From Catalinimonas alkaloidigena (GTDB taxonomy: Bacteria > Bacteroidota > Bacteroidia > Cytophagales > Flexibacteraceae): a DNA stretch of 64,000 nt. Shown here in pieces: positions 1 to 64,000 of this stretch (its first letter is position 1; each line of letters opens with the position of its first letter). The translations under genes and the position numbers were made by a program. The stretch is taken from NCBI RefSeq assembly GCF_900100765.1, contig NZ_FNFO01000002.1, positions 558,001 through 622,000 of the forward strand, in the 5' to 3' direction. The notes under the pieces are model-generated. The model made no database searches. It saw only the letters and a list, made by a program, of their open reading frames with translations, and was not told where the DNA came from.

Positions 1-2
1 GC

Positions 3-1919
3 ACGGCATTGGAGCATTTTCTGGAGCCCTGGATGAACTACTACGTAGTGCAGCACGACTCGCAGGCGCAAGCTGCCATCGCGTTGCTGGACCAGGCCAA
101 GCGCGGCAAAGCCAGCTTCTTTGTACTGGACCGTTTTCAGGGATACGCGTCGCGGCCCGTGCCGGCGCTGGCCGATGCCGTTCCGGCCCTTTCGGTGGTA
201 CAGTATGACGAGCGCTATGCCGAGCTGGTCCACTTCATGTTGGACCGTGTCTACTTCGTAACGCCCGGGTTTGCGGCGTCGGACGTGCCACCGGGGCAAA
301 CGTGCGTCTCGACCGACGGCAAGTTTCTGTTAAGGGCCTACAGCCTGTCGGGGGGCTCGGTCGGAGCGTTTGCCGGCACGCGGTTGGGGCAGGCCCAGCG
401 CCTCACGACCCTGCAGGAAGAAATCACCCAACTGGAAGCTGAACAGGAAACTCTCGAAGCTGAAAAAGCTACTCTGGAAGCCCGGCGGCAGACCCTACGC
501 ACCGCTTCCCGGCAGGCCGAAATTCAGGAAATCGAGCAGCAGATCAACAGCCGTCAGCAGCAGTTGGCGGCCCAGCGTGCGCGCTTCGAGCAATTGGCGG
601 GCCTCGCCGACGACCAAGCTCTGCGTCGCCAGGAACTTCAGGAACGGCAGGTGCAACTTCAGGACGACATCGCCGACCTGACGCCGGACGTGGACCAGCG
701 CAAGGCACAACTCGCGACGCTAGAGGCGCAGGTGCAAGACCAGCAGCACGTACTGGAAGAGGAGCAGGCGCTGGTGGCAGAGCGGGGTGAGGTCTTCAAT
801 CAGGCCAATCTGGCGTTTCACCAGCAGACCCTGCGGCAAGACAGCCTCCGCCAGGAAATTGAGTTTAAGGAAGATTCGTACGAAGTCAACGAACAGCGCA
901 TTCAGGACAACCAGCGCACGTTGGTCGAAACGGAGCAGGAACTGAAAAACCTGCTGGAAGCGCGGGGTAATGACGACGATGGCCTGAAAGCACTGTACGA
1001 GGAACAGACGGCCGTGCAGGAGGGCGTCAACGAGGCGGAACAGGAATTCTTCGCGGTGCGCGGACAAAGCGATGCCCTGGAGCGTGACCTGCGGGACCTG
1101 CGCCGGAAGGGCGAGGCCAACGACGCGCTGTTGCAGGAATTGCAACGCAAGCTCAGCGATACCCAAATGGACCTGGCCACGGTGCGCGAGCGTTTGTCGA
1201 TCGAGTTCAACCTGAGCGATCTGGCCAAGCTCGACATGCCCGAACAATACGTCGGGGTATCGGAAGAAGGGCTGAAAAAAAGTGTACAGTCGCTGCGCGA
1301 TCAGATCGAAAAACTGGGGCCGATCAACTCGATGGCGATGGAAGCCTACGAGGAAATCCGCGAGCGCTACGACTTTATCGAGTCCCAGAAGCGCGACCTG
1401 GAATCGGCGCGTCAGTCGCTGGTGGACACCATCCGCGAGATCGACCTGGTGGCGAAAGAGAACTTCCTCTCGACCTACGAGCAGATTCGGCTCAACTTTC
1501 AGAAGGTGTTCCGCACGCTCTTCACCGAAGAAGATACGTGTGACCTGACGCTGGTCAATCCGTCCGATCCGCTCGAATCCAAAATCGAAATCATGGCACG
1601 GCCCAAAGGCAAACGCCCGCTGACGATCAACCAGTTGTCGGGTGGGGAGAAAACCCTGACGGCCATTTCGCTGCTCTTCGCCATCTACCTGATCAAACCC
1701 GCACCGTTCTGTATTTTCGATGAGGTGGATGCGCCGCTGGACGATACCAACATCGACAAGTTCAACAACATCATCCGTGAGTTTTCGTCCGATTCGCAGT
1801 TCATCATCGTTACGCACAACAAACGCACCATGAGCAGCGTGGACGTGATCTACGGCATCACAATGGTCGAACAGGGCGTTTCTACCGTTATTCCGGTCGA
1901 TCTGCGCGAACTGGTGTAG
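3..1919 (+). CDS. smc: Chromosome segregation ATPase SMC, C-terminal half (5' end outside window)
   Basis: The reading frame is open through the left edge, so the true start and the N-terminal ATPase head lie outside. The visible part begins in the hinge domain (roughly the first 125 residues, with FLEPWMNYYVV near the start), continues as a long glutamine- and glutamate-rich coiled coil (about residues 130-400), and ends with the C-terminal head. The head carries the ABC signature LSGGEK near residue 543 and the Walker B region CIFDEVDAPLDD shortly after, then the H-loop VTHNKRTM. SMC dimers entrap DNA and, with ScpA/ScpB, compact and segregate the chromosome. A TTG at position 9 is not a credible start because the hinge sequence continues upstream of it. 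No scp genes are visible here. Identification is secure from the signature motifs and their order. Confidence 0.97.
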   Translation, partial: TALEHFLEPWMNYYVVQHDSQAQAAIALLDQAKRGKASFFVLDRFQGYASRPVPALADAVPALSVVQYDERYAELVHFMLDRVYFVTPGFAASDVPPGQTCVSTDGKFLLRAYSLSGGSVGAFAGTRLGQAQRLTTLQEEITQLEAEQETLEAEKATLEARRQTLRTASRQAEIQEIEQQINSRQQQLAAQRARFEQLAGLADDQALRRQELQERQVQLQDDIADLTPDVDQRKAQLATLEAQVQDQQHVLEEEQALVAERGEVFNQANLAFHQQTLRQDSLRQEIEFKEDSYEVNEQRIQDNQRTLVETEQELKNLLEARGNDDDGLKALYEEQTAVQEGVNEAEQEFFAVRGQSDALERDLRDLRRKGEANDALLQELQRKLSDTQMDLATVRERLSIEFNLSDLAKLDMPEQYVGVSEEGLKKSVQSLRDQIEKLGPINSMAMEAYEEIRERYDFIESQKRDLESARQSLVDTIREIDLVAKENFLSTYEQIRLNFQKVFRTLFTEEDTCDLTLVNPSDPLESKIEIMARPKGKRPLTINQLSGGEKTLTAISLLFAIYLIKPAPFCIFDEVDAPLDDTNIDKFNNIIREFSSDSQFIIVTHNKRTMSSVDVIYGITMVEQGVSTVIPVDLRELV

Positions 1920-1929
1920 CGAAGTGTCC

Positions 1930-2607
1930 TCAGGGGGCGGGAGCGTCGCCGGTGTTGTGCCGCAATAGGGCGGCTACTACGAGCGCCATGCCGAAGGCGC
2001 CCAGCAACGTGCCCGCAATGGCCAGACCTGTGGCGGAGTAAAGTTCCGGGTTGCGTCCGGTCTGTATCCAGCCTACAATTCCGCTGGCGAAGCTGGCGAG
2101 AAGCAGCACCAGGCCGGTCCCGACAAGCGCCGTGCTGGAGGTGAACAGCAGGGCCACCCCCGCAATGCCACCGGCCAACGCGAGAAAGGACCAGGGATTG
2201 ATCTTGCGTCCGCGTGCCGAATTGCCGGGCAATGTGTTCAGTGCCTTCAGGGGCGTACGAACTTGAAACGCCTCTCGTAGACGAGGACGCGGATGGATGC
2301 CCTCAGCACCAGAAGTGGTTTGCCCGGCGGTTGCCCATGTACGCGCGGGCAGCCGTATCGTCGGTGGAGGGAGGAGACCATGCCCCAGTACCGCCAATGC
2401 CTGTACATCCATTTTCGGTGAAAGAAGCGGCCGTGGCGGAAGCGGGGAGACGCTGGTCTCGACTAAGCCAGGCGACGGAACTTCGCCCGCCGAAGCGCCG
2501 TGCAAGGCACCGGTGCTGGCGTTCGGAAAAACGTAGTAGGCAGGACGCGCACATCCGAGATTGAATACCAGCGGAAGTAACGCCACAAGGAGGGAGATCG
2601 CCTTCAT
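1930..2607 (-). CDS. Hypothetical lipoprotein with C-terminal membrane helices
   Basis: I choose the start at 2607, giving about 225 residues, because the protein then begins MKAISLLVALLPLVF followed by LGC, a lipoprotein signal peptide with lipobox. An upstream ATG at 2700 would bury this signal. The middle is proline-rich and low in recognisable motifs. The C-terminal third holds two or three hydrophobic segments (FLALAGGIAGVALLF, TGLVLLLASFASGIV, LAIAGTLLGAFGMALVVAALL). This pattern, a lipid-anchored N-terminus plus small C-terminal helices, is common in uncharacterised Bacteroidota proteins with DUF4190-like tails, but I do not recognise a named family. It converges on smc with a 10-base gap. 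Function unknown. Confidence 0.7.
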   Translation of the reverse strand: MKAISLLVALLPLVFNLGCARPAYYVFPNASTGALHGASAGEVPSPGLVETSVSPLPPRPLLSPKMDVQALAVLGHGLLPPPTIRLPARTWATAGQTTSGAEGIHPRPRLREAFQVRTPLKALNTLPGNSARGRKINPWSFLALAGGIAGVALLFTSSTALVGTGLVLLLASFASGIVGWIQTGRNPELYSATGLAIAGTLLGAFGMALVVAALLRHNTGDAPAP

Positions 2608-2703
2608 AGGAGCTGAAAAAGTTGAGGGAACTGGCATGCACTGCACGTCAAGGTAGTGAGCTTTTGGCGCATTTGTAAGCACCACGTCGCTAGGGGGCAA
2701 AAT

Positions 2704-2741
2704 AAAAAAGCCTTTCTGCCGGGGGGCAAAAAGGCTTTTTT
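2704..2741. terminator. Bidirectional intrinsic terminator after msrB
   Basis: An inverted repeat with A-run plus GCCTTT on the left and AAAGGC plus T-run on the right surrounds a GC-rich loop. It lies just past the msrB stop on the minus strand and has a T tract in both directions. Confidence 0.8.
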
Positions 2742-2757
2742 CAGCAAGTGCAGCAGT

Positions 2758-3162
2758 TCAGGAGGGATCAAACTCCAACGCGGCCGAATTAATGCAGTAG
2801 CGCAACCCCGTGGGGCGGGGGCCGTCGTTAAACACATGGCCCAGATGCGCCTCACATTGGCGGCACGAAACTTCCGTACGGATCATGCCGAAGCTTTTGT
2901 CAACGGCCTCGCGCACACTGGAGGGAAGCGGCCGGTAGAAACTGGGCCACCCTGAGCCGGAATCGAATTTGGTTTCAGACGAAAAAAGCGGCTCTCCGCA
3001 ACACACGCACTTGTAAGTCCCCTCCTGTTTATGTCCATTGAAAGCCCCGGTAAAGGGCCGTTCGGTGCCTTTGCGTCGCGTTATTTCGTATTGGATAGGA
3101 GTGAGTTGCGCTCGCCACTCAAGGTCGCTCTTGGCGATTTTCTCCTTCTCTTTCGTTTTCAT
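2758..3162 (-). CDS. msrB: Peptide-methionine (R)-S-oxide reductase MsrB
   Basis: MsrB reduces methionine-R-sulfoxide in proteins back to methionine using thioredoxin. The 134-residue protein starting [11 protein letters not shown] has the usual length. It shows the two zinc-binding pairs (CVCC and CRQC), the substrate pocket signature GSGWPSF, and the catalytic cysteine in [11 protein letters not shown] near the C-terminus. Longer starts at 3198 or 3279 are open but add sequence not typical of the family, so 3162 is preferred; 3198 cannot be excluded. It has its own terminator downstream (2704-2741) and appears monocistronic. The protein is cytosolic, with no signal peptide from this start. 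Confidence 0.95.
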
Positions 3163-3407
3163 ATAGCGATTTACGATAAGTCCTAGTTTTGTATCCATAA
3201 ACGTCATCGTAAACAGGGGGTTACCACAAGGGAAACAAAGCACGTTGGTGCCCGAGCAAACCAGCGGCTGCGGACACAACCTGGAAGCAAAAGCGCAGCG
3301 AACGGAGCGGGGGCCAGAAATGCGAACAGTTCCTTAGAAATCAGGCAGAAGGAACAACCTTGTGGCACTAGTTTTGCGTTGAAACGATGTACATGAAGAA
3401 GGAAAAA

Positions 3408-3860
3408 ATGAAAACACGTATAAGTCTGTTGTGCCTGCTGATCGGCATGCTGAGCATTCCCGCTGTACTGCAGGCACAAACCACTCCCTTGCCCATTCGC
3501 ACGGATTCGAACGAAGGCGTAGCCGTGCTGCCCGACTATCAGGAAGAAGACAATACCCTATCGCCCAAAGAGTTTGCGCGTCAGATCGCCGACGAACAGG
3601 CCGTGTTGCTGGATGTGCGAACCCCGGAAGAATACGAAGAAGGACATCTGGAGGGCGCAAAACTTGTCGATTACAAAAGCGACGAATTTGAAGAGCAGGT
3701 GCGTGCGCTCGATCCGCAGCGTACGTACTACATGTACTGCCGTTCCGGCGTACGCAGCCACAAGGCCCTCGAGCAGATGAAAGAGATGGGATTCAAGCAC
3801 CTTTACGAGTTAGATGGCGGAATAACCGCTTGGAAATCAGAAGGTTTACCGGTTAAGTAA
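3408..3860 (+). CDS. Exported rhodanese-like domain protein
   Basis: The start at 3408 gives MKTRISLLCLLIGML and a cleavable signal peptide ending near LQAQ, so the protein is periplasmic or cell-surface. A single rhodanese domain follows, with the sequence DVRTPEEYEEGHLEGA and the active-site loop CRSGVRS, where the cysteine is the persulfide-carrying residue. Such domains transfer sulfane sulfur or act as redox or phosphate-binding modules; the substrate cannot be inferred. ATG codons at 3387 and 3393 in the same frame are possible but lengthen the n-region with lysines. It is followed by a strong terminator at 3948-3982. Divergent from msrB, with about 245 bases between them in which I see no further gene. 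Confidence 0.9.
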   Translation: MKTRISLLCLLIGMLSIPAVLQAQTTPLPIRTDSNEGVAVLPDYQEEDNTLSPKEFARQIADEQAVLLDVRTPEEYEEGHLEGAKLVDYKSDEFEEQVRALDPQRTYYMYCRSGVRSHKALEQMKEMGFKHLYELDGGITAWKSEGLPVK

Positions 3861-3947
3861 ACTTTTTTTAAAAAATTTGTAACCTATCTTTTGGCGATGC
3901 GTTACCCCTAATAAGTCGTTTAAGTAGTTAATTGTTGAGCACAGAGC

Positions 3948-3982
3948 ACAAAAGCCCGTCCGAATGGTCGGGCTTTTGTGTT
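3948..3982 (+). terminator. Intrinsic terminator after the rhodanese gene
   Basis: ACAAAAGCCCG (3948-3958) pairs with CGGGCTTTTGT (3969-3979) around a 10-base loop and is followed by further T residues. The left A-run could make it work in both directions. Confidence 0.8.
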
Positions 3983-4030
3983 GTAGCCTCCTGCTGAATA
4001 ACTCCCCCGCATCTGTTACTTTTGCGTAGC

Positions 4031-4783
4031 ATGTATCTCCCCTTTATGTCTCATTTTCGATGCGGCTCTTGGCCGCTCTTGTTCCTCTTGCTTACCACAT
4101 TGGGCTGCCAGCAGGTAGACACCGAAGCGGCCGAAGAAGCGTTTACGCAGGGGCGGCAGCAGTTGGAGGCTGGTCAGACCGCGGCTGCTATTGCCTCGTT
4201 TACGCAGGCGATTGAAACCGACAGCAGCCGCGCCGATTATTACAATGCCCGTGGTGTCTCCTATTTCGAAACCGGGCAGTACGAGCAGGCCCAGGCCGAC
4301 TATAGCCAGGCCATCCGGCTCGATCCGGAAAATTACAAGCCTTATTATAACCGGGGACGCGCCTACATTGCGCAGCAGCGGTATCCGCTCGCCATCCAGA
4401 GTTTTGATGCTGCGCTGCAACGCGATAGCACCATTCACGAGATCTGGAACAACCGGGGCGTGGCCCACCACCTCAACGGCGACTATCCGAAAGCCATTGC
4501 CGACTTCACACACTCGTTGTCGTTGGCACCGCGCAACAACATTGCCCACTACAACCGGGGAAAACTCTATTACCTGACCGAAGATTTTGCCTCGGCGAAA
4601 GAAGATTTCGACAGTACCTTGTCGGCCAATCCCAATTATCCGGATGCGCTGTATGCCCGGGGGTTGGCGCGGCTGGCCATGAACGAGGAATCCGGGTGCG
4701 ACGACGTGCGCCGGTCGGTGCAGTTGGGGTACGACAAAGTCGACCCGGAAGTACGCGAGGCGTGCGGGGCCGACCATCCATGA
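4031..4783 (+). CDS. TPR-repeat lipoprotein
   Basis: The ATG at 4031 is preferred to a TTG at 4022; an internal ATG at 4046 is also possible. The N-terminus carries a hydrophobic stretch ending TTLGCQQ, a lipobox, so the protein is probably lipid-anchored on the periplasmic side. The rest is a run of about six tetratricopeptide repeats with repeated YNARGVSYF, YNRGRAYI, WNNRGVAHHL, YNRGKLYYL and YARGLARL helices, each about 34 residues apart. TPR proteins of this size act as protein-protein scaffolds, and the partner is unknown. Its stop overlaps the start of the sua5-like gene by ATGA (4780-4783), so the two are translationally coupled. Confidence 0.88.
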   Translation: MYLPFMSHFRCGSWPLLFLLLTTLGCQQVDTEAAEEAFTQGRQQLEAGQTAAAIASFTQAIETDSSRADYYNARGVSYFETGQYEQAQADYSQAIRLDPENYKPYYNRGRAYIAQQRYPLAIQSFDAALQRDSTIHEIWNNRGVAHHLNGDYPKAIADFTHSLSLAPRNNIAHYNRGKLYYLTEDFASAKEDFDSTLSANPNYPDALYARGLARLAMNEESGCDDVRRSVQLGYDKVDPEVREACGADHP

Positions 4784-5757
4784 TCGGCACGGACGTATCT
4801 CAGGCAGCAGCGCTTCTTCGACAGGGACAATTAGTCGCTATTCCGACCGAAACGGTATATGGGTTGGCGGCCAATGCGCTGGATGTGCAGGCGGTGAGTC
4901 GCATTTTCGAAGCCAAAAAACGGCCATCGTTCGATCCGCTGATCGTGCACATTGGTGCGCTGGCGCAATTGGAGACGTACGTCACGCAGCTTCCGCCGCT
5001 GGCTCTCCGGCTGGCGGAGCACTTTTGGCCCGGTCCGTTGACGCTGCTGCTCGACCGTCGCCCGCTTATTCCCGATCTGGTCACGGCGGGATTGCCGCAG
5101 GTCGGCATACGGCTTCCGGCCCATCCGCTCACCCAACAACTTCTGGCAACACTCGATTTTCCGCTGGCCGCCCCCAGCGCCAATCCGTTCGGGTACATCT
5201 CACCGACGACGGCGCAGCACGTCGCACAGCAGTTGGGTGAACAAGTTCCTTATATTCTGGACGGTGGCCCCTGTCAGGTGGGGCTGGAGTCGACCATCGT
5301 CGGATTTCCGGAGGGGCGTCCTTTGGTCTACCGGTTGGGGGGAATTGCACTGGAACAGCTGGAAGCGGTGATCGGCGAACCGGTTGAGCGCCGCGCGCAC
5401 TCTACGTCCAATCCGCAAGCCCCCGGCATGCTGAAAAGCCATTACGCACCGCGCATCCCATTTCACGTGGGCGAGATCGACGCCTTACTGGAGAAGTTTC
5501 CGCACCAAAACGTTGGGGTATTGTCCTTACAAACGACCTATCCTTCGGTGAACGCGGCGTGGCAAGTGCAACTTTCACCTACCGGGCATCTGCCCGAGGC
5601 TGCGGGGCGTCTTTTTGCGGCCATGCGTCACCTGGACAGCCTGCCGCTGGACGTCATCGTGGCGGAATGGATGCCGGAGACAGGGTTGGGGCGGGCCATG
5701 AACGATCGGTTGCGCCGGGCGGCTGTGCCGGACAATCTCCAGACCGGAGAAATCTGA
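4780..5757 (+). CDS. ywlC: L-threonylcarbamoyladenylate synthase (Sua5/YwlC type)
   Basis: The enzyme makes threonylcarbamoyl-AMP from threonine, bicarbonate and ATP, the first step of the t6A37 modification of ANN-decoding tRNAs. The start at 4780 (MIGTDVSQAAALLRQGQ) overlaps the previous stop by ATGA. The N-terminal 190 residues are a YrdC/TsaC domain with IPTETVYGLAANA, the phosphate-binding KRPSFDPLIVH stretch and SAPSANPFGYISPT. The extra C-terminal domain (about residues 200-325), joined by the usual linker ending PGMLKSHYAP, marks the long Sua5/YwlC form rather than short TsaC. Total length 325 residues fits. Cytosolic. The open frame continues upstream into the TPR gene but that part is a shadow. 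Confidence 0.95.
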   Translation: MIGTDVSQAAALLRQGQLVAIPTETVYGLAANALDVQAVSRIFEAKKRPSFDPLIVHIGALAQLETYVTQLPPLALRLAEHFWPGPLTLLLDRRPLIPDLVTAGLPQVGIRLPAHPLTQQLLATLDFPLAAPSANPFGYISPTTAQHVAQQLGEQVPYILDGGPCQVGLESTIVGFPEGRPLVYRLGGIALEQLEAVIGEPVERRAHSTSNPQAPGMLKSHYAPRIPFHVGEIDALLEKFPHQNVGVLSLQTTYPSVNAAWQVQLSPTGHLPEAAGRLFAAMRHLDSLPLDVIVAEWMPETGLGRAMNDRLRRAAVPDNLQTGEI

Positions 5758-5845
5758 CGTTTGCCGTCAGATAGTTTCCTGACGCAGACAGGTTTTCGGC
5801 GGGTGACTCATCTCATCACGCTATATTTGCGTAAACAATCCCATC

Positions 5846-7561
5846 ATGCTGAAAAGATATTGCGGAGGGTTTTTCCTTCTTCTGATACTGTCGGTTGCGG
5901 TGCACGCGCAGTCTCGTAACGACGAAACCAACTATTTGTATGGGAAAGAGCTGCTGAAAAAAGAGCAGTTTGCCGAGGCGGCCAACGTCTTCGAAAAGCT
6001 GGCCGTTCCCGACCGCCAGAGCCAGTTTGCTGCCTATTCCCATTATTACTACGCGCTGGCCGAGTTCCGGCAGGGGCACTACGAAAAAGCCAATCTGACC
6101 TTATTAAAACTGGTCGAGTCGTTCCCGGATTGGTCCGACAAACAAGAGGCTTATTACCTGATGACCCTGGCGGCATTCGAGCGGCATAAGCCCGAGGTTG
6201 CCGTAGATTATCTGCAGAAAATCAAGAGTCGGGAGTTGCAGACACTCGCAACGACGGCCGCCGATCATTACCTGCAGCAGATTCACGGGCTGGACACTCT
6301 GCGCACGCTCTATCAAAAATATCCTGCCAACACCTCGGTAGCGGTGGCGTATGCGCATCAGTTGCAGTTTGCGCCCCGGACACCTGAAAACCAGCAGACA
6401 CTCGAAAAAATCAGGGGACAGTTACCCGCCGAACGCCTGAATGCCCTGGGTAAAGCGCCCGAACAGAAAGCACGTTACCGGGTAGCGTTGCTGTTGCCAT
6501 TTGAAGTGAAGGCAATTAATCCGGACGACATCAATCGCCAGAATCAGTTTGTGCTCGACTTTTATCAGGGCGTTCAACTGGCGCAGGAACAATTGAAAAA
6601 CGAAGACGGCGAGCCGCTGGTCGAGCTTTTTGTGTACGACACGGAAAAGAGTCCCGAGAATGTGAAAGCTATGGCCCAATGGCCGGAATTGCGCAGCATG
6701 GACCTGATGGTGGGGCCGGTGTACACCAACGGATCGCTGGTGCTGACGCCTTTCGCACAGCAGTACCGCATTCCGATGGTCAATCCACTTTCCGAAAACG
6801 CGGAAATCATCGAAGGCAATCCGTATTCGTTTCTGGCCGAAGCGACGCTGGAAAGCCGCGCACAGGCCATTGCCACGTTTGCATTGGGTCAGTTCAAGGG
6901 AAAAAAAGTAGGGATTCTGAGTGGTACAGACCGCCGCGATACCGCCCTGGCCAGCGCGTATCAGCAGGCTGTCGAAGCCTTGGGGGGACAGGTGGTCGTG
7001 CTTGAGAAGATCGACGGTCGGCTGAACAGTGCCGTGAAAGATGTGGTAGAGCGCTTACAGAAGGCGGGTGTTTCGCACGTGCTGGTCAGCAGCGAAGATG
7101 CTTTCATGGCGCAGAATTTCATCACTTCGCTCGAACTCTTAGGCTTCAGACTGCCGACTGTCGCACCCGGAAGCTGGCTGCGCGATGCCACTGTGGTGTC
7201 GCTGCCGCAGTGGGAGCGCCAGAACATCTTTTTCTTCATGGACAACTTTGCCGACAGCGACAAAAAAGCCGTACAGGATTTCCAACGTCGGTACATGAGT
7301 CGGGCGCGGCTCATTCCTTCGGTATATGCCTACCAGGGATACGACCAGATGATGTTCTTCGGCGAAATGTTGAAGAAGTACGGCACCGGTCTGGCCGAGG
7401 GCATTCACCAGGAGGGGTATTGGCCCGGCATCACGCTGACCGGCTTCGACTATTCCCAAGGGAATGACAACCGATTCGTCGCCGTCGTGAAGATCGAGGA
7501 CGGGACGCTCAAAATCGTCAACGCGCCTACCTCGGCAGCTTTTGAATTTCAGAAACGGTAA
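5846..7561 (+). CDS. LppC-like periplasmic binding protein with N-terminal TPR-like region
   Basis: The 571-residue protein starts with a signal peptide (LKRYCGGFFLLLILSVAVHAQ). Residues about 30-200 are helical TPR-like repeats. From about residue 210 (YRVALLLPFEVKAIN) there is a type I periplasmic-binding-protein fold of the amino-acid ABC-transporter receptor class, with TEKSPENVKAMAQWPELRSMDLMVGPVY and VGILSGTDRRDTALASAYQQAVEALGG. This TPR plus binding-fold layout matches the LppC/LpoA-like family, in which Escherichia coli LpoA activates a penicillin-binding protein; many Bacteroidota have soluble relatives annotated only as substrate-binding proteins. There are no transporter permease genes nearby, which favours a cell-envelope role over transport. 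The hemL gene follows within 40 bases. Confidence 0.85.
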   Translation: MLKRYCGGFFLLLILSVAVHAQSRNDETNYLYGKELLKKEQFAEAANVFEKLAVPDRQSQFAAYSHYYYALAEFRQGHYEKANLTLLKLVESFPDWSDKQEAYYLMTLAAFERHKPEVAVDYLQKIKSRELQTLATTAADHYLQQIHGLDTLRTLYQKYPANTSVAVAYAHQLQFAPRTPENQQTLEKIRGQLPAERLNALGKAPEQKARYRVALLLPFEVKAINPDDINRQNQFVLDFYQGVQLAQEQLKNEDGEPLVELFVYDTEKSPENVKAMAQWPELRSMDLMVGPVYTNGSLVLTPFAQQYRIPMVNPLSENAEIIEGNPYSFLAEATLESRAQAIATFALGQFKGKKVGILSGTDRRDTALASAYQQAVEALGGQVVVLEKIDGRLNSAVKDVVERLQKAGVSHVLVSSEDAFMAQNFITSLELLGFRLPTVAPGSWLRDATVVSLPQWERQNIFFFMDNFADSDKKAVQDFQRRYMSRARLIPSVYAYQGYDQMMFFGEMLKKYGTGLAEGIHQEGYWPGITLTGFDYSQGNDNRFVAVVKIEDGTLKIVNAPTSAAFEFQKR

Positions 7562-7600
7562 TCGGCCGCTGTGCCTGTGGCCGGACCAAACCAGAATACC

Positions 7601-8911
7601 ATGCAGTACACAACCAGCCAATCACTTTTCGAACGTGCCGGACACACCATTCCCGGCGGGGTAAATTCGCCCGTACGCGCTTTCAAAGCCGTAGGAGGGA
7701 CCCCGGTTTTTCTTAAATCGGCCGAGGGACCGTATGTGTACGACGTGGACGGGAATCAGTACATCGAGCTGATCAACTCGTGGGGACCGATGATTCTGGG
7801 GCATGCGCATCCGCTGATCGTGGAAGCGGTGCAACACGCCGCCACCGACTCGCTGTCGTTTGGAGCACCTACCCGCCGCGAAATCGAGATGGCCGAGCTG
7901 ATTACCCAAATGGTGCCGTCGGTAGAAAAAGTGCGGATGGTAAACTCAGGCACCGAAGCTACCATGTCGGCCGTGCGGGTGGCGCGGGGCTACACGGGGC
8001 GCGACAAGATCATCAAATTCGCCGGCTGTTACCACGGCCACGGCGACTCATTCCTGATTGCGGCGGGCAGTGGAGCGGTTACGTTCGGCACTCCCGATAG
8101 TCCCGGTGTGACCAAAGGCGTGGCCCAGGATACGCTGACGGCACCCTACAACGACTTGGCCGCGGTCGAAGAACTGGTTGCGGCCAATCCTGACCAAATT
8201 GCGGCCATCATCATCGAACCGGTGGCGGGCAACATGGGGTGCATCGTGCCGTCGTCGGAGTTTCTGACGGGCCTGCGCCGCGTGTGCGATGCGCACGGCA
8301 TTGTCCTTATTTTCGACGAAGTGATGACGGGCTTCCGGCTGGCGCCGGGGGGGGCGCAAACGGTGCTGGGCGTAACGCCCGATCTGACTACCCTGGGCAA
8401 AATCATCGGTGGCGGCATGCCTGTAGGGGCTTATGGCGGTAAAAAAGAGATCATGGATTTTGTAGCCCCGGCCGGACCTGTCTACCAGGCAGGCACGCTG
8501 TCGGGCAATCCGGTGGCCATGGCGGCAGGACTGACCATGCTGACCTATCTGCACGAACATCCGGAGGTCTACACCCGCCTGGAAACCGTGGGCAAAACTC
8601 TGACGGATGGCCTGCGCCAGGGACTTGATAAACTGGGCCTCCGCTACACCATCAACCAGATCGGGTCGATGTATACGCTGTTCTTCACCGATCAGCCGGT
8701 ATACGATTTCGAAACGGCCCGCCAGTCGGACCTGATGGCCTTCGGACGTTATTTCCACGCTATGCTCTCGCGCGGCGTTTACCTAGCCCCCTCGCAATTC
8801 GAAAGTCTGTTCCTGTCTACCGCCCTGACCGACGAACTGATCGACCGGATTATTGAAGCGCACCAGGACGCGCTAGAGGAAATTATGGCCGAAACAGAAG
8901 GTCGGAATTAA
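7601..8911 (+). CDS. hemL: Glutamate-1-semialdehyde 2,1-aminomutase HemL
   Basis: This PLP enzyme converts glutamate-1-semialdehyde to 5-aminolevulinate in the C5 route to haem. I choose the ATG at 7601 ([20 protein letters not shown]), giving 436 residues, rather than the GTG at 7571. Diagnostic stretches include [15 protein letters not shown], the PLP phosphate-binding region [27 protein letters not shown] with the aspartate that contacts the pyridine nitrogen, [17 protein letters not shown] with the Schiff-base lysine, and [14 protein letters not shown]. It follows the LppC-like gene closely and is followed 10 bases later by a lipoprotein gene, so it may lie in a short operon. Confidence 0.97.
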
Positions 8912-8921
8912 TCTTTTTGGC

Positions 8922-9938
8922 GTGAAAGCACGGATATCACTTGGAATCGGCCTCGCCTGCGTACTGGGCATCAGCGCGTGCTCTACGGAGTTGGACGTAA
9001 ACGCACCCGAACGCGAAATCATGGTGCTGTACGGGCTGCTAGATCCTGACGATTCGGTGCATTACGTGCGCGTAAACCGGGCGTATTTGCGCGAAGGCGA
9101 AGACGCGTTGCGGATTGCGCGGGAAGATCCTGAAGCGACCAACTACCCCGCCGAGGCGCTGGAAGTCGAGCTGATTCAAGTCACAGGCAGCACGCGGGTA
9201 ACGGTAAGCACCTTATCCCGGATGGTCGCGACCGAAAAAGACTCCGGTGCGTTTTATTACCCCGACCAAGTACTTTACGTCACGCCGCAGGCAGTTGCGT
9301 TACGTACCGACGAAGGTACCCGCTACGAAGTAGCCGTGCGCAACCTGATTAGTGGCCACGAAGCTTCGGCGGAAACCGACCTTGTGGCGCCGTTTGCCGT
9401 GCAGCGTCCCCTCTATATTCCGGGAAACAATACCAGCTTTGGGGCGGTGGCTATCGATCGGGAGGTCGAAGTGGCACTGACGCCTTCGGCCAACAGCACG
9501 ATTCACCAACTCACCCGCATCACGGTCCATTACACAGAGCGTTATTTTTCCGGCGATTCGGCCCGGCGCGTGTTGAAAGTCCCCGCCCTGTTCACCCTGA
9601 CGGGAGGAAGTGAGGAAGTCAACCGCTTGCTGCCGGAGGGATTTATTTTGGACGCCATCGGCACTACGCTCGACGTGTCGAACAACACACAAGTGCGCGA
9701 ACGCGTGTTCGGGCCCGTGGACTTCACGTTCTATGCGGGCAATCAAGCCTTAAGCGACTACATCGAGATCAACGACAACTTTTCGCCCCTTTCCCAAACC
9801 AAGCCGTTGTACACCAATGTGCAGAACGGCGTCGGCTTGCTAGCCTCGCGCCGCCGCCAGACCGTCAGCCCTGCCATCAGCGCGAACAGCCTGCAAGTAT
9901 TGCAAAACCGCTATCCGGACGTGAAAGTGGCACTGTAG
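8922..9938 (+). CDS. Hypothetical lipoprotein, DUF4249-like
   Basis: The start is a GTG at 8922, 10 bases after hemL. The protein (338 residues) has a lipoprotein signal, ISLGIGLACVLGISAC, with the cysteine followed by STELDVNAPERE. The layout of a short signal peptide followed by an acidic region and a predicted all-beta body resembles DUF4249 outer-membrane lipoproteins of Bacteroidota, but the match is by general appearance only. There is no adjacent TonB-dependent receptor, which is the usual neighbour of that family. Function unknown. Confidence 0.75.
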   Translation: MKARISLGIGLACVLGISACSTELDVNAPEREIMVLYGLLDPDDSVHYVRVNRAYLREGEDALRIAREDPEATNYPAEALEVELIQVTGSTRVTVSTLSRMVATEKDSGAFYYPDQVLYVTPQAVALRTDEGTRYEVAVRNLISGHEASAETDLVAPFAVQRPLYIPGNNTSFGAVAIDREVEVALTPSANSTIHQLTRITVHYTERYFSGDSARRVLKVPALFTLTGGSEEVNRLLPEGFILDAIGTTLDVSNNTQVRERVFGPVDFTFYAGNQALSDYIEINDNFSPLSQTKPLYTNVQNGVGLLASRRRQTVSPAISANSLQVLQNRYPDVKVAL

Positions 9939-10001
9939 GACAGATCCGTCATACTACAGCCGAGATTCCGTCAGGCTCTTCCCCCGAAATGACTTGTTGC
10001 G

Positions 10002-10052
10002 TGACAGAATGGCAGAAAAGGTCCGTTTCTGGACTCGTGGCATAACCCTTGT
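10002..10052 (+). promoter_or_regulatory. Sigma-54-like promoter with upstream inverted repeat before dnaK
   Basis: TGGCA at 10038-10042 and TTGT at 10049-10052 have the -24/-12 spacing expected of a sigma-54 promoter (consensus TGGCAC then TTGC). About 30 bases upstream is TGACA-N3-TGGCA (10002-10014), an imperfect inverted repeat that could bind an activator or heat-shock regulator. Initiation would fall about 45-50 bases before the dnaK ATG. No CIRCE operator is present. This is inferred by eye only. Confidence 0.4.
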
Positions 10053-10112
10053 TCAATAGGTCGTCGTAAAGCATTACGGAATTCGACCTAAACCTTAAAA
10101 TAAAGTTTTGAC

Positions 10113-12035
10113 ATGGGAAAAATAATTGGAATTGACTTGGGTACGACCAACTCGTGCGTTGCCGTGATGGAAGGGAACGAACCAGTGGTGATTCCCAACA
10201 ACGAGGGTCAGCGGACCACGGCGTCGATTGTTGCCTTCATGGACAACGGCGAGCGCAAAGTGGGTGCCCCGGCCAAGCGTCAGGCGATCACGAACCCCAA
10301 AAATACCGTGCAGTCGATCAAACGGTTCATGGGGAAAAAATATACTGAAACCCAGAACGAGATCAGCACGGTAGCCTACACCGTTGAGAAAGGCCCCAAC
10401 GATACACCTCGGGTGAAAATCGGTGATCGGCTCTACTCTCCTCAGGAAATTTCGGCGATGATCCTTCAGAAAATGAAGTCGACGGCGGAAGATTACCTGG
10501 GCACTACGGTAACAGAAGCGGTCATCACCGTACCGGCTTACTTTAACGATGCCGAGCGTCAGGCCACCAAAGAAGCTGGTCAGATTGCCGGTTTGGATGT
10601 GAAGCGTATCATCAACGAGCCTACGGCGGCTGCGTTGGCGTATGGTCTCGATAAAAAAGATCAGGATGTTAAAATCGCGGTCTTTGACCTGGGTGGCGGT
10701 ACGTTCGATATCTCCATCCTGGAGCTGGGCGAGGGCGTGTTCGAAGTAAAATCGACCGACGGTGATACCCACCTGGGTGGTGACGACTTTGATCAGGTGA
10801 TCATCAACTGGCTGGCAGAAGAGTTTCTGAAAGACGAGCGCATTGACCTGCGGAAAGATCCGATGGCGTTGCAACGCCTGAAAGAAGCCGCCGAGAAAGC
10901 AAAGATCGAGCTCTCTTCGTCGACCCAAACGGAAATCAACCTGCCGTACATCATGCCGGTAGATGGCATTCCGAAGCACCTGGTGCGTACCCTGACGCGC
11001 TCGAAGTTCGAGCAACTGGCCGATAGCCTGATTCAGCGCACGCTGGAGCCTTGCCGTCGCGCTATGAAAAACGCGGGGTATACCAACAGCGACATCGACG
11101 AAGTAATCCTGGTAGGCGGTTCTACCCGTATCCCCCGCATTCAGGAAGAAGTTGAGAAGTTTTTCGGCAAGAAGCCTTCGAAAGGTGTGAACCCTGACGA
11201 AGTTGTGGCCGTGGGTGCCGCCATCCAAGGTGGGGTCCTGACCGGCGAAGTGAAAGATGTGCTTCTGCTGGACGTAACGCCGCTGTCACTGGGCATTGAA
11301 ACCATGGGTGGTGTCTCGACCAAGTTGATCGAATCCAACACGACGATTCCTACCAAGAAATCGGAAGTGTTCTCGACCGCCTCGGATAACCAGCCTTCGG
11401 TAGAGATCCACGTATTGCAGGGCGAACGTCCCATGGCGAAAGACAACCGGACCATCGGCCGATTCCACCTCGACGGAATTCCGCCAGCCCCGCGTGGCGT
11501 ACCGCAAATCGAAGTCACGTTCGACATTGATGCCAACGGTATTCTGAACGTTTCGGCGCGCGACAAAGGCACCGGCAAAGAGCAGAAGATCCGCATCGAA
11601 GCTTCCTCGGGTCTGTCGCAGGAAGAAATCGAACGCATGCGCAACGAAGCCAAAGCGAACGAAGAAGCCGACCGTCAGGAACGCGAAAAGATCGAGAAGC
11701 TGAATCAGGCGGATTCGATGGTGTTCCAGACCGAAAAGCAGTTGAAGGAATACGGCGACAAACTGTCGGACGCCAACCGTACGGCCATTCAGTCGGCGTT
11801 GGATAACCTGCGCAACGCCCATTCTTCGCAGAATTTGGAAGAAGTCGACAGCGCGTTAGCCGCCCTGAATCAAGCTTGGCAGAATGCCTCGCAAGACCTG
11901 TACAATGCACAGCAGGCGGGTGGTGCCGAAGGTGCTGCACCGGGAGCGGATGCAGGCCAAGCCGCCGGAAACGGTGCCGCCAGTGACGTGACGGATGTCG
12001 ATTACGAAGAAGTAGACGGTAGTAAAAACAAATAA
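10113..12035 (+). CDS. dnaK: Chaperone DnaK (Hsp70)
   Basis: DnaK is the cytosolic Hsp70 that binds exposed hydrophobic segments under ATP control with DnaJ and GrpE. The 640-residue length is normal. It begins [21 protein letters not shown] (phosphate loop 1), has [16 protein letters not shown] and [11 protein letters not shown] in the nucleotide-binding domain, the linker [12 protein letters not shown] at about residue 388, a substrate-binding beta domain, and a helical lid ending in a Gly/Ala-rich tail and [10 protein letters not shown]. No grpE or dnaJ lies next to it, so it is a stand-alone transcription unit with a possible sigma-54-type promoter upstream and a strong terminator downstream (12057-12090). 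Confidence 0.99.
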
Positions 12036-12056
12036 GGCGACACGCCTCTTTTATAG

Positions 12057-12090
12057 AAAAAGCCCGGAAGCAATTCCGGGCTTTTTTGTT
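12057..12090 (+). terminator. Intrinsic terminator of dnaK
   Basis: AAAAAGCCCGGAA, a GCAA loop and TTCCGGGCTTTTTT form a long GC-rich hairpin followed by a T tract, 22 bases after the dnaK stop. Confidence 0.9.
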
Positions 12091-12110
12091 TGTAATCCAC
12101 GTGCAAAGGA

Positions 12111-12137
12111 AAAGCCCGATTGCTCAGGTCGGGCTTT
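12111..12137. terminator. Second terminator-like hairpin after dnaK
   Basis: AAAGCCCGA (12111-12119) pairs perfectly with TCGGGCTTT (12129-12137) around a 9-base loop. Short A and T flanks suggest a weaker or bidirectional terminator backing up the first. Confidence 0.6.
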
Positions 12138-12565
12138 GGTACTGTATGAAGCAATTTGCTAGCCTTGGGGATTAAGCCGCGGCTTATGGATTGTGAAACG
12201 ATTTGCATGACAAATATAGAGTGAGAACGATGAATAATAAAACTTTATCAGAAAATAGTGTAACTATATTGATGCTTTGTGAGTTAATCATTTGATAATC
12301 AAATGCTTGAAAGATGATTTTTATTTGAAAAATTTATATAAAATAGTAGATATTTGGATGGTCGCGCGTTTCCGTGTTACGTATAAAATGTTATTCGCCC
12401 GAAAGCTCGACTGCCACATTCGCATTTTATCTGTCGATTTTCCACGAATATTTAAAAGTGTCGTAAGGAGGTAATTATATTTTTTACCATATTACCTCTG
12501 TGTTGTCAGATGGTAGAGGGGACCCCTTGGCTCGTCTGCCGTGAAATCACATAAAATTAATTACT
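12138..12565. other. AT-rich intergenic region with two hairpins before the NMT1-like gene
   Basis: No convincing gene is seen in this stretch; a 60-codon open frame at 12292-12474 has no family resemblance and an unusual composition. The region holds an inverted repeat GAGGTAAT (12468-12475) / ATTACCTC (12491-12498), and a GC-rich hairpin around 12507-12538 (CAGA and AGAGGGG pairing with CCCCTT and TCTG) 28 bases before the downstream ATG. It does not match the TPP riboswitch core. Confidence 0.5.
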
Positions 12566-13531
12566 ATGTATCTTAGTGTAGCACTCGATTGGACCCCTAA
12601 CATCAGCCACGCTGGCTTCTTCATCGCGCAGGCCAAGGGATATTATACGGAAGAGAACTTGTCGCCAAGTTTTCGGTCACCTGCAGACGACGACTACCGG
12701 ATTACGCCAGCCAAACGGGCAGCCCGCCGTGGAGTGAGTTTAGGGATTGCTCCTTCGGAGAGTGTGATCAGCTACAATACATTTTCGGAACCCGTGCCCC
12801 TGCGGGCGGTCGCCGCACTGATGCAGACCGATACCAGCGCCATTGTTACTCTGAAGTCGAGTGGCATTGCCCGTCCCAGTCAGCTGGACGGAAAGGTCTA
12901 CGCTTCGTACGGAGCGCGTTTTGAAGAAGGCTTGGTAAAAGCCGTGGTGCGAAACGATGGCGGGGAGGGCAACCTCACAATTGTTCGCCCGGCGAAGTTG
13001 AGCATCTGGGAAGGAGTCATGAAAGGGAAAGCCGATGCCACCTGGATTTTCACACCCTGGGGAGGCGTTACTTCAGCCGATGCAGAGAAAGGGTTGAATT
13101 TCTTCCGGTTTCAGGACTATGGTGTGCCTTACGGCTATGCACCCGTACTGTTGACTCACGCGAGCACCATCGAACGCGAACGGGAAGCCTTGCAGACCTT
13201 CTTGGCCGCAACGGCACGTGGGTACCAGGATCTGACCAAAGATGATCCGACGCAGACAGCACGTCTCCTGGCCGAAACCGTGCGTTCGGGCGAATTCAAC
13301 AACATTGAATTAACGGCAAAGCGCGTACAGGCGCACCAACAAGCTTTCCTGGACGATGCCGGGCAATGGGGCGTGATGAAAGAAGAACGCTGGCAGCAGT
13401 TTGCCGACTGGCTTTTTGCCGAAGGCTTGGTGACCGACCTGCACGGCGTACGGATGGAGTCGTCCAAGCTCAACGTGCAGAGCATCTACACCAACGAACT
13501 TCTGGAAGCCATGCCCGCCGACCGTTCCTAA
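12566..13531 (+). CDS. NMT1/THI5-like domain protein without signal peptide
   Basis: The 321-residue protein starts MYLSVALDWTPNISHAGFFIA, the classic opening of NMT1/THI5-like and ThiY-type proteins that bind or make the pyrimidine moiety of thiamine. The fold is that of a type II periplasmic binding protein. The protein begins directly with the first strand and lacks any signal peptide, so it is probably cytosolic or exported by another route. No transporter permease or ATPase is adjacent. The eukaryotic THI5 suicide enzyme uses a histidine and a cysteine-rich CCCFC motif; I see no such cysteine cluster here. Role in pyrimidine or thiamine metabolism is inferred from the family only. A strong terminator follows at 13553. 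Confidence 0.8.
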   Translation: MYLSVALDWTPNISHAGFFIAQAKGYYTEENLSPSFRSPADDDYRITPAKRAARRGVSLGIAPSESVISYNTFSEPVPLRAVAALMQTDTSAIVTLKSSGIARPSQLDGKVYASYGARFEEGLVKAVVRNDGGEGNLTIVRPAKLSIWEGVMKGKADATWIFTPWGGVTSADAEKGLNFFRFQDYGVPYGYAPVLLTHASTIEREREALQTFLAATARGYQDLTKDDPTQTARLLAETVRSGEFNNIELTAKRVQAHQQAFLDDAGQWGVMKEERWQQFADWLFAEGLVTDLHGVRMESSKLNVQSIYTNELLEAMPADRS

Positions 13532-13552
13532 GCAAGCGATACTTTAGACTAT

Positions 13553-13596
13553 AAGCCCCCGCCTTCTTCTACTAGAGAGGGCGGGGGTTTGTTTTT
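13553..13596 (+). terminator. Intrinsic terminator after the NMT1-like gene
   Basis: AAGCCCCCGCC pairs with GGCGGGGGTTT across a loop of about 15 bases and is followed by GTTTTT, 20 bases past the stop codon. Confidence 0.9.
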
Positions 13597-13801
13597 AGTG
13601 ACCTGCCTGAAGACCCCAGCGCTGACATTAGCCTGTAGCGACTACCACGGCTTTACGAAAAGCGATACGTACTGACGCCAAAATGCCAAATAAAATGTGC
13701 ACAAGCGTGCAAAGGTTTGAATTAGGGTTTTGAGCGATTATGCAAAAAATTGTTTTATGTGTTTTGATATTCGTGATAAATTATTGCTATAATTGTGTAA
13801 G

Positions 13802-13946
13802 TGGTAGAATAATTCACTTGTTTTAGCCCTGGCAATTCGCCAGAGAAAAGTTGGCCTTGGGGGGCCAAGCCAGAACAAGGAGGTATTTTATTACTCAGGT
13901 TGTTTGGTGTAGAGGACTCCGCGGGGGCGGAGTCCTTTCTTTTTTT
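13802..13946 (+). ncRNA. Candidate structured RNA or leader with three-way junction and terminator
   Basis: No open frame explains this stretch. An eight-pair helix CTTGTTTT (13817-13824) / AGAACAAG (13872-13879) encloses two perfect hairpins: CTGGC-GCCAG (13829-13843) and TTGGCC-GGCCAA (13851-13868). About 30 bases later a strong intrinsic terminator, AGGACTCCGC (13913-13922) with GCGGAGTCCT plus a T run, ends the unit. A promoter-like TTTTG (13762-13766) and TATAATTG (13788-13795) lie upstream at about the right spacing, which would start the RNA near 13802. The terminator sits 58 bases before the DUF2721 start, so the element is either an independent small RNA or a terminating leader of that gene. 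I could not match it to a known riboswitch. Confidence 0.42.
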
Positions 13947-14003
13947 AAGGAGGTTACCAACCCGCTTTTCGATTACGGTTCTACTAACTTTAAAAGCAAA
14001 AAC

Positions 14004-14405
14004 ATGGCGTTGACCCTAACGACCCCAGCCTTGCTTTTTCCGGCCCTTTCGCTCTTGTTGTTAGCGTATACCAACCGATTCCTGACCATCGCAACGCTCA
14101 TCCGAGGATTGCACTCGCAATACCGCGACGATCCCAGTCAGCGCATTTTATTGCAGATTAAAAACCTACGTTTGCGGGTGCGTCTGATCCGCGACATGCA
14201 GTTTCTGGGCATCATGAGTTTGCTACTCTGCGTGCTGTGCATGTTCATGCTGTTTAAAGAATGGCTCCTGGCGGCCAGGTATACCTTCGCTGTCAGTCTG
14301 ATGCTCATGATTGGCTCATTGGCCGTCTCGGCCTGGGAAATCTACATTTCGGTGCAGGCCATTTCCATTGAACTCAGTAGTCTGGAAGATCAGTCACCGA
14401 AATAG
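14004..14405 (+). CDS. DUF2721 family inner-membrane protein
   Basis: I start at the ATG at 14004, giving 133 residues (MALTLTTPALLFPALSLLLLAYTNRFLTIA), because the upstream part of the open frame runs through the terminator at 13913-13946. Three hydrophobic segments (PALLFPALSLLLLAYT, GIMSLLLCVLCMFMLF and FAVSLMLMIGSLAVSAWEI) are separated by a basic cytoplasmic loop with LRVRLIRDMQ, which is the DUF2721 layout. The function of the family is unknown. The terminator directly upstream raises the possibility of control by premature termination. Confidence 0.85.
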   Translation: MALTLTTPALLFPALSLLLLAYTNRFLTIATLIRGLHSQYRDDPSQRILLQIKNLRLRVRLIRDMQFLGIMSLLLCVLCMFMLFKEWLLAARYTFAVSLMLMIGSLAVSAWEIYISVQAISIELSSLEDQSPK

Positions 14406-14506
14406 TACGGTCATCTGTTCGTTAGGAAAGTGCGTATAGGCAAAGGAGGTACACCCCGGTAGTCTTTTAATTCTGTGTATCTTACCGTAACCTAGGGCAT
14501 ACTGCC

Positions 14507-15511
14507 ATGAAAAAACAACTCACCTATTTCTTTACTGCCCTCGCTGTGTTGGTCCTGGCGGCCTTCTTCCTGTTTGTGTTCAATCAGATCATGCAGGTAT
14601 ATCAGTATGCCAGTGTCTTGCACCCGATTTTTGGGCAGGTGGTGCTCTGGACGCTGTCGGCGCTGTTTCTGGTGTTGTTAACAATTCCGGTGCTGCTCTA
14701 TTACCGTTTGCCTCAGTCGCTGCCGGTGCCCGAAACCGAAGAAGAACGCGCCGCGCACATGCTCCGTTTGGGGAAACGCCTGGCACGCAATCGGTTGCTG
14801 CTGGAAGAGAAGCTGACGTTTCAGACCGACGATGATTTTACGCGCGCTTATGCGCTCTTGGATGCGAAGGCCAACGAGGTGATTATCCGGACCGCCAAAG
14901 GGGTGTTTCTGACCACGGCCGTTTCACAGAACGGGAAGCTCGACGCGCTGACCGTGTTGATCACGCAAACCAAAATGGTGTGGGATCTGGCCCATATCTA
15001 CTACCAGCGCCCGGCACCCCGCGATTTTCTGCGGATGTATTCCAACGTCGCAGCGGCGACTTTCTTCGCCGCGCAACTGGAGGACATGGACGTGTCCGAG
15101 CACGTGGAGCCTGTGGTCGGGACGCTGTTGCAAAGTTCAGCGCTGAAGTCGGTACCCTTGCTGGGAACTGCCACCAACATCATTATGGATTCGCTGCTGG
15201 AAGGAACCGTCAACGCTTACCTGACCTTGCGGGTCGGCGTCGTTACCAAACGCTACTGCGGTGCACCCGACCATTTTGTGCCGAGCCGGGCACGCAAGGC
15301 TGCGTATGCCGAAGCGGCGGGCATGTTGCGCCGTCTGGTGGTAGAATCATCAGGACAGGTGATTGCCTCGATGGCCAAAGCTACCCGGCGCGCCGGGACC
15401 AATACAGTGAAATCGGGTATCCGGGCCGTGGGGAAAGCGACCGGTACCGTCAAATCAGGTTTTACCAATCTTTTTCGTTCTACATCTGCCGATACTGAAG
15501 GAGCTGAATAA
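14507..15511 (+). CDS. DUF697 (YcjF-like) membrane protein
   Basis: The 334-residue protein has two N-terminal transmembrane helices (YFFTALAVLVLAAFFLFVF and GQVVLWTLSALFLVLLTIPVLLYY) followed by a soluble part. The segment LDALTVLITQTKMVWDLAHIYYQRP and VPLLGTATNIIMDSLLEGTVNAYLTLRVG match the DUF697/YcjF family, whose members are found with YcjX-like GTPases. No GTPase partner is nearby. The C-terminus is a basic, glycine- and threonine-rich tail. The next gene starts one base after its stop, so the pair is probably co-transcribed. Biochemical role unknown. Confidence 0.82.
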   Translation: MKKQLTYFFTALAVLVLAAFFLFVFNQIMQVYQYASVLHPIFGQVVLWTLSALFLVLLTIPVLLYYRLPQSLPVPETEEERAAHMLRLGKRLARNRLLLEEKLTFQTDDDFTRAYALLDAKANEVIIRTAKGVFLTTAVSQNGKLDALTVLITQTKMVWDLAHIYYQRPAPRDFLRMYSNVAAATFFAAQLEDMDVSEHVEPVVGTLLQSSALKSVPLLGTATNIIMDSLLEGTVNAYLTLRVGVVTKRYCGAPDHFVPSRARKAAYAEAAGMLRRLVVESSGQVIASMAKATRRAGTNTVKSGIRAVGKATGTVKSGFTNLFRSTSADTEGAE

Positions 15512-15512
15512 T

Positions 15513-16109
15513 ATGCGCATGATCACCTTTTTGGGCCTGATGGCCTTCTTCTTCTCTACCGACAATGCATCAGGACAGCAGTTGATCTACGACGTCGTCA
15601 AAGGCGACAAAGTCATCGGTCAGCTTCGTTCGAACCGCCACGGCGGGCCGGAGCAGGTGGCCTACCTGATGGAATCTACGGTGACCTTCCGGGTCATTTT
15701 CGAAGTGCAGGTAGACTACTTCCTGGAGTGCTCGTTCAAGGACGGTAAGCTGGTGAAGTCGGTCACCCGCAATCTGGTAAACGACGATGTCCGCAATCAG
15801 TCACAGGTTTTCTGGAACGGGAGTCAGTACAAAGTAGTATGCGACGACGACACCCGCATGCTGGATCACCCGGGCATTCGGCACAACATGGCATCGATCT
15901 ATTACGAAGAGCCGCAGCACATCACGCAGGTCTTTTCGGAACGGTACGGCGAGTTTCTGCCGCTGCGCAACGTCCGGGCGGGCCTCTACGAAATGACCCT
16001 GCCCGACGGGCAGGTAAACCTCTATCAGTACGAAGACGGAGTCTGCACCGAAGTAACCGTACAGAACCGCCTGGCTACCATCTATTTCCGGTTACGCGAG
16101 CGGTTGTAG
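15513..16109 (+). CDS. DUF6134-like exported protein
   Basis: The 198-residue product has a signal peptide (MITFLGLMAFFFSTDNASGQ) and then a beta-rich domain beginning LIYDVVKGDKVIGQL with FEVQVDYFLECSFKDGKLVKS and IRHNMASIYYEEP. This layout fits the DUF6134 family of periplasmic Bacteroidota proteins, whose function is unknown. The start lies one base after the DUF697 stop. It converges on mgsA with a gap of three bases. Confidence 0.8.
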   Translation: MRMITFLGLMAFFFSTDNASGQQLIYDVVKGDKVIGQLRSNRHGGPEQVAYLMESTVTFRVIFEVQVDYFLECSFKDGKLVKSVTRNLVNDDVRNQSQVFWNGSQYKVVCDDDTRMLDHPGIRHNMASIYYEEPQHITQVFSERYGEFLPLRNVRAGLYEMTLPDGQVNLYQYEDGVCTEVTVQNRLATIYFRLRERL

Positions 16110-16112
16110 CGA

Positions 16113-16559
16113 TTATTCGATCTGGATGGGACGCTGGCGGTAGGCATCGTAGTCCGGACGCGTGTCGGGCAGTTCTTGTTCGAGCAGCGGCGAGGCAAAG
16201 AGGTAATCGGCCGTGATACGGTTGCAGGCCATCGGAATATTCCAGACCACTGCCAGGCGCAACAACGCTTTGATGTCGGGATCGTGCGGCAGCGGCTCCA
16301 GCGGGTCCCAGAAAAAAACCAGAAAGTCGATGTCGCCCGTGGCAATCATCGCTCCAATCTGCTGATCGCCTCCCAGGGGGCCGCTCTGCAACTTGCGAAT
16401 GGGCAGCTTCAGGTGATCTTCCAGCAGGCGACCGGTGGTGCCGGTCGCAAAAAGATGGTGTCGGCTCAGAATTTCCCGGTGCTGCGAAGCCCAGTCCAGC
16501 AATGCGGATTTTTTGTGATCGTGCGCTACCAGCGCAATCTTTTTTGTGTACGTAGTCAT
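16113..16559 (-). CDS. mgsA: Methylglyoxal synthase MgsA
   Basis: MgsA converts dihydroxyacetone phosphate to methylglyoxal and phosphate, a bypass of lower glycolysis. The 148-residue protein is of normal length. It contains the phosphate-binding TGTTGRLLE, the catalytic-site stretch SGPLGGDQQIGAMI with the conserved aspartate, and FFWDPLEPLPHDPDIKALLRLAVVWNIPMACNRITADYL. No signal peptide. The J-domain gene lies directly upstream on the same strand with 12 bases between them. Confidence 0.97.
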   Translation of the reverse strand: MTTYTKKIALVAHDHKKSALLDWASQHREILSRHHLFATGTTGRLLEDHLKLPIRKLQSGPLGGDQQIGAMIATGDIDFLVFFWDPLEPLPHDPDIKALLRLAVVWNIPMACNRITADYLFASPLLEQELPDTRPDYDAYRQRPIQIE

Positions 16560-16571
16560 CTAAGGATCAAT

Positions 16572-17150
16572 TCAGTCCTTAAAGTACACATCCACTACGG
16601 ATTTTTTAAAGACGGAGGCATTACGAAAGATCCAAAACCCACCGACGGCGAAAGGCGTGCAGACCACTGCGGCCGGATACACCTCCTGATCGATGGCAAA
16701 CCCCACCAGCGGGAGCGAGGCAAACAAAAAGCCCAGCACGAAGCAGAGGAAGTAAGCCGCCCACGTAGAGATTTTGGCGGGAATGTAATACCAGCGCTGT
16801 TTCAGGTTCTCCCGAAACAACAGAAAATCCTGATAACGCTGACGCGCCTGTTCCTGACCACGGGCGCGCGCCACGATGATCCACTCGGCGTATTCGTACG
16901 GATCGGTCGGTGCCGAATAGACGTAGCGATATTTTTCGAAAGGAGAAACAGGTGGGTCGGGAATGAGGTACACTCGATTGCTAACAAGGTGTTCGTAGGC
17001 CTCCTGCAATGCGATGAATTGTTCCTGTGCGTTGGACGAAGCGTTCAGGTCAGGATGCAGCTGCATCACTTTCCGACGATACGCACGTCTGATGGTTTCC
17101 CGGTCGGCGCCTGCACTAACTCCCAGAATGTGATAGTACCGGTCACGCAT
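16572..17150 (-). CDS. J-domain protein with two membrane helices
   Basis: Residues 1-60 form a DnaJ J-domain: YYHILGVSAGADRETIRRAYRR, the HPD motif in KVMQLHPDLNA, and AQEQFIALQEAYEHL. The C-terminal half contains two hydrophobic segments (WAAYFLCFVLGFLFASLPLVGFAI and VVCTPFAVGGFWIF). There is no zinc-finger or substrate-binding region, so it is a class C (type III) J protein, probably anchoring DnaK activity at the inner membrane. It lies upstream of mgsA with 12 bases between. The client is unknown. Confidence 0.9.
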   Translation of the reverse strand: MRDRYYHILGVSAGADRETIRRAYRRKVMQLHPDLNASSNAQEQFIALQEAYEHLVSNRVYLIPDPPVSPFEKYRYVYSAPTDPYEYAEWIIVARARGQEQARQRYQDFLLFRENLKQRWYYIPAKISTWAAYFLCFVLGFLFASLPLVGFAIDQEVYPAAVVCTPFAVGGFWIFRNASVFKKSVVDVYFKD

Positions 17151-17647
17151 GAGTAAGTAGATTTATACCAAATTGGAAGAGATAGGTTAGAGTATTAGGT
17201 GTTATTTCTACGTTGCCCTACCCGCCTGCGTTGTCAGATCAGGCAACTAATTCACCTGAATTTACAAAAATATTCTCGCAACGTGATGAAATCTTACTCC
17301 ATTCCTACCGGGTTCTCGTGTAAGATTTACGTTTTTTCCCGGGATAAATTGTACAAACCAGACGGGTTATTTTTCCTAAGTCTCTTAAAATGAGTGTGGG
17401 ACTGTGAGTTGTTACCGAGGCTTTTGCCACTTTTTTTTGAAAAAATTACAACATCCAGATTCCGGTCGTGGTTGCTTTGGTAGATGTCTCAACCTCTTTC
17501 TAAAGGCGAAAATTGCGGCGTATGCAACACCGATCTTGGGTAGAATTAGGTAAAAATGATGCGCCGCCGCTCGGGCAGAATAGAGATTGTACACCGATTT
17601 TTTTAACTTGTATAACCAGCTTTTTTCCTTCAGAACTTCCTCCTCCC
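17151..17647. other. Intergenic region with no recognised feature
   Basis: I see no convincing gene, RNA or repeat in this 500-base stretch between the divergent J-domain and lectin genes. Short open frames here lack composition or motifs of real genes. It presumably holds the two promoters. Confidence 0.5.
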
Positions 17648-18379
17648 ATGGCCATGCGAACGACTCTCTTTTGCCTTTCGATGCTGCTGCCTGTCCTCGT
17701 CAGCGCGCAATTCAAGTTTATCGGCGATGCGCAGCCGATGGACAACGACTGTATTTTACTGACGCCCGATGTAGAGTACCGCGAAGGCATTGCCTACCAC
17801 ACCACCCGGCTCGATCTCTCCAATTACTTCGAGGTACAATTCGACATTTATTTGGGCGACAAGGATGACATGGGGGCCGATGGCATCACGTTCGTAATGC
17901 ACGACGATGTCCGGGGATACCAGGCGTACGGTACCTGGGGCGAGTGCATCGGCTACGGGCGGTGGAGTCCGGCGGCCGGTTCGGGGCATTCCATCACCCC
18001 GTCGGTAGCGGTGGAGTTCGATACGTACCAGAACTACCGCCAGAATGATCCGCCTTCCGACCATGTGGCTTATCTGGAAAACGGCGTGAGCCTGCACGAA
18101 ACGTATTGGAACAACGGCGATGGCGGCTTTAACATGGAAGACGACTACATGCACGACTTTCGCTTCCGGTGGGACCCCGATGAGCAACTGATTACCGTGT
18201 TTCTGGACGGGCAGATCGTCTACAAAGGCAAGCGGGATCTGATCAACGACGTTTTCGGAGGGGCTACGCAGGTCATTTGGGGATTCACGGCCTCCACCGG
18301 CCGGAAACACAACCTGCAATACTTCTGCCTCCGGCGGTGGGCCTTTGCGCCTGACCTGGTGCCTGCCGATCGCCACTGA
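17648..18379 (+). CDS. Secreted L-type lectin-domain protein
   Basis: The start is taken at 17648 (MAMRTTLFCLSMLLPVLVSAQ), which gives a signal peptide; the ATG at 17654 is equally possible. The mature protein of about 220 residues is a single legume-lectin-like beta sandwich: DMGADGITFVMHDD (metal-site aspartate region), TPSVAVEFDTYQNY, DHVAYLENG, FRFRWDPDEQLITVFLDG and QVIWGFTASTGRKHNLQYF near the end. These are typical of bacterial L-type lectin domains often found in gliding-motility or surface proteins, but here no type IX sorting domain follows. Probably binds carbohydrate outside the cytoplasm; ligand unknown. Confidence 0.85.
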   Translation: MAMRTTLFCLSMLLPVLVSAQFKFIGDAQPMDNDCILLTPDVEYREGIAYHTTRLDLSNYFEVQFDIYLGDKDDMGADGITFVMHDDVRGYQAYGTWGECIGYGRWSPAAGSGHSITPSVAVEFDTYQNYRQNDPPSDHVAYLENGVSLHETYWNNGDGGFNMEDDYMHDFRFRWDPDEQLITVFLDGQIVYKGKRDLINDVFGGATQVIWGFTASTGRKHNLQYFCLRRWAFAPDLVPADRH

Positions 18380-18475
18380 TCACGTCCAGGAGCCGTTCAA
18401 CACATCACCAGTGCGAGTCATTGCGTGCGGTGACTGATTTTCTTATTTTTTACCTACATGACAACCTGAACCATT

Positions 18476-18715
18476 ATGCAGACGGTAGACGCTACTTTCA
18501 CCCTTAGCTACACCCCTGAGCAATACGATCGCGCTCGGCAGTTTGTAGAGGATATGAAACGACATCCGGACCGGGTCTACTGGCGCGGAAAGGAGGGAAA
18601 GTCGGACGAAGAGCTAATCATCATCCAGATTGTCCACTGGATTTTATCCGGCTTCTACAACAACTACAGTCCCAGCAAGCGTCGGCAGATTCTGCACATG
18701 CGCAGTGCCAGCTAA
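18476..18715 (+). CDS. Small hypothetical protein (79 aa)
   Basis: A short frame with an ATG at 18476 encoding a soluble, charged protein (FTLSYTPEQYDRARQFVEDM, then a helix IIIQIVHWILSGFYNNYSPSKRRQ). There is no signal peptide or known motif. Codon use resembles its neighbours and a strong terminator follows 29 bases after the stop, which supports a real gene. I do not recognise the family. Confidence 0.6.
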   Translation: MQTVDATFTLSYTPEQYDRARQFVEDMKRHPDRVYWRGKEGKSDEELIIIQIVHWILSGFYNNYSPSKRRQILHMRSAS

Positions 18716-18744
18716 CGTTGGGCAGGCTCCAAAAGTAGTAAAGC

Positions 18745-18779
18745 AGACATACGCTTCCGGAAGTGTATGTCTTTTTTTA
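18745..18779 (+). terminator. Intrinsic terminator between convergent genes
   Basis: AGACATACGCTTCC pairs with GGAAGTGTATGTCT with one G-T pair and a T run follows. It serves the small plus-strand gene and overlaps the last codon of the convergent kinase gene. Confidence 0.85.
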
Positions 18780-19661
18780 TAGATACGATCGGGCAATGCG
18801 CAACGCCTGCGCACCGTATCCGCCCCCGAACAAGTACTGGTGATTCAGGTAGTGATACAGCATGTACAAGGGTTGGCGTTCCTTCCAGCCGGACGGCAAC
18901 GGCCAGGTCGCCTGGTATACTTCCCACACGCGCGAAGAGAAACCACCGAACATCGCCATGAGCGCCAGGTCGCACTCGCGGTCGGCGTAAGAACTGGCCG
19001 GATCGATCAGGGCTGGCCCTTGTGTAGTGAACAGGTAATTGCCCGACCACAAATCGCCGTGCGTCAGCGACGGCACCGGACGGTGGGCAATCCATTGGGG
19101 TAATAGACCGATCAGGCGCTCGTACAACGACGCCTCTTCGGACGTCATCCCACCTTTGGCGCGAATGGCTTCTACGAGGTGCCCAATGCGCTGTTGTCCG
19201 TAAAAATGAATCCAGTCTTCGTGCCAGCGATTGTCCTGTCGCGTAGCGCCGCAATAATTGTCGTGGTAAAACCCAAACTGCGTTTGCTGATGACGGTGCA
19301 GCTCGGCCAGGCCCCGGCCCAGTTGTGCGTGGTCGTCTGCCGAAGCCGACCGGGAAGGCAGAAACTCCGTAATAAGTACGGCCGGGTGATCGTTCTCTGG
19401 GGAAGTAGCCACCAGTACTTCTGGAATCGCCAGCGTTGCGGTGGCCTTGCGTAATTCGCGGAGCGACTCGGCCTCGCGAACGAACATATCCGGGTAAGGC
19501 AGGTGGTCGTTCCACTTGGCAAAGAAGGTACCGCGGGTCGTTTGTACGCGGCTGGCATGGTTAATGCAACCACCTGCGAGCGACTCGCTGCCTTGCCAAT
19601 CAACTGCCGTACCGAGGTGATCGCGTAAAAGAGAGAGAAGGTACGCTTGCATCATGTTCAT
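18777..19661 (-). CDS. Fructosamine/ketosamine-3-kinase family protein
   Basis: The 294-residue protein belongs to the fructosamine kinase family (YniA-like), which phosphorylates ketosamines made by sugar glycation of amines so that they decompose. Visible features are LAGGCINHASRVQTTRGTFFAKWN (nucleotide loop and lysine), EAESLRELRKA, PAVLITEFLPS (hinge), the catalytic LTHGDLWSGNYLF with HGD and the metal-binding asparagine, and LIDPASSYADRECDLALM with the DPA/D motif. The start at 19661 begins MNMMQAYLLSLLRDHLG. Monocistronic and cytosolic. The exact substrate is not inferred. Confidence 0.92.
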   Translation of the reverse strand: MNMMQAYLLSLLRDHLGTAVDWQGSESLAGGCINHASRVQTTRGTFFAKWNDHLPYPDMFVREAESLRELRKATATLAIPEVLVATSPENDHPAVLITEFLPSRSASADDHAQLGRGLAELHRHQQTQFGFYHDNYCGATRQDNRWHEDWIHFYGQQRIGHLVEAIRAKGGMTSEEASLYERLIGLLPQWIAHRPVPSLTHGDLWSGNYLFTTQGPALIDPASSYADRECDLALMAMFGGFSSRVWEVYQATWPLPSGWKERQPLYMLYHYLNHQYLFGGGYGAQALRIARSYL

Positions 19662-19769
19662 CTGGAGAAAACAGGGAATCAGCCGGTTAAGTTGGGAGCT
19701 GAGCCCAGACTATACAAGAAGCGCTATGTAAAAACACCTACTTTGTACAACTCCTAAACTGCTAAAGCT

Positions 19770-20354
19770 ATGAAAAAAGCACTTTTTGTTTTGATTTTTT
19801 GCCTGGTAGGGGCGCACGCCAGCCGCGCACAATTTACCATCGGACCCAAAGTAGGGGTCAACTATTCCAACCTCTCTTCGAATCTGCAATCGTTAGAAGA
19901 CGAACCGATCACCGGATTTCACGCCGGGGTTTTCGCCCGGTTGGGCGGACGTCTCCATCTCCAGCCGGAAGCGTACCTGATTCGGCGCGGGAGCGACCTC
20001 CGGTTCAAGGATACGGGGCACGAGCTGTTGCGTGGCGAGGTGCGTTACAACAGCATCGACGTCCCGATTTTGCTGGGGTACAAGCTGATCGACGGCGGTC
20101 TGGTGAACCTGCGGCTGATGGGCGGACCTGTGGCTTCGTTCATTATGTCTACCGACGAAGATGGCGTTACGGAGTGGCCCAGCGAAAACAACCGTTACGA
20201 AGATCAGGTGTGGGGCATACAGGGCGGTCTGGGCCTCGATGTGGGCAACCTGACCCTCGACGTACGGTACGAAACCGGTCTACAGGACATTAACCAAGGA
20301 CTGCGGCAACGGCCTCATACGTTCAACGTCAGCCTGGGCTGGAAGCTTCTGTGA
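19770..20354 (+). CDS. PorT-like outer-membrane beta-barrel protein
   Basis: The 194-residue protein has a signal peptide (KKALFVLIFCLVGAHASRAQ) and alternating beta strands with glycine and aromatic residues (FTIGPKVGVNYSNL, GFHAGVFARLGGRLHLQPEAYL, VRYNSIDVPILLGYKL, NLRLMGGPVASFIM, QGGLGLDVGNLTLDVRYETGL), ending TFNVSLGWKLL. This is the outer-membrane beta-barrel (PorT family/OMP_b-brl_2) pattern common in Bacteroidota. No type IX secretion genes flank it, so it should not be read as PorT itself. A terminator follows. Confidence 0.88.
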   Translation: MKKALFVLIFCLVGAHASRAQFTIGPKVGVNYSNLSSNLQSLEDEPITGFHAGVFARLGGRLHLQPEAYLIRRGSDLRFKDTGHELLRGEVRYNSIDVPILLGYKLIDGGLVNLRLMGGPVASFIMSTDEDGVTEWPSENNRYEDQVWGIQGGLGLDVGNLTLDVRYETGLQDINQGLRQRPHTFNVSLGWKLL

Positions 20355-20380
20355 ATCATTGGGTCAGTACTGATTTTCAG

Positions 20381-20415
20381 AAAAGGAGCTCCATGCGCGG
20401 TGCTCCTTTTTTTTT
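20381..20415 (+). terminator. Intrinsic terminator after the beta-barrel gene
   Basis: AAAAGGAGC and GCTCCTTTT form the stem around a 12-base loop and a run of nine T residues follows. Confidence 0.9.
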
Positions 20416-20642
20416 CTGCATTGGAACTAAACCGGTGGAAGCGAGAAGTGGTTCTGATAAAAATATCATTTCGCAGGGTGAGGTTGAGGGGCATTCACGC
20501 AAGCGAGGAATATTTTTAAAATGACTCGTATCTGGCTGGAAATGAGAGGGTTGAAATAGGGGTAAGTACCTGTTTTTTTTCGTTGTAAAGGCACTTTTAG
20601 AAGGGTGGGTTTGTTTAAATAAAGTACCACAACCCATGAACT

Positions 20643-21455
20643 ATGACAGCTGTGAAAATTGCTAAAAATCAGATCGAAAGCTACGATATTTCGAAGTCGA
20701 ACGAGACGTTGCAGTTGGCAGACGATCTGGCAAAATTTATAAAAGAGAACAACCTTTTCATGAACATTCAGGGCAAAGCCTATGTGAACGTGGAGGGGTG
20801 GCAGTACGCTGGTTCGCGCCTCGGTATTCTGCCGGTGGTGGAAGAACTACTGAACGTCAGCGACGATCGGGAGATCAAGTACCAGGCGAAAGTGTCGTTA
20901 TACAACCTGAAGAGCAATCAGGAACAGGACGGGCATCCGCAGATTGTTGGAACGGGCTACGCCATCTGTTCGAATAAAGAAAATGGCAAGCGTTTCTATC
21001 AGGAGTTTGCCATTGCTTCGATGGCGCAGACGCGTGCCATCGGGAAGGCGTATCGCAACATCCTGGCGTGGATCATCCGCGCAGCGGGCTACGAACCAAC
21101 GCCGGCCGAAGAGATGGATTATGAAGTGAACGCCCGCGCGGGTGCGACTGAGAAGCGCGCCGTGGCGGAAGAGACGCGTCAGCCCGTAACCGCGGTAGAG
21201 AAATCGACCGAGAAGAGCGTGGTGGAGGTCGTTGCGGACGAGTCGTCGGCAAAGCTAAAACCCGCGTCTGCCAAACAAAAGGCCGATATTTTGCTGTTGC
21301 TGAGCCATAAGGTGATTACCGCTGAAGAAAAGGAGCGTATGGTGCGCAACATCAACAAAATCGATTCGGTACGCGCCCAGAAAGCGATTATCAACCTGAA
21401 AAAGGTAATTAAAGAGCGTGCTTCGGACCAGACGCCTGCCTCAGATGCGGCTTAA
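20643..21455 (+). CDS. Erf-like/phage recombination-associated protein in a chromosomal setting
   Basis: The 270-residue protein has an N-terminal domain (residues 1-160) with the stretch FAIASMAQTRAIGKAYRNIL and AAGYEPTPAEEM. This MAQTRA-x-KA-R pattern followed by AGYEPTPAEEM is shared with many phage proteins of the Erf-like single-strand-annealing type. A variable linker (about 165-205) leads to a basic C-terminal helical part (KQKADILLLLSHKVITAEEKERM). Here the gene stands alone with its own terminator and no phage neighbours within several kilobases. The role in DNA recombination is inferred from resemblance only. Confidence 0.65.
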   Translation: MTAVKIAKNQIESYDISKSNETLQLADDLAKFIKENNLFMNIQGKAYVNVEGWQYAGSRLGILPVVEELLNVSDDREIKYQAKVSLYNLKSNQEQDGHPQIVGTGYAICSNKENGKRFYQEFAIASMAQTRAIGKAYRNILAWIIRAAGYEPTPAEEMDYEVNARAGATEKRAVAEETRQPVTAVEKSTEKSVVEVVADESSAKLKPASAKQKADILLLLSHKVITAEEKERMVRNINKIDSVRAQKAIINLKKVIKERASDQTPASDAA

Positions 21456-21478
21456 GGTTGCACGATTCTAAATCATAG

Positions 21479-21511
21479 AAGCCTCCTGCGGTAACGTCGG
21501 AGGCTTTTTTA
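21479..21511 (+). terminator. Intrinsic terminator between convergent genes
   Basis: AAGCCTCC and GGAGGCTT form the stem around a 12-base loop, with a T run after it. It separates the Erf-like gene from the TetR gene, whose stop lies at its edge. Confidence 0.9.
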
Positions 21512-22171
21512 TTGCAGGCCCCTTTTCAACATTTTGACGAGGCCTTTCACTGTCTTCCGAATTTCCTTTTCAGACACGTCCGTAATCGGTTCGTTGCTCT
21601 GCATGTGCGCCGCCAGGTCGAGGTCGTGCTGTAGCACCAGCAGCTCGGTCAGGCCTTCTGTCAGTTGCAGGGCCAGGAGTGCTGCGTGTTTTACTTTTAT
21701 TTTCTTGTTGATTTTTTTATCGGTCTGCTGCTTCCGCAACAGGTCCTGGTGCCATTGCAACAACTCGGCTCGGTGTTGCCGGATCAGTTCACCCACTTCT
21801 TCCGAAAACCGCTCCCGGAAGGCCATGCGCAACAGACCACTGATGACGGGGTGCGTCAAGTCAAACTGCACGCGTTTTTCCAGGTACATCTCCAGCCACT
21901 TGAACCAATCTTTGTAATCGTCGGGAACGGAGACAGATTCCAGCGCCTGCGCGCGGGTATCGCGGGCATAGTCGAACAGGTACTGGTAAAAATCGCTCTT
22001 GTTCTGGAAGTACTGGTAGATGCTGCCTTTGGCGATCTTCAGCGTTTTGACAATGCGCGTGATCGAGGCGCTGTCGTAGGCGTTAAGCGCGAACTCTTCC
22101 AGGCCAGCCTGCCGAATGGAGTCCTGCTTGGTATCGGGAAGGTGGAGAAACGTGGGTTGGGGCATGGACAA
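21509..22171 (-). CDS. TetR/AcrR family transcriptional regulator
   Basis: The 220-residue protein has an N-terminal TetR-type helix-turn-helix (QAGLEEFALNAYDSASITRIVKTLKIAKGSIYQYFQNKSDFYQYLF), with GSIYQYF being the recognition helix end. The C-terminal ligand-binding half is helical and unspecific. It is divergently transcribed from the pyridoxamine-phosphate-oxidase-fold gene with about 100 bases between, so it is likely to control that gene and itself. The effector is unknown. Confidence 0.92.
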   Translation of the reverse strand: MSMPQPTFLHLPDTKQDSIRQAGLEEFALNAYDSASITRIVKTLKIAKGSIYQYFQNKSDFYQYLFDYARDTRAQALESVSVPDDYKDWFKWLEMYLEKRVQFDLTHPVISGLLRMAFRERFSEEVGELIRQHRAELLQWHQDLLRKQQTDKKINKKIKVKHAALLALQLTEGLTELLVLQHDLDLAAHMQSNEPITDVSEKEIRKTVKGLVKMLKRGLQ

Positions 22172-22274
22172 CGTGGTGGTTTAAGGTGCTGTCAATATAG
22201 CTTTATTAAACTGCGGCGGCAACTAAACCCTTGGCGAGGGCTTGGCGTATGAATATAGAAACAAGAACAATACC

Positions 22275-22835
22275 ATGGAACGACAATTAAGCTCAGTGGA
22301 AAAGTTAAAAGAGAAGATAGAAGAAATTAAAGTGGCCATGATGGTGACGGTAGAGCCCAACGGCGCTTTGCGGAGCCGCCCGATGGCGACACGCCTGCTC
22401 GACGCCGAAGGAAACCTCTGGTTCTTTACGAACGAGTTTTCCGGCAAAGTGAATGAGATCATGAACGACCACGATGTGAATCTGAGCTATTCGCATCCTG
22501 ACAAACAGAAATACGTGTCGATTTCGGGAAAAGCGAATTTGATTGTCGACAAAGAGAAGATGAAGCAGCTTTGGAATCCGATCCTGAAGGCCTGGTTTCC
22601 CGATGGCTTGGAAGACCCGAACCTGGCGCTGTTGAAAGTACGAATCATCCATGGTGAGTATTGGGACGATACCGCCAGCAAAGTATCGCAGTTTGTTAAA
22701 ATTGCGAAGTCGATCGTAACGGGCGGAACGTACGATTCTGGCGATCATGGCAAAGTATCGCTCGATCAGCCCCTGGTTCCGCCGGCCGCCGCGGTGCCGA
22801 CTACGGCCGCTCCTTCGAAGGCCCTGCCCGAATAA
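22275..22835 (+). CDS. Pyridoxamine 5'-phosphate oxidase-fold protein (general stress protein 26-like)
   Basis: The start is the ATG at 22275 (MERQLSSVEKLKEKIEEIK), giving 186 residues. The body is a split-barrel flavin-binding fold of the general stress protein 26 type: VAMMVTVEPNGALRSRPMATRLL, LWFFTNEFSGKVNEI, VNLSYSHPDKQKYVSISGKANL and LLKVRIIHGEYWDD. Such proteins bind FMN or FAD and are not true PdxH enzymes. The C-terminus is a proline/alanine-rich tail. The divergent TetR gene probably regulates it. A terminator follows. Confidence 0.88.
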   Translation: MERQLSSVEKLKEKIEEIKVAMMVTVEPNGALRSRPMATRLLDAEGNLWFFTNEFSGKVNEIMNDHDVNLSYSHPDKQKYVSISGKANLIVDKEKMKQLWNPILKAWFPDGLEDPNLALLKVRIIHGEYWDDTASKVSQFVKIAKSIVTGGTYDSGDHGKVSLDQPLVPPAAAVPTTAAPSKALPE

Positions 22836-22857
22836 GAAACGCCGGTAAGAAAATAAA

Positions 22858-22896
22858 AGCGCCACCGATTCTCGATGAGTCGGTGGCGCTTTTTTG
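22858..22896 (+). terminator. Intrinsic terminator between convergent genes
   Basis: AAGCGCCACCGA and TCGGTGGCGCTT form a long stem with an 11-base loop, followed by T residues. It lies between the flavin-fold gene and the end of egtD. Confidence 0.9.
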
Positions 22897-22908
22897 TGGT
22901 CGGTTCGC

Positions 22909-23868
22909 TCAGAGTACTTCCCACACGGAATCGACAAAGTAGCCGCGCTGGTCAAAAAAGTGCCGCCGCACTTGGAAACCGCTGACTTTTGCCATGTGCT
23001 CAACTTCTTGGAGCGTATATTTCTGTGAGGTTTCGGTATAGATGGCTTCCCAGGCATCGAACTCGATTTCGGTCTCCAGCGCCTCAATGCGAACCCGTTG
23101 CGCCTGAGTGCTGACCAGGTAGCTGCGCGCTTCACCGGTCATGGGGTCGTAGGTCGGGTAGTGCATGAACGTTTGCAGATCGAAGTGGCCGCCCAGCTCC
23201 CGGTTGATGCGACGCAGCAGGTTCAGGTTGAACGCGCGCGTTACCCCGCTGGCGTCGTTATAGGCATCGAGAATAACGGCCGGATCTTTCTTGAGATCGA
23301 AGCCGATCAGTAATAAATCGCCTTTTGACGCAGAGTCGGCCAGTTGCCGAAGAAACGCAATGGCTTCCGGATGGCTGAAATTCCCGATGTTGGAGCCCAG
23401 AAAAAGGATCACGTTGCGCTGTTGGCCGGACAGGCTGCGCAACGCCGCAAAATATTCACTACGCATGCCCTCCACCCGCAGAGCGGGGAACGCTTGTTTT
23501 ACATCGGCCACCAGTCCGTCTACGGCGTTGGCCGAAATGTCGACGGGCAAGTACCTGAAGTTGGCGTTGGCTTGCAGAAAGTGCTCTAGCAACACTTTGG
23601 TTTTCAGGCCGTCGCCCGCCCCGAAATCGACCAGACTAAAAGCCGATCCGTGTTCGCGGAACAGGTCCAGCCACGTTTCTTTCTGCGTTTGAAAGATTTC
23701 CAGTTCGCAGTCGGTCAGGTAGTACTCTTTCAGGTGCATGATCTGCTGAAAGAGCTGGTCGCCCTGTTGGTCGTAGAAATATTTGGAAGATACATGTTTG
23801 GGAGAAGCCGTGAGGCCCTCCCGTACGTCGTCGGCGAACGACGAGTTAGTTGTAACGGTGGTTTCCAT
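22909..23868 (-). CDS. egtD: L-histidine N(alpha)-methyltransferase EgtD
   Basis: EgtD uses SAM to trimethylate histidine to hercynine, the first step of ergothioneine synthesis. I choose the start at 23868 (METTVTTNSSFADDVREGL), giving 319 residues of normal length. Visible motifs are SPKHVSSKYFYDQQGDQLFQ, the SAM-binding LVDFGAGDGLKTKVLL, VILFLGSNIGNF, and LLIGFDLKKDP with AFNLNLLRRINRELGG in the substrate region. It follows egtB on the same strand with 23 bases between, forming a two-gene ergothioneine operon. Confidence 0.95.
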   Translation of the reverse strand: METTVTTNSSFADDVREGLTASPKHVSSKYFYDQQGDQLFQQIMHLKEYYLTDCELEIFQTQKETWLDLFREHGSAFSLVDFGAGDGLKTKVLLEHFLQANANFRYLPVDISANAVDGLVADVKQAFPALRVEGMRSEYFAALRSLSGQQRNVILFLGSNIGNFSHPEAIAFLRQLADSASKGDLLLIGFDLKKDPAVILDAYNDASGVTRAFNLNLLRRINRELGGHFDLQTFMHYPTYDPMTGEARSYLVSTQAQRVRIEALETEIEFDAWEAIYTETSQKYTLQEVEHMAKVSGFQVRRHFFDQRGYFVDSVWEVL

Positions 23869-23891
23869 AAGGGTGTCTTTGCGCAGAGGGG

Positions 23892-25175
23892 TTAAACGGT
23901 TTCGGCCAGGCGAATGCCCGTAAACTGCCACTGTTTATCAGGATGAAAGAAGTTTCGGTACGTTGGGCGAATGTGGTCACGCGGTGTGATGCAAGAGCCG
24001 CCGCGCAGCACCATCTGGCTTATCATAAATTTTCCGTTGTATTCACCCAGGGCGCCGTCTTCGTGCTGGTAATACGGGTAGGGGAGGTAGGCGCTCGACG
24101 TCCATTCCCACACGTCGCCATACAACTGGGGCTGGCCTTCGGCCGCGGGAGCCGGGTGCCAGATTTCCCGGTCACCGAGATTGGCCGCATCGGGAAGTTT
24201 GCCCTGTTGTTGGCAAGCCACTTCCCATTCGAACTCTGTCGGGAGGCGCTTGCCCCGGAAGCGGGCGTAGGCATCCGCCTCATAATAGTTGACGTGCGTC
24301 ACGGGACTGTGCAGGTCCACCTTCTTCAGACCCCCTAAGGTGTAGTAGTGCCATTCGCCCTCAATCTGGTGCCAATAGAGGGGCGCGGTTGCCTGATGTG
24401 TCTTGACCCAGTCCCATCCTTCGGCCAACCAGTAGCGGAAATTCTGGTAGCCGCCCGCTTCGATAAACTCCAGGTACTCGCCGTTGGTCACCAGCCGGTC
24501 TTGCAGCCGACACGCGTGGAGGTACACCTGATGGCGGCCGAGTTCATTATCAAAGCAAAAGCCTTCTCCCGCAAACCCAATGGGATATACGCCCTCGTCC
24601 ACGGTAAGGTAGCCGCTGGGGCGTGGAGTGGCGGCAGGAAGATCGGCCACATCTTCCCGATAAGCCGGAAAGAGCGGGTTGTTGCCCAGGATGTATTTCA
24701 AATCGGTGAACAAGAGTTCCTGATGTTGCTGCTCGTGTTGCAGACCCACCTCCAGGATGTAATAGAAGCGTTCGGGCCAGGCCTCTTCCCGGTCAAGTAG
24801 GGCTTGCATGGCGGCGTTCACGTGCGTGCGGTATCGCAAAATGTCTTCTACCGGTGGGCGGGTCATGTTGCCCCGATGGGCACGGAGCACCCGCTTGCCG
24901 ACGCTTTCGTAATAGCTGTTGAACAGGTAACTGTAATCCGGATGAAAGAGCTGATAATTAGGGTCGTAAGCGTTTAGCAAAAAGGTTTCGAAAAACCAGG
25001 TGGTGTGGGCCATGTGCCACTTGGGCGGACTAACATCGGCCATCGGTTGCACTACGTGGTCTTCTGGCGTCAGGGGGCGGCAGATCGACTCGGTAAACGA
25101 ACGCACTTGGGTGAAGCGAGCCAGGTATTGCAGATTTCTTTTTTCTGAAACAGACGTAAGAACAGGAGATGCCAT
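23892..25175 (-). CDS. egtB: Hercynine sulfoxide-forming iron enzyme EgtB
   Basis: EgtB is a mononuclear iron oxygenase that joins hercynine to a cysteine-type thiol and oxidises it to a sulfoxide. The 427-residue protein has an N-terminal DinB-like helical domain with the iron ligands in MAHTTWFFETFLL and LQHEQQHQELL (HxxxHxE), and a C-terminal formylglycine-generating-enzyme-like domain with FCFDNELGRHQVYL, PVTHVNYYEADAYARFRGKRLPTEFEWE, and DVWEWTSSAYLPYPYY, ending with MVLRGGSCITPRDHIRPTYRNFFHPDKQWQFTGIRLA. egtA, egtC and egtE are not next to it, so the sulfur donor is uncertain (gamma-glutamylcysteine or free cysteine). Confidence 0.95.
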   Translation of the reverse strand: MASPVLTSVSEKRNLQYLARFTQVRSFTESICRPLTPEDHVVQPMADVSPPKWHMAHTTWFFETFLLNAYDPNYQLFHPDYSYLFNSYYESVGKRVLRAHRGNMTRPPVEDILRYRTHVNAAMQALLDREEAWPERFYYILEVGLQHEQQHQELLFTDLKYILGNNPLFPAYREDVADLPAATPRPSGYLTVDEGVYPIGFAGEGFCFDNELGRHQVYLHACRLQDRLVTNGEYLEFIEAGGYQNFRYWLAEGWDWVKTHQATAPLYWHQIEGEWHYYTLGGLKKVDLHSPVTHVNYYEADAYARFRGKRLPTEFEWEVACQQQGKLPDAANLGDREIWHPAPAAEGQPQLYGDVWEWTSSAYLPYPYYQHEDGALGEYNGKFMISQMVLRGGSCITPRDHIRPTYRNFFHPDKQWQFTGIRLAETV

Positions 25176-25320
25176 ACGGGAGTAGGATTAGGAAATGAGG
25201 TGAAGATTAAAAAGAAGGTACTGATGATGGGTGAAACATGAAAGCGTGGGCATTGTTTTTGGTTTTGGGGTGGGGCACGAACATTTATTACGATCTAACG
25301 TATCCTAACAGAAAAGCGTT

Positions 25321-25674
25321 ATGACACGAGAAGAAGATCAAATACACCTTAATAATATCGCCAACTGCATCCAGGAAATCGAAGCCTATACCGAAGGAAT
25401 GGATTTCAACAATTTTGTGCAGGAAGAAGAGGTAAAAGCCTCAGTAGTACAGAACTTACAGATGATTGGCGAAGCCGCTACGCTGCTCTCCGACGAATTC
25501 AAAGAGCAGTTCACGGCCATTGAACTAGATACCTTGGATGGGCTGCGTAATGCCCATTACAACGACGAAATGGAAATTGACCACCATTCGTTGTGGGGAA
25601 TCATCCAAAACGATCTGCCTCTGATCCGCGACATTGTCGGGACTGCCTCCGAGCAACTGGATAATGAGGAGTAA
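25321..25674 (+). CDS. HepT-like (DUF86) protein, no partner
   Basis: The 117-residue helical protein resembles HepT, the HEPN-domain RNase toxin of MntA-HepT systems: EEDQIHLNNIANCIQEIEAY at the start, VQNLQMIGEAATLLSDEF in the middle and LWGIIQNDLPLIRDIV at the end. In ordinary HepT the RNase motif is R-x4-H-x-Y. Here the corresponding stretch is RNAHY at residues 76-80, so the arginine-histidine spacing is shortened. No MntA-type nucleotidyltransferase is adjacent on either side. It may be an inactive or repurposed HEPN protein. A hairpin terminator follows. Confidence 0.8.
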   Translation: MTREEDQIHLNNIANCIQEIEAYTEGMDFNNFVQEEEVKASVVQNLQMIGEAATLLSDEFKEQFTAIELDTLDGLRNAHYNDEMEIDHHSLWGIIQNDLPLIRDIVGTASEQLDNEE

Positions 25675-25708
25675 TATACTTTTTATCAACTAGTTACGTT
25701 ATCAGCAT

Positions 25709-25736
25709 AGCCGTGACCGAAAGGTCCGGCTATTTT
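25709..25736 (+). terminator. Hairpin terminator with GAAA tetraloop
   Basis: AGCCGTGACC, a GAAA loop, and GGTCCGGCT form a stem with one bulged T, followed by ATTTTG. Located 35 bases after the HepT-like stop. Confidence 0.65.
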
Positions 25737-25834
25737 GCTGGGATGTCCTTCCACTGCCGGACTTCCCCGATCTTGTAGTAGACAGGCGATATTTTCTCAG
25801 CAATTGATAACAATTTAAATACTATTCGCGTACC

Positions 25835-25868
25835 TTTGTTGTCGCTATTATATAATATTCTATATTTG
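25835..25868 (+). promoter_or_regulatory. Bacteroidota-type promoter of the exopolysaccharide locus
   Basis: TTTG at 25835-25838 and TATATTTG at 25861-25868 match the TTTG and TAnnTTTG boxes of Bacteroidota vegetative promoters, with a 22-base spacer. The surrounding 150 bases are very AT-rich. This gives a leader of about 140 bases before the Wza-like gene; I see no known riboswitch in that leader. The 342-base gene-free stretch 25675-26016 otherwise holds only the hairpin at 25709. Confidence 0.5.
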
Positions 25869-26016
25869 TATTATTATATAATGGCTGTTTTCCTACTTTA
25901 ATACCTACGGCACCCGGTTTTATACATGACAGAAAGCTCATGCAAGCATAATAGATGCTTTCTGGTTTCTCTCTCTATCTTTGCCATAATGATTCCGTAC
26001 TCAGCACAATTGACTG

Positions 26017-26835
26017 ATGATAACTAGCTCTGCTACAGCTCTATTCTCGAAGCGACTTTTTTGTTTTTGTTTCTTGCTGATCAGTTGTATTTCCTGCATT
26101 TCGCGCGAAAAGCTGGTATACTTGCAAGGTCAATCGGCGCGCCTCAACGCCCCCGCCGTTAACAACAATCGTCCGCCTGAATATAAATTGCAGGTGAACG
26201 ATATACTGGCCGTTAACGTCACCAGTTCCAACGCTGAAATTGCCAAGGAATTCAACCAGCAGGGGCAAAACAACATGCGGAACATCAACCCGGCGGCGCT
26301 TTACGTCAGCGGGTATTCGATCGGCCCGGCAGGGAACATCACTCTACCCACCATCGGAGCTGTTGAAGTCGTGGGACTGACGGTAGATGAAGCCCGGGCT
26401 GCCATTCAGCAGAAGGTAGACGAATACCTGACAAGCGGAACGGTACTGGTCGCGTTGGTCAGCTTCAAGATATCCGTATTGGGCGAAGTACGTAATCCGG
26501 GATATTACTACGTCTACAACGACCAGGTGACCATTTTCGAGGCCCTCAGCATGGCAAGCGACGTTGCCAATTTGGGTGACCGGAAGCACGTGAACCTAGT
26601 GCGGCAGGTACCCGGGGGGAACGAAAGTGTATTCCTGGACCTGACCAAAGCCGACCTACTTACTTCGAAATACTACTACCTACAGCCGAACGACATGTTG
26701 TACGTGCCACCGTTGCGTGCCAAATCGAACGATTTCAACATCTCTAACTTCGGCATTGTCACTTCCGTGGTATCCGTCATCAGCACCACCCTCAGTGTTT
26801 TGGTACTTACAGGAGTAATCACCAGACCGGAGTAA
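26017..26835 (+). CDS. Polysaccharide export lipoprotein (Wza-like)
   Basis: The 272-residue protein starts with a signal peptide and lipobox (FCFLLISCISC, with the lipidated cysteine near residue 28). It has a Poly_export domain (YKLQVNDILAVNVTS and GYSIGPAGNITLPTIGAVEVVGLTVDEARAAIQQKVDEYL), an SLBB domain (ISVLGEVRNPGYYYV then VTIFEALSMASDVANLGDRK), and a C-terminal hydrophobic helix. This is the outer-membrane exit channel subunit used by Wzx/Wzy-dependent capsules and exopolysaccharides. It is the first gene of a plus-strand locus that runs to about 35.0 kb. Confidence 0.93.
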   Translation: MITSSATALFSKRLFCFCFLLISCISCISREKLVYLQGQSARLNAPAVNNNRPPEYKLQVNDILAVNVTSSNAEIAKEFNQQGQNNMRNINPAALYVSGYSIGPAGNITLPTIGAVEVVGLTVDEARAAIQQKVDEYLTSGTVLVALVSFKISVLGEVRNPGYYYVYNDQVTIFEALSMASDVANLGDRKHVNLVRQVPGGNESVFLDLTKADLLTSKYYYLQPNDMLYVPPLRAKSNDFNISNFGIVTSVVSVISTTLSVLVLTGVITRPE

Positions 26836-26886
26836 TCACCAGACCATCGAACTAGGTAACAAACTGATAACCTAGGTTTTAAAAAA

Positions 26887-28350
26887 ATGTTTAGGCAGAA
26901 AGTAATGAAGGGGGTGTTCTGGTCTTTTGTCCAGAGCATCGGGATGCGAGTGATCACTGCGTCTGTGTTTTTCCTGCTGGCCCGGCTACTGGCTCCGGAA
27001 GCCTTCGGGCTGGTAGCCTATGCGCAGGTATTCATCAATTTTGCCCACATTTTTGCGAACCAGGGGTTTGGCAATGCCATCATCCAACGGAAAGAGCTGG
27101 AAAAAGCGCATCTGGATACGGCTTTCTGGAGCCACTTTGCCGTCTCGTCCATCATCGCCCTCATTTCCGTCTTCTCTGCGCATGCCATCGCAGATATCTT
27201 CGAAGAACCTGAAATTGCGCCCATCATTCAGGTGCTGGCGATCACCTTCGTGGTGCAATCGTTCATCAGCGTGCAGATGTCGATCCTGTTGCGCAAACTC
27301 GATTTTAAAGTGCTGGCGCTGCGGGGCATGGTGGTGGTGTGCATCAGTAGTGCCATTGGCGTCGGTATGGCGCTGGCCGGGTACGGCGTCTGGAGTTTGA
27401 TCGGACAACAGCTTTCGGCCGGAATCGCCAATGCCATCATCCTGTGGGGCATCAGCGACTGGCGGCCCAGCTTCAACTTCTCCTGGCGCTGCTTCCGCGA
27501 GTTGTTTAGCTTCAGTGTCAACGAAATGGGGTCTAACCTGCTTCGCTTCCTGGGGGGCAACACCGACCGTTTCCTGTTGGGCTATTCGGTCGGCGAAGAA
27601 ATTTTGGGGTACTACTCACTGGCCTTGAAAATTATTAACATCCTTCTGGAACTGACGATTGAGACTTCGCGAAAGGTCGCACTGCCGGCATTTTCGAAAA
27701 TTCAGCATCAGCCGGAGCGGGTACTGAGTTACTTTTACCAGGCCACACGTTATACAAACTACCTGACCATCCCTGTTTTTGCGATGCTGGCTTTCCTGGC
27801 ACCGCAGATCATGCCGCTGGTCTTTGGGCCGCAGTGGAAAGACAGTGCCATTCTGCTGCAGATTTTATGTGTGATCGGGATTTTGCAGCCGATCGTACAG
27901 TACAACACGACGGTAATGACCGCCTTAGGAAAACCTCGGTGGCAGTTCTATGTTAGTCTGGTCAATATGGTAGGCAAGACCTTACTGTTTTTACTTGTCG
28001 CTTCTTATGGCGTACTTTACGTCTGTACCGCCTACGACCTGGTCACCCTCCTGACGGTTCCCATCTCGCTCTACTGCATTTACCGTCTCATCAACCTACA
28101 AATTGGCACCTACCTCAAGCAATACGTCATCCCGATGGGGGGGATTGTGCTGGCCATCCTTTGTGCGTGGTCGGTCGAGCATTGGCTGGGCGTCTTGCCG
28201 ATTCCCCTCCTGGACATCGCCGCCAAAGGCCTTCTGATCGCAGGGCTGTACCTGGGATTTGTGGCGATCATGGCGCAAGACGACCGGCGGTGGGTAATGG
28301 AAATTGTGACTGAATTCCTGGAGAAGAAGCGCAAAAAGAAGACTGCCTGA
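26887..28350 (+). CDS. Polysaccharide flippase (Wzx/WzxC, MOP superfamily)
   Basis: The 487-residue protein has about 12-14 hydrophobic segments and begins VMKGVFWSFVQSIGMRVITASVFFLLARLLAPEAFG, the usual opening of WzxC/RfbX-like flippases. These move lipid-linked oligosaccharide repeat units across the inner membrane. Signature stretches are FGNAIIQRKEL and LRFLGGNTDRFLLGYSVGEEILGYYSLALK. It lies 51 bases after the export gene and upstream of the Wzc gene with 75 bases between. The C-terminus ends in a run of lysines. Confidence 0.93.
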   Translation: MFRQKVMKGVFWSFVQSIGMRVITASVFFLLARLLAPEAFGLVAYAQVFINFAHIFANQGFGNAIIQRKELEKAHLDTAFWSHFAVSSIIALISVFSAHAIADIFEEPEIAPIIQVLAITFVVQSFISVQMSILLRKLDFKVLALRGMVVVCISSAIGVGMALAGYGVWSLIGQQLSAGIANAIILWGISDWRPSFNFSWRCFRELFSFSVNEMGSNLLRFLGGNTDRFLLGYSVGEEILGYYSLALKIINILLELTIETSRKVALPAFSKIQHQPERVLSYFYQATRYTNYLTIPVFAMLAFLAPQIMPLVFGPQWKDSAILLQILCVIGILQPIVQYNTTVMTALGKPRWQFYVSLVNMVGKTLLFLLVASYGVLYVCTAYDLVTLLTVPISLYCIYRLINLQIGTYLKQYVIPMGGIVLAILCAWSVEHWLGVLPIPLLDIAAKGLLIAGLYLGFVAIMAQDDRRWVMEIVTEFLEKKRKKKTA

Positions 28351-28425
28351 ATTATAATAGTGCAAATATTTATTTGTATAGTAAAATAAGTTAACTTAGC
28401 ATTTCATTTCAATAGCTATAAAGGC

Positions 28426-30765
28426 ATGGAAACGTCTCGGTATTCACACACACAAGCCTTGAAAAGCGACCCTATTGACTTGAGTGTCATTACGAAGAAG
28501 ATCATTCGTAAATGGTACCTTTTACTGGGTTCGTTATTGCTCACGCTGGCGCTGGCTTATGTGGTCATTCTGACTACACCAGAGGTGTACAAAGTGTCTT
28601 CTTCCATGCTAGTCCGTGACGAAAGTGCTACGGGAAACCAGCAGTTTATGGAAGGGATCGGCTTGTTCGAACCTCAGACCAAAATATCGGACCAGACGGC
28701 AATGCTAACGTCGTTCGATATCATCAGACGGACATTGGAAAAGCTGGATTTTGGCGTGACGTACTACAAACACGATCAGTTTATCCAGCACGAGATTTAC
28801 AAGCGCCGGCCGTTCGATGTGGAGCTCGACAGTTTGTCCGATCAACTGATCGGGGTGCCCATCTATGTGCGTTTTCTGTCTTCAAATCGCTACGAAATAT
28901 CCGTCGAAGCCGATGAAGCCAGCGTCTACCAAATGGCCGAAGAGAAATTTGCGCCGACCAAAGCACGCGACGTGCTGATTCAGAACGTACAGAAGGTGGG
29001 GCAACCCGTACGGACTCCCTATCTCAACTTTACGTTAATCCGCAATGAGCAGGAGCCCCTCGATACCCTGAGCCAGTACTCGTTCATGATCCATCCTCTG
29101 GAACGGGTGACCGAGCAGTACCAGAAAAAGCTGGTCGTCGCTCCTTTTGAAGAAGGTTCCGACATCCTGGTGCTGACCACAACCGGAGAAATTGTCGAGA
29201 AAGAGTTGATGTTTCTCAACAGTTTGATGGAGACGTACATCGAGGACGAGGTAAAAAATAAAAACCTGTTGGGTTTGCGTACCATCAATTTCATCGATAA
29301 GCAGATCGCTACGGTGGCCGATTCGCTGTCGCAGGTGGAGCAGTCACTCAGGAGTTTCCGGGACCGGACGCGTACGGTAGACATCGGTACTACGGCTCGT
29401 GACCTGAATACTAAACTCGATGAATTGCAAAAAACGCGGGAAGATCTGCTGATCGATTACCGGAGTTACCAGAACCTGTTCCAGTACCTGGAGCAAAATG
29501 ATTACACCGAAGTAATTGCGCCTTCGGTTCGTAACATCAACGATGAGGTTATGAGCGGACTGCTGCGCAACTTGATCGAACTCAACCAGCAGCGGGCGCA
29601 GTTAAAAACTTCGGTCAGACAAAGCCTCCCGGCAATCGAAGAACTGGACGCCAAAGTCAAAAGCATTCGGGCCCAACTGCACGAGAACGTCAACAACCTG
29701 ATTGCCACTACGAAGTACAAAATCGAGTCTGTGGAGAACCAGATTGAAGAGCTGGACAGTCAGATTAACTTGCTGCCTAAAAATGAACAGGAGCTGATCA
29801 ACATCGAACGGAAGTTCCAGTTCAGCGACAACCAGTACAACTACCTGTTGCAGAAACGAACCGAAGTAGGAATCGCAGTAGCTTCGAATGCCAGTACCAA
29901 GAAGGTCGTCGAAGAAGCCCGACTGGACGGACGCACTCCGGTTTCGCCCAACAAAATCCTGATTCTGTTGACGGCGATTGTGCTGGGGCTGGCCCTGCCT
30001 GTGGGGGCGCTGATTCTGGCGGATATGTTCCAGGATAAAATCAGCAGCCGGGAAGAAGTCGCGAACATCATTTCGATGCCGCTGGTAGGGGAAGTGCCAC
30101 GTTTGCGCCGCAAAGAGAATGCCTTGGTCTACAGCCGACCTCGTTCGGCAGCGGCTGAATCGTTCCGCACCATTCGCTCGAATCTGTTGCTGCAGAATCA
30201 TGTCAATGGCGCTTCGAAAACCCTCCTGGTAACCTCTTCGGTGTCGAACGAAGGCAAGACGCTTTGCTCGGTTAATCTGGCATCGTCGTTTGCAGTGGCG
30301 AACAACCGCACCATCATCATTGACGCCGACTTGCGCCGTCCGCGGGTACACAACATCCTGGAGAAAACCAACGGCGTAGGGCTGAGCAATTACCTGCAGG
30401 GCACTGCCGATATGTCGGAGATTATACAGCCGACCGATCAGGAAAATCTGTACGTCATAACAGCAGGTAAAAGCGACGGCCATCCGGGGGAAATCTTACT
30501 GAGCGAGCGGCTCCCTCAACTGATCAACAAGCTGAAGATGGAATTTAAGTTCGTGGTATTGGACACCCCACCCGTGAAGATCGTGACCGATGCCCTGGTG
30601 TTGAGCGCTTACTCTGACATCAACATTCTGGTGGCGCGGCGCGGTGTTACCAGCAAGAGCCAGCTGATGGACGTAGAGGAGTTGCATCAAAACAATACCC
30701 TCCACAACCTATACGTGGTCTTGAACGACGTACAGGCTACCAAAGGGCACGGATACTACGAATAG
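28426..30765 (+). CDS. Polysaccharide co-polymerase and tyrosine autokinase (Wzc-like)
   Basis: The 779-residue protein combines a Wzz chain-length domain (first membrane helix at about residues 35-55, then a long periplasmic coiled coil with PKNEQELINIERKFQFSDNQYNYLLQKR and a second helix ILILLTAIVLGLALPVGALIL at about 508-530) with a C-terminal BY-kinase. The kinase has Walker A SSVSNEGKTLCSVNLASSFA at about 604-623, Walker A' IIIDADLRRPR and Walker B FVVLDTPPV. The C-terminal tyrosine cluster that is autophosphorylated is very short (GHGYYE). No Wzb-type phosphatase is adjacent. It controls chain length and export with the Wza-like protein. Confidence 0.94.
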   Translation: METSRYSHTQALKSDPIDLSVITKKIIRKWYLLLGSLLLTLALAYVVILTTPEVYKVSSSMLVRDESATGNQQFMEGIGLFEPQTKISDQTAMLTSFDIIRRTLEKLDFGVTYYKHDQFIQHEIYKRRPFDVELDSLSDQLIGVPIYVRFLSSNRYEISVEADEASVYQMAEEKFAPTKARDVLIQNVQKVGQPVRTPYLNFTLIRNEQEPLDTLSQYSFMIHPLERVTEQYQKKLVVAPFEEGSDILVLTTTGEIVEKELMFLNSLMETYIEDEVKNKNLLGLRTINFIDKQIATVADSLSQVEQSLRSFRDRTRTVDIGTTARDLNTKLDELQKTREDLLIDYRSYQNLFQYLEQNDYTEVIAPSVRNINDEVMSGLLRNLIELNQQRAQLKTSVRQSLPAIEELDAKVKSIRAQLHENVNNLIATTKYKIESVENQIEELDSQINLLPKNEQELINIERKFQFSDNQYNYLLQKRTEVGIAVASNASTKKVVEEARLDGRTPVSPNKILILLTAIVLGLALPVGALILADMFQDKISSREEVANIISMPLVGEVPRLRRKENALVYSRPRSAAAESFRTIRSNLLLQNHVNGASKTLLVTSSVSNEGKTLCSVNLASSFAVANNRTIIIDADLRRPRVHNILEKTNGVGLSNYLQGTADMSEIIQPTDQENLYVITAGKSDGHPGEILLSERLPQLINKLKMEFKFVVLDTPPVKIVTDALVLSAYSDINILVARRGVTSKSQLMDVEELHQNNTLHNLYVVLNDVQATKGHGYYE

Positions 30766-30795
30766 CGCTTTCCGGCGCATTTAAAAGAGGAGACA

Positions 30796-32271
30796 ATGGG
30801 CGTTGCCAGTGCTATTTCCCATGCGACCTATCCGTCTGTGCAGACAGAGACGGAAGAGTTCAAGCTGAACGGCTACTATGTATTTTTTGCCTTGACCATG
30901 TTGGCGCAAAATGCATATCGCGTGACGCATGAATACGACCATAGCCTCGATTTCCTGTTCCTGGTGCCTTATGCCCTGTTGGTGTTCAAATACTACGATG
31001 ACCTGCGGGAGCTCACGTTCATCTTTATCCTGGGCATGCTCAGCAACTACGGGAACTGGTTGTCCGAGTTTGCTTTACTCAAGTCAGGGTCGCGAGTCCT
31101 GTTTTTCGATGCCTTTTTCATTTACCTGACGGCGTTGAACTTCTACGACATCGTCAAGAAGAAACAGATTAGCGACTTCTTTCTGATCACGATCTACATT
31201 CTAATGTTGTTGCTGTGGACCTTCAACTTTAGCCGTGGGTTGTTGAGCGGAGAGGGAGGCCATGCCATTGGCGAAGCGCGGGTCTATTTCGGGAGCATCT
31301 TTCTGTTAATTGTGCCCCGGGTATTTCGCCACAAGCAGGACTTTGTGAAACTCATCAAAATCATTTCGCTGTGTTCGTTCCTGCTGTCGTTTGCCATCAT
31401 CTGCATGGTGGTGTTCCGAACCATAGGCCTGACCGGCGGCTCAGGGCGGTTCAATCCCGGGCATGCGGAGGCGCAGTTCATCATGCTCGGCATGATCATC
31501 TGCATGCTCGATTTCTTCTACGGAGAGAAATACTGCATTTTTAACGTCAATCGCCTGTTGCTGATTGGCTTTTACCTGATCATCATTGTGTTGTCGGGGG
31601 TGCGCTCGGTGCTGCTGATTTCGGGTGTACTGCTGGTTCTGTTGACTTTTCTGAACTCAAAATCCGATCTGAAGAAAAAGATCATCTTGATTTTCGGATT
31701 GATTGCAGCCGGCCTGGTGGCAATTAACCTGGGCGTACTGCAGGAAGTAGTGGAACAGCAGGAGGAGTATGCCGAGGGTGGGGGATCTACGGTCGACTTC
31801 CGGCTGGGCATGTGGACCATCTTCTTAAACAAGCTATTCGAAGACCATAGCCGCCTTTTCTTTGGCCGGCCCTTCGGTCTGGAACTGATCGATATTTCGA
31901 GTCTGGATTGGCAGAGCCGCGATCCGTACGTAGACAATTCGCTTGCCCACAACGATTACATCGCAATGGCGATGACGAACGGAATCGTCTTTAGCTGCAT
32001 GCTCTTGTTCATGCTCCTGAGTTACATCATTCGCGGAGTACTCACCGCGCGTCGGGCCGGCGATCTCAACTACATCGTCCTGTTCATGACGATCGTGCTA
32101 GGTGCACAAACGTTGATTAGTGCGACCAACGCTGAAGTGAAACACTACGGCACCTCCATTCTTTTGTGGTGCCACCTGAGTTTTTTAGCCGTTTTATTCA
32201 ATCATATAAGTAATACAAAAGTTGGAGAAGCTAAAAATATCAATCGTCACACCCTCGTACAATCAGGGTAA
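30796..32271 (+). CDS. O-antigen/exopolysaccharide polymerase (Wzy-like)
   Basis: The 491-residue protein is highly hydrophobic with about 10-12 predicted helices and a larger periplasmic loop around residues 325-390. It has the loose features of the Wzy/WaaL (O-antigen ligase) superfamily, for example LLIGFYLIIIVLSGVRSVLL followed by a loop with VDFRLGMWTIFLNKLFEDHSRLFFGRPFG and AHNDYIAMAMTNGIVFSCMLLF. It probably polymerises repeat units in the periplasm. Its 3' end overlaps the next gene by 50 bases in a different frame, so the two are translationally linked. Confidence 0.85.
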   Translation: MGVASAISHATYPSVQTETEEFKLNGYYVFFALTMLAQNAYRVTHEYDHSLDFLFLVPYALLVFKYYDDLRELTFIFILGMLSNYGNWLSEFALLKSGSRVLFFDAFFIYLTALNFYDIVKKKQISDFFLITIYILMLLLWTFNFSRGLLSGEGGHAIGEARVYFGSIFLLIVPRVFRHKQDFVKLIKIISLCSFLLSFAIICMVVFRTIGLTGGSGRFNPGHAEAQFIMLGMIICMLDFFYGEKYCIFNVNRLLLIGFYLIIIVLSGVRSVLLISGVLLVLLTFLNSKSDLKKKIILIFGLIAAGLVAINLGVLQEVVEQQEEYAEGGGSTVDFRLGMWTIFLNKLFEDHSRLFFGRPFGLELIDISSLDWQSRDPYVDNSLAHNDYIAMAMTNGIVFSCMLLFMLLSYIIRGVLTARRAGDLNYIVLFMTIVLGAQTLISATNAEVKHYGTSILLWCHLSFLAVLFNHISNTKVGEAKNINRHTLVQSG

Positions 32272-32998
32272 ATTTATTGAAGAGGCGATCAAAAGTGTGG
32301 CCGAGCAAGGCTACCAGAATTTTGAGCACATCATCATCGACGGCGGATCAACCGACGAAACAGTAGACATACTAAAAAAATACCCTCATTTAAAATGGGT
32401 TTCTGAGCCCGACGAAGGCCAGAGCGATGCCCTGAACAAAGGCTTTCTGCAAGCGACCGGCGACGTAATTGGTTGGTTGAATGCCGACGATTTTTACCTG
32501 CCCGGTACGTTCCGAAAGGTAAGCCAGCAGATGAGCAATCCGTCTATCGCGGCGGTTTACAGCAACGTGCGCTTCATTGATAAAGACCGGAATTTTATCC
32601 GCAATTTCATTTCGCACCGGCCGTTGCGTTGGTTCATGTTCTTCAGCTGTTACATTCCTTCTACTACGTTCTTCTTCCGGAAGGAGATTGTAGAGCAGGG
32701 CATCCTGATCGACAAAACCATCGACCTTTCGATGGACAAAGACTTTTTTGCCCACATTATGAAAGCAGGGTATCGGATGAAGTATGTAAACGACTTCTTC
32801 GCCGCTTTCCGCTGGCACGATTCGAATAAGTCGCTGGAATCGAAGGAAGTACGCAATACGCGTTATGCCGAAGGCATTACCATCATCAACAAACACTCGC
32901 CTTTTTACGTAGAGCCCACTCCCGAAAACATCCACCTGTATTTTAAAGTGGAGAAGAAAATCCAGTTTGTGAAAGGCATCATGCGCCTAATCTCTTAG
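32222..32998 (+). CDS. GT2 family glycosyltransferase
   Basis: The 258-residue protein begins KISIVTPSYNQGKFIEEAIKSV, followed by HIIIDGGSTDETVDILKKY and WVSEPDEGQSDALNKGF, then IGWLNADDFYLPGTF with the DxD-like ADD metal site. This is a GT-A-fold, WcaA-like glycosyltransferase that adds one sugar to the lipid-linked repeat unit at the cytosolic face. The only upstream start in frame is a TTG at 32222, which lies inside the polymerase gene; a stop at 32207 rules out anything further upstream. Substrate unknown. Confidence 0.92.
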   Translation: MEKLKISIVTPSYNQGKFIEEAIKSVAEQGYQNFEHIIIDGGSTDETVDILKKYPHLKWVSEPDEGQSDALNKGFLQATGDVIGWLNADDFYLPGTFRKVSQQMSNPSIAAVYSNVRFIDKDRNFIRNFISHRPLRWFMFFSCYIPSTTFFFRKEIVEQGILIDKTIDLSMDKDFFAHIMKAGYRMKYVNDFFAAFRWHDSNKSLESKEVRNTRYAEGITIINKHSPFYVEPTPENIHLYFKVEKKIQFVKGIMRLIS

Positions 32999-33000
32999 TT

Positions 33001-33750
33001 ATGACAACTATCCGAAAACTTTATAAAGCTGCCGATTCGGTCGTAGGCTACCAGAAGCGCGCTAATTTCCTGCATACGTTACGCTACCGATTGGGCAACT
33101 ACTTTGTCTGGAGTACCCGCGAGGATCGTGACAAACTCATGATCAACCACCGGAAGGACATTTGCATTGAGGGATATCCGCGCAGTGCCAATACCTACAC
33201 CGTGCTCCTGGTAGAAAAGTATGCCGACCGCCCGCTGGAAATCGGGCACCATCTCCATCTGGCAGCCCAGCTAAAACGGGCGATCCATTACGACATTCCG
33301 GCGGTGCTGCTGATCCGCAAACCGCAAGATGCCATTACGTCGCTGTTGCTGCGGGAACGTGCCGTTTCCATCGAAAACGCCATCAAGTGGTACATTTATT
33401 TTCATAAAGGACTGCGCATCTACAAAGATCGGCTCATCATCTGGGAGTTTAACGAGTTGATCAACGACCCGGCCTCGCACCTGAAGATGCTGCAACAACG
33501 CGTGAAGAATTTCTCGATTGAAGTGGGAGAGATCGATAGCGAAGCCATTTTTCAGGAAATTGATCAGTTGGATCGGATTACGAAAGAAAAAGAGGTCTCT
33601 GCCAACGAATTTAACCTGATTAACTCACGACCGGGGAAAGGCAAAAAGCAGAAGAAAGAGCAGCTTCTGGCCGAACTGAAGGCCAACCCCAAGTACCGCG
33701 CCTGGCTGGAAGAGTGTGAGGAATTGTACCAGTTCTTCACGACGCCCTAA
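33001..33750 (+). CDS. Sulfotransferase-like protein of the exopolysaccharide locus
   Basis: The 249-residue protein has ICIEGYPRSANTYTVLLVEKY near residue 55, which matches the 5'-phosphosulfate-binding loop of PAPS-dependent sulfotransferases, and LLIRKPQDAITSLLLRER at about residue 102, which resembles the 3'-phosphate-binding RxPxDxxxS motif. The rest shows the usual alpha/beta pattern. It starts two bases after the GT2 stop, so it is part of the exopolysaccharide operon. The likely role is sulfation of the polymer or of a precursor, inferred from context. No PAPS synthesis genes are visible. Confidence 0.78.
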   Translation: MTTIRKLYKAADSVVGYQKRANFLHTLRYRLGNYFVWSTREDRDKLMINHRKDICIEGYPRSANTYTVLLVEKYADRPLEIGHHLHLAAQLKRAIHYDIPAVLLIRKPQDAITSLLLRERAVSIENAIKWYIYFHKGLRIYKDRLIIWEFNELINDPASHLKMLQQRVKNFSIEVGEIDSEAIFQEIDQLDRITKEKEVSANEFNLINSRPGKGKKQKKEQLLAELKANPKYRAWLEECEELYQFFTTP

Positions 33751-33839
33751 CGTACTAGGTTTCAGTCCATTCGGACCCCGGCCTTTCTACGAGCGGAACA
33801 TCAAATTTGTGGCGACATTACCTAGCGAAACCGACGCAT

Positions 33840-35027
33840 ATGCGAGTACTCTTCATTCATAACTTTTACCAGATTGCGGGCGGGGAGGATACGGTTTTCA
33901 GGGCAGAAAAAGCGTTGCTTGAGGAGCGGGGACATGCCGTAGAAGCACTTCTTTTCGATAATGACGCAATCCAATCCACGAAAGACAAGTTGCTGACCGG
34001 CTTGCGTGGGCTGTATAATCCGGTCAGCGCTACGCTGTTACGGCAGAAGATCCAGGCGTTTCGTCCGGACCTCATCCACATCCACAATTTTTTTCCTCTC
34101 GCTTCGCCGTCGGTATTTTACGAAGCCGACCGGCAGGGGGTACCCGTAGTGCTGACACTGCACAATTACCGGCTGTTGTGTCCGAGTGCGTTTTTATACC
34201 ACGACGGGCAGATCTACGAGGCCAACGTCCACTGCATCTTCCCGATCGACGGGATTCGCAAAGGCGTTTACCGCGATTCGCGTATGCAGACGGCCAACCT
34301 GGGCATCATCACCGGAATGCATAAGCTGCTGGGGACTTTTCGGAAAAAAGTAAGCCGCTTCATTGCGTTGACGGAGTTTGGCAAACAGAAGTTTCTCGAC
34401 TCTTCCTTGCATCTCTCGCCTGAGCAGATTGCGGTGAAACCGAATTTTACCGAAGATCTGGGCTTAGGTTACGAAGAGCGGGAACCTTACTTTTTATTTG
34501 TGGGGCGGCTGAGCGAAGAGAAAGGAATCGACAACCTGTTGCAAGCCTTTCGTGCCGCTCCTTTTCCGTTAAAAATCATTGGCGATGGCCCGCTGCGCAG
34601 CAAAGTCGAAGCAGTTGCCGCGGAAAATCCTCAGTTGGAGTACCTCGGCTTTCAGGAGAAGTCTCAGGTCATTGAGGCCATGAAGCAATGTACCGCGCTG
34701 CTGTTTCCCTCACTGTGGTACGAAACCATGGGCATGACCATTTTGGAGGCGTTTTCGACCGGGACGCCCGCCATTGCGTCGCGCATTGGTGGCCCCGCCG
34801 ATATTGTGGTCAACGAATACAACGGGCTGCATTTCGAGCCTCACGATTGGCAGCAGCTGCGTGCCCATGTCGATCGGCTGTTGCAGGAAAAAACGTTGTT
34901 GAAAAAAATGCAGGCCGGTGCCCGCGAGAGTTACGAGCGCCATTACACGCCTGAACGAAACTACCAGCAGCTAATCCGGATTTACGAAGACGTGCTCGCG
35001 GAGAAAAAGGCGTTGGCACGCCCGTAA
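33840..35027 (+). CDS. GT4 family glycosyltransferase
   Basis: I choose the ATG at 33840 (MRVLFIHNFYQIAGGEDTVF), giving 395 residues. It is a GT-B fold enzyme: an N-terminal acceptor domain with LIHIHNFFPLASPSVF and LTLHNYRLLCPSAFLY, and a C-terminal donor domain with FLFVGRLSEEKGIDNLLQAF, IIGDGPLRSKVEAV and the nucleotide-sugar motif ALLFPSLWYETMGMTILEAFSTGTPAIAS (EX7E type). It is the last gene of the exopolysaccharide locus and converges on surE with a single base between the stops. Donor sugar unknown. Confidence 0.93.
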   Translation: MRVLFIHNFYQIAGGEDTVFRAEKALLEERGHAVEALLFDNDAIQSTKDKLLTGLRGLYNPVSATLLRQKIQAFRPDLIHIHNFFPLASPSVFYEADRQGVPVVLTLHNYRLLCPSAFLYHDGQIYEANVHCIFPIDGIRKGVYRDSRMQTANLGIITGMHKLLGTFRKKVSRFIALTEFGKQKFLDSSLHLSPEQIAVKPNFTEDLGLGYEEREPYFLFVGRLSEEKGIDNLLQAFRAAPFPLKIIGDGPLRSKVEAVAAENPQLEYLGFQEKSQVIEAMKQCTALLFPSLWYETMGMTILEAFSTGTPAIASRIGGPADIVVNEYNGLHFEPHDWQQLRAHVDRLLQEKTLLKKMQAGARESYERHYTPERNYQQLIRIYEDVLAEKKALARP

Positions 35028-35028
35028 C

Positions 35029-35868
35029 TTAGCGGTGAGACGCCTGTTTGCTGGTGTCCGGTGTTTCGTCGCCTACCGCAATTTCCCACTCCTGGTTGAG
35101 TGTGCCCATAGCATGATAGGCCGTGAGGTCGAACAGGCAGGGCACCACCGAAACGTAATGGTTCGCCAGCGCCCATTCGTCGTTGTCTTCTCCTTTGTCC
35201 TCATTGACAAAGTTACCCGCCAGCCAAAAGTACCGGCGGCCATTCGGATCGTAGCGTTCTTCAAATACCTCCTGCCACTTGGCGCGTGCCTGGCGGCAAA
35301 TCTTGATGCCTTTTAGGGCATGGTCGGTCTTCTTGGGGAAATTAACATTCAGCGCCACGCCCGAAGGAATGCCGGTTTGAAGCACCTGCTGGGCAATCTG
35401 CGTAACGTATTTTCTGACGTGTGAAAAATCGGCATCGTGTCCGTAGTCACACAACGAGAAACCAATGGCCGGCATTCCTTCAATGGCGCCTTCGATGGCT
35501 GCCGACATCGTACCTGAATACAACACACTGATGGAAGAGTTGCTGCCGTGGTTGATGCCACTGACGACCAGATCGGGCGTTCGGTCTTTCAGGACGTGGT
35601 GTTTGGCCAGTTTCACGCAATCGGCCGGCGTGCCCGAGCATTCAAAGGCCTGAATCCCCAGATCTCTGAAGATGGTCGAAGCGTCGAGCCGGAGGGTGTT
35701 TCCCACGGTGATGGCGTGCCCCATCCCCGATTGAGGGCTATCGGGTGCCACGACCACTACTTCGCCCAGTTCGTTCATCAATTCGACCAACGTACGAATG
35801 CCCGGAGACGTGATGCCGTCGTCGTTCGAAACTAGAATCAAAGGTCGTTCAGGTGACTTTTTGCTCAT
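35029..35868 (-). CDS. surE: 5'/3'-nucleotidase SurE
   Basis: SurE dephosphorylates nucleoside 5' and 3' monophosphates and is linked to stationary-phase survival. The 279-residue protein shows ILVSNDDGITSPGI with the paired metal-binding aspartates, VVVAPDSPQSGMGHAITVG, FECSGTPADCVKLAKH, DLVVSGINHGSN with the metal-binding asparagine, and YSGTMSAAIEGAIEGMPAIGFSL. Its start overlaps the stop of the upstream gene by ATGA (35865-35868), so the two are coupled. It is cytosolic. Confidence 0.97.
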   Translation of the reverse strand: MSKKSPERPLILVSNDDGITSPGIRTLVELMNELGEVVVVAPDSPQSGMGHAITVGNTLRLDASTIFRDLGIQAFECSGTPADCVKLAKHHVLKDRTPDLVVSGINHGSNSSISVLYSGTMSAAIEGAIEGMPAIGFSLCDYGHDADFSHVRKYVTQIAQQVLQTGIPSGVALNVNFPKKTDHALKGIKICRQARAKWQEVFEERYDPNGRRYFWLAGNFVNEDKGEDNDEWALANHYVSVVPCLFDLTAYHAMGTLNQEWEIAVGDETPDTSKQASHR

Positions 35869-36482
35869 CCGTTCTTAAGCTGGTTATAATATTTTACGAT
35901 CTCCACCAAATCGCGTTCGCGATCAAAGCGGAGATTATTGCGTTTCACAAATGCTTTGACTTCTTTTTTCCGGTCGCTCAACAGCAGATACACTTCGCGT
36001 TTCCGACCCAGGTATTGCCGGATGCGTCCTTCGTTTTCTCGGAAGAAAAAGTCGTTGGTCAGTTGCATCCGGTTGGTATAGTACGTCCGGTTCATAAACG
36101 GGTCGTACACCGGCACCGACTGTACGCTCATGCGCTCGCGTCCCAGCAACTGCAACGGCTGCCCGTCTTCCAGCACTTCAAAAAACGTAGGGCGCTCGTA
36201 ATCGCTCTGGTACCTGAAAGGCAAGGAGCGGAACAGGCGGGTCTGACCGCTTTCCTCATCGTACAGACTGAACAGATTGACCTGTTGGGTGCTATAGGTT
36301 TTCAGCGAACTGTTGGCGTCCAGCCGCAAGGTTTCGGTTTCTGTGTTGTAATTGAGTTTGCCACGGGTAGTGTCGCCGTTGTTCAGCACCACCACGCCAC
36401 GCAGCCACCGTTCACTCAGCGGCGTTTGAGCCTGCCCGAGCAGCGGAAACAACACAAGTACCCAAAAAGTAAGTTGTTTCAT
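35865..36482 (-). CDS. Hypothetical exported protein upstream of surE
   Basis: The 205-residue protein has a signal peptide (KQLTFWVLVLFPLLGQAQ). The mature part includes GVVVLNNGDTTRGKLNYNTETETLRLDANSSLKTYS, a pattern seen in many uncharacterised periplasmic Bacteroidota proteins, and a basic C-terminal half rich in arginine and lysine (QYLGRKREVYLLLSDRKKEVKAFVKRNNL). Its stop overlaps the surE start by four bases. I recognise no named function. Confidence 0.75.
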   Translation of the reverse strand: MKQLTFWVLVLFPLLGQAQTPLSERWLRGVVVLNNGDTTRGKLNYNTETETLRLDANSSLKTYSTQQVNLFSLYDEESGQTRLFRSLPFRYQSDYERPTFFEVLEDGQPLQLLGRERMSVQSVPVYDPFMNRTYYTNRMQLTNDFFFRENEGRIRQYLGRKREVYLLLSDRKKEVKAFVKRNNLRFDRERDLVEIVKYYNQLKNG

Positions 36483-36516
36483 GAATAAGCAACGGAATCA
36501 AATCAGGGAGCGTACG

Positions 36517-37779
36517 TTAACGTCCGTTAACTTTTGCTTCAAAGTTGCGCAAAATTTCGTGCCCCATTTTGTCCCGTTTGGTGAGTAAATACTTTTCGTT
36601 GTGTTGGTTAGGCACAATCTCAATCGGCACATTTTCTACGATTTCCAGGCCGTATCCCATCAGACCGACACGTTTTTTCGGGTTGTTGGTCATCAGCTTG
36701 ATCTTGGAGATGCCCAAATCGCGCAGAATCTGTGCGCCGACGCCGTAGTCGCGCTGATCCATCTTAAAGCCCAATTCCAGATTGGCCTGCACGGTGTCGC
36801 GGCCTTGTTCCTGTAATTTATACGCTTTGAGCTTGTTGAGCAGGCCAATGCCCCGCCCTTCCTGGTTCATGTACAGCACTACTCCCTGGCCGATCCGGTC
36901 GACCATCTCCATCGCGGCGTGCAATTGGGGGCCACAGTCGCAGCGGCACGAACCGAATACGTCGCCCGTCAGGCACGATGAGTGTACCCGCACCAACACC
37001 GGCTCGTTTTCCTGCCAAGTGCCTTTGACCAGCGCCAGATGCGTCTCTCCGGTATTGACCTGCCGGTAGGCCACCAGCTCGAAATCACCGTGGTCGGTGG
37101 GCATCTGCACGTTGATTTCGCGTGTGATCAGCGTTTCGGTGCGAAGGCGATACTCGATCAGATCTTTGATTGAAATGATTTTCAGTTGCAACCGGTCGGC
37201 AACTTCGAACAGGTCGGGGAGACGCGCCATTTCGCCGTCCTCTTTCAGAATTTCGACCAGAACGCCCGCTGGACGTAAGCCAGCCAGCCGTGCCAGATCG
37301 ATGGCGGCTTCGGTATGGCCCGCCCGCCGTAGAACGCCTCCACGTTTGGCGCGCAGCGGAAAGATGTGGCCGGGGCGACCCAATTCGTCAGGATCGGTGG
37401 CCGGATCGACCAAGGCCTGAATGGTTTTGGCTCGGTCGTGGGCCGAAATACCCGTGGTGCACCCGTGGCCTTTCAGATCGACCGAAACCGTAAATGCCGT
37501 TTCGTACGCGGCGGTGTTGCGGCCCACCATCATTTCCAGCCCTAGTTCGTCGCAGCGGTCCTCCAACAGGGGAACGCAGATAAGTCCGCGGCCCTCGCGG
37601 GCCATGAAATTGACAATTTCGGGAGTGGTACACTCGGCCGCGCAGATAAAATCGCCTTCGTTCTCACGATCTTCGTCGTCCACAACGATTACGACTTTCC
37701 CTTGGCGTATATCATCAATCGCCGCTTCAATGCTGTCAAGTTTGCGCGACGACTGATCGGAAGTAAGTGGAGAATTCAT
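36517..37779 (-). CDS. ribBA: Bifunctional RibBA: DHBP synthase / GTP cyclohydrolase II
   Basis: The 420-residue fusion supplies both branches of riboflavin synthesis. The N-terminal half (about residues 15-215) is 3,4-dihydroxy-2-butanone-4-phosphate synthase: [44 protein letters not shown] and [16 protein letters not shown]. The C-terminal half is GTP cyclohydrolase II with the zinc cluster [35 protein letters not shown] and [18 protein letters not shown]. All key residues look intact, so both activities are expected. No FMN riboswitch is seen upstream. No other rib gene is adjacent. Confidence 0.97.
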
Positions 37780-37879
37780 ACGGAAAGGTAGCTATACTTT
37801 TTCAACTGCAAGATGAAGTCAGAAGCCTCTGCCTTGGCGAATCCAATGCCTCGGTGCGTTAGCCCTCTGACTTTAATCA

Positions 37880-39085
37880 TCACAACACCGAACGGGTCAG
37901 TTTTTGTTCTGCCAACTGTATAAGGCTACGTTCCAGCCGCCGATTTGCTTTTTGCCAGTCGTAGCGTTCGCGCACAAAGGCCTGACCCTGTGCGCCCAAG
38001 CGGCGGGCTTCGTCCGGGTGAGTCAGGAGAAATACAATGTGGCGGGTCAGCTCGGCGGCGGTAGCGCCTTCCAGAATTTCCTCACCTGGTTGTGCACCCA
38101 GAGCACGATTCGCCAGCGGCGTCGTCACGACCGGCACTCCCAGGGCCATGGCTTCCAGCAACTTATTTTGCAGACCCGAACCGGTGAACAAGGGGGCGAC
38201 CATGATGCGTGCCGCCTTTAAGTAAGGCCGGAGATCGGGCACAAAGCCGGTGATCAGCACCTCCGGGCTTTCCAACCGCCGTACTTCGGCCGCGGGCCGG
38301 ACGCCAACCAGCCCGACGGTAACCGACTGCCCTTGTTCTTTCAGAAGGGGCACCAGTTGATCGACCAGGTAACAAGCCGCCAGTACGTTCGGGTGATAGC
38401 CCATGTTTCCCGTAAAGATCAGATCCAGTGGTTGCGGATGGGCGGGGGGGATGTCGTCCTGCAAAAAATCCGGTGAGATGCCGTTGGCAATGACATCGAC
38501 AGACGCGCGAAGCGACCGAGGGAAAATGGCGGCGTCGGCATCGGTAATCATAGAATACCGCTGGAAATGTTCCATCAGGGTCAATTCGTAGCGGCGCAAC
38601 CTTCGGGTTTCTACCGCGATCAGGGGGCGTTGCCACCAGGGCGAACGTTCGCCGCGCTTCCTCATTCCCTCCGAGAGGGCATCCATGTAATCGAGGTAGC
38701 GAGGCGTTTCGAGCTCGGTCGGGATGTTTTCGCCCAGGCGAATCAACTGGGTGTAGACGACATCGATCTGATAGGCTTTCACCAGCGCACGAACGCGCTT
38801 CCGCATCAGGGGCGACCGGAAGTAATTGACCTGAAAGGGAAGCGAGTTCAGAAGTCCGCTGGCCAGGTGCGCCAGCCGCTGGGGTAAGGGTAATGGAATG
38901 ACTTCCAGCCGTTTCACCAACGCTTGAATGGAACGAAGCTGCGCCGCTGTGGGGAGTGCTTCGGCCAGGCAGATCAGGTAGACCTCGTGATGCTGGCTGA
39001 GGTAATGCAATTGGTGGTACAGCCGCAGCTTGTCCCCTTTTTCAAGAGGCCACGGAAACCGGGAAGCGGCCACCAGAATTTTCAT
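37880..39085 (-). CDS. GT4 family glycosyltransferase
   Basis: The 401-residue protein begins KILVAASRFPWPLEKGDKLRLYHQL, which is characteristic of the TIGR03087-like group of GT-B glycosyltransferases. The C-terminal donor domain has LDLIFTGNMGYHPNVLAACYLVDQLVPLL, VLITGFVPDLRPYLKAARIMVAPLFTGSGLQNKLLEAMALGVPVVTT. The start overlaps the stop of the upstream GT4 gene by four bases (39082-39085), so both are translated from one message. Both are likely to act on a surface glycan; acceptor and donor are unknown. Confidence 0.92.
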   Translation of the reverse strand: MKILVAASRFPWPLEKGDKLRLYHQLHYLSQHHEVYLICLAEALPTAAQLRSIQALVKRLEVIPLPLPQRLAHLASGLLNSLPFQVNYFRSPLMRKRVRALVKAYQIDVVYTQLIRLGENIPTELETPRYLDYMDALSEGMRKRGERSPWWQRPLIAVETRRLRRYELTLMEHFQRYSMITDADAAIFPRSLRASVDVIANGISPDFLQDDIPPAHPQPLDLIFTGNMGYHPNVLAACYLVDQLVPLLKEQGQSVTVGLVGVRPAAEVRRLESPEVLITGFVPDLRPYLKAARIMVAPLFTGSGLQNKLLEAMALGVPVVTTPLANRALGAQPGEEILEGATAAELTRHIVFLLTHPDEARRLGAQGQAFVRERYDWQKANRRLERSLIQLAEQKLTRSVL

Positions 39086-40278
39086 GACACAGAAGCGTAA
39101 AACGTTTCAAACTGCCGGACCAGTTGGTCCCAATGGTACTGTTCCTGAGCCCAGGCGCGCGCCGCCTGACCGGTGGCGCAAATTTGCTGCGGATGTTGTA
39201 ATAAGTTGATAAGGGTCTCGGCGAAGGCTTCGGGCATGTCGGCGATCCACCCCTGTTGCCCCGACTGGAGGGGGATGCCTTCGGTGCCGATCGACGTGGT
39301 GACGATGCATTTGCCGAGCGCTAGCGCCTCAACCACCTTCAGGCGCATGCCGCTGCCCGAAAGCAAAGGCACCACCAGGATCTGGCAACGCTCCAGAAAG
39401 GCGGCGGCGTCGGGCACCGGCCCGTGCAAGTGAACCCCGGTTGGCACAGGGGCGCCCGGTTGCAACGAGGGGGGCGGATTTTTGCCGGCAATGTGCAGCG
39501 TGGCGTGTGGGAGCGCGGCTTGTACCCGGGGCCAGATGTCGGCCAGTAGCCAGGCGACGCCCTGAGCATTGGGTACCCATTCTAAACTTCCCAGGAACCC
39601 GACTGATTGAGGGAGGACCTCGGCTGCCGAAGAGCGCTCAAACCAGGCCGGATCGGGCCCGGCTGGAATGGTGGCCAGCGGCTTCCCGGCATGATAGCGC
39701 CGGAAAAACTCCGCATCGGCCTCGGTAATGGCGACAATGCCATCGAACCGCGGAATGTAGGTCAGTTCGAACCGTTGAATTTTGGGTACCAGTTGTTGCA
39801 GGTACCAGCGCTTGGCAAGGTTGCGTTCTGCCGCCGCGACGCGTGCCCAGATCTGATGTTCTACGTTATGCGCCCGCAGGACCACCGGGGCCTGGCTGTA
39901 GCGGCGCAGTAGCGGCAGGTACGATGCCAGATAGATGCCTTCCAATTGGATGAGATCGACCGTATGGGTCTGCAGATGCGTGCGCAGCAAGTGGGCGAAT
40001 TCTTCACGGTGAAAGCGGGAAACGTTGTAAGGTGCCATCTGAAAAGCGCCTTTTAACAGTCCCAGAGCAGTAAAAGAGGTATCCACTTCGGTCACCAGCA
40101 CCTCGTCGGTTACGGAGCGGAGCGGTGCCGGGTCCGTGTGATGCTTGCGCGTATTCAGCGACGCGAGCGTCAGGTGGTGTCCCCGCTTGTGCAAATGATG
40201 CGTCAACAAGTACGTGGCGATGTTCCCCCCGTCGTTCAAAGGCCAGGGCAGGCGATTCGTAAGCTGAAGAATACGCAT
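39082..40278 (-). CDS. GT4 family glycosyltransferase (second of a pair)
   Basis: I choose the start at 40278 (MRILQLTNRLPWPLNDGGNIA) over an ATG nine bases upstream. The 398-residue protein is a GT-B enzyme closely similar in layout to its downstream neighbour: the acceptor domain has DLIQLEGIYLASYLPLL and VLRAHNVEHQIW, and the donor domain has VGFLGSLEWVPNAQGVAWLLADIW, HIAGKNPPPSL and VVPLLSGSGMRLKVVEALALGKCIVTT. It overlaps the next gene by ATGA. The two probably arose by duplication. Confidence 0.92.
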   Translation of the reverse strand: MRILQLTNRLPWPLNDGGNIATYLLTHHLHKRGHHLTLASLNTRKHHTDPAPLRSVTDEVLVTEVDTSFTALGLLKGAFQMAPYNVSRFHREEFAHLLRTHLQTHTVDLIQLEGIYLASYLPLLRRYSQAPVVLRAHNVEHQIWARVAAAERNLAKRWYLQQLVPKIQRFELTYIPRFDGIVAITEADAEFFRRYHAGKPLATIPAGPDPAWFERSSAAEVLPQSVGFLGSLEWVPNAQGVAWLLADIWPRVQAALPHATLHIAGKNPPPSLQPGAPVPTGVHLHGPVPDAAAFLERCQILVVPLLSGSGMRLKVVEALALGKCIVTTSIGTEGIPLQSGQQGWIADMPEAFAETLINLLQHPQQICATGQAARAWAQEQYHWDQLVRQFETFYASVS

Positions 40279-40544
40279 GGGGGGCAAAAATAGGACTTCC
40301 CGTGCAGAGAAGGGGGTGGTTTTACGGGGAGGTCAATAAAATATGAAAAGATTATTAAATGATGATAGGATTACATTTTTCTGATAAAAATTTACGTTAT
40401 TCAGGAAAGCCCGCGCGCTCACCACACTTTTTAGAACGCGCAGGTCAGATGAAAATCAATCATTTATTACGCTGTAGCCTACAGCACCCACTTATTAATC
40501 CATTTCTGAAGGGAAGTTCTTTCCTTTCGACACACCAAAGTAAG

Positions 40545-40949
40545 ATGAGTATGGTAACTATCGAGAAACTCATCGATCGTCAGTACCTGACCATCGAGCA
40601 CGACCACGACCACGACTGGATTAGCGTGACGTGGCGTGGCTATCTCACCTCGAATCAACTGCGCGTTGGTTACGAAGAAGCCCTAAAATTGCTCCAGGAG
40701 CGACACGTCGGCGGTTTGCTGATGAATGCCGAATACATGATCGGCAACTGGGGTAGCATCACCAGTTGGTTGGCTTGGCACTGGCTCCCCCGGGCCCTGA
40801 AAGCCGGCCTCAACCGCATCGCGTACGTGTATCCGGCTGAGCGGCTGGAACGGCTGCAGACCACCCACCCCTTCGTCTCCGAGGAGGTCTGTGAAATTCG
40901 TTCGTTCGCGACCGTCGAAGCGGCTGAAGAGTGGCTCCGGCCCCTGTGA
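40545..40949 (+). CDS. SpoIIAA-like/STAS-type small protein
   Basis: The start at 40545 (MSMVTIEKLIDRQYLTIEHDH) gives a 134-residue protein; ATG codons further upstream (40359, 40449) add a hydrophilic extension that looks unlike a gene start. The domain has LLQERHVGGLLMNAEYMIGNW, ITSWLAWHWLPRALKAGLNRIAYVYP and VCEIRSFATVEAAEEWL, the pattern of SpoIIAA-like (STAS-type) domains found in many Bacteroidota. It is unusual that the 3' two thirds lie antisense to the end of the convergent site-2 protease frame. Function unknown. Confidence 0.75.
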   Translation: MSMVTIEKLIDRQYLTIEHDHDHDWISVTWRGYLTSNQLRVGYEEALKLLQERHVGGLLMNAEYMIGNWGSITSWLAWHWLPRALKAGLNRIAYVYPAERLERLQTTHPFVSEEVCEIRSFATVEAAEEWLRPL

Positions 40950-42200
40950 ATCTACTTTATCAAAAGCGCTGACCGTGATAAATTCGAACGGAGCGGGCGT
41001 AAAACAAAGCACAAAAATGCCAAGCGCTGCCCAGCCCAGTACTTTTCGTCCTGGGTTGAGTGGCGCTTCTTCCGTTGCAGGGGGGTGGTAGACCCCTAAA
41101 AAGCGCCCTAACAAAAAGATAAACAACAGCCAGAACGCATCCCATTCGTGCGTCGGAAACAGCAGGATGATCATATACTGCGCAGCAAATACGCTCAGCG
41201 CAAGAGTCAGTCCGTTCAGACGGTTGGGACTGATTCGGCCGAAGACCAAGTACAGAAAGCCCCCGTACAGCAGATGCCAGAGAAAATAACTTTCGTCGGT
41301 CGTAGTGCGCAGGTAGCTCACCGCCCCCATGCCGGCATACAACACAAACAACGTAAACAAAACCGGTGCGATGCGCCGGTGCTTTTCCTCACCCACCAGG
41401 CCATACAAAATGTGTCCGCCGTCCAGTTGTCCGATCGGAATCAGGTTGATGGCGGTAAACAGAAACGCCAGATACGCCGCAAACAGGTAGGGATAGTGGA
41501 ACATCTCGAAGCGATTCGGCAACCGCGCCGGATCGGCCACGGTATGTTCCAGTAATGTAAAAAGCAGATTGGAGCCCAATGCAAAGTTGGTATACTCCGG
41601 TTGCGCCCGGAATGTGCTGTCTGCCCAGCTCGAATCGCCCCTGGCCAGAAATTGCGTCCGTGCCTCATCGAAGTGCAACGAGTCGGTATGGCGCATAAAC
41701 GCGTAGCTGTACACGTGCTGTTCGAAGTTGTTGCCGTAGGCTTCGTATTCCGGATGAATGTTGTAGACGTAGCTTTTCGGGGGGAGGTGGGCAAATCCCC
41801 ACCAGGCCAACCCCACCGCCACCACAAAACCGGCCAGCGGCCCTGCAATGCCCACGTCAAAGTATTGCTGGCGCGACTGGATTTTCTCGCGAATGCGAAT
41901 AAACGCCCCCATCGTGCCGATCATCAACGGCAGTCCAAACATCGGAATGTAGTACGGAAGCGACACCGCAATGCGGTAATAGCGGGCGGTGAAGTAGTGG
42001 CCGAATTCATGGCAGGTCAGAATCAACAGAAACGGGACGGCGTACTGCAATCCTTGCTGAAGCTCGTCCCACCCTGGGAACGGACCGAGGAGCCAATAGT
42101 GTCCGGTAATCCATTCAACCCCCGCGAGCGTCGTGGTCGCGAAGGTGATCACAAAAAGAATCAGATGAAGAAGATAGCGTTGCCGCGGCTGTTCAGGCAT
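40683..42200 (-). CDS. Site-2 protease (M50) family membrane protein with unusual C-terminal extension
   Basis: This 505-residue membrane protein has the zinc-protease motif HEFGHYFTARYY at about residues 64-75 and the second ligand motif NLIPIGQLDGGHILYG near residue 260, flanked by hydrophobic helices. This is the M50B layout of intramembrane site-2 proteases. The recognisable membrane body ends near residue 410 (CFTPAPFEF). The last 90 or so residues are hydrophilic and are encoded antisense to the SpoIIAA-like gene at 40545-40949. They may represent read-through after loss of an original stop. The start overlaps the HAD gene by eight bases. Confidence 0.88.
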   Translation of the reverse strand: MPEQPRQRYLLHLILFVITFATTTLAGVEWITGHYWLLGPFPGWDELQQGLQYAVPFLLILTCHEFGHYFTARYYRIAVSLPYYIPMFGLPLMIGTMGAFIRIREKIQSRQQYFDVGIAGPLAGFVVAVGLAWWGFAHLPPKSYVYNIHPEYEAYGNNFEQHVYSYAFMRHTDSLHFDEARTQFLARGDSSWADSTFRAQPEYTNFALGSNLLFTLLEHTVADPARLPNRFEMFHYPYLFAAYLAFLFTAINLIPIGQLDGGHILYGLVGEEKHRRIAPVLFTLFVLYAGMGAVSYLRTTTDESYFLWHLLYGGFLYLVFGRISPNRLNGLTLALSVFAAQYMIILLFPTHEWDAFWLLFIFLLGRFLGVYHPPATEEAPLNPGRKVLGWAALGIFVLCFTPAPFEFITVSAFDKVDSQGPEPLFSRFDGRERTNFTDLLGDEGVGGLQPFQPLSRIHVRDAVEAGFQGPGEPVPSQPTGDATPVADHVFGIHQQTADVSLLEQF

Positions 42201-42822
42201 CTTTCAGGTAATCAAGCATGGTTTGAGGCGGCTGCACGTGGATGGTTCGTATGCCCAGTTGTTCGGCGGCCTGCACGTTAGCAAAACTGTCGTCGATGAA
42301 AACGGTTTCCTCCGCATTTAATTGGCTGTCTTCCAGCACGAACTGAAAAATGGCTGCGTCGGGTTTAATATAGCCTACCTGATACGAGTAGTACGCTTTT
42401 TCGAAAAGTTCATCGAGGGTCTGTACGTGGGTAGCCTCGTGCAGGATACGCTCCACCGTCGGGATGTGAAATGCATTGGTGTTGCTCAGCAGAAAGACGC
42501 GGTAGTGCTGGCCCAGTTCACGCAACCGGTCGATGCGCTCGGCCGGCAGGTCCAGCAGCAGCTCGTTCCAGGCTTGGCGCAGGTCTTCGTCGCTGCCTTG
42601 CAGGGCGAGGGTTTGACGGGCCTCCGCCAGAAACTCCTCGTTCGAAATTTGCCCGCTTTCCAGCCGCTCCACGAGGCGATGCTCGCGCAATTGGGCCAGT
42701 AATTGATCGGCTTCGCGACCGGCTAGTTTCGCCATAGCCTGGTAGGTGAGCTGCGGATCGATGTTGATGATGACCCCGCCGAGGTCAAAAATTAGGTTAC
42801 GGACGGTGCTGAAGTCTGTCAT
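42193..42822 (-). CDS. HAD superfamily phosphatase, YihX-like
   Basis: The 209-residue protein is a HAD-IA hydrolase. Motif I is IFDLGGVIINID, where the nucleophile aspartate is followed by L-G-G as in YihX-type sugar phosphatases (DLGNV in Escherichia coli). Motif II is VFLLSNTN, motif III has the lysine in GYIKPDAAIF, and motif IV is FIDDSFANVQAAEQLG. By analogy with YihX it might act on hexose-1-phosphates, but this is only an inference. It overlaps the site-2 protease gene by eight bases and ends in YLKDA. Confidence 0.9.
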   Translation of the reverse strand: MTDFSTVRNLIFDLGGVIINIDPQLTYQAMAKLAGREADQLLAQLREHRLVERLESGQISNEEFLAEARQTLALQGSDEDLRQAWNELLLDLPAERIDRLRELGQHYRVFLLSNTNAFHIPTVERILHEATHVQTLDELFEKAYYSYQVGYIKPDAAIFQFVLEDSQLNAEETVFIDDSFANVQAAEQLGIRTIHVQPPQTMLDYLKDA

Positions 42823-42902
42823 AGGTACATTGGGAAAGCGCGGGCAAATATGTAGATTTGCCCCACGAAACGCAAAGGTACGTTTGTGTACCCAGCGCTT
42901 CA

Positions 42903-42976
42903 GGGCCCTTAGCTCAGTTGGTTAGAGCACCTGACTCATAATCAGGTGGTCGCTGGTTCGAGACCAGCAGGGCCCA
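42903..42976 (+). tRNA. tRNA with CAU anticodon, best read as tRNA-Ile2
   Basis: The 74-base cloverleaf has acceptor arms GGGCCCT and AGGGCCC with discriminator A, a D arm AGCTCAGTTGGTTAGAGC, an anticodon arm CCTGA-CTCATAA-TCAGG with anticodon CAT, and a T arm CTGGTTCGAGACCAG. The body (CCCTTAGCTC and TGGTCGCTGGTTC) resembles the lysidine-modified tRNA-Ile2 of Escherichia coli more than elongator Met, but Met cannot be excluded. No CCA is encoded. An integrase gene starts 118 bases downstream, so the 3' end is the likely attachment site. Confidence 0.9.
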
Positions 42977-42980
42977 CGTC

Positions 42981-43016
42981 AAAAAGGCGTTAGAACACGT
43001 TTCTGGCGCCTTTTTT
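42981..43016 (+). terminator. Terminator after the tRNA
   Basis: AAAAAGGCG (42981-42989) pairs with CGCCTTTTTT (43007-43016) around a 17-base loop, five bases after the tRNA end. Confidence 0.8.
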
Positions 43017-43094
43017 CATTTCCTTTTTCTCGCTTATATTGCCAAAATAGCACCCAAAACACCAAACTTTCAGACCCAATTCAGACCTATTTGT

Positions 43095-44225
43095 ATGTCC
43101 GTTACGGCGAAAGCGTATTGCAAGAAAAGCAAGGTGCGGAGCGACGGTTTGGCCCCCATTTACCTCATCTTCCGTCAGCCGCCTCATCCAGAGCGATTGG
43201 TGAATACCCGCAAATACATCGAACCCAAATATTTCGACAACAAATCCGGGACCTGTAAGCGGGGGAGTAACAACTCCCAGAAACTAAATGCGTTCCTGAC
43301 GGCGGAAATCGCGCGCATCGACGAGCTGGTGCTGGATCTGCAAAAGCGTCGTCAGCCGGTGACCATCGAGCGGGTAATCCAGCTGTATCAGCAGACCCAT
43401 CCGGATAGTTTTCTGGCGTTTTGCCAGGAAGAACTGAACTTGATGCGGGGTGTTCTGTCGGACAGCACGGTGGAGGATTATGCTTACTGCCTGTCGAATC
43501 TGGAGAAGTACCGACCTGACCTGACATTTGGCGAACTCACCTATGACTTTCTGGAACGCTACCGGTATTATTTGCGCAACCGCGGCCGCAATGTGAACGG
43601 CGTTGCGCATGACTTCCGTACGATCCGGCGCTTTCTGAACCTGGCACGCAAGAAAGGCCTGACGCAGGAAAACCCTTTTGATGACTTCAAGTTTGGGACG
43701 GAGCAGGTCGAAAAGCAGCACCTGACACTCGAAGAGCTGCGGCAGGTGCATGCGCTATATGAGAGTGAACAGCTTTCGGAACGTCTTCAGACCACCCTGT
43801 GCTATTTTCTTTTTTGCTGTTACACCGGATTACGGGCAGTCGATGTGCGGAAGGTGGAGCCGGACATGATCCGAGCCGGCTATCTGGAACTGCCGCGGAT
43901 TGCCAAAGGGAAGCGTCCCATTCGTATTCCGCTTAACAGCCGCGCGCTGAGCCTGGTGGATACGCTATTCGCCCGTCCTCTGAAGCAGAAAAAGCACCGG
44001 ATCAGTACAGACCTGGCTGAAATTATGCAGATCGCCGGCATCCGGAAGAACATAACGTTTCACTGTGCCCGGCATACGTTTGCCATCAACTCGCTGGTAT
44101 TGGGGATCCCCATTGAGGTCGTAAGCAACGTGCTGGGCCACGCTGATCTGAAGACTACCCAGATTTATGCGAAAGTGGTCGACCAGCTGAAAGAACAGCA
44201 GATGGCGAAGTGGGATAATTTCTAA
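43095..44225 (+). CDS. Tyrosine recombinase / phage integrase
   Basis: The 376-residue protein has an N-terminal arm-DNA-binding domain (residues 1-100, typical of Bacteroidota integrases), a SAM-like core-binding domain (about 105-200) and a catalytic domain. The catalytic residues are visible: R247 in YTGLRAVDVR, a lysine near K273, H323 and R326 in FHCARHTF, H349 in LGHADL and the nucleophile Y358 in TTQIYAKVVD. It points into the element from the tRNA, as expected for an integrase whose attachment site is the tRNA 3' end. It is not an integron integrase, since the IntI-specific patch is absent and it has an arm domain. Confidence 0.94.
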   Translation: MSVTAKAYCKKSKVRSDGLAPIYLIFRQPPHPERLVNTRKYIEPKYFDNKSGTCKRGSNNSQKLNAFLTAEIARIDELVLDLQKRRQPVTIERVIQLYQQTHPDSFLAFCQEELNLMRGVLSDSTVEDYAYCLSNLEKYRPDLTFGELTYDFLERYRYYLRNRGRNVNGVAHDFRTIRRFLNLARKKGLTQENPFDDFKFGTEQVEKQHLTLEELRQVHALYESEQLSERLQTTLCYFLFCCYTGLRAVDVRKVEPDMIRAGYLELPRIAKGKRPIRIPLNSRALSLVDTLFARPLKQKKHRISTDLAEIMQIAGIRKNITFHCARHTFAINSLVLGIPIEVVSNVLGHADLKTTQIYAKVVDQLKEQQMAKWDNF

Positions 44226-44253
44226 GGGCAAAGTAGGCCTGACGGAGCAGTGG

Positions 44254-44700
44254 CTAATTCTCCCGCCACTTTTTAGGATCGATGTCGAAGTATTGCCGCA
44301 AGCTTCCCAGGTACTGCTGGTAATACTCTTCGGAGCGTGTTTCTTTCAGGCATTCGTCTTCGCCTCTGCGCTGGAGCGTCACCAGCGACACTTCACAGAT
44401 CATCCAGTCTTCTTTGTAAAGCGGGTAATCGCGGTGAAAGATGGAAATTTTCAAGTCAGGATTGGGGGAGACCTGCAAGCCACGCCACGTCGGGATCTGG
44501 CCGGGCGGAATGTGATGGTGGCGTCCGACAAACGCGAGCGCCTGCCAGAACAGCTCGAGCATGAAGTGAGGCGCCGTCAGGTACACTTTCGGGCCGCGGA
44601 CGTCGTCTTCCGAGTTCATGGCCTCAAACAGGCGCGGGTCCTGGCTGTTGTAGACCTCCTCGAACAGATCGATGATGTTCTGAAAAAAGTTTCTGTCCAT
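44254..44700 (-). CDS. Hypothetical phage protein
   Basis: The 148-residue soluble protein begins MDRNFFQNIIDLFEEVYNSQ and contains PPGQIPTWRGLQVSPNPDLKISIFHRDYPLYKEDWMICE. I recognise no family. It is the last gene of the minus-strand tail module, 52 bases after the preceding gene, and its composition matches the tail genes, so it is probably a phage structural or tail-accessory protein. Confidence 0.6.
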   Translation of the reverse strand: MDRNFFQNIIDLFEEVYNSQDPRLFEAMNSEDDVRGPKVYLTAPHFMLELFWQALAFVGRHHHIPPGQIPTWRGLQVSPNPDLKISIFHRDYPLYKEDWMICEVSLVTLQRRGEDECLKETRSEEYYQQYLGSLRQYFDIDPKKWREN

Positions 44701-44751
44701 AGCTTCTGTTTACGCATCCGGGCGGCCTCAAGATACCGGGCCCGCCTTGCC

Positions 44752-46524
44752 TCACGGCACGGTTCGAAATTCGATGGTGGCTTCTTCGGTGAGGGGTAAG
44801 GTGACGGATACCTTGTTGATCAGGTAATTGACGTGGTTGATCCGCTTTTTCTTCTTCATGTCCAGCTGCGCCAGTTCGTTGTGGTTGAGGCGTACGCGGT
44901 AGGTGACGCGACGGGCTTGCTCCAGGCAGGCCAGGTAGGTCGACCCGCGCTGGGCGTAGGGGCCTTGCTCGATGCCCTGGTACAGGGCCAGGTAGAGGTT
45001 CTGCGCGTTGATCCCGTTGTAGGTCCAGTGGCCTCCGCTGGCCAGCGGGTAGAGGTTGCCTTCGCTATCGGGCTGCATGCCCCAATAGAGCAAAAAGCGA
45101 AGGCTGGCTTCGTTGCGTTCCGGGCGGATGTCGCTGCGTCCGGGCTGGTCGGCGTGCGGGATGAGCAAGCTCCGGGCGGGGTTCTGCCAATCCGCCCGTT
45201 TTTCCATCGGTAGGGTGTCGGCCATCAGCGGCCAGCTCGTTTTGCCGTTGCCGTGGACGACGTCCTGGCTGGCCGGACCGAAGTACTCCCAGGCGTAATC
45301 GGTATCGGCTTCAATCCAGGCGCCGCGGTAGTATTTCATTTCCGGCTGGCAGAAGATGTAGTCGAGTTCGGCTTCGGGTCGTGCTTCTGTGTGGATGTTT
45401 TGCGTCACGCCCTTGTCGTTCATGCCGGTGAAGTCGAGGTCACGGGCCAGCGCGTCGCTGGAATCCTGCTGGACCTGGAGCGTAAAGCCTTCGCGGTACT
45501 CGGGTTCTTCGGCTTCGAACTGGGGGCTGGCCCGCTCGGTCCAGTCTTCGTAGTTCTTGTTTTCGATGAGCGCTTCCAGGTCGAGAATTTCCGCTTTCCG
45601 GTTGAGCGAATCCCAAAAGATGGCCAGGAAGAAGTAGCGCCGCAGCGCGTTGAGAAAATCCGCGGCGGAGAGGTCGGGTAGAAGCGGACCGAGGCCAACC
45701 CGGTTTTTCAGGTAGCGGATCATGGCGCCGCGGCCTTCGGTGGCGTTATAGCTTCCTTCGGTCGTGTTGTTATAGAATCCCCAATCGTAGTTCGAATAGA
45801 GAATACTGAGGAGCACGCGGGATTGCACCAGGCCGGATCCGGTGAATTCCCAGTTCATGGTCCGGCCGATCGCGGCGATCACTTCGCGGGTGTAGGGCAT
45901 CGGCGTCTGCCGATCGCGCTGGATGACGGTCGACGATGAGTTCTGGAATTGCCCGTCGGCCGTGTAGTAGTTGATGTAGCCCTGGTAATGGGGATGATCG
46001 CAGAAGTTGTAGTTGTAGAGCGTGGGAAACGCAACACGGGACTGGGGCCAGAAGCTTTGTGTCATGGTTTTCATGGCTGCTTTGATTTCGTCCTGATTGT
46101 AGCGGCTGTCGGGCTCTTCGCTAAAAATCAGGTCGCCTTCCTCAAACGTGAGGTCGCGTAGGCGTAGGTTTTTCAGCTGGTCGGCCAGGCTGTTTTCGCC
46201 GGCCTGGAAATTACACTCCAGTGTTCCCGGCCGCACCTTCCGTCGTTTCAGCACGCCGCGGAACTGCGGCACGCCGGCATCATACAGGTCGACGTTCCAC
46301 TGGCCGGGCGTCTGGCGCGTGTCGTGTGCGTAGAGCACATCGGCAAACCCGAGAAGCTTCCGGTTGCGCGGGGTGAGGGGAATTGTGAAGGGAAAGCTGA
46401 ACGTGGTCCGGGTCAGCTCGTCGTCGAAAATCGGGTTGAAAATTTCGAGCTGGATCCGGGTGCCTTCGTTCAGGTCAAGGGGGCTACGTCTACCGTCGTC
46501 GTGCAGAAGGAAAATCTGGATCAT
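44752..46524 (-). CDS. Predicted phage tail/baseplate protein
   Basis: The 590-residue protein begins IQIFLLHDDGRRSPLDLNEGTRIQLEIFNPIF and continues with TRTTFSFPFTIPLTPRNRKLLGF, a pattern typical of structural proteins downstream of the tape measure in Bacteroidota prophages. Residues about 290-330 (LLPDLSAADFLNALRRYFFLAIFWDS) and the C-terminal stretch are mixed alpha/beta. It probably forms part of the tail tip or baseplate. Its start overlaps the upstream gene by ATGA (46521-46524). The role is inferred from position. Confidence 0.65.
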   Translation of the reverse strand: MIQIFLLHDDGRRSPLDLNEGTRIQLEIFNPIFDDELTRTTFSFPFTIPLTPRNRKLLGFADVLYAHDTRQTPGQWNVDLYDAGVPQFRGVLKRRKVRPGTLECNFQAGENSLADQLKNLRLRDLTFEEGDLIFSEEPDSRYNQDEIKAAMKTMTQSFWPQSRVAFPTLYNYNFCDHPHYQGYINYYTADGQFQNSSSTVIQRDRQTPMPYTREVIAAIGRTMNWEFTGSGLVQSRVLLSILYSNYDWGFYNNTTEGSYNATEGRGAMIRYLKNRVGLGPLLPDLSAADFLNALRRYFFLAIFWDSLNRKAEILDLEALIENKNYEDWTERASPQFEAEEPEYREGFTLQVQQDSSDALARDLDFTGMNDKGVTQNIHTEARPEAELDYIFCQPEMKYYRGAWIEADTDYAWEYFGPASQDVVHGNGKTSWPLMADTLPMEKRADWQNPARSLLIPHADQPGRSDIRPERNEASLRFLLYWGMQPDSEGNLYPLASGGHWTYNGINAQNLYLALYQGIEQGPYAQRGSTYLACLEQARRVTYRVRLNHNELAQLDMKKKKRINHVNYLINKVSVTLPLTEEATIEFRTVP

Positions 46525-47705
46525 GGTCGTGTGTTGCCACGCCGGGCGGCTTTAGGCAGGAATGAATGTTGGGTCCGGGCCACCAGGTATTTGAACACCG
46601 CGGCCACCAGGCCGGGGTGGTTCTGGTCGTAGAGCAATTCCTGGCTTTGCGAAATGACGGGGATCGGAATCAGGTCCTGGCCGTTCTCCTGCCACTCGAT
46701 GATTTCCCGCGTCAGCTCGAATTCCTGCAAATGCTCCAGCTCCGGACGGGTCAGCCATCCGGTGCCTACTTCACGAAGGAGCTGGCCGGTCGGTCGGCGC
46801 CAGACGTTGAGCAAGGGGTAACTCGCGCTGCTGCCGTTTTCGTTGTGCAGCTCGGCTACGTTGCGGCTGGTTTTGAGCTGGTGCTGGTAGCGCCCTTTGG
46901 TCAGGAGCGTATCCCACCCACCGAGCGAATTGCGGAACGAAAGGAGATGGCGCCCTTCCTTCGGGCGCTCCAGCGTGGTCGGATCCAGGTAGTACTCGCG
47001 CACGGGCGCCAGCTCAAGGCCGTTGTGATCGGTGAGCCAGAAGCGTACCATGCGGTAGACGGGTGCGATCGTGCGAAAATCGAGCAAGAAGCGCACGAGC
47101 TGCGGGCCTTCGGCATAGGGTCCGGCCTGGACGTTGAGCGTGCTCTCGAGCTGGTCGGCGGGCAGCACATCATTCGGATAAGCGTAGAGCGCCACGTGCC
47201 AGGTGATCGAGGAGACGCCGGCGCGGGTCGAACAGAAGTCGAGCCACAGGCGATCGGCGTACGCTAGGCCTCGCCGATCGGGCTGCCAGGTGAGCCAGTT
47301 GCGGAACAATTCGGCCCGGTCCAGGTGGGGCCAGTACTCGTCCGGTACGCCGCCTAAGATAACGACCCGTTCGGCTTCCTGCGTCCAGTTGCCGGTGGGT
47401 TCCTGGTAGGCCTGGGTCTGCACCCACCTTACGTAGAAACGCCGTAGTTGGGTGACGGGATAGGCCAGCGTGTCCTGATCCGGATCGGGCGCCGTCGCGT
47501 CGGCTTCCAGGGCATCATTGAGGTAGTCCTGGAATCGCCATTGGACGTAGCCGTTGTGATCGGTGGGCAGGTTGGCCGTGATGAGAAGCTGGTAATCCCC
47601 CAGGCCGTAGGAGGTTTCCAGGTAGAGTTCAAAGCGCACGTAGGCCAATGGGCTGACGGTCACTTCCTGGGTGATGGGATTGCGGGAAAGTTCGGGGATG
47701 ATCAT
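46521..47705 (-). CDS. Predicted phage tail-associated protein
   Basis: The 394-residue protein follows the tape measure gene with an ATGA overlap at both ends. It begins MIIPELSRNPITQEVTVSPLAYVRFELYL and includes many beta-type stretches such as VRFLLDFRTIAPVYRMVRFWL. No transmembrane helix or enzyme motif is visible. Position directly after the tape measure suggests a distal-tail or tail-tip protein. I do not recognise a specific family. Confidence 0.6.
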   Translation of the reverse strand: MIIPELSRNPITQEVTVSPLAYVRFELYLETSYGLGDYQLLITANLPTDHNGYVQWRFQDYLNDALEADATAPDPDQDTLAYPVTQLRRFYVRWVQTQAYQEPTGNWTQEAERVVILGGVPDEYWPHLDRAELFRNWLTWQPDRRGLAYADRLWLDFCSTRAGVSSITWHVALYAYPNDVLPADQLESTLNVQAGPYAEGPQLVRFLLDFRTIAPVYRMVRFWLTDHNGLELAPVREYYLDPTTLERPKEGRHLLSFRNSLGGWDTLLTKGRYQHQLKTSRNVAELHNENGSSASYPLLNVWRRPTGQLLREVGTGWLTRPELEHLQEFELTREIIEWQENGQDLIPIPVISQSQELLYDQNHPGLVAAVFKYLVARTQHSFLPKAARRGNTRP

Positions 47706-50700
47706 GCGGCGGCGTCGTTATAGATCGTATCGATCGTGTCTTGGGTTTCTTCCAGGTCCTGCCAGACGATGTAGGCGCGAAGTCGGGTTTTCATGGTGGC
47801 GATCTCCTGACGGGTCAGGCGCTGTTCCTGGAGCATGGCCTGGAAGAGGGCTTCTAATCGTTTCTGCTCGCTTGCTTCCACCCCGCTGGTACCGGCTGGA
47901 AGGGGACCTGTCCCTCCTCCTTCGGCAAAGGCCGGCAAGCCGGTTGCCTTGATCCGGGCGGCCGGGCCGTAGCGCTGCGTGCGCATGCTCTCCATGATGC
48001 CCACCACGTTGGCCACCCACGGATCGTGCAGCATCCAGTTGGGCACGATGTACTCGGCCCCTCGTTCGCCGACCCAGGCCAGGTAAGGCTGGCTGACCGT
48101 CCCTCCGTCGGCGATGGAGTGGGGCTTATACGAATAGGCCCCATTCCGATCCTGCGTCAGGGGAATCGGGCCGGTTTTTCCGCCTTCCGCAAAGGCCGGG
48201 AGGGGCTTGGCGGCAATGGTCGCGACCTGAATGGCCCCGACGGCCGCCATCGCGGCCATCAGGATGGGGTTGGGAGCCGCCTTGAGCACCGCTAACGCGG
48301 TGGCAATGCCGGCATCGAACAAGGCTTTTTCCTTGTCGGCTTTGGCCTGCTGCAGCTTGAGCTCGGCCTGACGCAGGGCCGTCTCTTTTTCCAGCTTCGC
48401 CTTTTCCTTCTCAAACTCGCGTTTGCGGAGCGTGCCCCGTTCGAACTCTGCCTCCAGCGCGGTCATGCGCGCCTCGGCGTCCTGCTGTTCCTGGTCCAGT
48501 TCGGCCTGGCGCTGCGCCGATTTCAGCTCGTGGAGGAAGGTGGAGGCCTGGATCAGGGCACGGCCTGTCTCATCGGCCGTGCGCTTCCAGCGGTCCAGGT
48601 CTTGGTTGGCGTATTCTTCCCGGAGGGCATCCGCTTCGGCGGCGTAACGCGCCCTGATCAGTTGCCGCTCCTCTTCGATCAGCTCGGTGTTTTGCAACTC
48701 GATGTCTTTCTCGACGTCCAGCTGGGCAATCTTTGCCTCCAGTTGTGCCTTTGCGTTGTCACCGGCGGCAATGACGCCCAGTTCCGCCCGAGCCCGAGCG
48801 GCACGGTTGATCAGGTCCTGTTTTTCGGCTTCGTGTTTTTTCAGCCGTTCCAGTTCTTCCTTGAAAGCTTCCTCCTGGATCTCGGCTACGTCCCGGAAGA
48901 GTTTGCGCTGGATGAGTTCGATCGCCCGGGCCTTCTCTTCCTGACTGGCCGTGGTTTTCTCTACCTCTTCGATCTCCTTATCAGAGGCCAGGATCAGCTG
49001 CTGGATCCGGCGCTGCGTGGCGTCCTCGATGGCTTCCACTTCCAGGCGCTTCAAGTCCAGCACGTTTTTCGCGGCCGTGCGGGCGCTGCCGACGAGCTCC
49101 TCTAACTTTTGCTGCTCGGCTTCAATCTGAGCCGTCAGGCTGCGGATCTCCTCCACCGACAGGCTCTTGTCCCGCTTGGCTTGCAAGGCTTCAATCCGGG
49201 CCTGGATCTGCTCGATCAGGCCCAGCTGCTCTTCCAGGCCCCCGGTGCTTTTTCCGCCGGTTTTCCCGCTCATCGCATTGGCGGCCGCTTCCCGTAGCTT
49301 CTGGAAGTTCAGCCCCAGGCGGGCGGCCATCGCTTCGTACTTTTCTTCGATCTCCGCGGCGGCCTCACCGGTACCAGCCACGACGGCTTCGTTGACCGCA
49401 TCCAGGTTGGCGAACATCTGCTGCATCTGCTGCAGCTGACCATTGGACATGCCCCCCATGCCGGTCTGGTTGTCCAGCTTCAGCTGTTGGCGGGCTTTCT
49501 CGGTCTGGTAGAGGCTTTCGGCCGATTCTTTCTGTCTTTTGTAGAGCTCGGTGATTTCCTCCTCAAAGTCCATCAGGATGATTTTCCCCAGGATGGCCTC
49601 GTTGACAGCGCGCTGCGCTTTCTCGATGTCTTCCAAGCTGGACTGCTCGCTGAGCAGATGGGGCAGGTACTGGCCATATTTGCTGTTGATCTCTTGGATC
49701 AGGCGAGCGCGTTCTTCCTGGGTAAAGTTGCCCCGCTTCAGCGTCTCGATCTCCCGGTTGAACTCGCTGCGCAAGCCTTCCAGGGACTCCTGTGCGGTTT
49801 CCGTGGGAGGAATCAGGCCGGCCAGACTCCCCGCGAACCGCTCCAGAACCGCTACAAATTGGCTATTGACAAAGTAGTTGGTGATGAATTTGCCGATCTT
49901 CTCTATACTCGCTGCCAGCGTCTGGTTCTTGGTATTGAACTCATTGGTCAGGGAGGTGCCGTCAGCAAACGCCTGGTTAGCGATCCTCTGCTGGTCGGTG
50001 AGGACCTGGATGTTCCCGGACAGGGTGGAGATGACCTGTGTGGCCCGGGCTCCTTCGATGCCGGCGGCCTGCAATTTCTCGACCATCGTGGCAAAGCCTT
50101 CGTTGTTGCCCTGTAAGCCTTGAAGCACCGCGATAAAGGCCTGGTTGGCATCTTCGTTCAACAGGGTCGTGAACGCGCCTACCTCTATGCCGGCGATCCC
50201 GGCGTAGGTAGCCGTATCGGAGAACATGTCCACCAGAAAGGTGCCGATGGCGGTAGAGCTGGTTTCCGAGGTTTGACCCAACGAATCGAGGGCGGCCCCC
50301 ATGCCCAGGATATCCTGTAGGGAAACGCCGGCCTGTTTGCCCACCCCACCCAGGCGTTTGGTGAAGTCTACCAGGTAGGCTTCTGACGCCGTGGAACTGG
50401 AGCCCAGTTCGTTGATGGCGCTCCCCGTTTTTTGCATGCCTTCCCCGTAGCCGTAGATGTCTTTGATGCCGAACAGATCGTTGAGTTTGCCGATGCTCTT
50501 GATGGCATCTTCCCCCAGATCTTCGCCCAGCGCCACGTTGATTTTGTCAGCGGCTTTCACAAATTCCAGCACATCTTGTTTGCCTTCGATGCCCAGTTTC
50601 CCGGCATCCGAGGCGAGCTTGAGGAGCTCCCTCTGGCTGGTACGGGTGTTGAGGCTAGCCAGCTCCTCGTTTAAGTCGTGCACCTCCTGTTTGGTCAGGC

Positions 50701-51241
50701 CGGTGTTTTTCTTGACATCAGCAAAGGCATCGGAGAGCTCGGCGTTCTTGGGCAGGACGCTGCCGATCGTAGAGGAGAGCAATTGCAGGCCCTGCTGCAC
50801 CGCGGTAAAAACGAGGGCCCCGGCCCCGAACGAAGAAAAGCTTTGCTTGAGTGATCCCCAGACGCTGCCCAGCCCCCGGGTTTCGTCCCGCTGGGTGCGG
50901 ATCGCGCCGTTGACTTCGATCAGCTTGGCTTTCAGCTCCTCGTACTTAGCCGTACCGCGGGTGGTGCCGGAGTTCATGTCAGCCATGAGCTGTCGCTGGT
51001 AGCTGCGCAGCTGGTTCATGGTCATGCCGGTGACGCCGAGTTCCTCCCGGACGCTTTTCATGCGGGCCTTGACCTGTTCCAACCGGGCGGAGGCCTGGAT
51101 GTATTCGTCGCTGGTCCGCTTCAGCCCCTTCATTTCCTCTTTGATGTCGCGGGCTTCCATCTCCAGCCTGCCCAATTGGTTGATGGCCTGCTTGCCGTCA
51201 ACCAGGACGGTGACCTGCACCTCGTCGCGTTTAAGGCTCAT
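47702..51241 (-). CDS. Phage tail tape measure protein
   Basis: The 1179-residue protein is long and mostly helical. Residues about 1-130 form a coiled coil (GRLEMEARDIKEEMKGLKRTSDEYIQ). Residues about 130-470 match the TP901-type core (SDAFADVKKNTGLTKQEVHDLNEELASL, GKLGIEGKQDVLEFVKAADKINVALGED, AYLVDFTKRLGGVGKQAGVSLQDILGMGAALDSLG, VDMFSDTATYAGIAGIEVGAF). Then come charged coiled coils, a hydrophobic stretch near residue 1000 (ALAVLKAAPNPILMAAMAAVGAIQVATIA) and a glycine-rich end with GERGAEYIVPNWM. It sets tail length; by the usual 0.15 nm per residue, about 175 nm. It overlaps both neighbours by ATGA. Confidence 0.93.
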   Translation of the reverse strand: MSLKRDEVQVTVLVDGKQAINQLGRLEMEARDIKEEMKGLKRTSDEYIQASARLEQVKARMKSVREELGVTGMTMNQLRSYQRQLMADMNSGTTRGTAKYEELKAKLIEVNGAIRTQRDETRGLGSVWGSLKQSFSSFGAGALVFTAVQQGLQLLSSTIGSVLPKNAELSDAFADVKKNTGLTKQEVHDLNEELASLNTRTSQRELLKLASDAGKLGIEGKQDVLEFVKAADKINVALGEDLGEDAIKSIGKLNDLFGIKDIYGYGEGMQKTGSAINELGSSSTASEAYLVDFTKRLGGVGKQAGVSLQDILGMGAALDSLGQTSETSSTAIGTFLVDMFSDTATYAGIAGIEVGAFTTLLNEDANQAFIAVLQGLQGNNEGFATMVEKLQAAGIEGARATQVISTLSGNIQVLTDQQRIANQAFADGTSLTNEFNTKNQTLAASIEKIGKFITNYFVNSQFVAVLERFAGSLAGLIPPTETAQESLEGLRSEFNREIETLKRGNFTQEERARLIQEINSKYGQYLPHLLSEQSSLEDIEKAQRAVNEAILGKIILMDFEEEITELYKRQKESAESLYQTEKARQQLKLDNQTGMGGMSNGQLQQMQQMFANLDAVNEAVVAGTGEAAAEIEEKYEAMAARLGLNFQKLREAAANAMSGKTGGKSTGGLEEQLGLIEQIQARIEALQAKRDKSLSVEEIRSLTAQIEAEQQKLEELVGSARTAAKNVLDLKRLEVEAIEDATQRRIQQLILASDKEIEEVEKTTASQEEKARAIELIQRKLFRDVAEIQEEAFKEELERLKKHEAEKQDLINRAARARAELGVIAAGDNAKAQLEAKIAQLDVEKDIELQNTELIEEERQLIRARYAAEADALREEYANQDLDRWKRTADETGRALIQASTFLHELKSAQRQAELDQEQQDAEARMTALEAEFERGTLRKREFEKEKAKLEKETALRQAELKLQQAKADKEKALFDAGIATALAVLKAAPNPILMAAMAAVGAIQVATIAAKPLPAFAEGGKTGPIPLTQDRNGAYSYKPHSIADGGTVSQPYLAWVGERGAEYIVPNWMLHDPWVANVVGIMESMRTQRYGPAARIKATGLPAFAEGGGTGPLPAGTSGVEASEQKRLEALFQAMLQEQRLTRQEIATMKTRLRAYIVWQDLEETQDTIDTIYNDAAA

Positions 51242-51633
51242 GCGCTTCTCAGGTCGGTGGTGATCGAATCGAGGGCTTCTTCGGTGATCTCGGCCATCAG
51301 GACGTTGTTAAGCGCGTGCAGCCGGCCGTAGAAGGGGCGGCTGTACCACTTCTTGGGACGACGGCCCGTTTTGCCGTACGCCTGACGGTAGTGATTCTGC
51401 GAGTGGAGTTTGCGGGCCCGGCCGGCGCCTATGTCCACGAAGCGGCCGCGCAGGAGGAAGGAAAGGTCGACGCCGATCATACCGCCCGCGCGGGCGGTGA
51501 CCTGCATGAACAGGGAAGCGTAGAGGGCTTCGCTTACGCCGATGTTGCGCCTGCGGAGGCTGTCGTGCAGGAGCTGATCGGTGCGGTGTGCCCAGTCCTC
51601 GACCAGTTGAAGGTTCTCGTGGAAGTTCGCCAT
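51238..51633 (-). CDS. Small phage tail-module protein upstream of the tape measure
   Basis: The 131-residue protein has an N-terminal helical part (FHENLQLVEDWAHRTDQLLHDSLRRRNIGVSEALYASLFMQV) and a basic middle (GRARKLHSQNHYRQAYGKTGRRPKKWYSRPFY). It overlaps the tape measure start by ATGA and therefore belongs to the same operon. Its position fits a tail completion or tail-assembly chaperone protein, but the sequence shows no diagnostic motif. Upstream of it the prophage is interrupted by the 51.7-63.1 kb insertion. Confidence 0.6.
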   Translation of the reverse strand: MANFHENLQLVEDWAHRTDQLLHDSLRRRNIGVSEALYASLFMQVTARAGGMIGVDLSFLLRGRFVDIGAGRARKLHSQNHYRQAYGKTGRRPKKWYSRPFYGRLHALNNVLMAEITEEALDSITTDLRSA

Positions 51634-51680
51634 GGTACCAAGATCGGGCGGGTATCAGGCGAAAAAAAGGACAGAATAAG

Positions 51681-51713
51681 TGCGGTTCAGTTGATTCTGT
51701 CAACTGAACCGCA
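51681..51713. repeat. Perfect 14-base inverted repeat between divergent genes
   Basis: TGCGGTTCAGTTGA (51681-51694), a 5-base spacer TTCTG and TCAACTGAACCGCA (51700-51713) form a perfect inverted repeat. It lies between the start of the small tail gene and the plus-strand frame at 51745. There is no T run after it, so an operator or a hairpin in a leader is more likely than a terminator. Confidence 0.75.
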
Positions 51714-51744
51714 GTAGATACATTAGACTCGAAAGAGTAAGGAG

Positions 51745-51990
51745 ATGGCTAGGAAAAAGATAACGCTCACCTTACTGGCGATGGAAATCGAAGAAGATTT
51801 GCAAGCAGCACTGGCCCGCTTGCAGGACATTTTTCAAGCTCCCGCTAGTTCGACTGAACACAACGAAGCGAACATATGCAGAGATTTTTCGGGTGCCAAT
51901 TGCTGTATCATTGGAGGCAGAGCAAGAAAAGTAAATGACCTTACCTATAGCCGATATTGGCGGTTCGTTATTTATTTTTTTCGTTTATAA
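51745..51990 (+). pseudogene. Truncated phage-side gene running into the inserted island
   Basis: The frame starts at an ATG (MARKKITLTLLAMEIEEDL) preceded by a good purine-rich ribosome site (TAAGGAG). The first 40 residues look like a normal coding sequence with the GC content of the prophage. From about residue 40 the sequence becomes AT-rich, and the rest overlaps the end of the convergent reductase gene. The frame is therefore probably the 5' stub of a gene cut by the left border of the island near 51859. The rest of the gene is not obviously found at the right border. Confidence 0.45.
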
Positions 51991-52505
51991 TGTAACTGTA
52001 TTAATCCTGTATCAAATGTTTTTGCAGTGACAAATTCAAGAAGTTGCTCAGGTCGGTCATCCTTAAACAATCTTGTTCCATTGCCTAACAATACAGGAAT
52101 AACAGAAATAATAAAATCATCAATCAAGTCATTTTTTAAAAGCTCGTTTATTACTTCTGAACCACCGTCACAATAAATATTCTTTCCATTTTCAGATTTT
52201 AGTTGTTCAACCAAATCGTTCAAGCTTCCTGTGTAAAAGGTCGTCCTGCCAACTTTCGGTCTATGAGTTCTTGTAACGACATAAATATCTCTTTGTCCAT
52301 TGTCGTAATGCGATGAACCAATTTCTTTCAGCACATAATCATAGGTTTTTCTACCAATGATCAAAGTGTCAATTGTGTCAGTAAATTTTGTATAACCGTA
52401 GTCTTCGCCTTCTTTTTCTACAAGTTTTAAGAAACTAAGGTCGTCGTTAGGCTTTGCGATGTAGCCGTCCAAACTTGTTGCAATGAAGATCGATATTTTT
52501 CGCAT
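51972..52505 (-). CDS. Dihydrofolate reductase family (RibD C-terminal domain-like) protein
   Basis: The start at 52505 gives MRKISIFIATSLDGYIAKPND, 177 residues. The fold is that of the RibD_C/DHFR superfamily: LIIGRKTYDYVL, DIYVVTRTHRP, KNIYCDGGSEVINELLKNDLIDDFIISVIPVLLGNGTRLF. These are NADPH-dependent reductases of unknown substrate and not classical FolA. The gene is AT-rich in contrast to the prophage around it. It resembles the reductase gene at 58770-59312 in family and size but is not a close copy. The AraC gene lies upstream on the same strand. Confidence 0.88.
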   Translation of the reverse strand: MRKISIFIATSLDGYIAKPNDDLSFLKLVEKEGEDYGYTKFTDTIDTLIIGRKTYDYVLKEIGSSHYDNGQRDIYVVTRTHRPKVGRTTFYTGSLNDLVEQLKSENGKNIYCDGGSEVINELLKNDLIDDFIISVIPVLLGNGTRLFKDDRPEQLLEFVTAKTFDTGLIQLHYKRKK

Positions 52506-52576
52506 TTGCTTTTGATTTGAATGTTTTCGCAAAATTAACTTTGAACTGACATCGTGCTTTGCAAAAATGCGACAAA

Positions 52577-53311
52577 TTAAAGCTGAGACGGCGAAAGTCC
52601 TGTGTTTCGCTTAATTTCATTGGCAAGATGCGAATGGTCATAATAGCCACATTCAAAAGCAATATCTAAGAAACTTCGATTCTTACTTGAATTTTTGATG
52701 AGGCTCAAAGCATATTGAAAACGAACAATGTTTGAATATTCCTTCGGTGACAATCCAATGTGTTTTTTAAAATTTCGCTCCAATTGTCTTACGGTGGTGT
52801 AATTTCGTTTTGACAATTCATAAATACCAATTTGTCCGTTTGTTGAATGTATATCATTAATAACTGGTTGCAATAAGTTGCTTTTGTACTTTACTCTGCT
52901 TAGAAAAAAATGGTTAAGGTAATTAAATGGGTCATTAAATATCTTATCAGCTATAAATGAATTTGGTTTTTCAAACTCAACTGTGTCGTTAGTTAATATA
53001 TCATGCGAGGAATACTTATAAAAATTAGCAAAAGTTGCAGGTTTGAGGCACACACCTAGTAAATGTGTATCCTTCTCGATAAAACTGTCTTTGAATGAAG
53101 ACATTGCGCCAACCACATAAGTTTTTCCATACGCCATAGAAACCGAGCCATTGTCTGTCAAACAAGTAGCTCCTATATTTATTAATATACCTGCACACCC
53201 ATCCGGAAAAACACGTTCCCATTGTCTGTCAAGTTCGTTTCCTTTCAGTTCCCAATAGAAATGAATAAAGTGGGCTAATTCTTTATGAGGCTTTATTTCT
53301 TTATACTCCAT
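52577..53311 (-). CDS. AraC family transcriptional regulator
   Basis: The start at 53311 (MEYKEIKPHKELAHFIHFYWELKG) gives about 244 residues. The N-terminal half is the sensor domain seen in many Bacteroidota AraC proteins (DUF6597-like; VFPDGCAGILINIG, YVVGAMSSF, GVCLKPATFANFY). The C-terminal half has two helix-turn-helix motifs: TTVRQLERNFKKHIGLSPKEYSNIVRFQYALSLI and FLDIAFECGYYDHSHLANEIKRNTGLSPSQL. It may regulate the downstream reductase gene (gap about 70 bases). A frame extending to 53344 runs into an attC-like site and is not used. Confidence 0.9.
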   Translation of the reverse strand: MEYKEIKPHKELAHFIHFYWELKGNELDRQWERVFPDGCAGILINIGATCLTDNGSVSMAYGKTYVVGAMSSFKDSFIEKDTHLLGVCLKPATFANFYKYSSHDILTNDTVEFEKPNSFIADKIFNDPFNYLNHFFLSRVKYKSNLLQPVINDIHSTNGQIGIYELSKRNYTTVRQLERNFKKHIGLSPKEYSNIVRFQYALSLIKNSSKNRSFLDIAFECGYYDHSHLANEIKRNTGLSPSQL

Positions 53312-53339
53312 TTGTTCTAAGGGACCTTTTAATATGGCC

Positions 53340-53388
53340 GCCAACGCTGGCTAGAAAGCGTTCTAATGCTCTGTAGGTGTTATTAGGC
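53340..53388 (-). repeat. attC-like palindrome E
   Basis: Plus-strand positions 53340-53388 contain GGCTAGAAAGCGTTCTAATGC followed by TCTGTAGGTGTTATTAGGC. The same framework (GGCTA, GCGTTyTAATGC, TAGGTGTTrTTAG) occurs in the site at 56618-56669, and the two align along their length with one 2-base gap. The arms CTAGAAAGC / GCTCTGTAG pair with two mismatches. Confidence 0.5.
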
Positions 53389-53466
53389 TTTACTTTTCAC
53401 TATGTATCTCGTCACTCTCAGGGTGATTCCTGCCAATTATCATTGTAATGTTGATGATTTCCACGT

Positions 53467-53817
53467 TTAGTCAATCTTGATAACGAAAGCCTTTAATTCA
53501 GCCATCTTGCCGTCGCGAAATCGCCAGACATCACAGTATGAGTAGTCAGCCATTTTTCCGTCACTGTCCTTTAATCTGATTTTGCCTAGGGCTGTAACAA
53601 AATCACCTCCAGAGATTAAGTTTTCAACTATAAACTTCGGCGGTTCTATGTACACTGTAGCCATATACCGTCGGACAGCTTCCTTGCCTCTTAGGGTCTG
53701 GTCACCTACAAAGGTCCATTCTGTATCGTCGGTGCAGAAAGACAGAAATCCTTCATTGTCGCCTTGAATAATAGCTTCATTCGCCTTTTCTAGTATTGCT
53801 TTATTATACTCTTCCAT
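53467..53817 (-). CDS. SnoaL/NTF2-like fold protein
   Basis: The 116-residue protein (MEEYNKAILEKANEAIIQGD) matches the SnoaL-like NTF2-fold family: helices at the start followed by TDDTEWTFVGDQTLRGKEAVRRYMATVYIEPPKFIVENLISGGDFVTALGKI and YSYCDVWRFRDGKMAELKAFVI. These small domains act as isomerases, hydrolases or binding proteins and the substrate is unknown. It is placed between two attC-like sites, as expected for a single-gene cassette. AT-rich. Confidence 0.88.
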   Translation of the reverse strand: MEEYNKAILEKANEAIIQGDNEGFLSFCTDDTEWTFVGDQTLRGKEAVRRYMATVYIEPPKFIVENLISGGDFVTALGKIRLKDSDGKMADYSYCDVWRFRDGKMAELKAFVIKID

Positions 53818-53930
53818 ATGGATTTCCTTACGTTGAGTTAATGCTCCAAGTATGGTGAAATAACCGCTCTGATAAAATTATTTCTGGCACTCTATTGCAA
53901 TAGTAATTTGGACAATGAATACAAAGTACC

Positions 53931-54072
53931 ACCTAACGGTCTTGTATATGAGCCGTAGCAGATTTTAAGGCACTGAGTTTTCGGTTTGATACGGAACTTA
54001 AATTTACAAAAACGCCACAGATGACAAATAAACCTCGCAATGGCTTTCATACAATATTCACTGCTACCATTT
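53931..54072 (-). repeat. attC-like site F after the SDR gene (weaker)
   Basis: Seen from the minus strand the site ends in GTTAGGT (plus 53931-53937 ACCTAAC), a good GTTRRRY box. TTGTATATGAGCC (53942-53954) pairs partly with GGCTTTCATACAA (54042-54054). The other outer box near 54068 is degenerate. It lies just downstream of the SDR stop, in a 274-base stretch with no gene. Confidence 0.35.
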
Positions 54073-54091
54073 TTTAGGAGTTTCTTTTTTG

Positions 54092-55009
54092 TTATTCTAT
54101 AAATGTGGTTTTTGTAAGTTCAAGACTGCCACTCCACAGGTCTTTTTGAAAATCCTTGTTGTAAGAATCAACAGATGTTCTAACCACTTTTCCGTCCGAG
54201 AAATAAATTCCTTTTAAGTCTTTGTACTTCTCACAGTACGCAAGGTTTGCTAAATGTTTTCCTGCTTGCGCTGGTGTATGGATATTGCTTTTGAATAAGG
54301 TCAAAACAGGGAAGACATTTTTCCATAAAAATCGCATAACAGGTGTGTAAGTTCTTGCAAGCCCTGTACCTGGTGTTAGTCCTGGGTCATAAGCATTTAC
54401 TCTGATATTTGTGTGCTTTAATCGCTCTTGTAATTCGTATGTCGTCATTATGTTGCACAACTTTGACGTGGAATACCTTCTTTGTCCTACAATATTTTGC
54501 TTTTCGGAAGTTTCTTTTGGAAAAGCAAGTTCTTGAGTACTTGTGTAGATTGGTGGTTCTATGGGTGTTTTTAATGCAGGATCGTGAGTCTCGCTGGATG
54601 TGAATATTATATGGGCGTCATCTTTCATAAAGGGCAGTAATTGCATTGTCAAGGCAAATGCACCTAAATGATTTACACCAAATGTCTGTTCAAATCCGTC
54701 TGTGGTAAATTGCGTTTCACCAATATTCTGCACGCCTGCATTGTTTATCAAAATAGAAATGGCGTTGCTTTTTTCTTTGGCAAATGATTCAGAGAAATTT
54801 CGGATAGATTGCAATGAAGCCAAATCCAATTCCAAAGATGTTAGGTTTTTATGACCTGTTTTGTCCTTTATCTTTTCAATCACTTCTTTTCCTGCTTTTA
54901 TATTTCTGGCAGGAATAACAATTTGTTCGTTTTTGGCAATTTGAGCCATTCGCGAGGCACATTCAAAACCAATGCCGCTGGTTGCGCCTGTAATAACTAT
55001 TGAATTCAT
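54092..55009 (-). CDS. Short-chain dehydrogenase/reductase (SDR)
   Basis: The start at 55009 (MNSIVITGATSGIGFECASRMA) gives 305 residues. It is a Rossmann-fold SDR with the cofactor motif TGATSGIG, NNAGVQNIGET, the catalytic tyrosine and lysine in RRYSTSKLCN and the PG motif NAYDPGLTPGTG. The substrate cannot be inferred. It is AT-rich and has the Crp/Fnr-type gene directly upstream on the same strand (83 bases), which may regulate it. Confidence 0.93.
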   Translation of the reverse strand: MNSIVITGATSGIGFECASRMAQIAKNEQIVIPARNIKAGKEVIEKIKDKTGHKNLTSLELDLASLQSIRNFSESFAKEKSNAISILINNAGVQNIGETQFTTDGFEQTFGVNHLGAFALTMQLLPFMKDDAHIIFTSSETHDPALKTPIEPPIYTSTQELAFPKETSEKQNIVGQRRYSTSKLCNIMTTYELQERLKHTNIRVNAYDPGLTPGTGLARTYTPVMRFLWKNVFPVLTLFKSNIHTPAQAGKHLANLAYCEKYKDLKGIYFSDGKVVRTSVDSYNKDFQKDLWSGSLELTKTTFIE

Positions 55010-55092
55010 AAATTTTTGCTTTTTATTTAAATAATGAAGCAAAGTTCAATACTTCAAAAGCAAAAATTTTTGCCATTTGGTAAATAATGAAT

Positions 55093-55659
55093 TTAGATAC
55101 TCTTTCTAATTCTACTTAGTGATGATTGCGTGATTCCCAAGTAGGATGCGAGATAGGAAAGTGGAATTCTATTAGCTAAATTCGGGAATTTCTCTAAAAA
55201 ACTCAGATACCTTGTAGTGGCATCTTCTGCTAGCATTGGACTTAGTTTATTTACTTTTTCAACCAATGCTTTTTCGGTTATTTTGTTGATAATACTGTCC
55301 CATTGAATGATAGTAGCTGATAAATCATTAAGCGATCCTGTAGAAAATACAAGTAGTGTGCAGTCTGTTACAGCCTGTACGTATTCCGAAGATGGAATTT
55401 TTTGATTGAAGCTGTTTATGTCCACTGCGAAATTGTTTTCATCAACAAAGTATTTGGTGATTTCATCCCCTTCGCTGTTATAGTAGCATACCCGTAAAAT
55501 GCCTTCTTCAATAAAAGCTACTTGTTTTGGCGTTTTTCCTGCTTCGGAAAAATAATCTCCTTTTTTCAATTCCAATACCTGTGCTTTTCTCTTTATCAAG
55601 TCAATTTGCTGTTGATTTAGCTGCCCAAATTCCAACAGATAGTTAATTAATTTATCCAT
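55093..55659 (-). CDS. Crp/Fnr family transcriptional regulator
   Basis: The start at 55659 (MDKLINYLLEFGQLNQQQIDLI) gives 188 residues. The N-terminal half is a cyclic-nucleotide-binding-type beta barrel (LKKGDYFSEAGKTPKQVAFIEEGILRVCYYNSEGDEITKYFVDENNF), but it lacks an evident arginine-containing phosphate-binding cassette, so it may not bind cAMP. The C-terminus has a helix-turn-helix (IPLSYLASYLGITQSSLSRIRK). It lies upstream of the SDR gene on the same strand and could control it. Confidence 0.88.
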   Translation of the reverse strand: MDKLINYLLEFGQLNQQQIDLIKRKAQVLELKKGDYFSEAGKTPKQVAFIEEGILRVCYYNSEGDEITKYFVDENNFAVDINSFNQKIPSSEYVQAVTDCTLLVFSTGSLNDLSATIIQWDSIINKITEKALVEKVNKLSPMLAEDATTRYLSFLEKFPNLANRIPLSYLASYLGITQSSLSRIRKSI

Positions 55660-55763
55660 AGCCACAAAGATTGTCATTGCATTTTATTTGGAATTTGTCA
55701 AATGGCAAAAATGGTTGATTGATTTTGGTATTGTTCCATTTGAATGGTTTTTCTGGTTGCAGA

Positions 55764-55800
55764 TAACGTATGTATAAATGCACCTTTTCTAACGAGGTGC
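55764..55800. repeat. Direct repeat copy 1 (TAACGTATGTATA plus GCACC hairpin)
   Basis: TAACGTATGTATA is followed by a hairpin GCACCT / AGGTGC. A near copy in the same orientation is at 57675-57710. The two copies flank the serine recombinase and RelA/SpoT genes, a 1.9 kb segment. Confidence 0.7.
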
Positions 55801-55966
55801 CGGCCGATACCTTTGCTACGACGGCCTTGTTTCCAGCTTGAGGCTTCAAAGATGTACTGGAAAAAGGGTATCCGCAAAACATGCCACGGATGCGTTGTAA
55901 TGAGGTCATAATATTGGAAAAAGTTGTAAGGAGAAAAGCGAACCTTTCTTTTCGTACATTCGAAGT

Positions 55967-56623
55967 ATGGAGAATTTCCCCGCAATCCCCGTTGCTCTCT
56001 TTGCTCGCGTGTCGACTAACCGCCAGGATGCCCAGCGCCAGATCGACGACCTCCAGGCCTACGCCGATCGGCAAGGCTACCGGGTGGTGGCCACCGAACT
56101 GGAAGCCATCTCCGGTGCTACCAAAACCACGAAGCGTCCGCACCTGCAAGCGCTACTTGCCGCCGGCGCTGCCGGTACGATCCAGAAAGTATTGGTGACG
56201 GAGATCTCACGGCTGGGACGCAACACACTGGAGGTATTGCAGGTGCTGGAGCGTTTCACGGAGGTAGGGGTTTCGGTGTACGTGGCCAATTACAACCTGG
56301 AGACGCTTACTGCGGGGCGGTCTCCCGCTGCGAAAAAGAAAAATCCGATGGCGCAGCTCATGTTCACGATGCTGGCCGAGTTTGCCCGGCTGGAACGGGA
56401 AACGCTGGTAGAACGTACGATCTCCGGCATGCAGGCCGCCAAGCGGAAAGGCAAGCACATCGGCCGGCCGCGGGGCTCCACCAAAACAAAAGATCAACTC
56501 TTAAAAGAATATCCGGGAGTGGTTCGGGATCTTCGGGAGGGACTCAGTCTGCGAAAGATTGCCAAGATCCGCGAAGTATCGGTCGATACAGTACAGAAGG
56601 TGAAGAAGCTTCTTGCTGTCTAA
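55967..56623 (+). CDS. Serine recombinase (resolvase/invertase type)
   Basis: The 218-residue protein has a catalytic domain with VALFARVSTNRQDAQRQIDD (nucleophile serine S16), then EISRLGRN at residues 79-86 and an E-helix MLAEFARLERETLVERTISGMQAAKRKG, and a C-terminal helix-turn-helix (LREGLSLRKIAKIREVSVDTVQKVKKLL). It is GC-rich in an AT-rich setting, so it came from a different source than its neighbours. Its stop codon is part of the attC-like site at 56618. A second, truncated copy lies at 58408-58638. The 300-base stretch before its start (55660-55966) holds only the direct repeat. Confidence 0.93.
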   Translation: MENFPAIPVALFARVSTNRQDAQRQIDDLQAYADRQGYRVVATELEAISGATKTTKRPHLQALLAAGAAGTIQKVLVTEISRLGRNTLEVLQVLERFTEVGVSVYVANYNLETLTAGRSPAAKKKNPMAQLMFTMLAEFARLERETLVERTISGMQAAKRKGKHIGRPRGSTKTKDQLLKEYPGVVRDLREGLSLRKIAKIREVSVDTVQKVKKLLAV

Positions 56624-56669
56624 CGGTTTGGCTAAACTGCGTTTTAATGCAGTTTAGGTGTTGTTAGCT
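56618..56669 (-). repeat. attC-like palindrome A between the recombinase and RelA/SpoT genes
   Basis: Outer boxes GTCTAAC (56618-56624) and GTTAGCT (56663-56669) surround a perfect 9-base stem CTAAACTGC (56632-56640) / GCAGTTTAG (56649-56657) with an 8-base loop. The spacers between box and stem are unpaired, as in attC sites. On the minus strand the site begins at the RelA/SpoT stop and ends GTTAGAC, a GTTRRRY box. It is homologous to the site at 53340. Confidence 0.55.
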
Positions 56670-57651
56670 ACAGTCTTGTTTTTAGTAAATCAATCAAGTA
56701 GGATATAGCAGCACCATTAATAAGTCCTCTATCCGGTACTCCTTTTTCATCTTCATTTTCTTTAACACCAATCTCAATAATATCCTTTTTGTTTTTGCTA
56801 AGTAGTTCTTGAATTTGTTTAATATTTTTAATATTTAGCTGAGGGTATTCCGCAATGATCTTAAGGTTACGTTCCACTATATTATCTATAAAGCTGTAAG
56901 AATCATCATATTCCCAACCAAGCTGATCCGAAATAGATTTATCAATTTCAGTAATATTCTTATCACTTTTGATTAATTCGATCAGACTTACCTTGTCAAG
57001 TAAAATATTCTCAGAGTCTTTATCTAAATTGTCGATCACCGACTCGCTGTACTCAATTAGTTCATCCCTTAATCGGATAAACTCAATATCGGCTATTTCT
57101 AAAAGTGCCGCGATTCTTGAAAAACTTCGTTTGGCAAAATTCGGGATTGCAAATTCTCCTTTATACCCTATATCATGTTCAATCTCTGCCCAAGAGTGCT
57201 GCAAAATTGATCTTACTTGAATTTCAATTTTTTTATTCTTGAATTTTTTGTTTTCGGTTAATCGCAAACGTTCTTTCGATAGAGAAGCTACATAATGTAG
57301 TGACATATAGCCAAACTTTTCATTTTCAAGAACCCGTTTGTCAATTGAATTTTCTCTGTCGATTTCATATTCTTTTTCTATGATGTTTGCGATCTTATCT
57401 ACGTCATCTTCAAAATAAGTGATGATTCTCACTCCAGCTAGATCTGTGATATCTTCAAGGGCTTTGTACTTATTATTTTTTCTCTTTAGTTTTTCTTTAA
57501 GCTTATCGACTTCCTTTACTCTACTTGTTATGTGGTGAACATTTATTCCTTCATCCATTATTAATTCCCGTAATAATCCTTCTACCTTGCCTGCTAATAC
57601 TTCATAATTTGCCTTATTTTCAATAAACTTAATTGCAATCGGATGTTCCAT
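56668..57651 (-). CDS. RelA/SpoT synthetase-domain protein
   Basis: The 327-residue protein has a small-alarmone-synthetase-type domain in about residues 40-185: DITDLAGVRIITYF (residues 67-80), FGYMSLHYVASL with the G-loop-like Y-x-S-x-H (113-124), and IEIQVRSILQHSWAEIEHDIGYK (142-164). There is no N-terminal hydrolase HD domain. The remaining 140 residues are helical and charged, without a known domain. Relatives include alarmone synthetases, toxSAS toxins that pyrophosphorylate tRNA, and fused CapRel-type antiphage proteins; I cannot choose between them. It is AT-rich and bounded by short inverted repeats (56663-56675 and 57666-57678). Confidence 0.88.
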   Translation of the reverse strand: MEHPIAIKFIENKANYEVLAGKVEGLLRELIMDEGINVHHITSRVKEVDKLKEKLKRKNNKYKALEDITDLAGVRIITYFEDDVDKIANIIEKEYEIDRENSIDKRVLENEKFGYMSLHYVASLSKERLRLTENKKFKNKKIEIQVRSILQHSWAEIEHDIGYKGEFAIPNFAKRSFSRIAALLEIADIEFIRLRDELIEYSESVIDNLDKDSENILLDKVSLIELIKSDKNITEIDKSISDQLGWEYDDSYSFIDNIVERNLKIIAEYPQLNIKNIKQIQELLSKNKKDIIEIGVKENEDEKGVPDRGLINGAAISYLIDLLKTRL

Positions 57652-57674
57652 TATCTGTCTATTTTGATTGTAGC

Positions 57675-57710
57675 TAACGTATGTATAGACGCACCTTTCC
57701 CAAAAGGTGC
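57675..57710. repeat. Direct repeat copy 2, with inverted-repeat end of the RelA/SpoT unit
   Basis: TAACGTATGTATA followed by a GCACCTTT / AAGGTGC hairpin repeats the element at 55764-55800. Its left edge (GATTGTAGCTAAC, 57666-57678) is the inverted partner of GTTAGCTACAGTC at 56663-56675 (12 of 13 bases). Confidence 0.7.
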
Positions 57711-58407
57711 TGTTATTTTTCTTATAGTTACCACCCGGTTCTTCTTGTTTTAAGTATATTGATAAAGCATATACTTGTTATGAGGGAGTGGTGCTGTTGC
57801 TAAAATTCAATTTTTTGCCTATTGCGGCTTCCGAAAAATATTTTGCTGCTCCCTAGATAACGCCATCGCTTGGGTTTCCTGGTAATGATCGAAAGGCAAA
57901 TGGATCTTTGCTGTCTTGAAGATAATAGGATTTACCTACGTCAGCACCAAAAGAAGCGATTTCTTGGTTAGAAATGGAGTTGTGAGGAGTAAAATTGCTT
58001 TAAGCAAGTGCATAATTCCTGCTTTTGTTCCTTATTTCGTTATCCTAAGCACTTGCATTGGTGGGACAAGAAGAAGGAAACCTACCTAATGATGGTTCGT
58101 TTACCTCGCTATTTGGGCAGATAGGCGAAACTCCAAAAGACAATTCTTACTTGGTTTTGTTTAAATTATCTGGTTGGTTGGTCGGAAAAGTGGCTTGCAG
58201 CGAAAAAAACGACCGTTTTCGTCGCTACACTGATATGCTTTCTGGATCGCCTTTGCTGGTGGTGTGAGGCACTCGAGATGCGACACCCTTTTTTTCGCTA
58301 CACTAGGCGTCGTTCCGCAGGGTGACGCTACATAAACCTCAGGTAGGCTCCACAAATCTGAAGCATAGGGACAGGTCAACTCTTTCTGGCATATTGGTTT
58401 CCTACGG
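57711..58407. other. Gene-poor stretch between cassette-like units
   Basis: I see no convincing gene in about 700 bases; a 69-codon frame at 58058-58267 has no family likeness. The region holds a perfect inverted repeat GCAAGTGC (58004-58011) / GCACTTGC (58049-58056) with a 37-base spacer. It may be decayed cassette DNA. Confidence 0.5.
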
Positions 58408-58638
58408 CTGGAACGGGAGACATTGGTGGAACGCACGATCTCCAGCATGCAGGCCACCAAGCGGAAAGGCAAGTACATCGGCCGGCCGCGGGGCTCTGCC
58501 AAAACAAAAGATCAACTCTTAAAAGAATATCCGGGAGTGGTTTGGGAGCTGCGGGAGGGGCTCAGCCTGCGGAAGATTGCCGGGAGTTACCGGTCGGTCC
58601 ATACCGTACAGAAGGTAAAGAAGTCTCTTATTGCCTAA
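58408..58638 (+). pseudogene. 3' remnant of a second serine recombinase
   Basis: The sequence from 58408 to the stop at 58636-58638 matches the 3' third of the intact serine recombinase at 55967-56623 (compare RPRGSAKTKDQLLKEYPGVV here with the same stretch there), with many third-position differences. The catalytic N-terminal part is missing. Like the intact copy, it ends with a stop codon inside an attC-like box (GCCTAAC, 58633-58639). Confidence 0.85.
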
Positions 58639-58775
58639 CAGCTCACATATAGCTTGTGGTGGTTTCGGGGCATGTTCCTGTCAGCCGTAAACAATTTTGA
58701 CTAAGAAGCCAAACCCTTAAAAAGTAGCAATTCATCCGCCATAAGCTATAGGCAATGTTGTGGCTAGTGTTAGTT
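58633..58775 (-). repeat. attC-like palindrome B (long type) after the second reductase gene
   Basis: Outer box GCCTAAC (58633-58639) and TGTTAG (58768-58773) enclose a 17-base stem CATATAGCTTGTGGTGG (58646-58662) / CCGCCATAAGCTATAGG (58736-58752) with one mismatch and two wobble pairs, around a 73-base loop. On the minus strand it begins inside the stop codon of the reductase gene and ends GTTAGGC, a GTTRRRY box. Confidence 0.55.
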
Positions 58776-59312
58776 CCTTTCTAGTTCATAAGTTAACAAC
58801 AGCAGTCCACTGTCAAACTTTTCGGATTCTATTAATTTCCAATTGGCAGAAACCTTAGTTTGTCCGAACAAAGAAATTCCTCCTCCCAGCGTTATCGGGT
58901 TCAATTTGAGTTTTAGCTGGTCAATTAGTCCGTTTTCTAGCATCCAGCCCGCTAGTTGTCCACCGCCACACAGGTAAATGTCTGTAGGTGATTCATTTTT
59001 TATTTTTACAATCTCTTCTCTATTCATAGATTTTATTTCAACCTGATCACTTTTGTCCTCTAATTTCATGCTGTCGGAGAAAATATAATGTTTCATATGA
59101 GGATAGGCAGGTGAAGGTTGTCCAGGAACTGCCCCAAACTTATAGCCAAACTCATACGTTTTTCTGCCCATGATTACCGTTTGAAATGACTTTAAATCTT
59201 CTAAGTAGGTTTCAACTCCTTTGCCTTGAAAAATAAATTTGCTAACATCATCATTTGGTCCGGAGATAAAACCATCAATGGAACTTGCCACGTAGTAGAT
59301 AATCTTTTTCAT
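58770..59312 (-). CDS. Dihydrofolate reductase family (RibD C-terminal domain-like) protein, second copy
   Basis: The 180-residue protein starts MKKIIYYVASSIDGFISGPND and contains VIMGRKTYEFGYKFGAVPGQPSPAYPHMKHYIFSDS, DIYLCGGGQLAGWMLENGLIDQLKLKLNPITLGGGISLFG. It is of the same RibD_C/DHFR superfamily as the gene at 51972 but clearly divergent from it. The substrate is unknown. The gene is enclosed by an inverted repeat GTTGTGGCTAGTGTT (58757-58771) and CACATTAGCCACAAC (59344-59358), as expected of a cassette. AT-rich. Confidence 0.88.
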   Translation of the reverse strand: MKKIIYYVASSIDGFISGPNDDVSKFIFQGKGVETYLEDLKSFQTVIMGRKTYEFGYKFGAVPGQPSPAYPHMKHYIFSDSMKLEDKSDQVEIKSMNREEIVKIKNESPTDIYLCGGGQLAGWMLENGLIDQLKLKLNPITLGGGISLFGQTKVSANWKLIESEKFDSGLLLLTYELERN

Positions 59313-59609
59313 GAAGTGTTTTTTGGGGTTGGTTATGTAGGTTCACATTAGCCACAACGCTCTTAACTAAACGAACGTGGCGATCAGCCCGTAGGGCGTG
59401 ATCGTCCGTCCGGGAGTAAAAGTAAAGAACTTAGGCAGCACGGCAGCCCAATTAGGGCTCCGTACATTTCTGAGAAAGATTATTCTCTGGCTTATTGGGG
59501 AATGTCATTTTTTAAAACTATTATGGCTGCACCGATAGCGAGGCGTTCGGCAACCTGCTGCGTTAATACAATTTTTGAATCGTATTAATGGATTAACCCC
59601 ACTCTCCCC
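59313..59609. other. Right border region of the cassette-like array
   Basis: No gene is seen. CACATTAGCCACAAC at 59344-59358 is the inverted partner of the repeat at 58757 (13 of 15 bases). Beyond it the base composition rises. The promoter of the downstream secreted-protein gene should lie near 59500-59600. Confidence 0.5.
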
Positions 59610-61421
59610 ATGTTCAAATTACTCCCTACTTCCCTGCTTTGGAGCGTTCTGCTCACTTCCCTGGCAGCACAAAACCCTATTATGATCACCGGCGAAGCAT
59701 CCGCAGTCCTGGATGCCTACGATGTCGCGATCGATTCAGAGGAAAACCGGATCATCGTAGGGGCCCTTCAGCACCAGGGCAACCATGATTTCGATCCTTC
59801 CGCTGCCGTGGTGAGCTTGCCCGTGGATGAGAACCTGCCAAGCGGTACCGTAACAGGTTTTGTGGCTTCGTACCGCAAAGGGGGGCAGCTAAATTATGCG
59901 TTTCACATTTCCGATCAGGAGATCGAACCTTCGGTAAGCAACTTTCAGGTAGAAACCGACAAAGCAAATAACCTCTACGTGCTGGGAGCTTTTACTGGAA
60001 AGGCCGACTTCGATCCGAGTGAGGGAGTGTTCGAACTTCAAGCCAGCACGGTGTATGAAATGAGACTGTTCTTAGCCTCGTATGACCAGGCAGGAAATTT
60101 TCGATTTGCCCTTGCTTTTCCTTTCCCTGACAATCTGTTTGGGGCCTCCTTTTCAAACCATAACCTTGTGAATCGCCTGGTGCAGGTGGATCAGGATGGG
60201 AATAGCTACCTGCTGCTCGCTCCGATTGTAGATGGATTTGACTTTGATCCCGGGCCCGACGAATTCACCATCCCCTTTGGTTTGTATGTTCTCTCTTATG
60301 ATCAAAACGGCAACTTCCGTTTCGGTTATCAAGTACCCAATAATACAAAAGCCATCGGCTGCAATCCTGACGGCTCTCATTACATTACCGGGACCCTCTT
60401 GGAATCCATTGACGCTAGCTTTGATTTTGATCCAAGCCCAGCTACTTACGTTTTGGATAACGTCGACAGCTCTTCTTTTTTCTTTGCAGCCTACAACCAA
60501 CAAGGAGAGTTCCAGTTGGTCAAGGATTTAAAAGGCCCCAACGCGTTACCGGTCATGATTTCGGGTAATCGCACCGGTGACATTTTCATTGCCGGGAAAA
60601 TGTCAGGAATTGTCGATTTCGATCCCAGCAGCGAAGTGTATGCTGTGGAGGTCAGCGAATTTGAGCCCGATGAGAGTGGCGATCTTTTCATGGCACGTTA
60701 TTCAGCAACGGGAGAGCTCCTGATGGCCCAAGCGGTGCAAGACAAGGTAGGTGCCCTCTGTTTTGAATCGATAACCGATATGGAGGTAGATGCGGAGGGC
60801 AATCTGTACCTCACTGGTGTGTTGGAAGGAGGAGTGGTCGATTTTGACCCGTCTTCTGAGAGTCTAGACCTGCAGGGTCGCCCTATCAATGCTCGTGGAG
60901 GTGATTTGTTTGTTGCCTCTTATAATAGCGAGGGGAAGGTGCTATTTGCCTATTCAGTGGCTAACTCCAGGATTCTGGACAATTATAGTTCGATTGCTTT
61001 AGAAGCGGATTGTCCTATTTACACATTGACGGGCGCACTCGCCGAGAAGAATCTCACCCTCGAGCTGGCTCCAGGCGACCATAGGCTTGAAATCAACACC
61101 GGGAGCCATGGAAGCAGCATTTACATCGCCTCCCTACTCAATCCTGCATTAGCGGCGGGGAATTGCACCGTGACAAGCAGTCCTGAGTACTCCGCTTTCT
61201 CCTTGCCTCAACTATACCCTAATCCTACTTCCGGAACCCTCCGTGTGCGCTGGCCAAGTCCTTCAATACATGGAGAAATACACGTCATTGACCTGCAAGG
61301 CAAAGTGGTTTATCATCAAACCTACCGGGGCGAAGAAGCCAGTTTGGATCTTTCCCACTTAAAAAGCGGCCTTTACTTTCTTAAAATCGGGCAGTACATG
61401 CTTAAATTCTCGAAGCAGTAA
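59610..61421 (+). CDS. Secreted protein with type IX secretion sorting domain
   Basis: The 603-residue protein has a signal peptide (FKLLPTSLLWSVLLTSLAAQ) and a large repeat region in which a DFDPS motif recurs (for example HDFDPSAAVV, ADFDPSEGVF, FDFDPSPATY, VDFDPSSEVY, VDFDPSSESL), alternating with LFLASYD-type strands. This is a beta-propeller-like SBBP-type repeat pattern. The C-terminal 75 residues (LPQLYPNPTSGTLRVRW to LKSGLYFLKI) are a classic type A type IX sorting domain, so it is exported by the type IX system and anchored or released at the cell surface. Ligand or function unknown. Confidence 0.93.
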   Translation: MFKLLPTSLLWSVLLTSLAAQNPIMITGEASAVLDAYDVAIDSEENRIIVGALQHQGNHDFDPSAAVVSLPVDENLPSGTVTGFVASYRKGGQLNYAFHISDQEIEPSVSNFQVETDKANNLYVLGAFTGKADFDPSEGVFELQASTVYEMRLFLASYDQAGNFRFALAFPFPDNLFGASFSNHNLVNRLVQVDQDGNSYLLLAPIVDGFDFDPGPDEFTIPFGLYVLSYDQNGNFRFGYQVPNNTKAIGCNPDGSHYITGTLLESIDASFDFDPSPATYVLDNVDSSSFFFAAYNQQGEFQLVKDLKGPNALPVMISGNRTGDIFIAGKMSGIVDFDPSSEVYAVEVSEFEPDESGDLFMARYSATGELLMAQAVQDKVGALCFESITDMEVDAEGNLYLTGVLEGGVVDFDPSSESLDLQGRPINARGGDLFVASYNSEGKVLFAYSVANSRILDNYSSIALEADCPIYTLTGALAEKNLTLELAPGDHRLEINTGSHGSSIYIASLLNPALAAGNCTVTSSPEYSAFSLPQLYPNPTSGTLRVRWPSPSIHGEIHVIDLQGKVVYHQTYRGEEASLDLSHLKSGLYFLKIGQYMLKFSKQ

Positions 61422-61606
61422 GGGGCACGCCCTTCTAACGCCAACTCCTGATGCTCTTCTTATGGAGTAAACAACTTCTTTGCTTCCATCCAGTGACCGC
61501 CGATGAATTGTTGAAGGTCTGATGCCGAGCGTGTCGGTGATGTGATGCAGCACCTGACCTCTCGCTAGTGTCTTGCGCTTTGCAGTCAGATGACCTCGTT
61601 CATACT

Positions 61607-62281
61607 CTATCGACTAGTCGACTCTTTGTACGTCACGGTCAACATAGGTCTCTTCTCTTTCACATCATGGTCGCTTGATGCAAACGATAAGCCACGATAC
61701 GGACTTTCCTCAACCAAGGAGATAACCATGCCATGTCCTTCCGCGGGATTGTTTTTGATGTCTTGGATCAGTCCCGTGACGTCGATACCGACATAATCCT
61801 GCAAGGCACTTGTATCCTGAGGTAGTACTACCTGGTTCCCGATGCTGTAACTCGGCTGATTATTCCAAGTGATGGTCTCTTCATCCCAGAATGTAGTCAC
61901 TCGTTGTATGTAAGCGCTATTGGAACCCGACTGGTGGCTATGGCCCTCCGACGGGAGTGTGCCATCATGGTAGGCAAACAACGATAATTTTGCCGAAGTG
62001 ATCTGACTACCCACAGGGACTCCGGACAAATCAAAAGCAAGGTAGCTTCTTAAGATTACGTTCGATCCATCGATGGTCCAGCTCAAACTTTGTAGGCGTT
62101 CGCTCTGGCCATAGTTGGTGTTTGGATATTGCAAGTTTACCAGGGCGTCTTTTCCATCCACTGAGTTCGGTTGCAAAACAAGGGTCTGGTCACCAGCTGG
62201 CAGTAAGTCTTCTCTGTAGCAAGCGGTGAGTAGACCTACCAACAGGATTGTGAGGAGCGCAGGAATCAACAGGCTTTTCAT
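61607..62281 (-). CDS. DNRLRE-domain lipoprotein
   Basis: The 224-residue protein has a lipoprotein signal (SLLIPALLTILLVGLLTAC) followed by a DNRLRE-type beta-sandwich: LVLQPNSVDGKDALVNLQYPNTNYG, LRSYLAFDLSGVPVGSQITSAKLSLFAYH, TFWDEETITWNNQP and YVGIDVTGLIQDIKNNPAEGHGMVISL. Such domains occur in secreted carbohydrate-related proteins. It converges on the type IX substrate gene. The intervening 185 bases hold nothing recognisable. Confidence 0.9.
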   Translation of the reverse strand: MKSLLIPALLTILLVGLLTACYREDLLPAGDQTLVLQPNSVDGKDALVNLQYPNTNYGQSERLQSLSWTIDGSNVILRSYLAFDLSGVPVGSQITSAKLSLFAYHDGTLPSEGHSHQSGSNSAYIQRVTTFWDEETITWNNQPSYSIGNQVVLPQDTSALQDYVGIDVTGLIQDIKNNPAEGHGMVISLVEESPYRGLSFASSDHDVKEKRPMLTVTYKESTSR

Positions 62282-62478
62282 AAATCTTAATCGCGAATAA
62301 GTTGAAAAAATAGGGCAGTGGGGCTTTCGTATGTCATGGAAGTTGCCTGCGGGACGAGTGATCAGGCATTTCAGCGCTATCCCTCTGACGGTGACGAATA
62401 AGCTTTACCGATTTGGCTATAACGCAACTTGTATACGTAGTTGTTACACACCTCTTTTGTAGAGTTGGGCACTGTTGC

Positions 62479-63072
62479 CTATTTGTCCTGAGGGCCCGCA
62501 TCCCTTCCTTTGGGAAAATTAGCTTTTAGATTTTGAGAAGCTTTTTTCACGGTTTCTGCAATTCGCTTTTGCCTTGTTGAGTCCTGTTTAGCATTCTTAA
62601 TCCATTCGAGGATCCCTCGCTTTGACGAGTTGGGGAAGCGATCGTAGTAATACTTGGCTTTATCATCGCCCTTAAAAGCTTCTTCCAGGTCAGGAGGAAC
62701 TACTAGCTGTTCTACATCATTTAAAAAATCCCACGCCCCGTTTTGTTTGGCTTCTTCGACCATTTTCAGGCCCGGTGCTTCCATTCTTCCCTCTTGGGTG
62801 AGTCGGGCAATGCGCTCTTTGTTCACCTTCGACCAGTTGCTTGCGGGGTGGCGCGGAAAAATTCGGAGCATAGTTTTTTGCTGATCTAGGCTTTGGGGGA
62901 GGCTATCTACCCAACCAAAGCACATGAGTTCGTCTACGAGTTCATCGTAGCTGATGTGTGTGGGACCAAACCCTTTTTTCCATTTTACAAGCCAGACACT
63001 TTCGGCCTGATTATGATTTTCCAGAAGCCAATCTCTTAATTCCGCGATGGTCTCTACAAATACCTTCCCCAT
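62479..63072 (-). CDS. YdeI/OmpD-associated family protein
   Basis: The 197-residue protein starts MGKVFVETIAELRDWLLENHNQAESVWLVKWKKG and has YDELVDELMCFGWVDSLPQSLDQQKTMLRIFPR, WSKVNKERIARL and a C-terminal RRGILEWIKNAKQDSTRQKRIAETVKKA type helix. This is the YdeI/OmpD-associated family, sometimes annotated as bacteriocin protection, with no established biochemical role. It is soluble. It may be the last non-phage gene before prophage genes resume. Confidence 0.9.
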   Translation of the reverse strand: MGKVFVETIAELRDWLLENHNQAESVWLVKWKKGFGPTHISYDELVDELMCFGWVDSLPQSLDQQKTMLRIFPRHPASNWSKVNKERIARLTQEGRMEAPGLKMVEEAKQNGAWDFLNDVEQLVVPPDLEEAFKGDDKAKYYYDRFPNSSKRGILEWIKNAKQDSTRQKRIAETVKKASQNLKANFPKGRDAGPQDK

Positions 63073-63136
63073 AGCACGTATGAATTTTTATTCAAGTGTG
63101 TGTCTCTTCCTTCCCGGTAGCACAGCGGTTTTATTG

Positions 63137-63289
63137 CTATGCCAAAGCAAACAGGAGGGCCATAATGGCCAGGAGAAAACTGGCGACCGCTAAAAGTAGC
63201 GCCCACGTCATGCGCCTAAGCATGTCATGGTCGGTGTTGTGGTAAGGTGGCCTGGCAAAGAGGAGCTGAAGGAAGTGGCGGACTGACAT
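63137..63289 (-). CDS. Small single-helix membrane protein (50 aa)
   Basis: A 50-residue frame starts at an ATG at 63289 (MSVRHFLQLLFARPPYHNTD) and ends at a TAG at 63137. The N-terminal half is basic and polar and the C-terminal half is a single strongly hydrophobic helix (WALLLAVASFLLAIMALLFALA). Such small proteins can be holin- or regulator-like, but no family is recognised. It is too short to be certain; its orientation matches the adjoining prophage gene at 63348. Confidence 0.45.
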   Translation of the reverse strand: MSVRHFLQLLFARPPYHNTDHDMLRRMTWALLLAVASFLLAIMALLFALA

Positions 63290-63347
63290 ACTGGTAATAA
63301 AACGGTGAAAGTGTTTTCTGCTTCGTCCTACAATAGCTATCGTATAA

Positions 63348-63851
63348 CTACTCTAGTGGATACCATAACGAAGGATCGTAGTCAAGGTTATGGCTGGCCG
63401 ATTCGTAGAAGGTCAGCTCGCAACGGTGACCGTATACCTGATCGAAGACAGGGCCGATCTTGAAATACTTGGTGTTGCTCACTTCTAAATTGAACAGGCG
63501 GCCGTTCTCGGGAAGCCGATCGTGCAACAGCTTGGCCAGGATTTGAAAGACGATCTGTTTGGTCTTGCTTTCGATCTGTCGCCGTAGCAACGCATCGTCT
63601 TTGGGGCTGTGCCGTAGCACCTGGAAGGCGCCATGCTGGTAATCCAGGATGTTGTCGGAGCGGTAGTCGACGAGCTGCCCCTCGAACGAATCGATGACCA
63701 GCACATAGTCTTCCGGGCGGAAGTTGCCGCGGCCGCTGATGACTTCCTCCACGTTCATCTGAAAGAAGCGGGGCTTCTGGTCAGTATGCTGCAGGTCCGG
63801 GTGACGTGTCGCCACATCGAGGAAATAGTCGTAGTACTGCTGTTCGGTCAT
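63348..63851 (-). CDS. Predicted phage structural or tail-completion protein
   Basis: The 167-residue protein (MTEQQYYDYFLDVATRHPDL) includes FFQMNVEEVISGRGNFRPEDYVLVIDSFEGQLVDYRSDNILDYQHGAFQVL. The amphipathic beta pattern and the overlap by ATGA with the upstream gene suggest a phage operon, and its composition resembles the tail module at 44-51 kb. I do not recognise a named family. It marks where prophage genes resume after the insertion. Confidence 0.6.
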   Translation of the reverse strand: MTEQQYYDYFLDVATRHPDLQHTDQKPRFFQMNVEEVISGRGNFRPEDYVLVIDSFEGQLVDYRSDNILDYQHGAFQVLRHSPKDDALLRRQIESKTKQIVFQILAKLLHDRLPENGRLFNLEVSNTKYFKIGPVFDQVYGHRCELTFYESASHNLDYDPSLWYPLE

Positions 63852-64000
63852 TGCTTTAATTTTTCCTTGAGCGCCTGATCGTCCCGGATCCGGCCATCCA
63901 GATCGTAGAGCACCAGCGTCAGGCGCTGGTAAGACACCTCTTCAAATTTGGTTACATCTCCGGCAAGGCGGCGCATCACTTCCGGCCAGCCATTCTGCCC
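63848..64000 (-). CDS. Hypothetical phage protein (5' part outside window)
   Basis: The frame enters from the right edge and ends at a TGA overlapping the start of the next gene. The visible C-terminal 50 residues include QNGWPEVMRRLAGDVTKFE and LTLVLYDLDGRIRDD. Too little is seen to name it. The ATGA overlap puts it in the same operon as the gene at 63348. Confidence 0.55.
   Translation of the reverse strand, partial: GQNGWPEVMRRLAGDVTKFEEVSYQRLTLVLYDLDGRIRDDQALKEKLKQ

Follow-up and report, generated by a model that had tools for sequence, protein, structure and literature searches.

In leaders of the attenuation or riboswitch type, a folded junction followed by a terminator is a usual layout, and the purine and TPP riboswitch classes are transcription-attenuating leaders with a three-way junction. 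6S RNA is laid out as a rod with a central bubble. For independently encoded small RNAs (sRNAs) of Bacteroidota, the closest described set comes from Bacteroides thetaiotaomicron, in which 49 high-confidence intergenic sRNAs with a start site and a terminator were reported, 27 of them strain-specific (PMC7366714). Small RNAs of such a layout are ordinary in Bacteroidota, and the lineage-specific kind is reported to be common in Bacteroides. Among the literature matches listed, no sRNA work on Cytophagales was found.

The candidate RNA described here was found in a window, i.e., the whole stretch of DNA that was analysed, of 64,000 nt (positions 558001-622000 of its contig) from the 7.1 Mb genome of Catalinimonas alkaloidigena. 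It lies in the 472 nt that separate an NMT1/THI5-like gene from a DUF2721 gene. A promoter-like site, a sequence with a predicted fold, and a terminator are directly visible there as sequence features, and with moderate confidence we lean towards reading them as a stand-alone, lineage-specific intergenic sRNA gene that would be independently transcribed and probably trans-acting. The features of the locus are as follows (window coordinates, strand, description):

12566-13531, upstream of the RNA: NMT1/THI5-like gene (frame end at 13531)
13551-13592, + strand: terminator-like hairpin behind the NMT1/THI5-like gene (terminator scan, 18 pairs)
13762-13795, + strand: promoter-like site of the Bacteroidota -33/-7 type, TTTTG (13762-13766), 21 nt, TATAATTG (13788-13795) (genome-trained matrix)
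13800-13946, + strand: predicted transcript of about 147 nt, with ends placed from the fold and the promoter spacing
13800-13827, + strand: 5' strand of the closing stem P1 (fold, pair probabilities)
13829-13843, + strand: hairpin P2, CUGGC-AAUUC-GCCAG (predicted fold)
13844-13850, + strand: unpaired junction strand AGAAAAG between P2 and P3 (predicted fold)
13851-13868, + strand: hairpin P3, UUGGCC-UUGGGG-GGCCAA (predicted fold)
13869-13895, + strand: 3' strand of the closing stem P1 (predicted fold), carrying AAGGAGGT at 13877-13884
13896-13910, + strand: unpaired tail between stem and terminator (predicted fold), a possible base-pairing seed
13911-13946, + strand: intrinsic terminator, stem 13911-13922/13927-13938 and T-run (terminator scan, -21.9 kcal/mol)
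14004-14405, + strand: DUF2721 gene, 133 aa (Pfam PF11026, E 1.6e-36), the next gene downstream

An eight-pair helix (13817-13824/13872-13879; seven Watson-Crick pairs and one G-U pair) that encloses two hairpins (13829-13843, 5 pairs; 13851-13868, 6 Watson-Crick pairs and one U-G pair) had been recorded in an initial annotation of this DNA, and all three elements were found where it had put them. The eight pairs are present, but the helix had been drawn too short, as the predicted closing stem comprises 25 pairs. Outwards, it continues to 13800/13895, interrupted by a bulged base at 13816 and a single mismatch at 13812/13883; inwards, it continues past the mismatch 13825/13871 with two more pairs to 13827/13869. 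For the folded part (13800-13895), the prediction is a three-way junction closed by this stem and bearing the two hairpins. In the predicted ensemble, 41 of 49 pairs have a probability of at least 0.94. Compared to dinucleotide shuffles, the fold reached z values of -4.43 (13796-13950), -4.92 (13798-13898), and -4.49 (13802-13946), with 0 of 200 shuffles as stable for each of these three choices of ends. Counting against it, z was just -3.1 for 13799-13910, which has 12 nt of extra tail. After composition correction, 43 of 45,790 segments (101 nt, both strands, 460 kb of the same genome) were equally extreme, as were 17 of the 2,808 intergenic-like segments of the same 460 kb; the 460-kb count takes in overlapping segments and plain terminators. 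The fold is well supported as a prediction but is not extraordinary for the C. alkaloidigena genome.

Upstream of the fold, the promoter-like boxes at 13762-13795 had likewise been noticed before and are present; in a sigma-70 reading (TTGATA, 18 nt, TATAAT) they agree in 11 of 12 positions, and the sigma-70 scan returned 7 such sites in 6 kb vs 4.8 in shuffles. The promoter consensus of Bacteroidota is TTTG / TAnnTTTG (PMC6847099, PMC7366714). A two-box matrix seeded with this consensus was trained on 492 upstream regions of the genome, 281 of which yielded a site, and it scored TTTTG-N21-TATAATTG at 8.7, the top of 13593-14003. The same score was reached by 22% of the 492 real upstream regions and by 5.3% of shuffled ones. 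Because the training set probably includes the region of the candidate RNA, and because 13593-14003 exceeds the mean length of the training regions, the matrix argues only moderately for a promoter. The -7 box also has one departure from TAnnTTTG, an A at -8, which counts against it; T is nearly invariant at this position in F. johnsoniae (PMC6847099). Boxes of the TAnnTTTG type precede genes of the C. alkaloidigena genome, tRNA genes included: three were seen upstream of tRNA genes, and five scored 8.8-10.9 compared to the 8.7 found here. In F. johnsoniae, the spacing is such that the G of the -7 box lies at -5 (PMC6847099), and by placing the G at -5 we infer a +1 at 13800. Four nt separate the promoter-like site from the base of P1, and as P1 reaches 13800/13895, the predicted transcript would start at the stem base.

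At the 3' end, the strong intrinsic terminator that had been annotated at 13913-13946 was borne out with 10 of 10 pairs (13913-13922/13927-13936) followed by TTTCTTTTTTT, and the inner nine of the twelve pairs in its full stem have a probability of at least 0.999 in the full transcript. Its placement "just upstream" of the DUF2721 start was loose as to distance, with 57 nt between the terminator end at 13946 and the ATG at 14004. On the other side of the RNA, the terminator-like hairpin at 13551-13592 closes off the NMT1/THI5-like gene and was counted in favour of an sRNA unit of its own. Further upstream, two terminator-like hairpins were seen behind dnaK, one (12056-12087) with T-runs for both strands and the other (12105-12137) scored on the minus strand only. 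Across 1.26 Mb of the genome, 25 of 178 intergenic terminators were orphans, i.e., had no gene just upstream, and 3 of these 25 follow a sequence with z < -4, two of the three beside tRNA genes. The terminator at 13911-13946 is missing from the orphan list because an open frame back to 13851 masked it; by the orphan-terminator measure, the candidate RNA has a z of -3.1.

The RNA had initially been left without a known class, and the searches agree: no Rfam family matches at or above its gathering cut-off at the RNA. At the gathering threshold, the sole Rfam match in the whole window was a tRNA at 42903, and with E-values of up to 10 over 13540-14020 every match stayed below its cut-off. In a DNA search, one of 59 genomes matched, which was the own genome. 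For structure searches, the single sequence was entered twice to make a covariance model (R1), whose E-values are rough and whose reach, with one sequence behind it, is limited to fairly close relatives. With R1, again only the own genome matched among the 59 at an E-value of 1 or better. In 390 genomes of the order (E 0.5), two matched, the own genome and one other (L072), and no credible homologue was found in the 389 others. The L072 match (E 0.156) was rejected as a long G+C-rich hairpin with no evident sequence resemblance; this hairpin (L072:1501-1613) is flanked by TCATGCTGAGC / GCTCAGCATGA and resembles a repeat or small mobile element. Looser filters with E-values of up to 10 gave matches in 2 of 37 genomes, the own and G019 (E 4.5 and 7.1). 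A second R1 match in the own genome (L071, E 0.71) is G+C-rich sequence with a different fold and was discarded. Searches over more than 40 genomes were run with stricter filters, and at most 10 candidates per genome were scored in the 390-genome search. Plasmids and phages gave no match at blastn sensitivity, viral contigs had no match to an exact 18-base pattern, and BLAST found no second copy in the own genome. The genomes covered did not include another member of the genus, and the case for absence is therefore stronger outside the genus than inside it. Within the reach of these searches, both the RNA and its gene order appear to be private to the lineage.

That the RNA is a diverged housekeeping RNA such as 6S RNA is very improbable. 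The 6S models RF00013 and RF01685 (6S-Flavo) find no 6S RNA in the own genome, so that a diverged one could hide somewhere, and this absence says little because in none of 19 genomes of the group does the 6S-Flavo model exceed its cut-off. However, neither model matches the RNA, the two-hairpin junction with its terminator is unlike the 6S rod, and a housekeeping RNA should have family homologues, of which none was found.

The lack of homologues would also suit an inverted-repeat remnant, e.g., of a decayed mobile element, that is not a functional RNA and merely sits beside an ordinary terminator. The opposite strand has a z of -6.45, lower than that of the + strand, as a long inverted repeat would give; R1 also matches the opposite strand (25.8 bits), and this strand has promoter-like sites too, though weaker ones (9 of 12), as well as a terminator-like hairpin (13868-13851). 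A repeat of this type is nevertheless unlikely in our view, given that BLAST found no second copy in the genome and R1 no match there beyond chance (E 0.71), that the arms have no target-site duplication (by eye), and that on the + strand the element is flanked by the strongest promoter-like site (11 of 12) on one side and by the T-run terminator on the other.

No ATG is found on either strand in 13800-13946, in agreement with the initial annotation, which had seen no coding frame that explains the RNA; frames of at least 20 aa that open inside this interval do so with TTG, and one frame opened by an ATG at 13740 stops at 13826. The DUF2721 frame itself stays open back to the TTG at 13851. When the extended DUF2721 protein was used as query, similarity began at residue 48-59 in 35 of 46 loci (the ATG being residue 52). 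In the remaining 11 it extended 7-15 residues further upstream, in two of them 31-32, and the 10 displayed of these 11 loci have 1-9 identities over 7-32 upstream residues, several with stops. Since the conserved sequence begins there in most loci, the ATG at 14004 was taken as the DUF2721 start.

A second reading makes the RNA the 5' leader of the DUF2721 (perhaps DUF697) mRNA, i.e., an attenuator or riboswitch in which sensing of a ligand or protein by the junction would determine whether the terminator forms. The arrangement of the locus is in its favour: the RNA lies on the same strand with its terminator 57 nt ahead of the DUF2721 start codon, the junction followed by a terminator fits such leaders, and the best promoter-like site of the gap precedes the RNA. 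The site directly before DUF2721 (13959-13996) scored 6.1, close to the median of the real regions (5.9), and because it is only middling, a DUF2721 leader retains some plausibility. Folding of growing transcripts, however, gave as best rival helix for the 5' arm of the terminator one of -3.7 kcal/mol vs -21.9 kcal/mol for the terminator, i.e., no strong anti-terminator, and no Rfam family matched above its cut-off. Conservation also speaks against a leader. DUF2721 is encoded in 32 of 59 genomes including the own (31 of 58 relatives), and R1 was run on both strands of 46 whole DUF2721 loci, with flanks of at most 1.5 kb in 29 loci and at most 3 kb in the other 17 (L009 and L048 have just about 130 nt upstream of DUF2721); the element was found in 0 of the 46. 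None of the six neighbour proteins tested (NMT1, DUF697, DUF6134, DnaK, DnaJ, and an MGS-domain protein) was found near DUF2721 in any of the 46 loci (tblastn, 1e-4), and the same tblastn recovered DUF2721 itself in 45. The tie of the RNA to DUF2721 is not conserved. Because of the missing strong anti-terminator and the missing conservation, a riboswitch with attenuation is not the leading reading, and we regard a leader of either type as possible but doubtful. From the alternative given in the initial annotation, "riboswitches or small RNAs", the small RNA is retained on its sequence features (promoter-like site, fold, terminator, and no ATG), and the riboswitch is set back by the want of a strong anti-terminator, by its absence beside other DUF2721 genes, and by the lack of a credible homologue. 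DUF2721 itself has been linked to formate tolerance in Shewanella through a point mutation in one such gene, whose function is called unknown in that report (PMC12093963).

The window also contains four copies of AAGGAGGT, a complement of the anti-Shine-Dalgarno sequence, on the + strand (12465-12472, 13877-13884, 13947-13954, and 14443-14450). Three consecutive intergenic regions contain them: the first copy precedes the NMT1-like gene, the second is part of P1, the third directly follows the terminator, and the fourth precedes DUF697. Counted from the first base to the start codon, they are 101, 127, 57, and 64 nt away, respectively, which is too far for normal use. Four copies were reached in 9 of 100 shuffles, but scattered over the window. 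In 1.26 Mb of the genome, AAGGAGGT has 21 copies. Of these, 6 were scored intergenic, including two at this locus; the open frame caused the pair located between 13851 and 14004 to be scored coding. The word AAGGAGGTA has 28 copies in the 7.1 Mb genome vs 54 for the reversed word, and 3 of the 28 are found here; 5 of the 28 were scored intergenic, including two at this locus, and the copy in the RNA was again scored coding through the open frame. For a longer motif common to the three leaders beyond AAGGAGGT, only weak local alignments were obtained; the two best were equalled in 5 and 6 of 200 shuffles, and neither spans AAGGAGGT in both sequences. In the region upstream of the NMT1/THI5-like gene (12440-12566), a predicted hairpin GGAGGTAAT/ATTACCTCT buries most of AAGGAGGT, and a second predicted hairpin precedes the start codon; no Rfam match over the cut-off was found there. 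A leader peptide behind the AAGGAGGT at 13877 was considered and rejected: there is no ATG, the GTG at 13907 immediately meets a stop, and the closest TTG that opens a longer frame (13900) sits 15 nt past the motif.

Ribosomes of Bacteroidota keep the anti-Shine-Dalgarno tail sequestered, and rpsU is characterised by strong complements (PMC9976891); about 20% of Cytophagales members are reported to meet the rpsU criteria of that study (PMC9976891). As the ribosomes of the phylum tuck this tail into a pocket formed with bS21, 30S subunits lacking bS21 could bind such elements, and the RNA might then belong to a set of elements so bound. With its complement locked in P1, it would be a gated sensor or sponge for such ribosomes. 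We consider this a very long shot, since rpsU, the known case, depends on an extended complement with a start codon shortly after it. The cluster was spotted only in hindsight and could be of chance origin. If it were functional, regulation by bS21-free ribosomes would be extended beyond rpsU.

Returning to an independent sRNA gene as the reading we favour, RNA polymerase would use a promoter belonging to the RNA itself, start near 13800, transcribe the stem-closed three-way junction, and stop at the terminator near 13946. The RNA would then act in trans, with the tail (13896-13910) and the junction strand (13844-13850) base-pairing with mRNAs, and the long closing stem P1 might protect its 5' end. 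In a duplex scan against 972 start regions in 1.26 Mb, no pairing target was better than those of shuffles, which were as good or better in 23 of 40 cases for the tail, 24 of 40 for a longer tail, 24 of 40 for the junction strand, and 14 of 40 for the P3 loop. If transcribed, the RNA would be one more candidate for a lineage-specific sRNA in Cytophagales, chiefly of value for annotation.

Compared to the described systems, the locus resembles the purine and TPP riboswitch leaders in having a junction and then an intrinsic terminator upstream of a gene, and differs from them in that it has no Rfam match over the cut-off, no strong anti-terminator, and no conserved gene association. With 6S RNA it shares the nature of a stem-closed small RNA but not the layout. 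A start site and a Rho-independent terminator were the selection criteria for the B. thetaiotaomicron sRNA set (PMC7366714); the locus has such a terminator, and its start at 13800 is a prediction. Within this set, GibS has a similar length (145 nt) and uses a single-stranded seed in its 5' portion (PMC7366714), whereas the predicted 5' end of the RNA presented here lies inside the closing stem.
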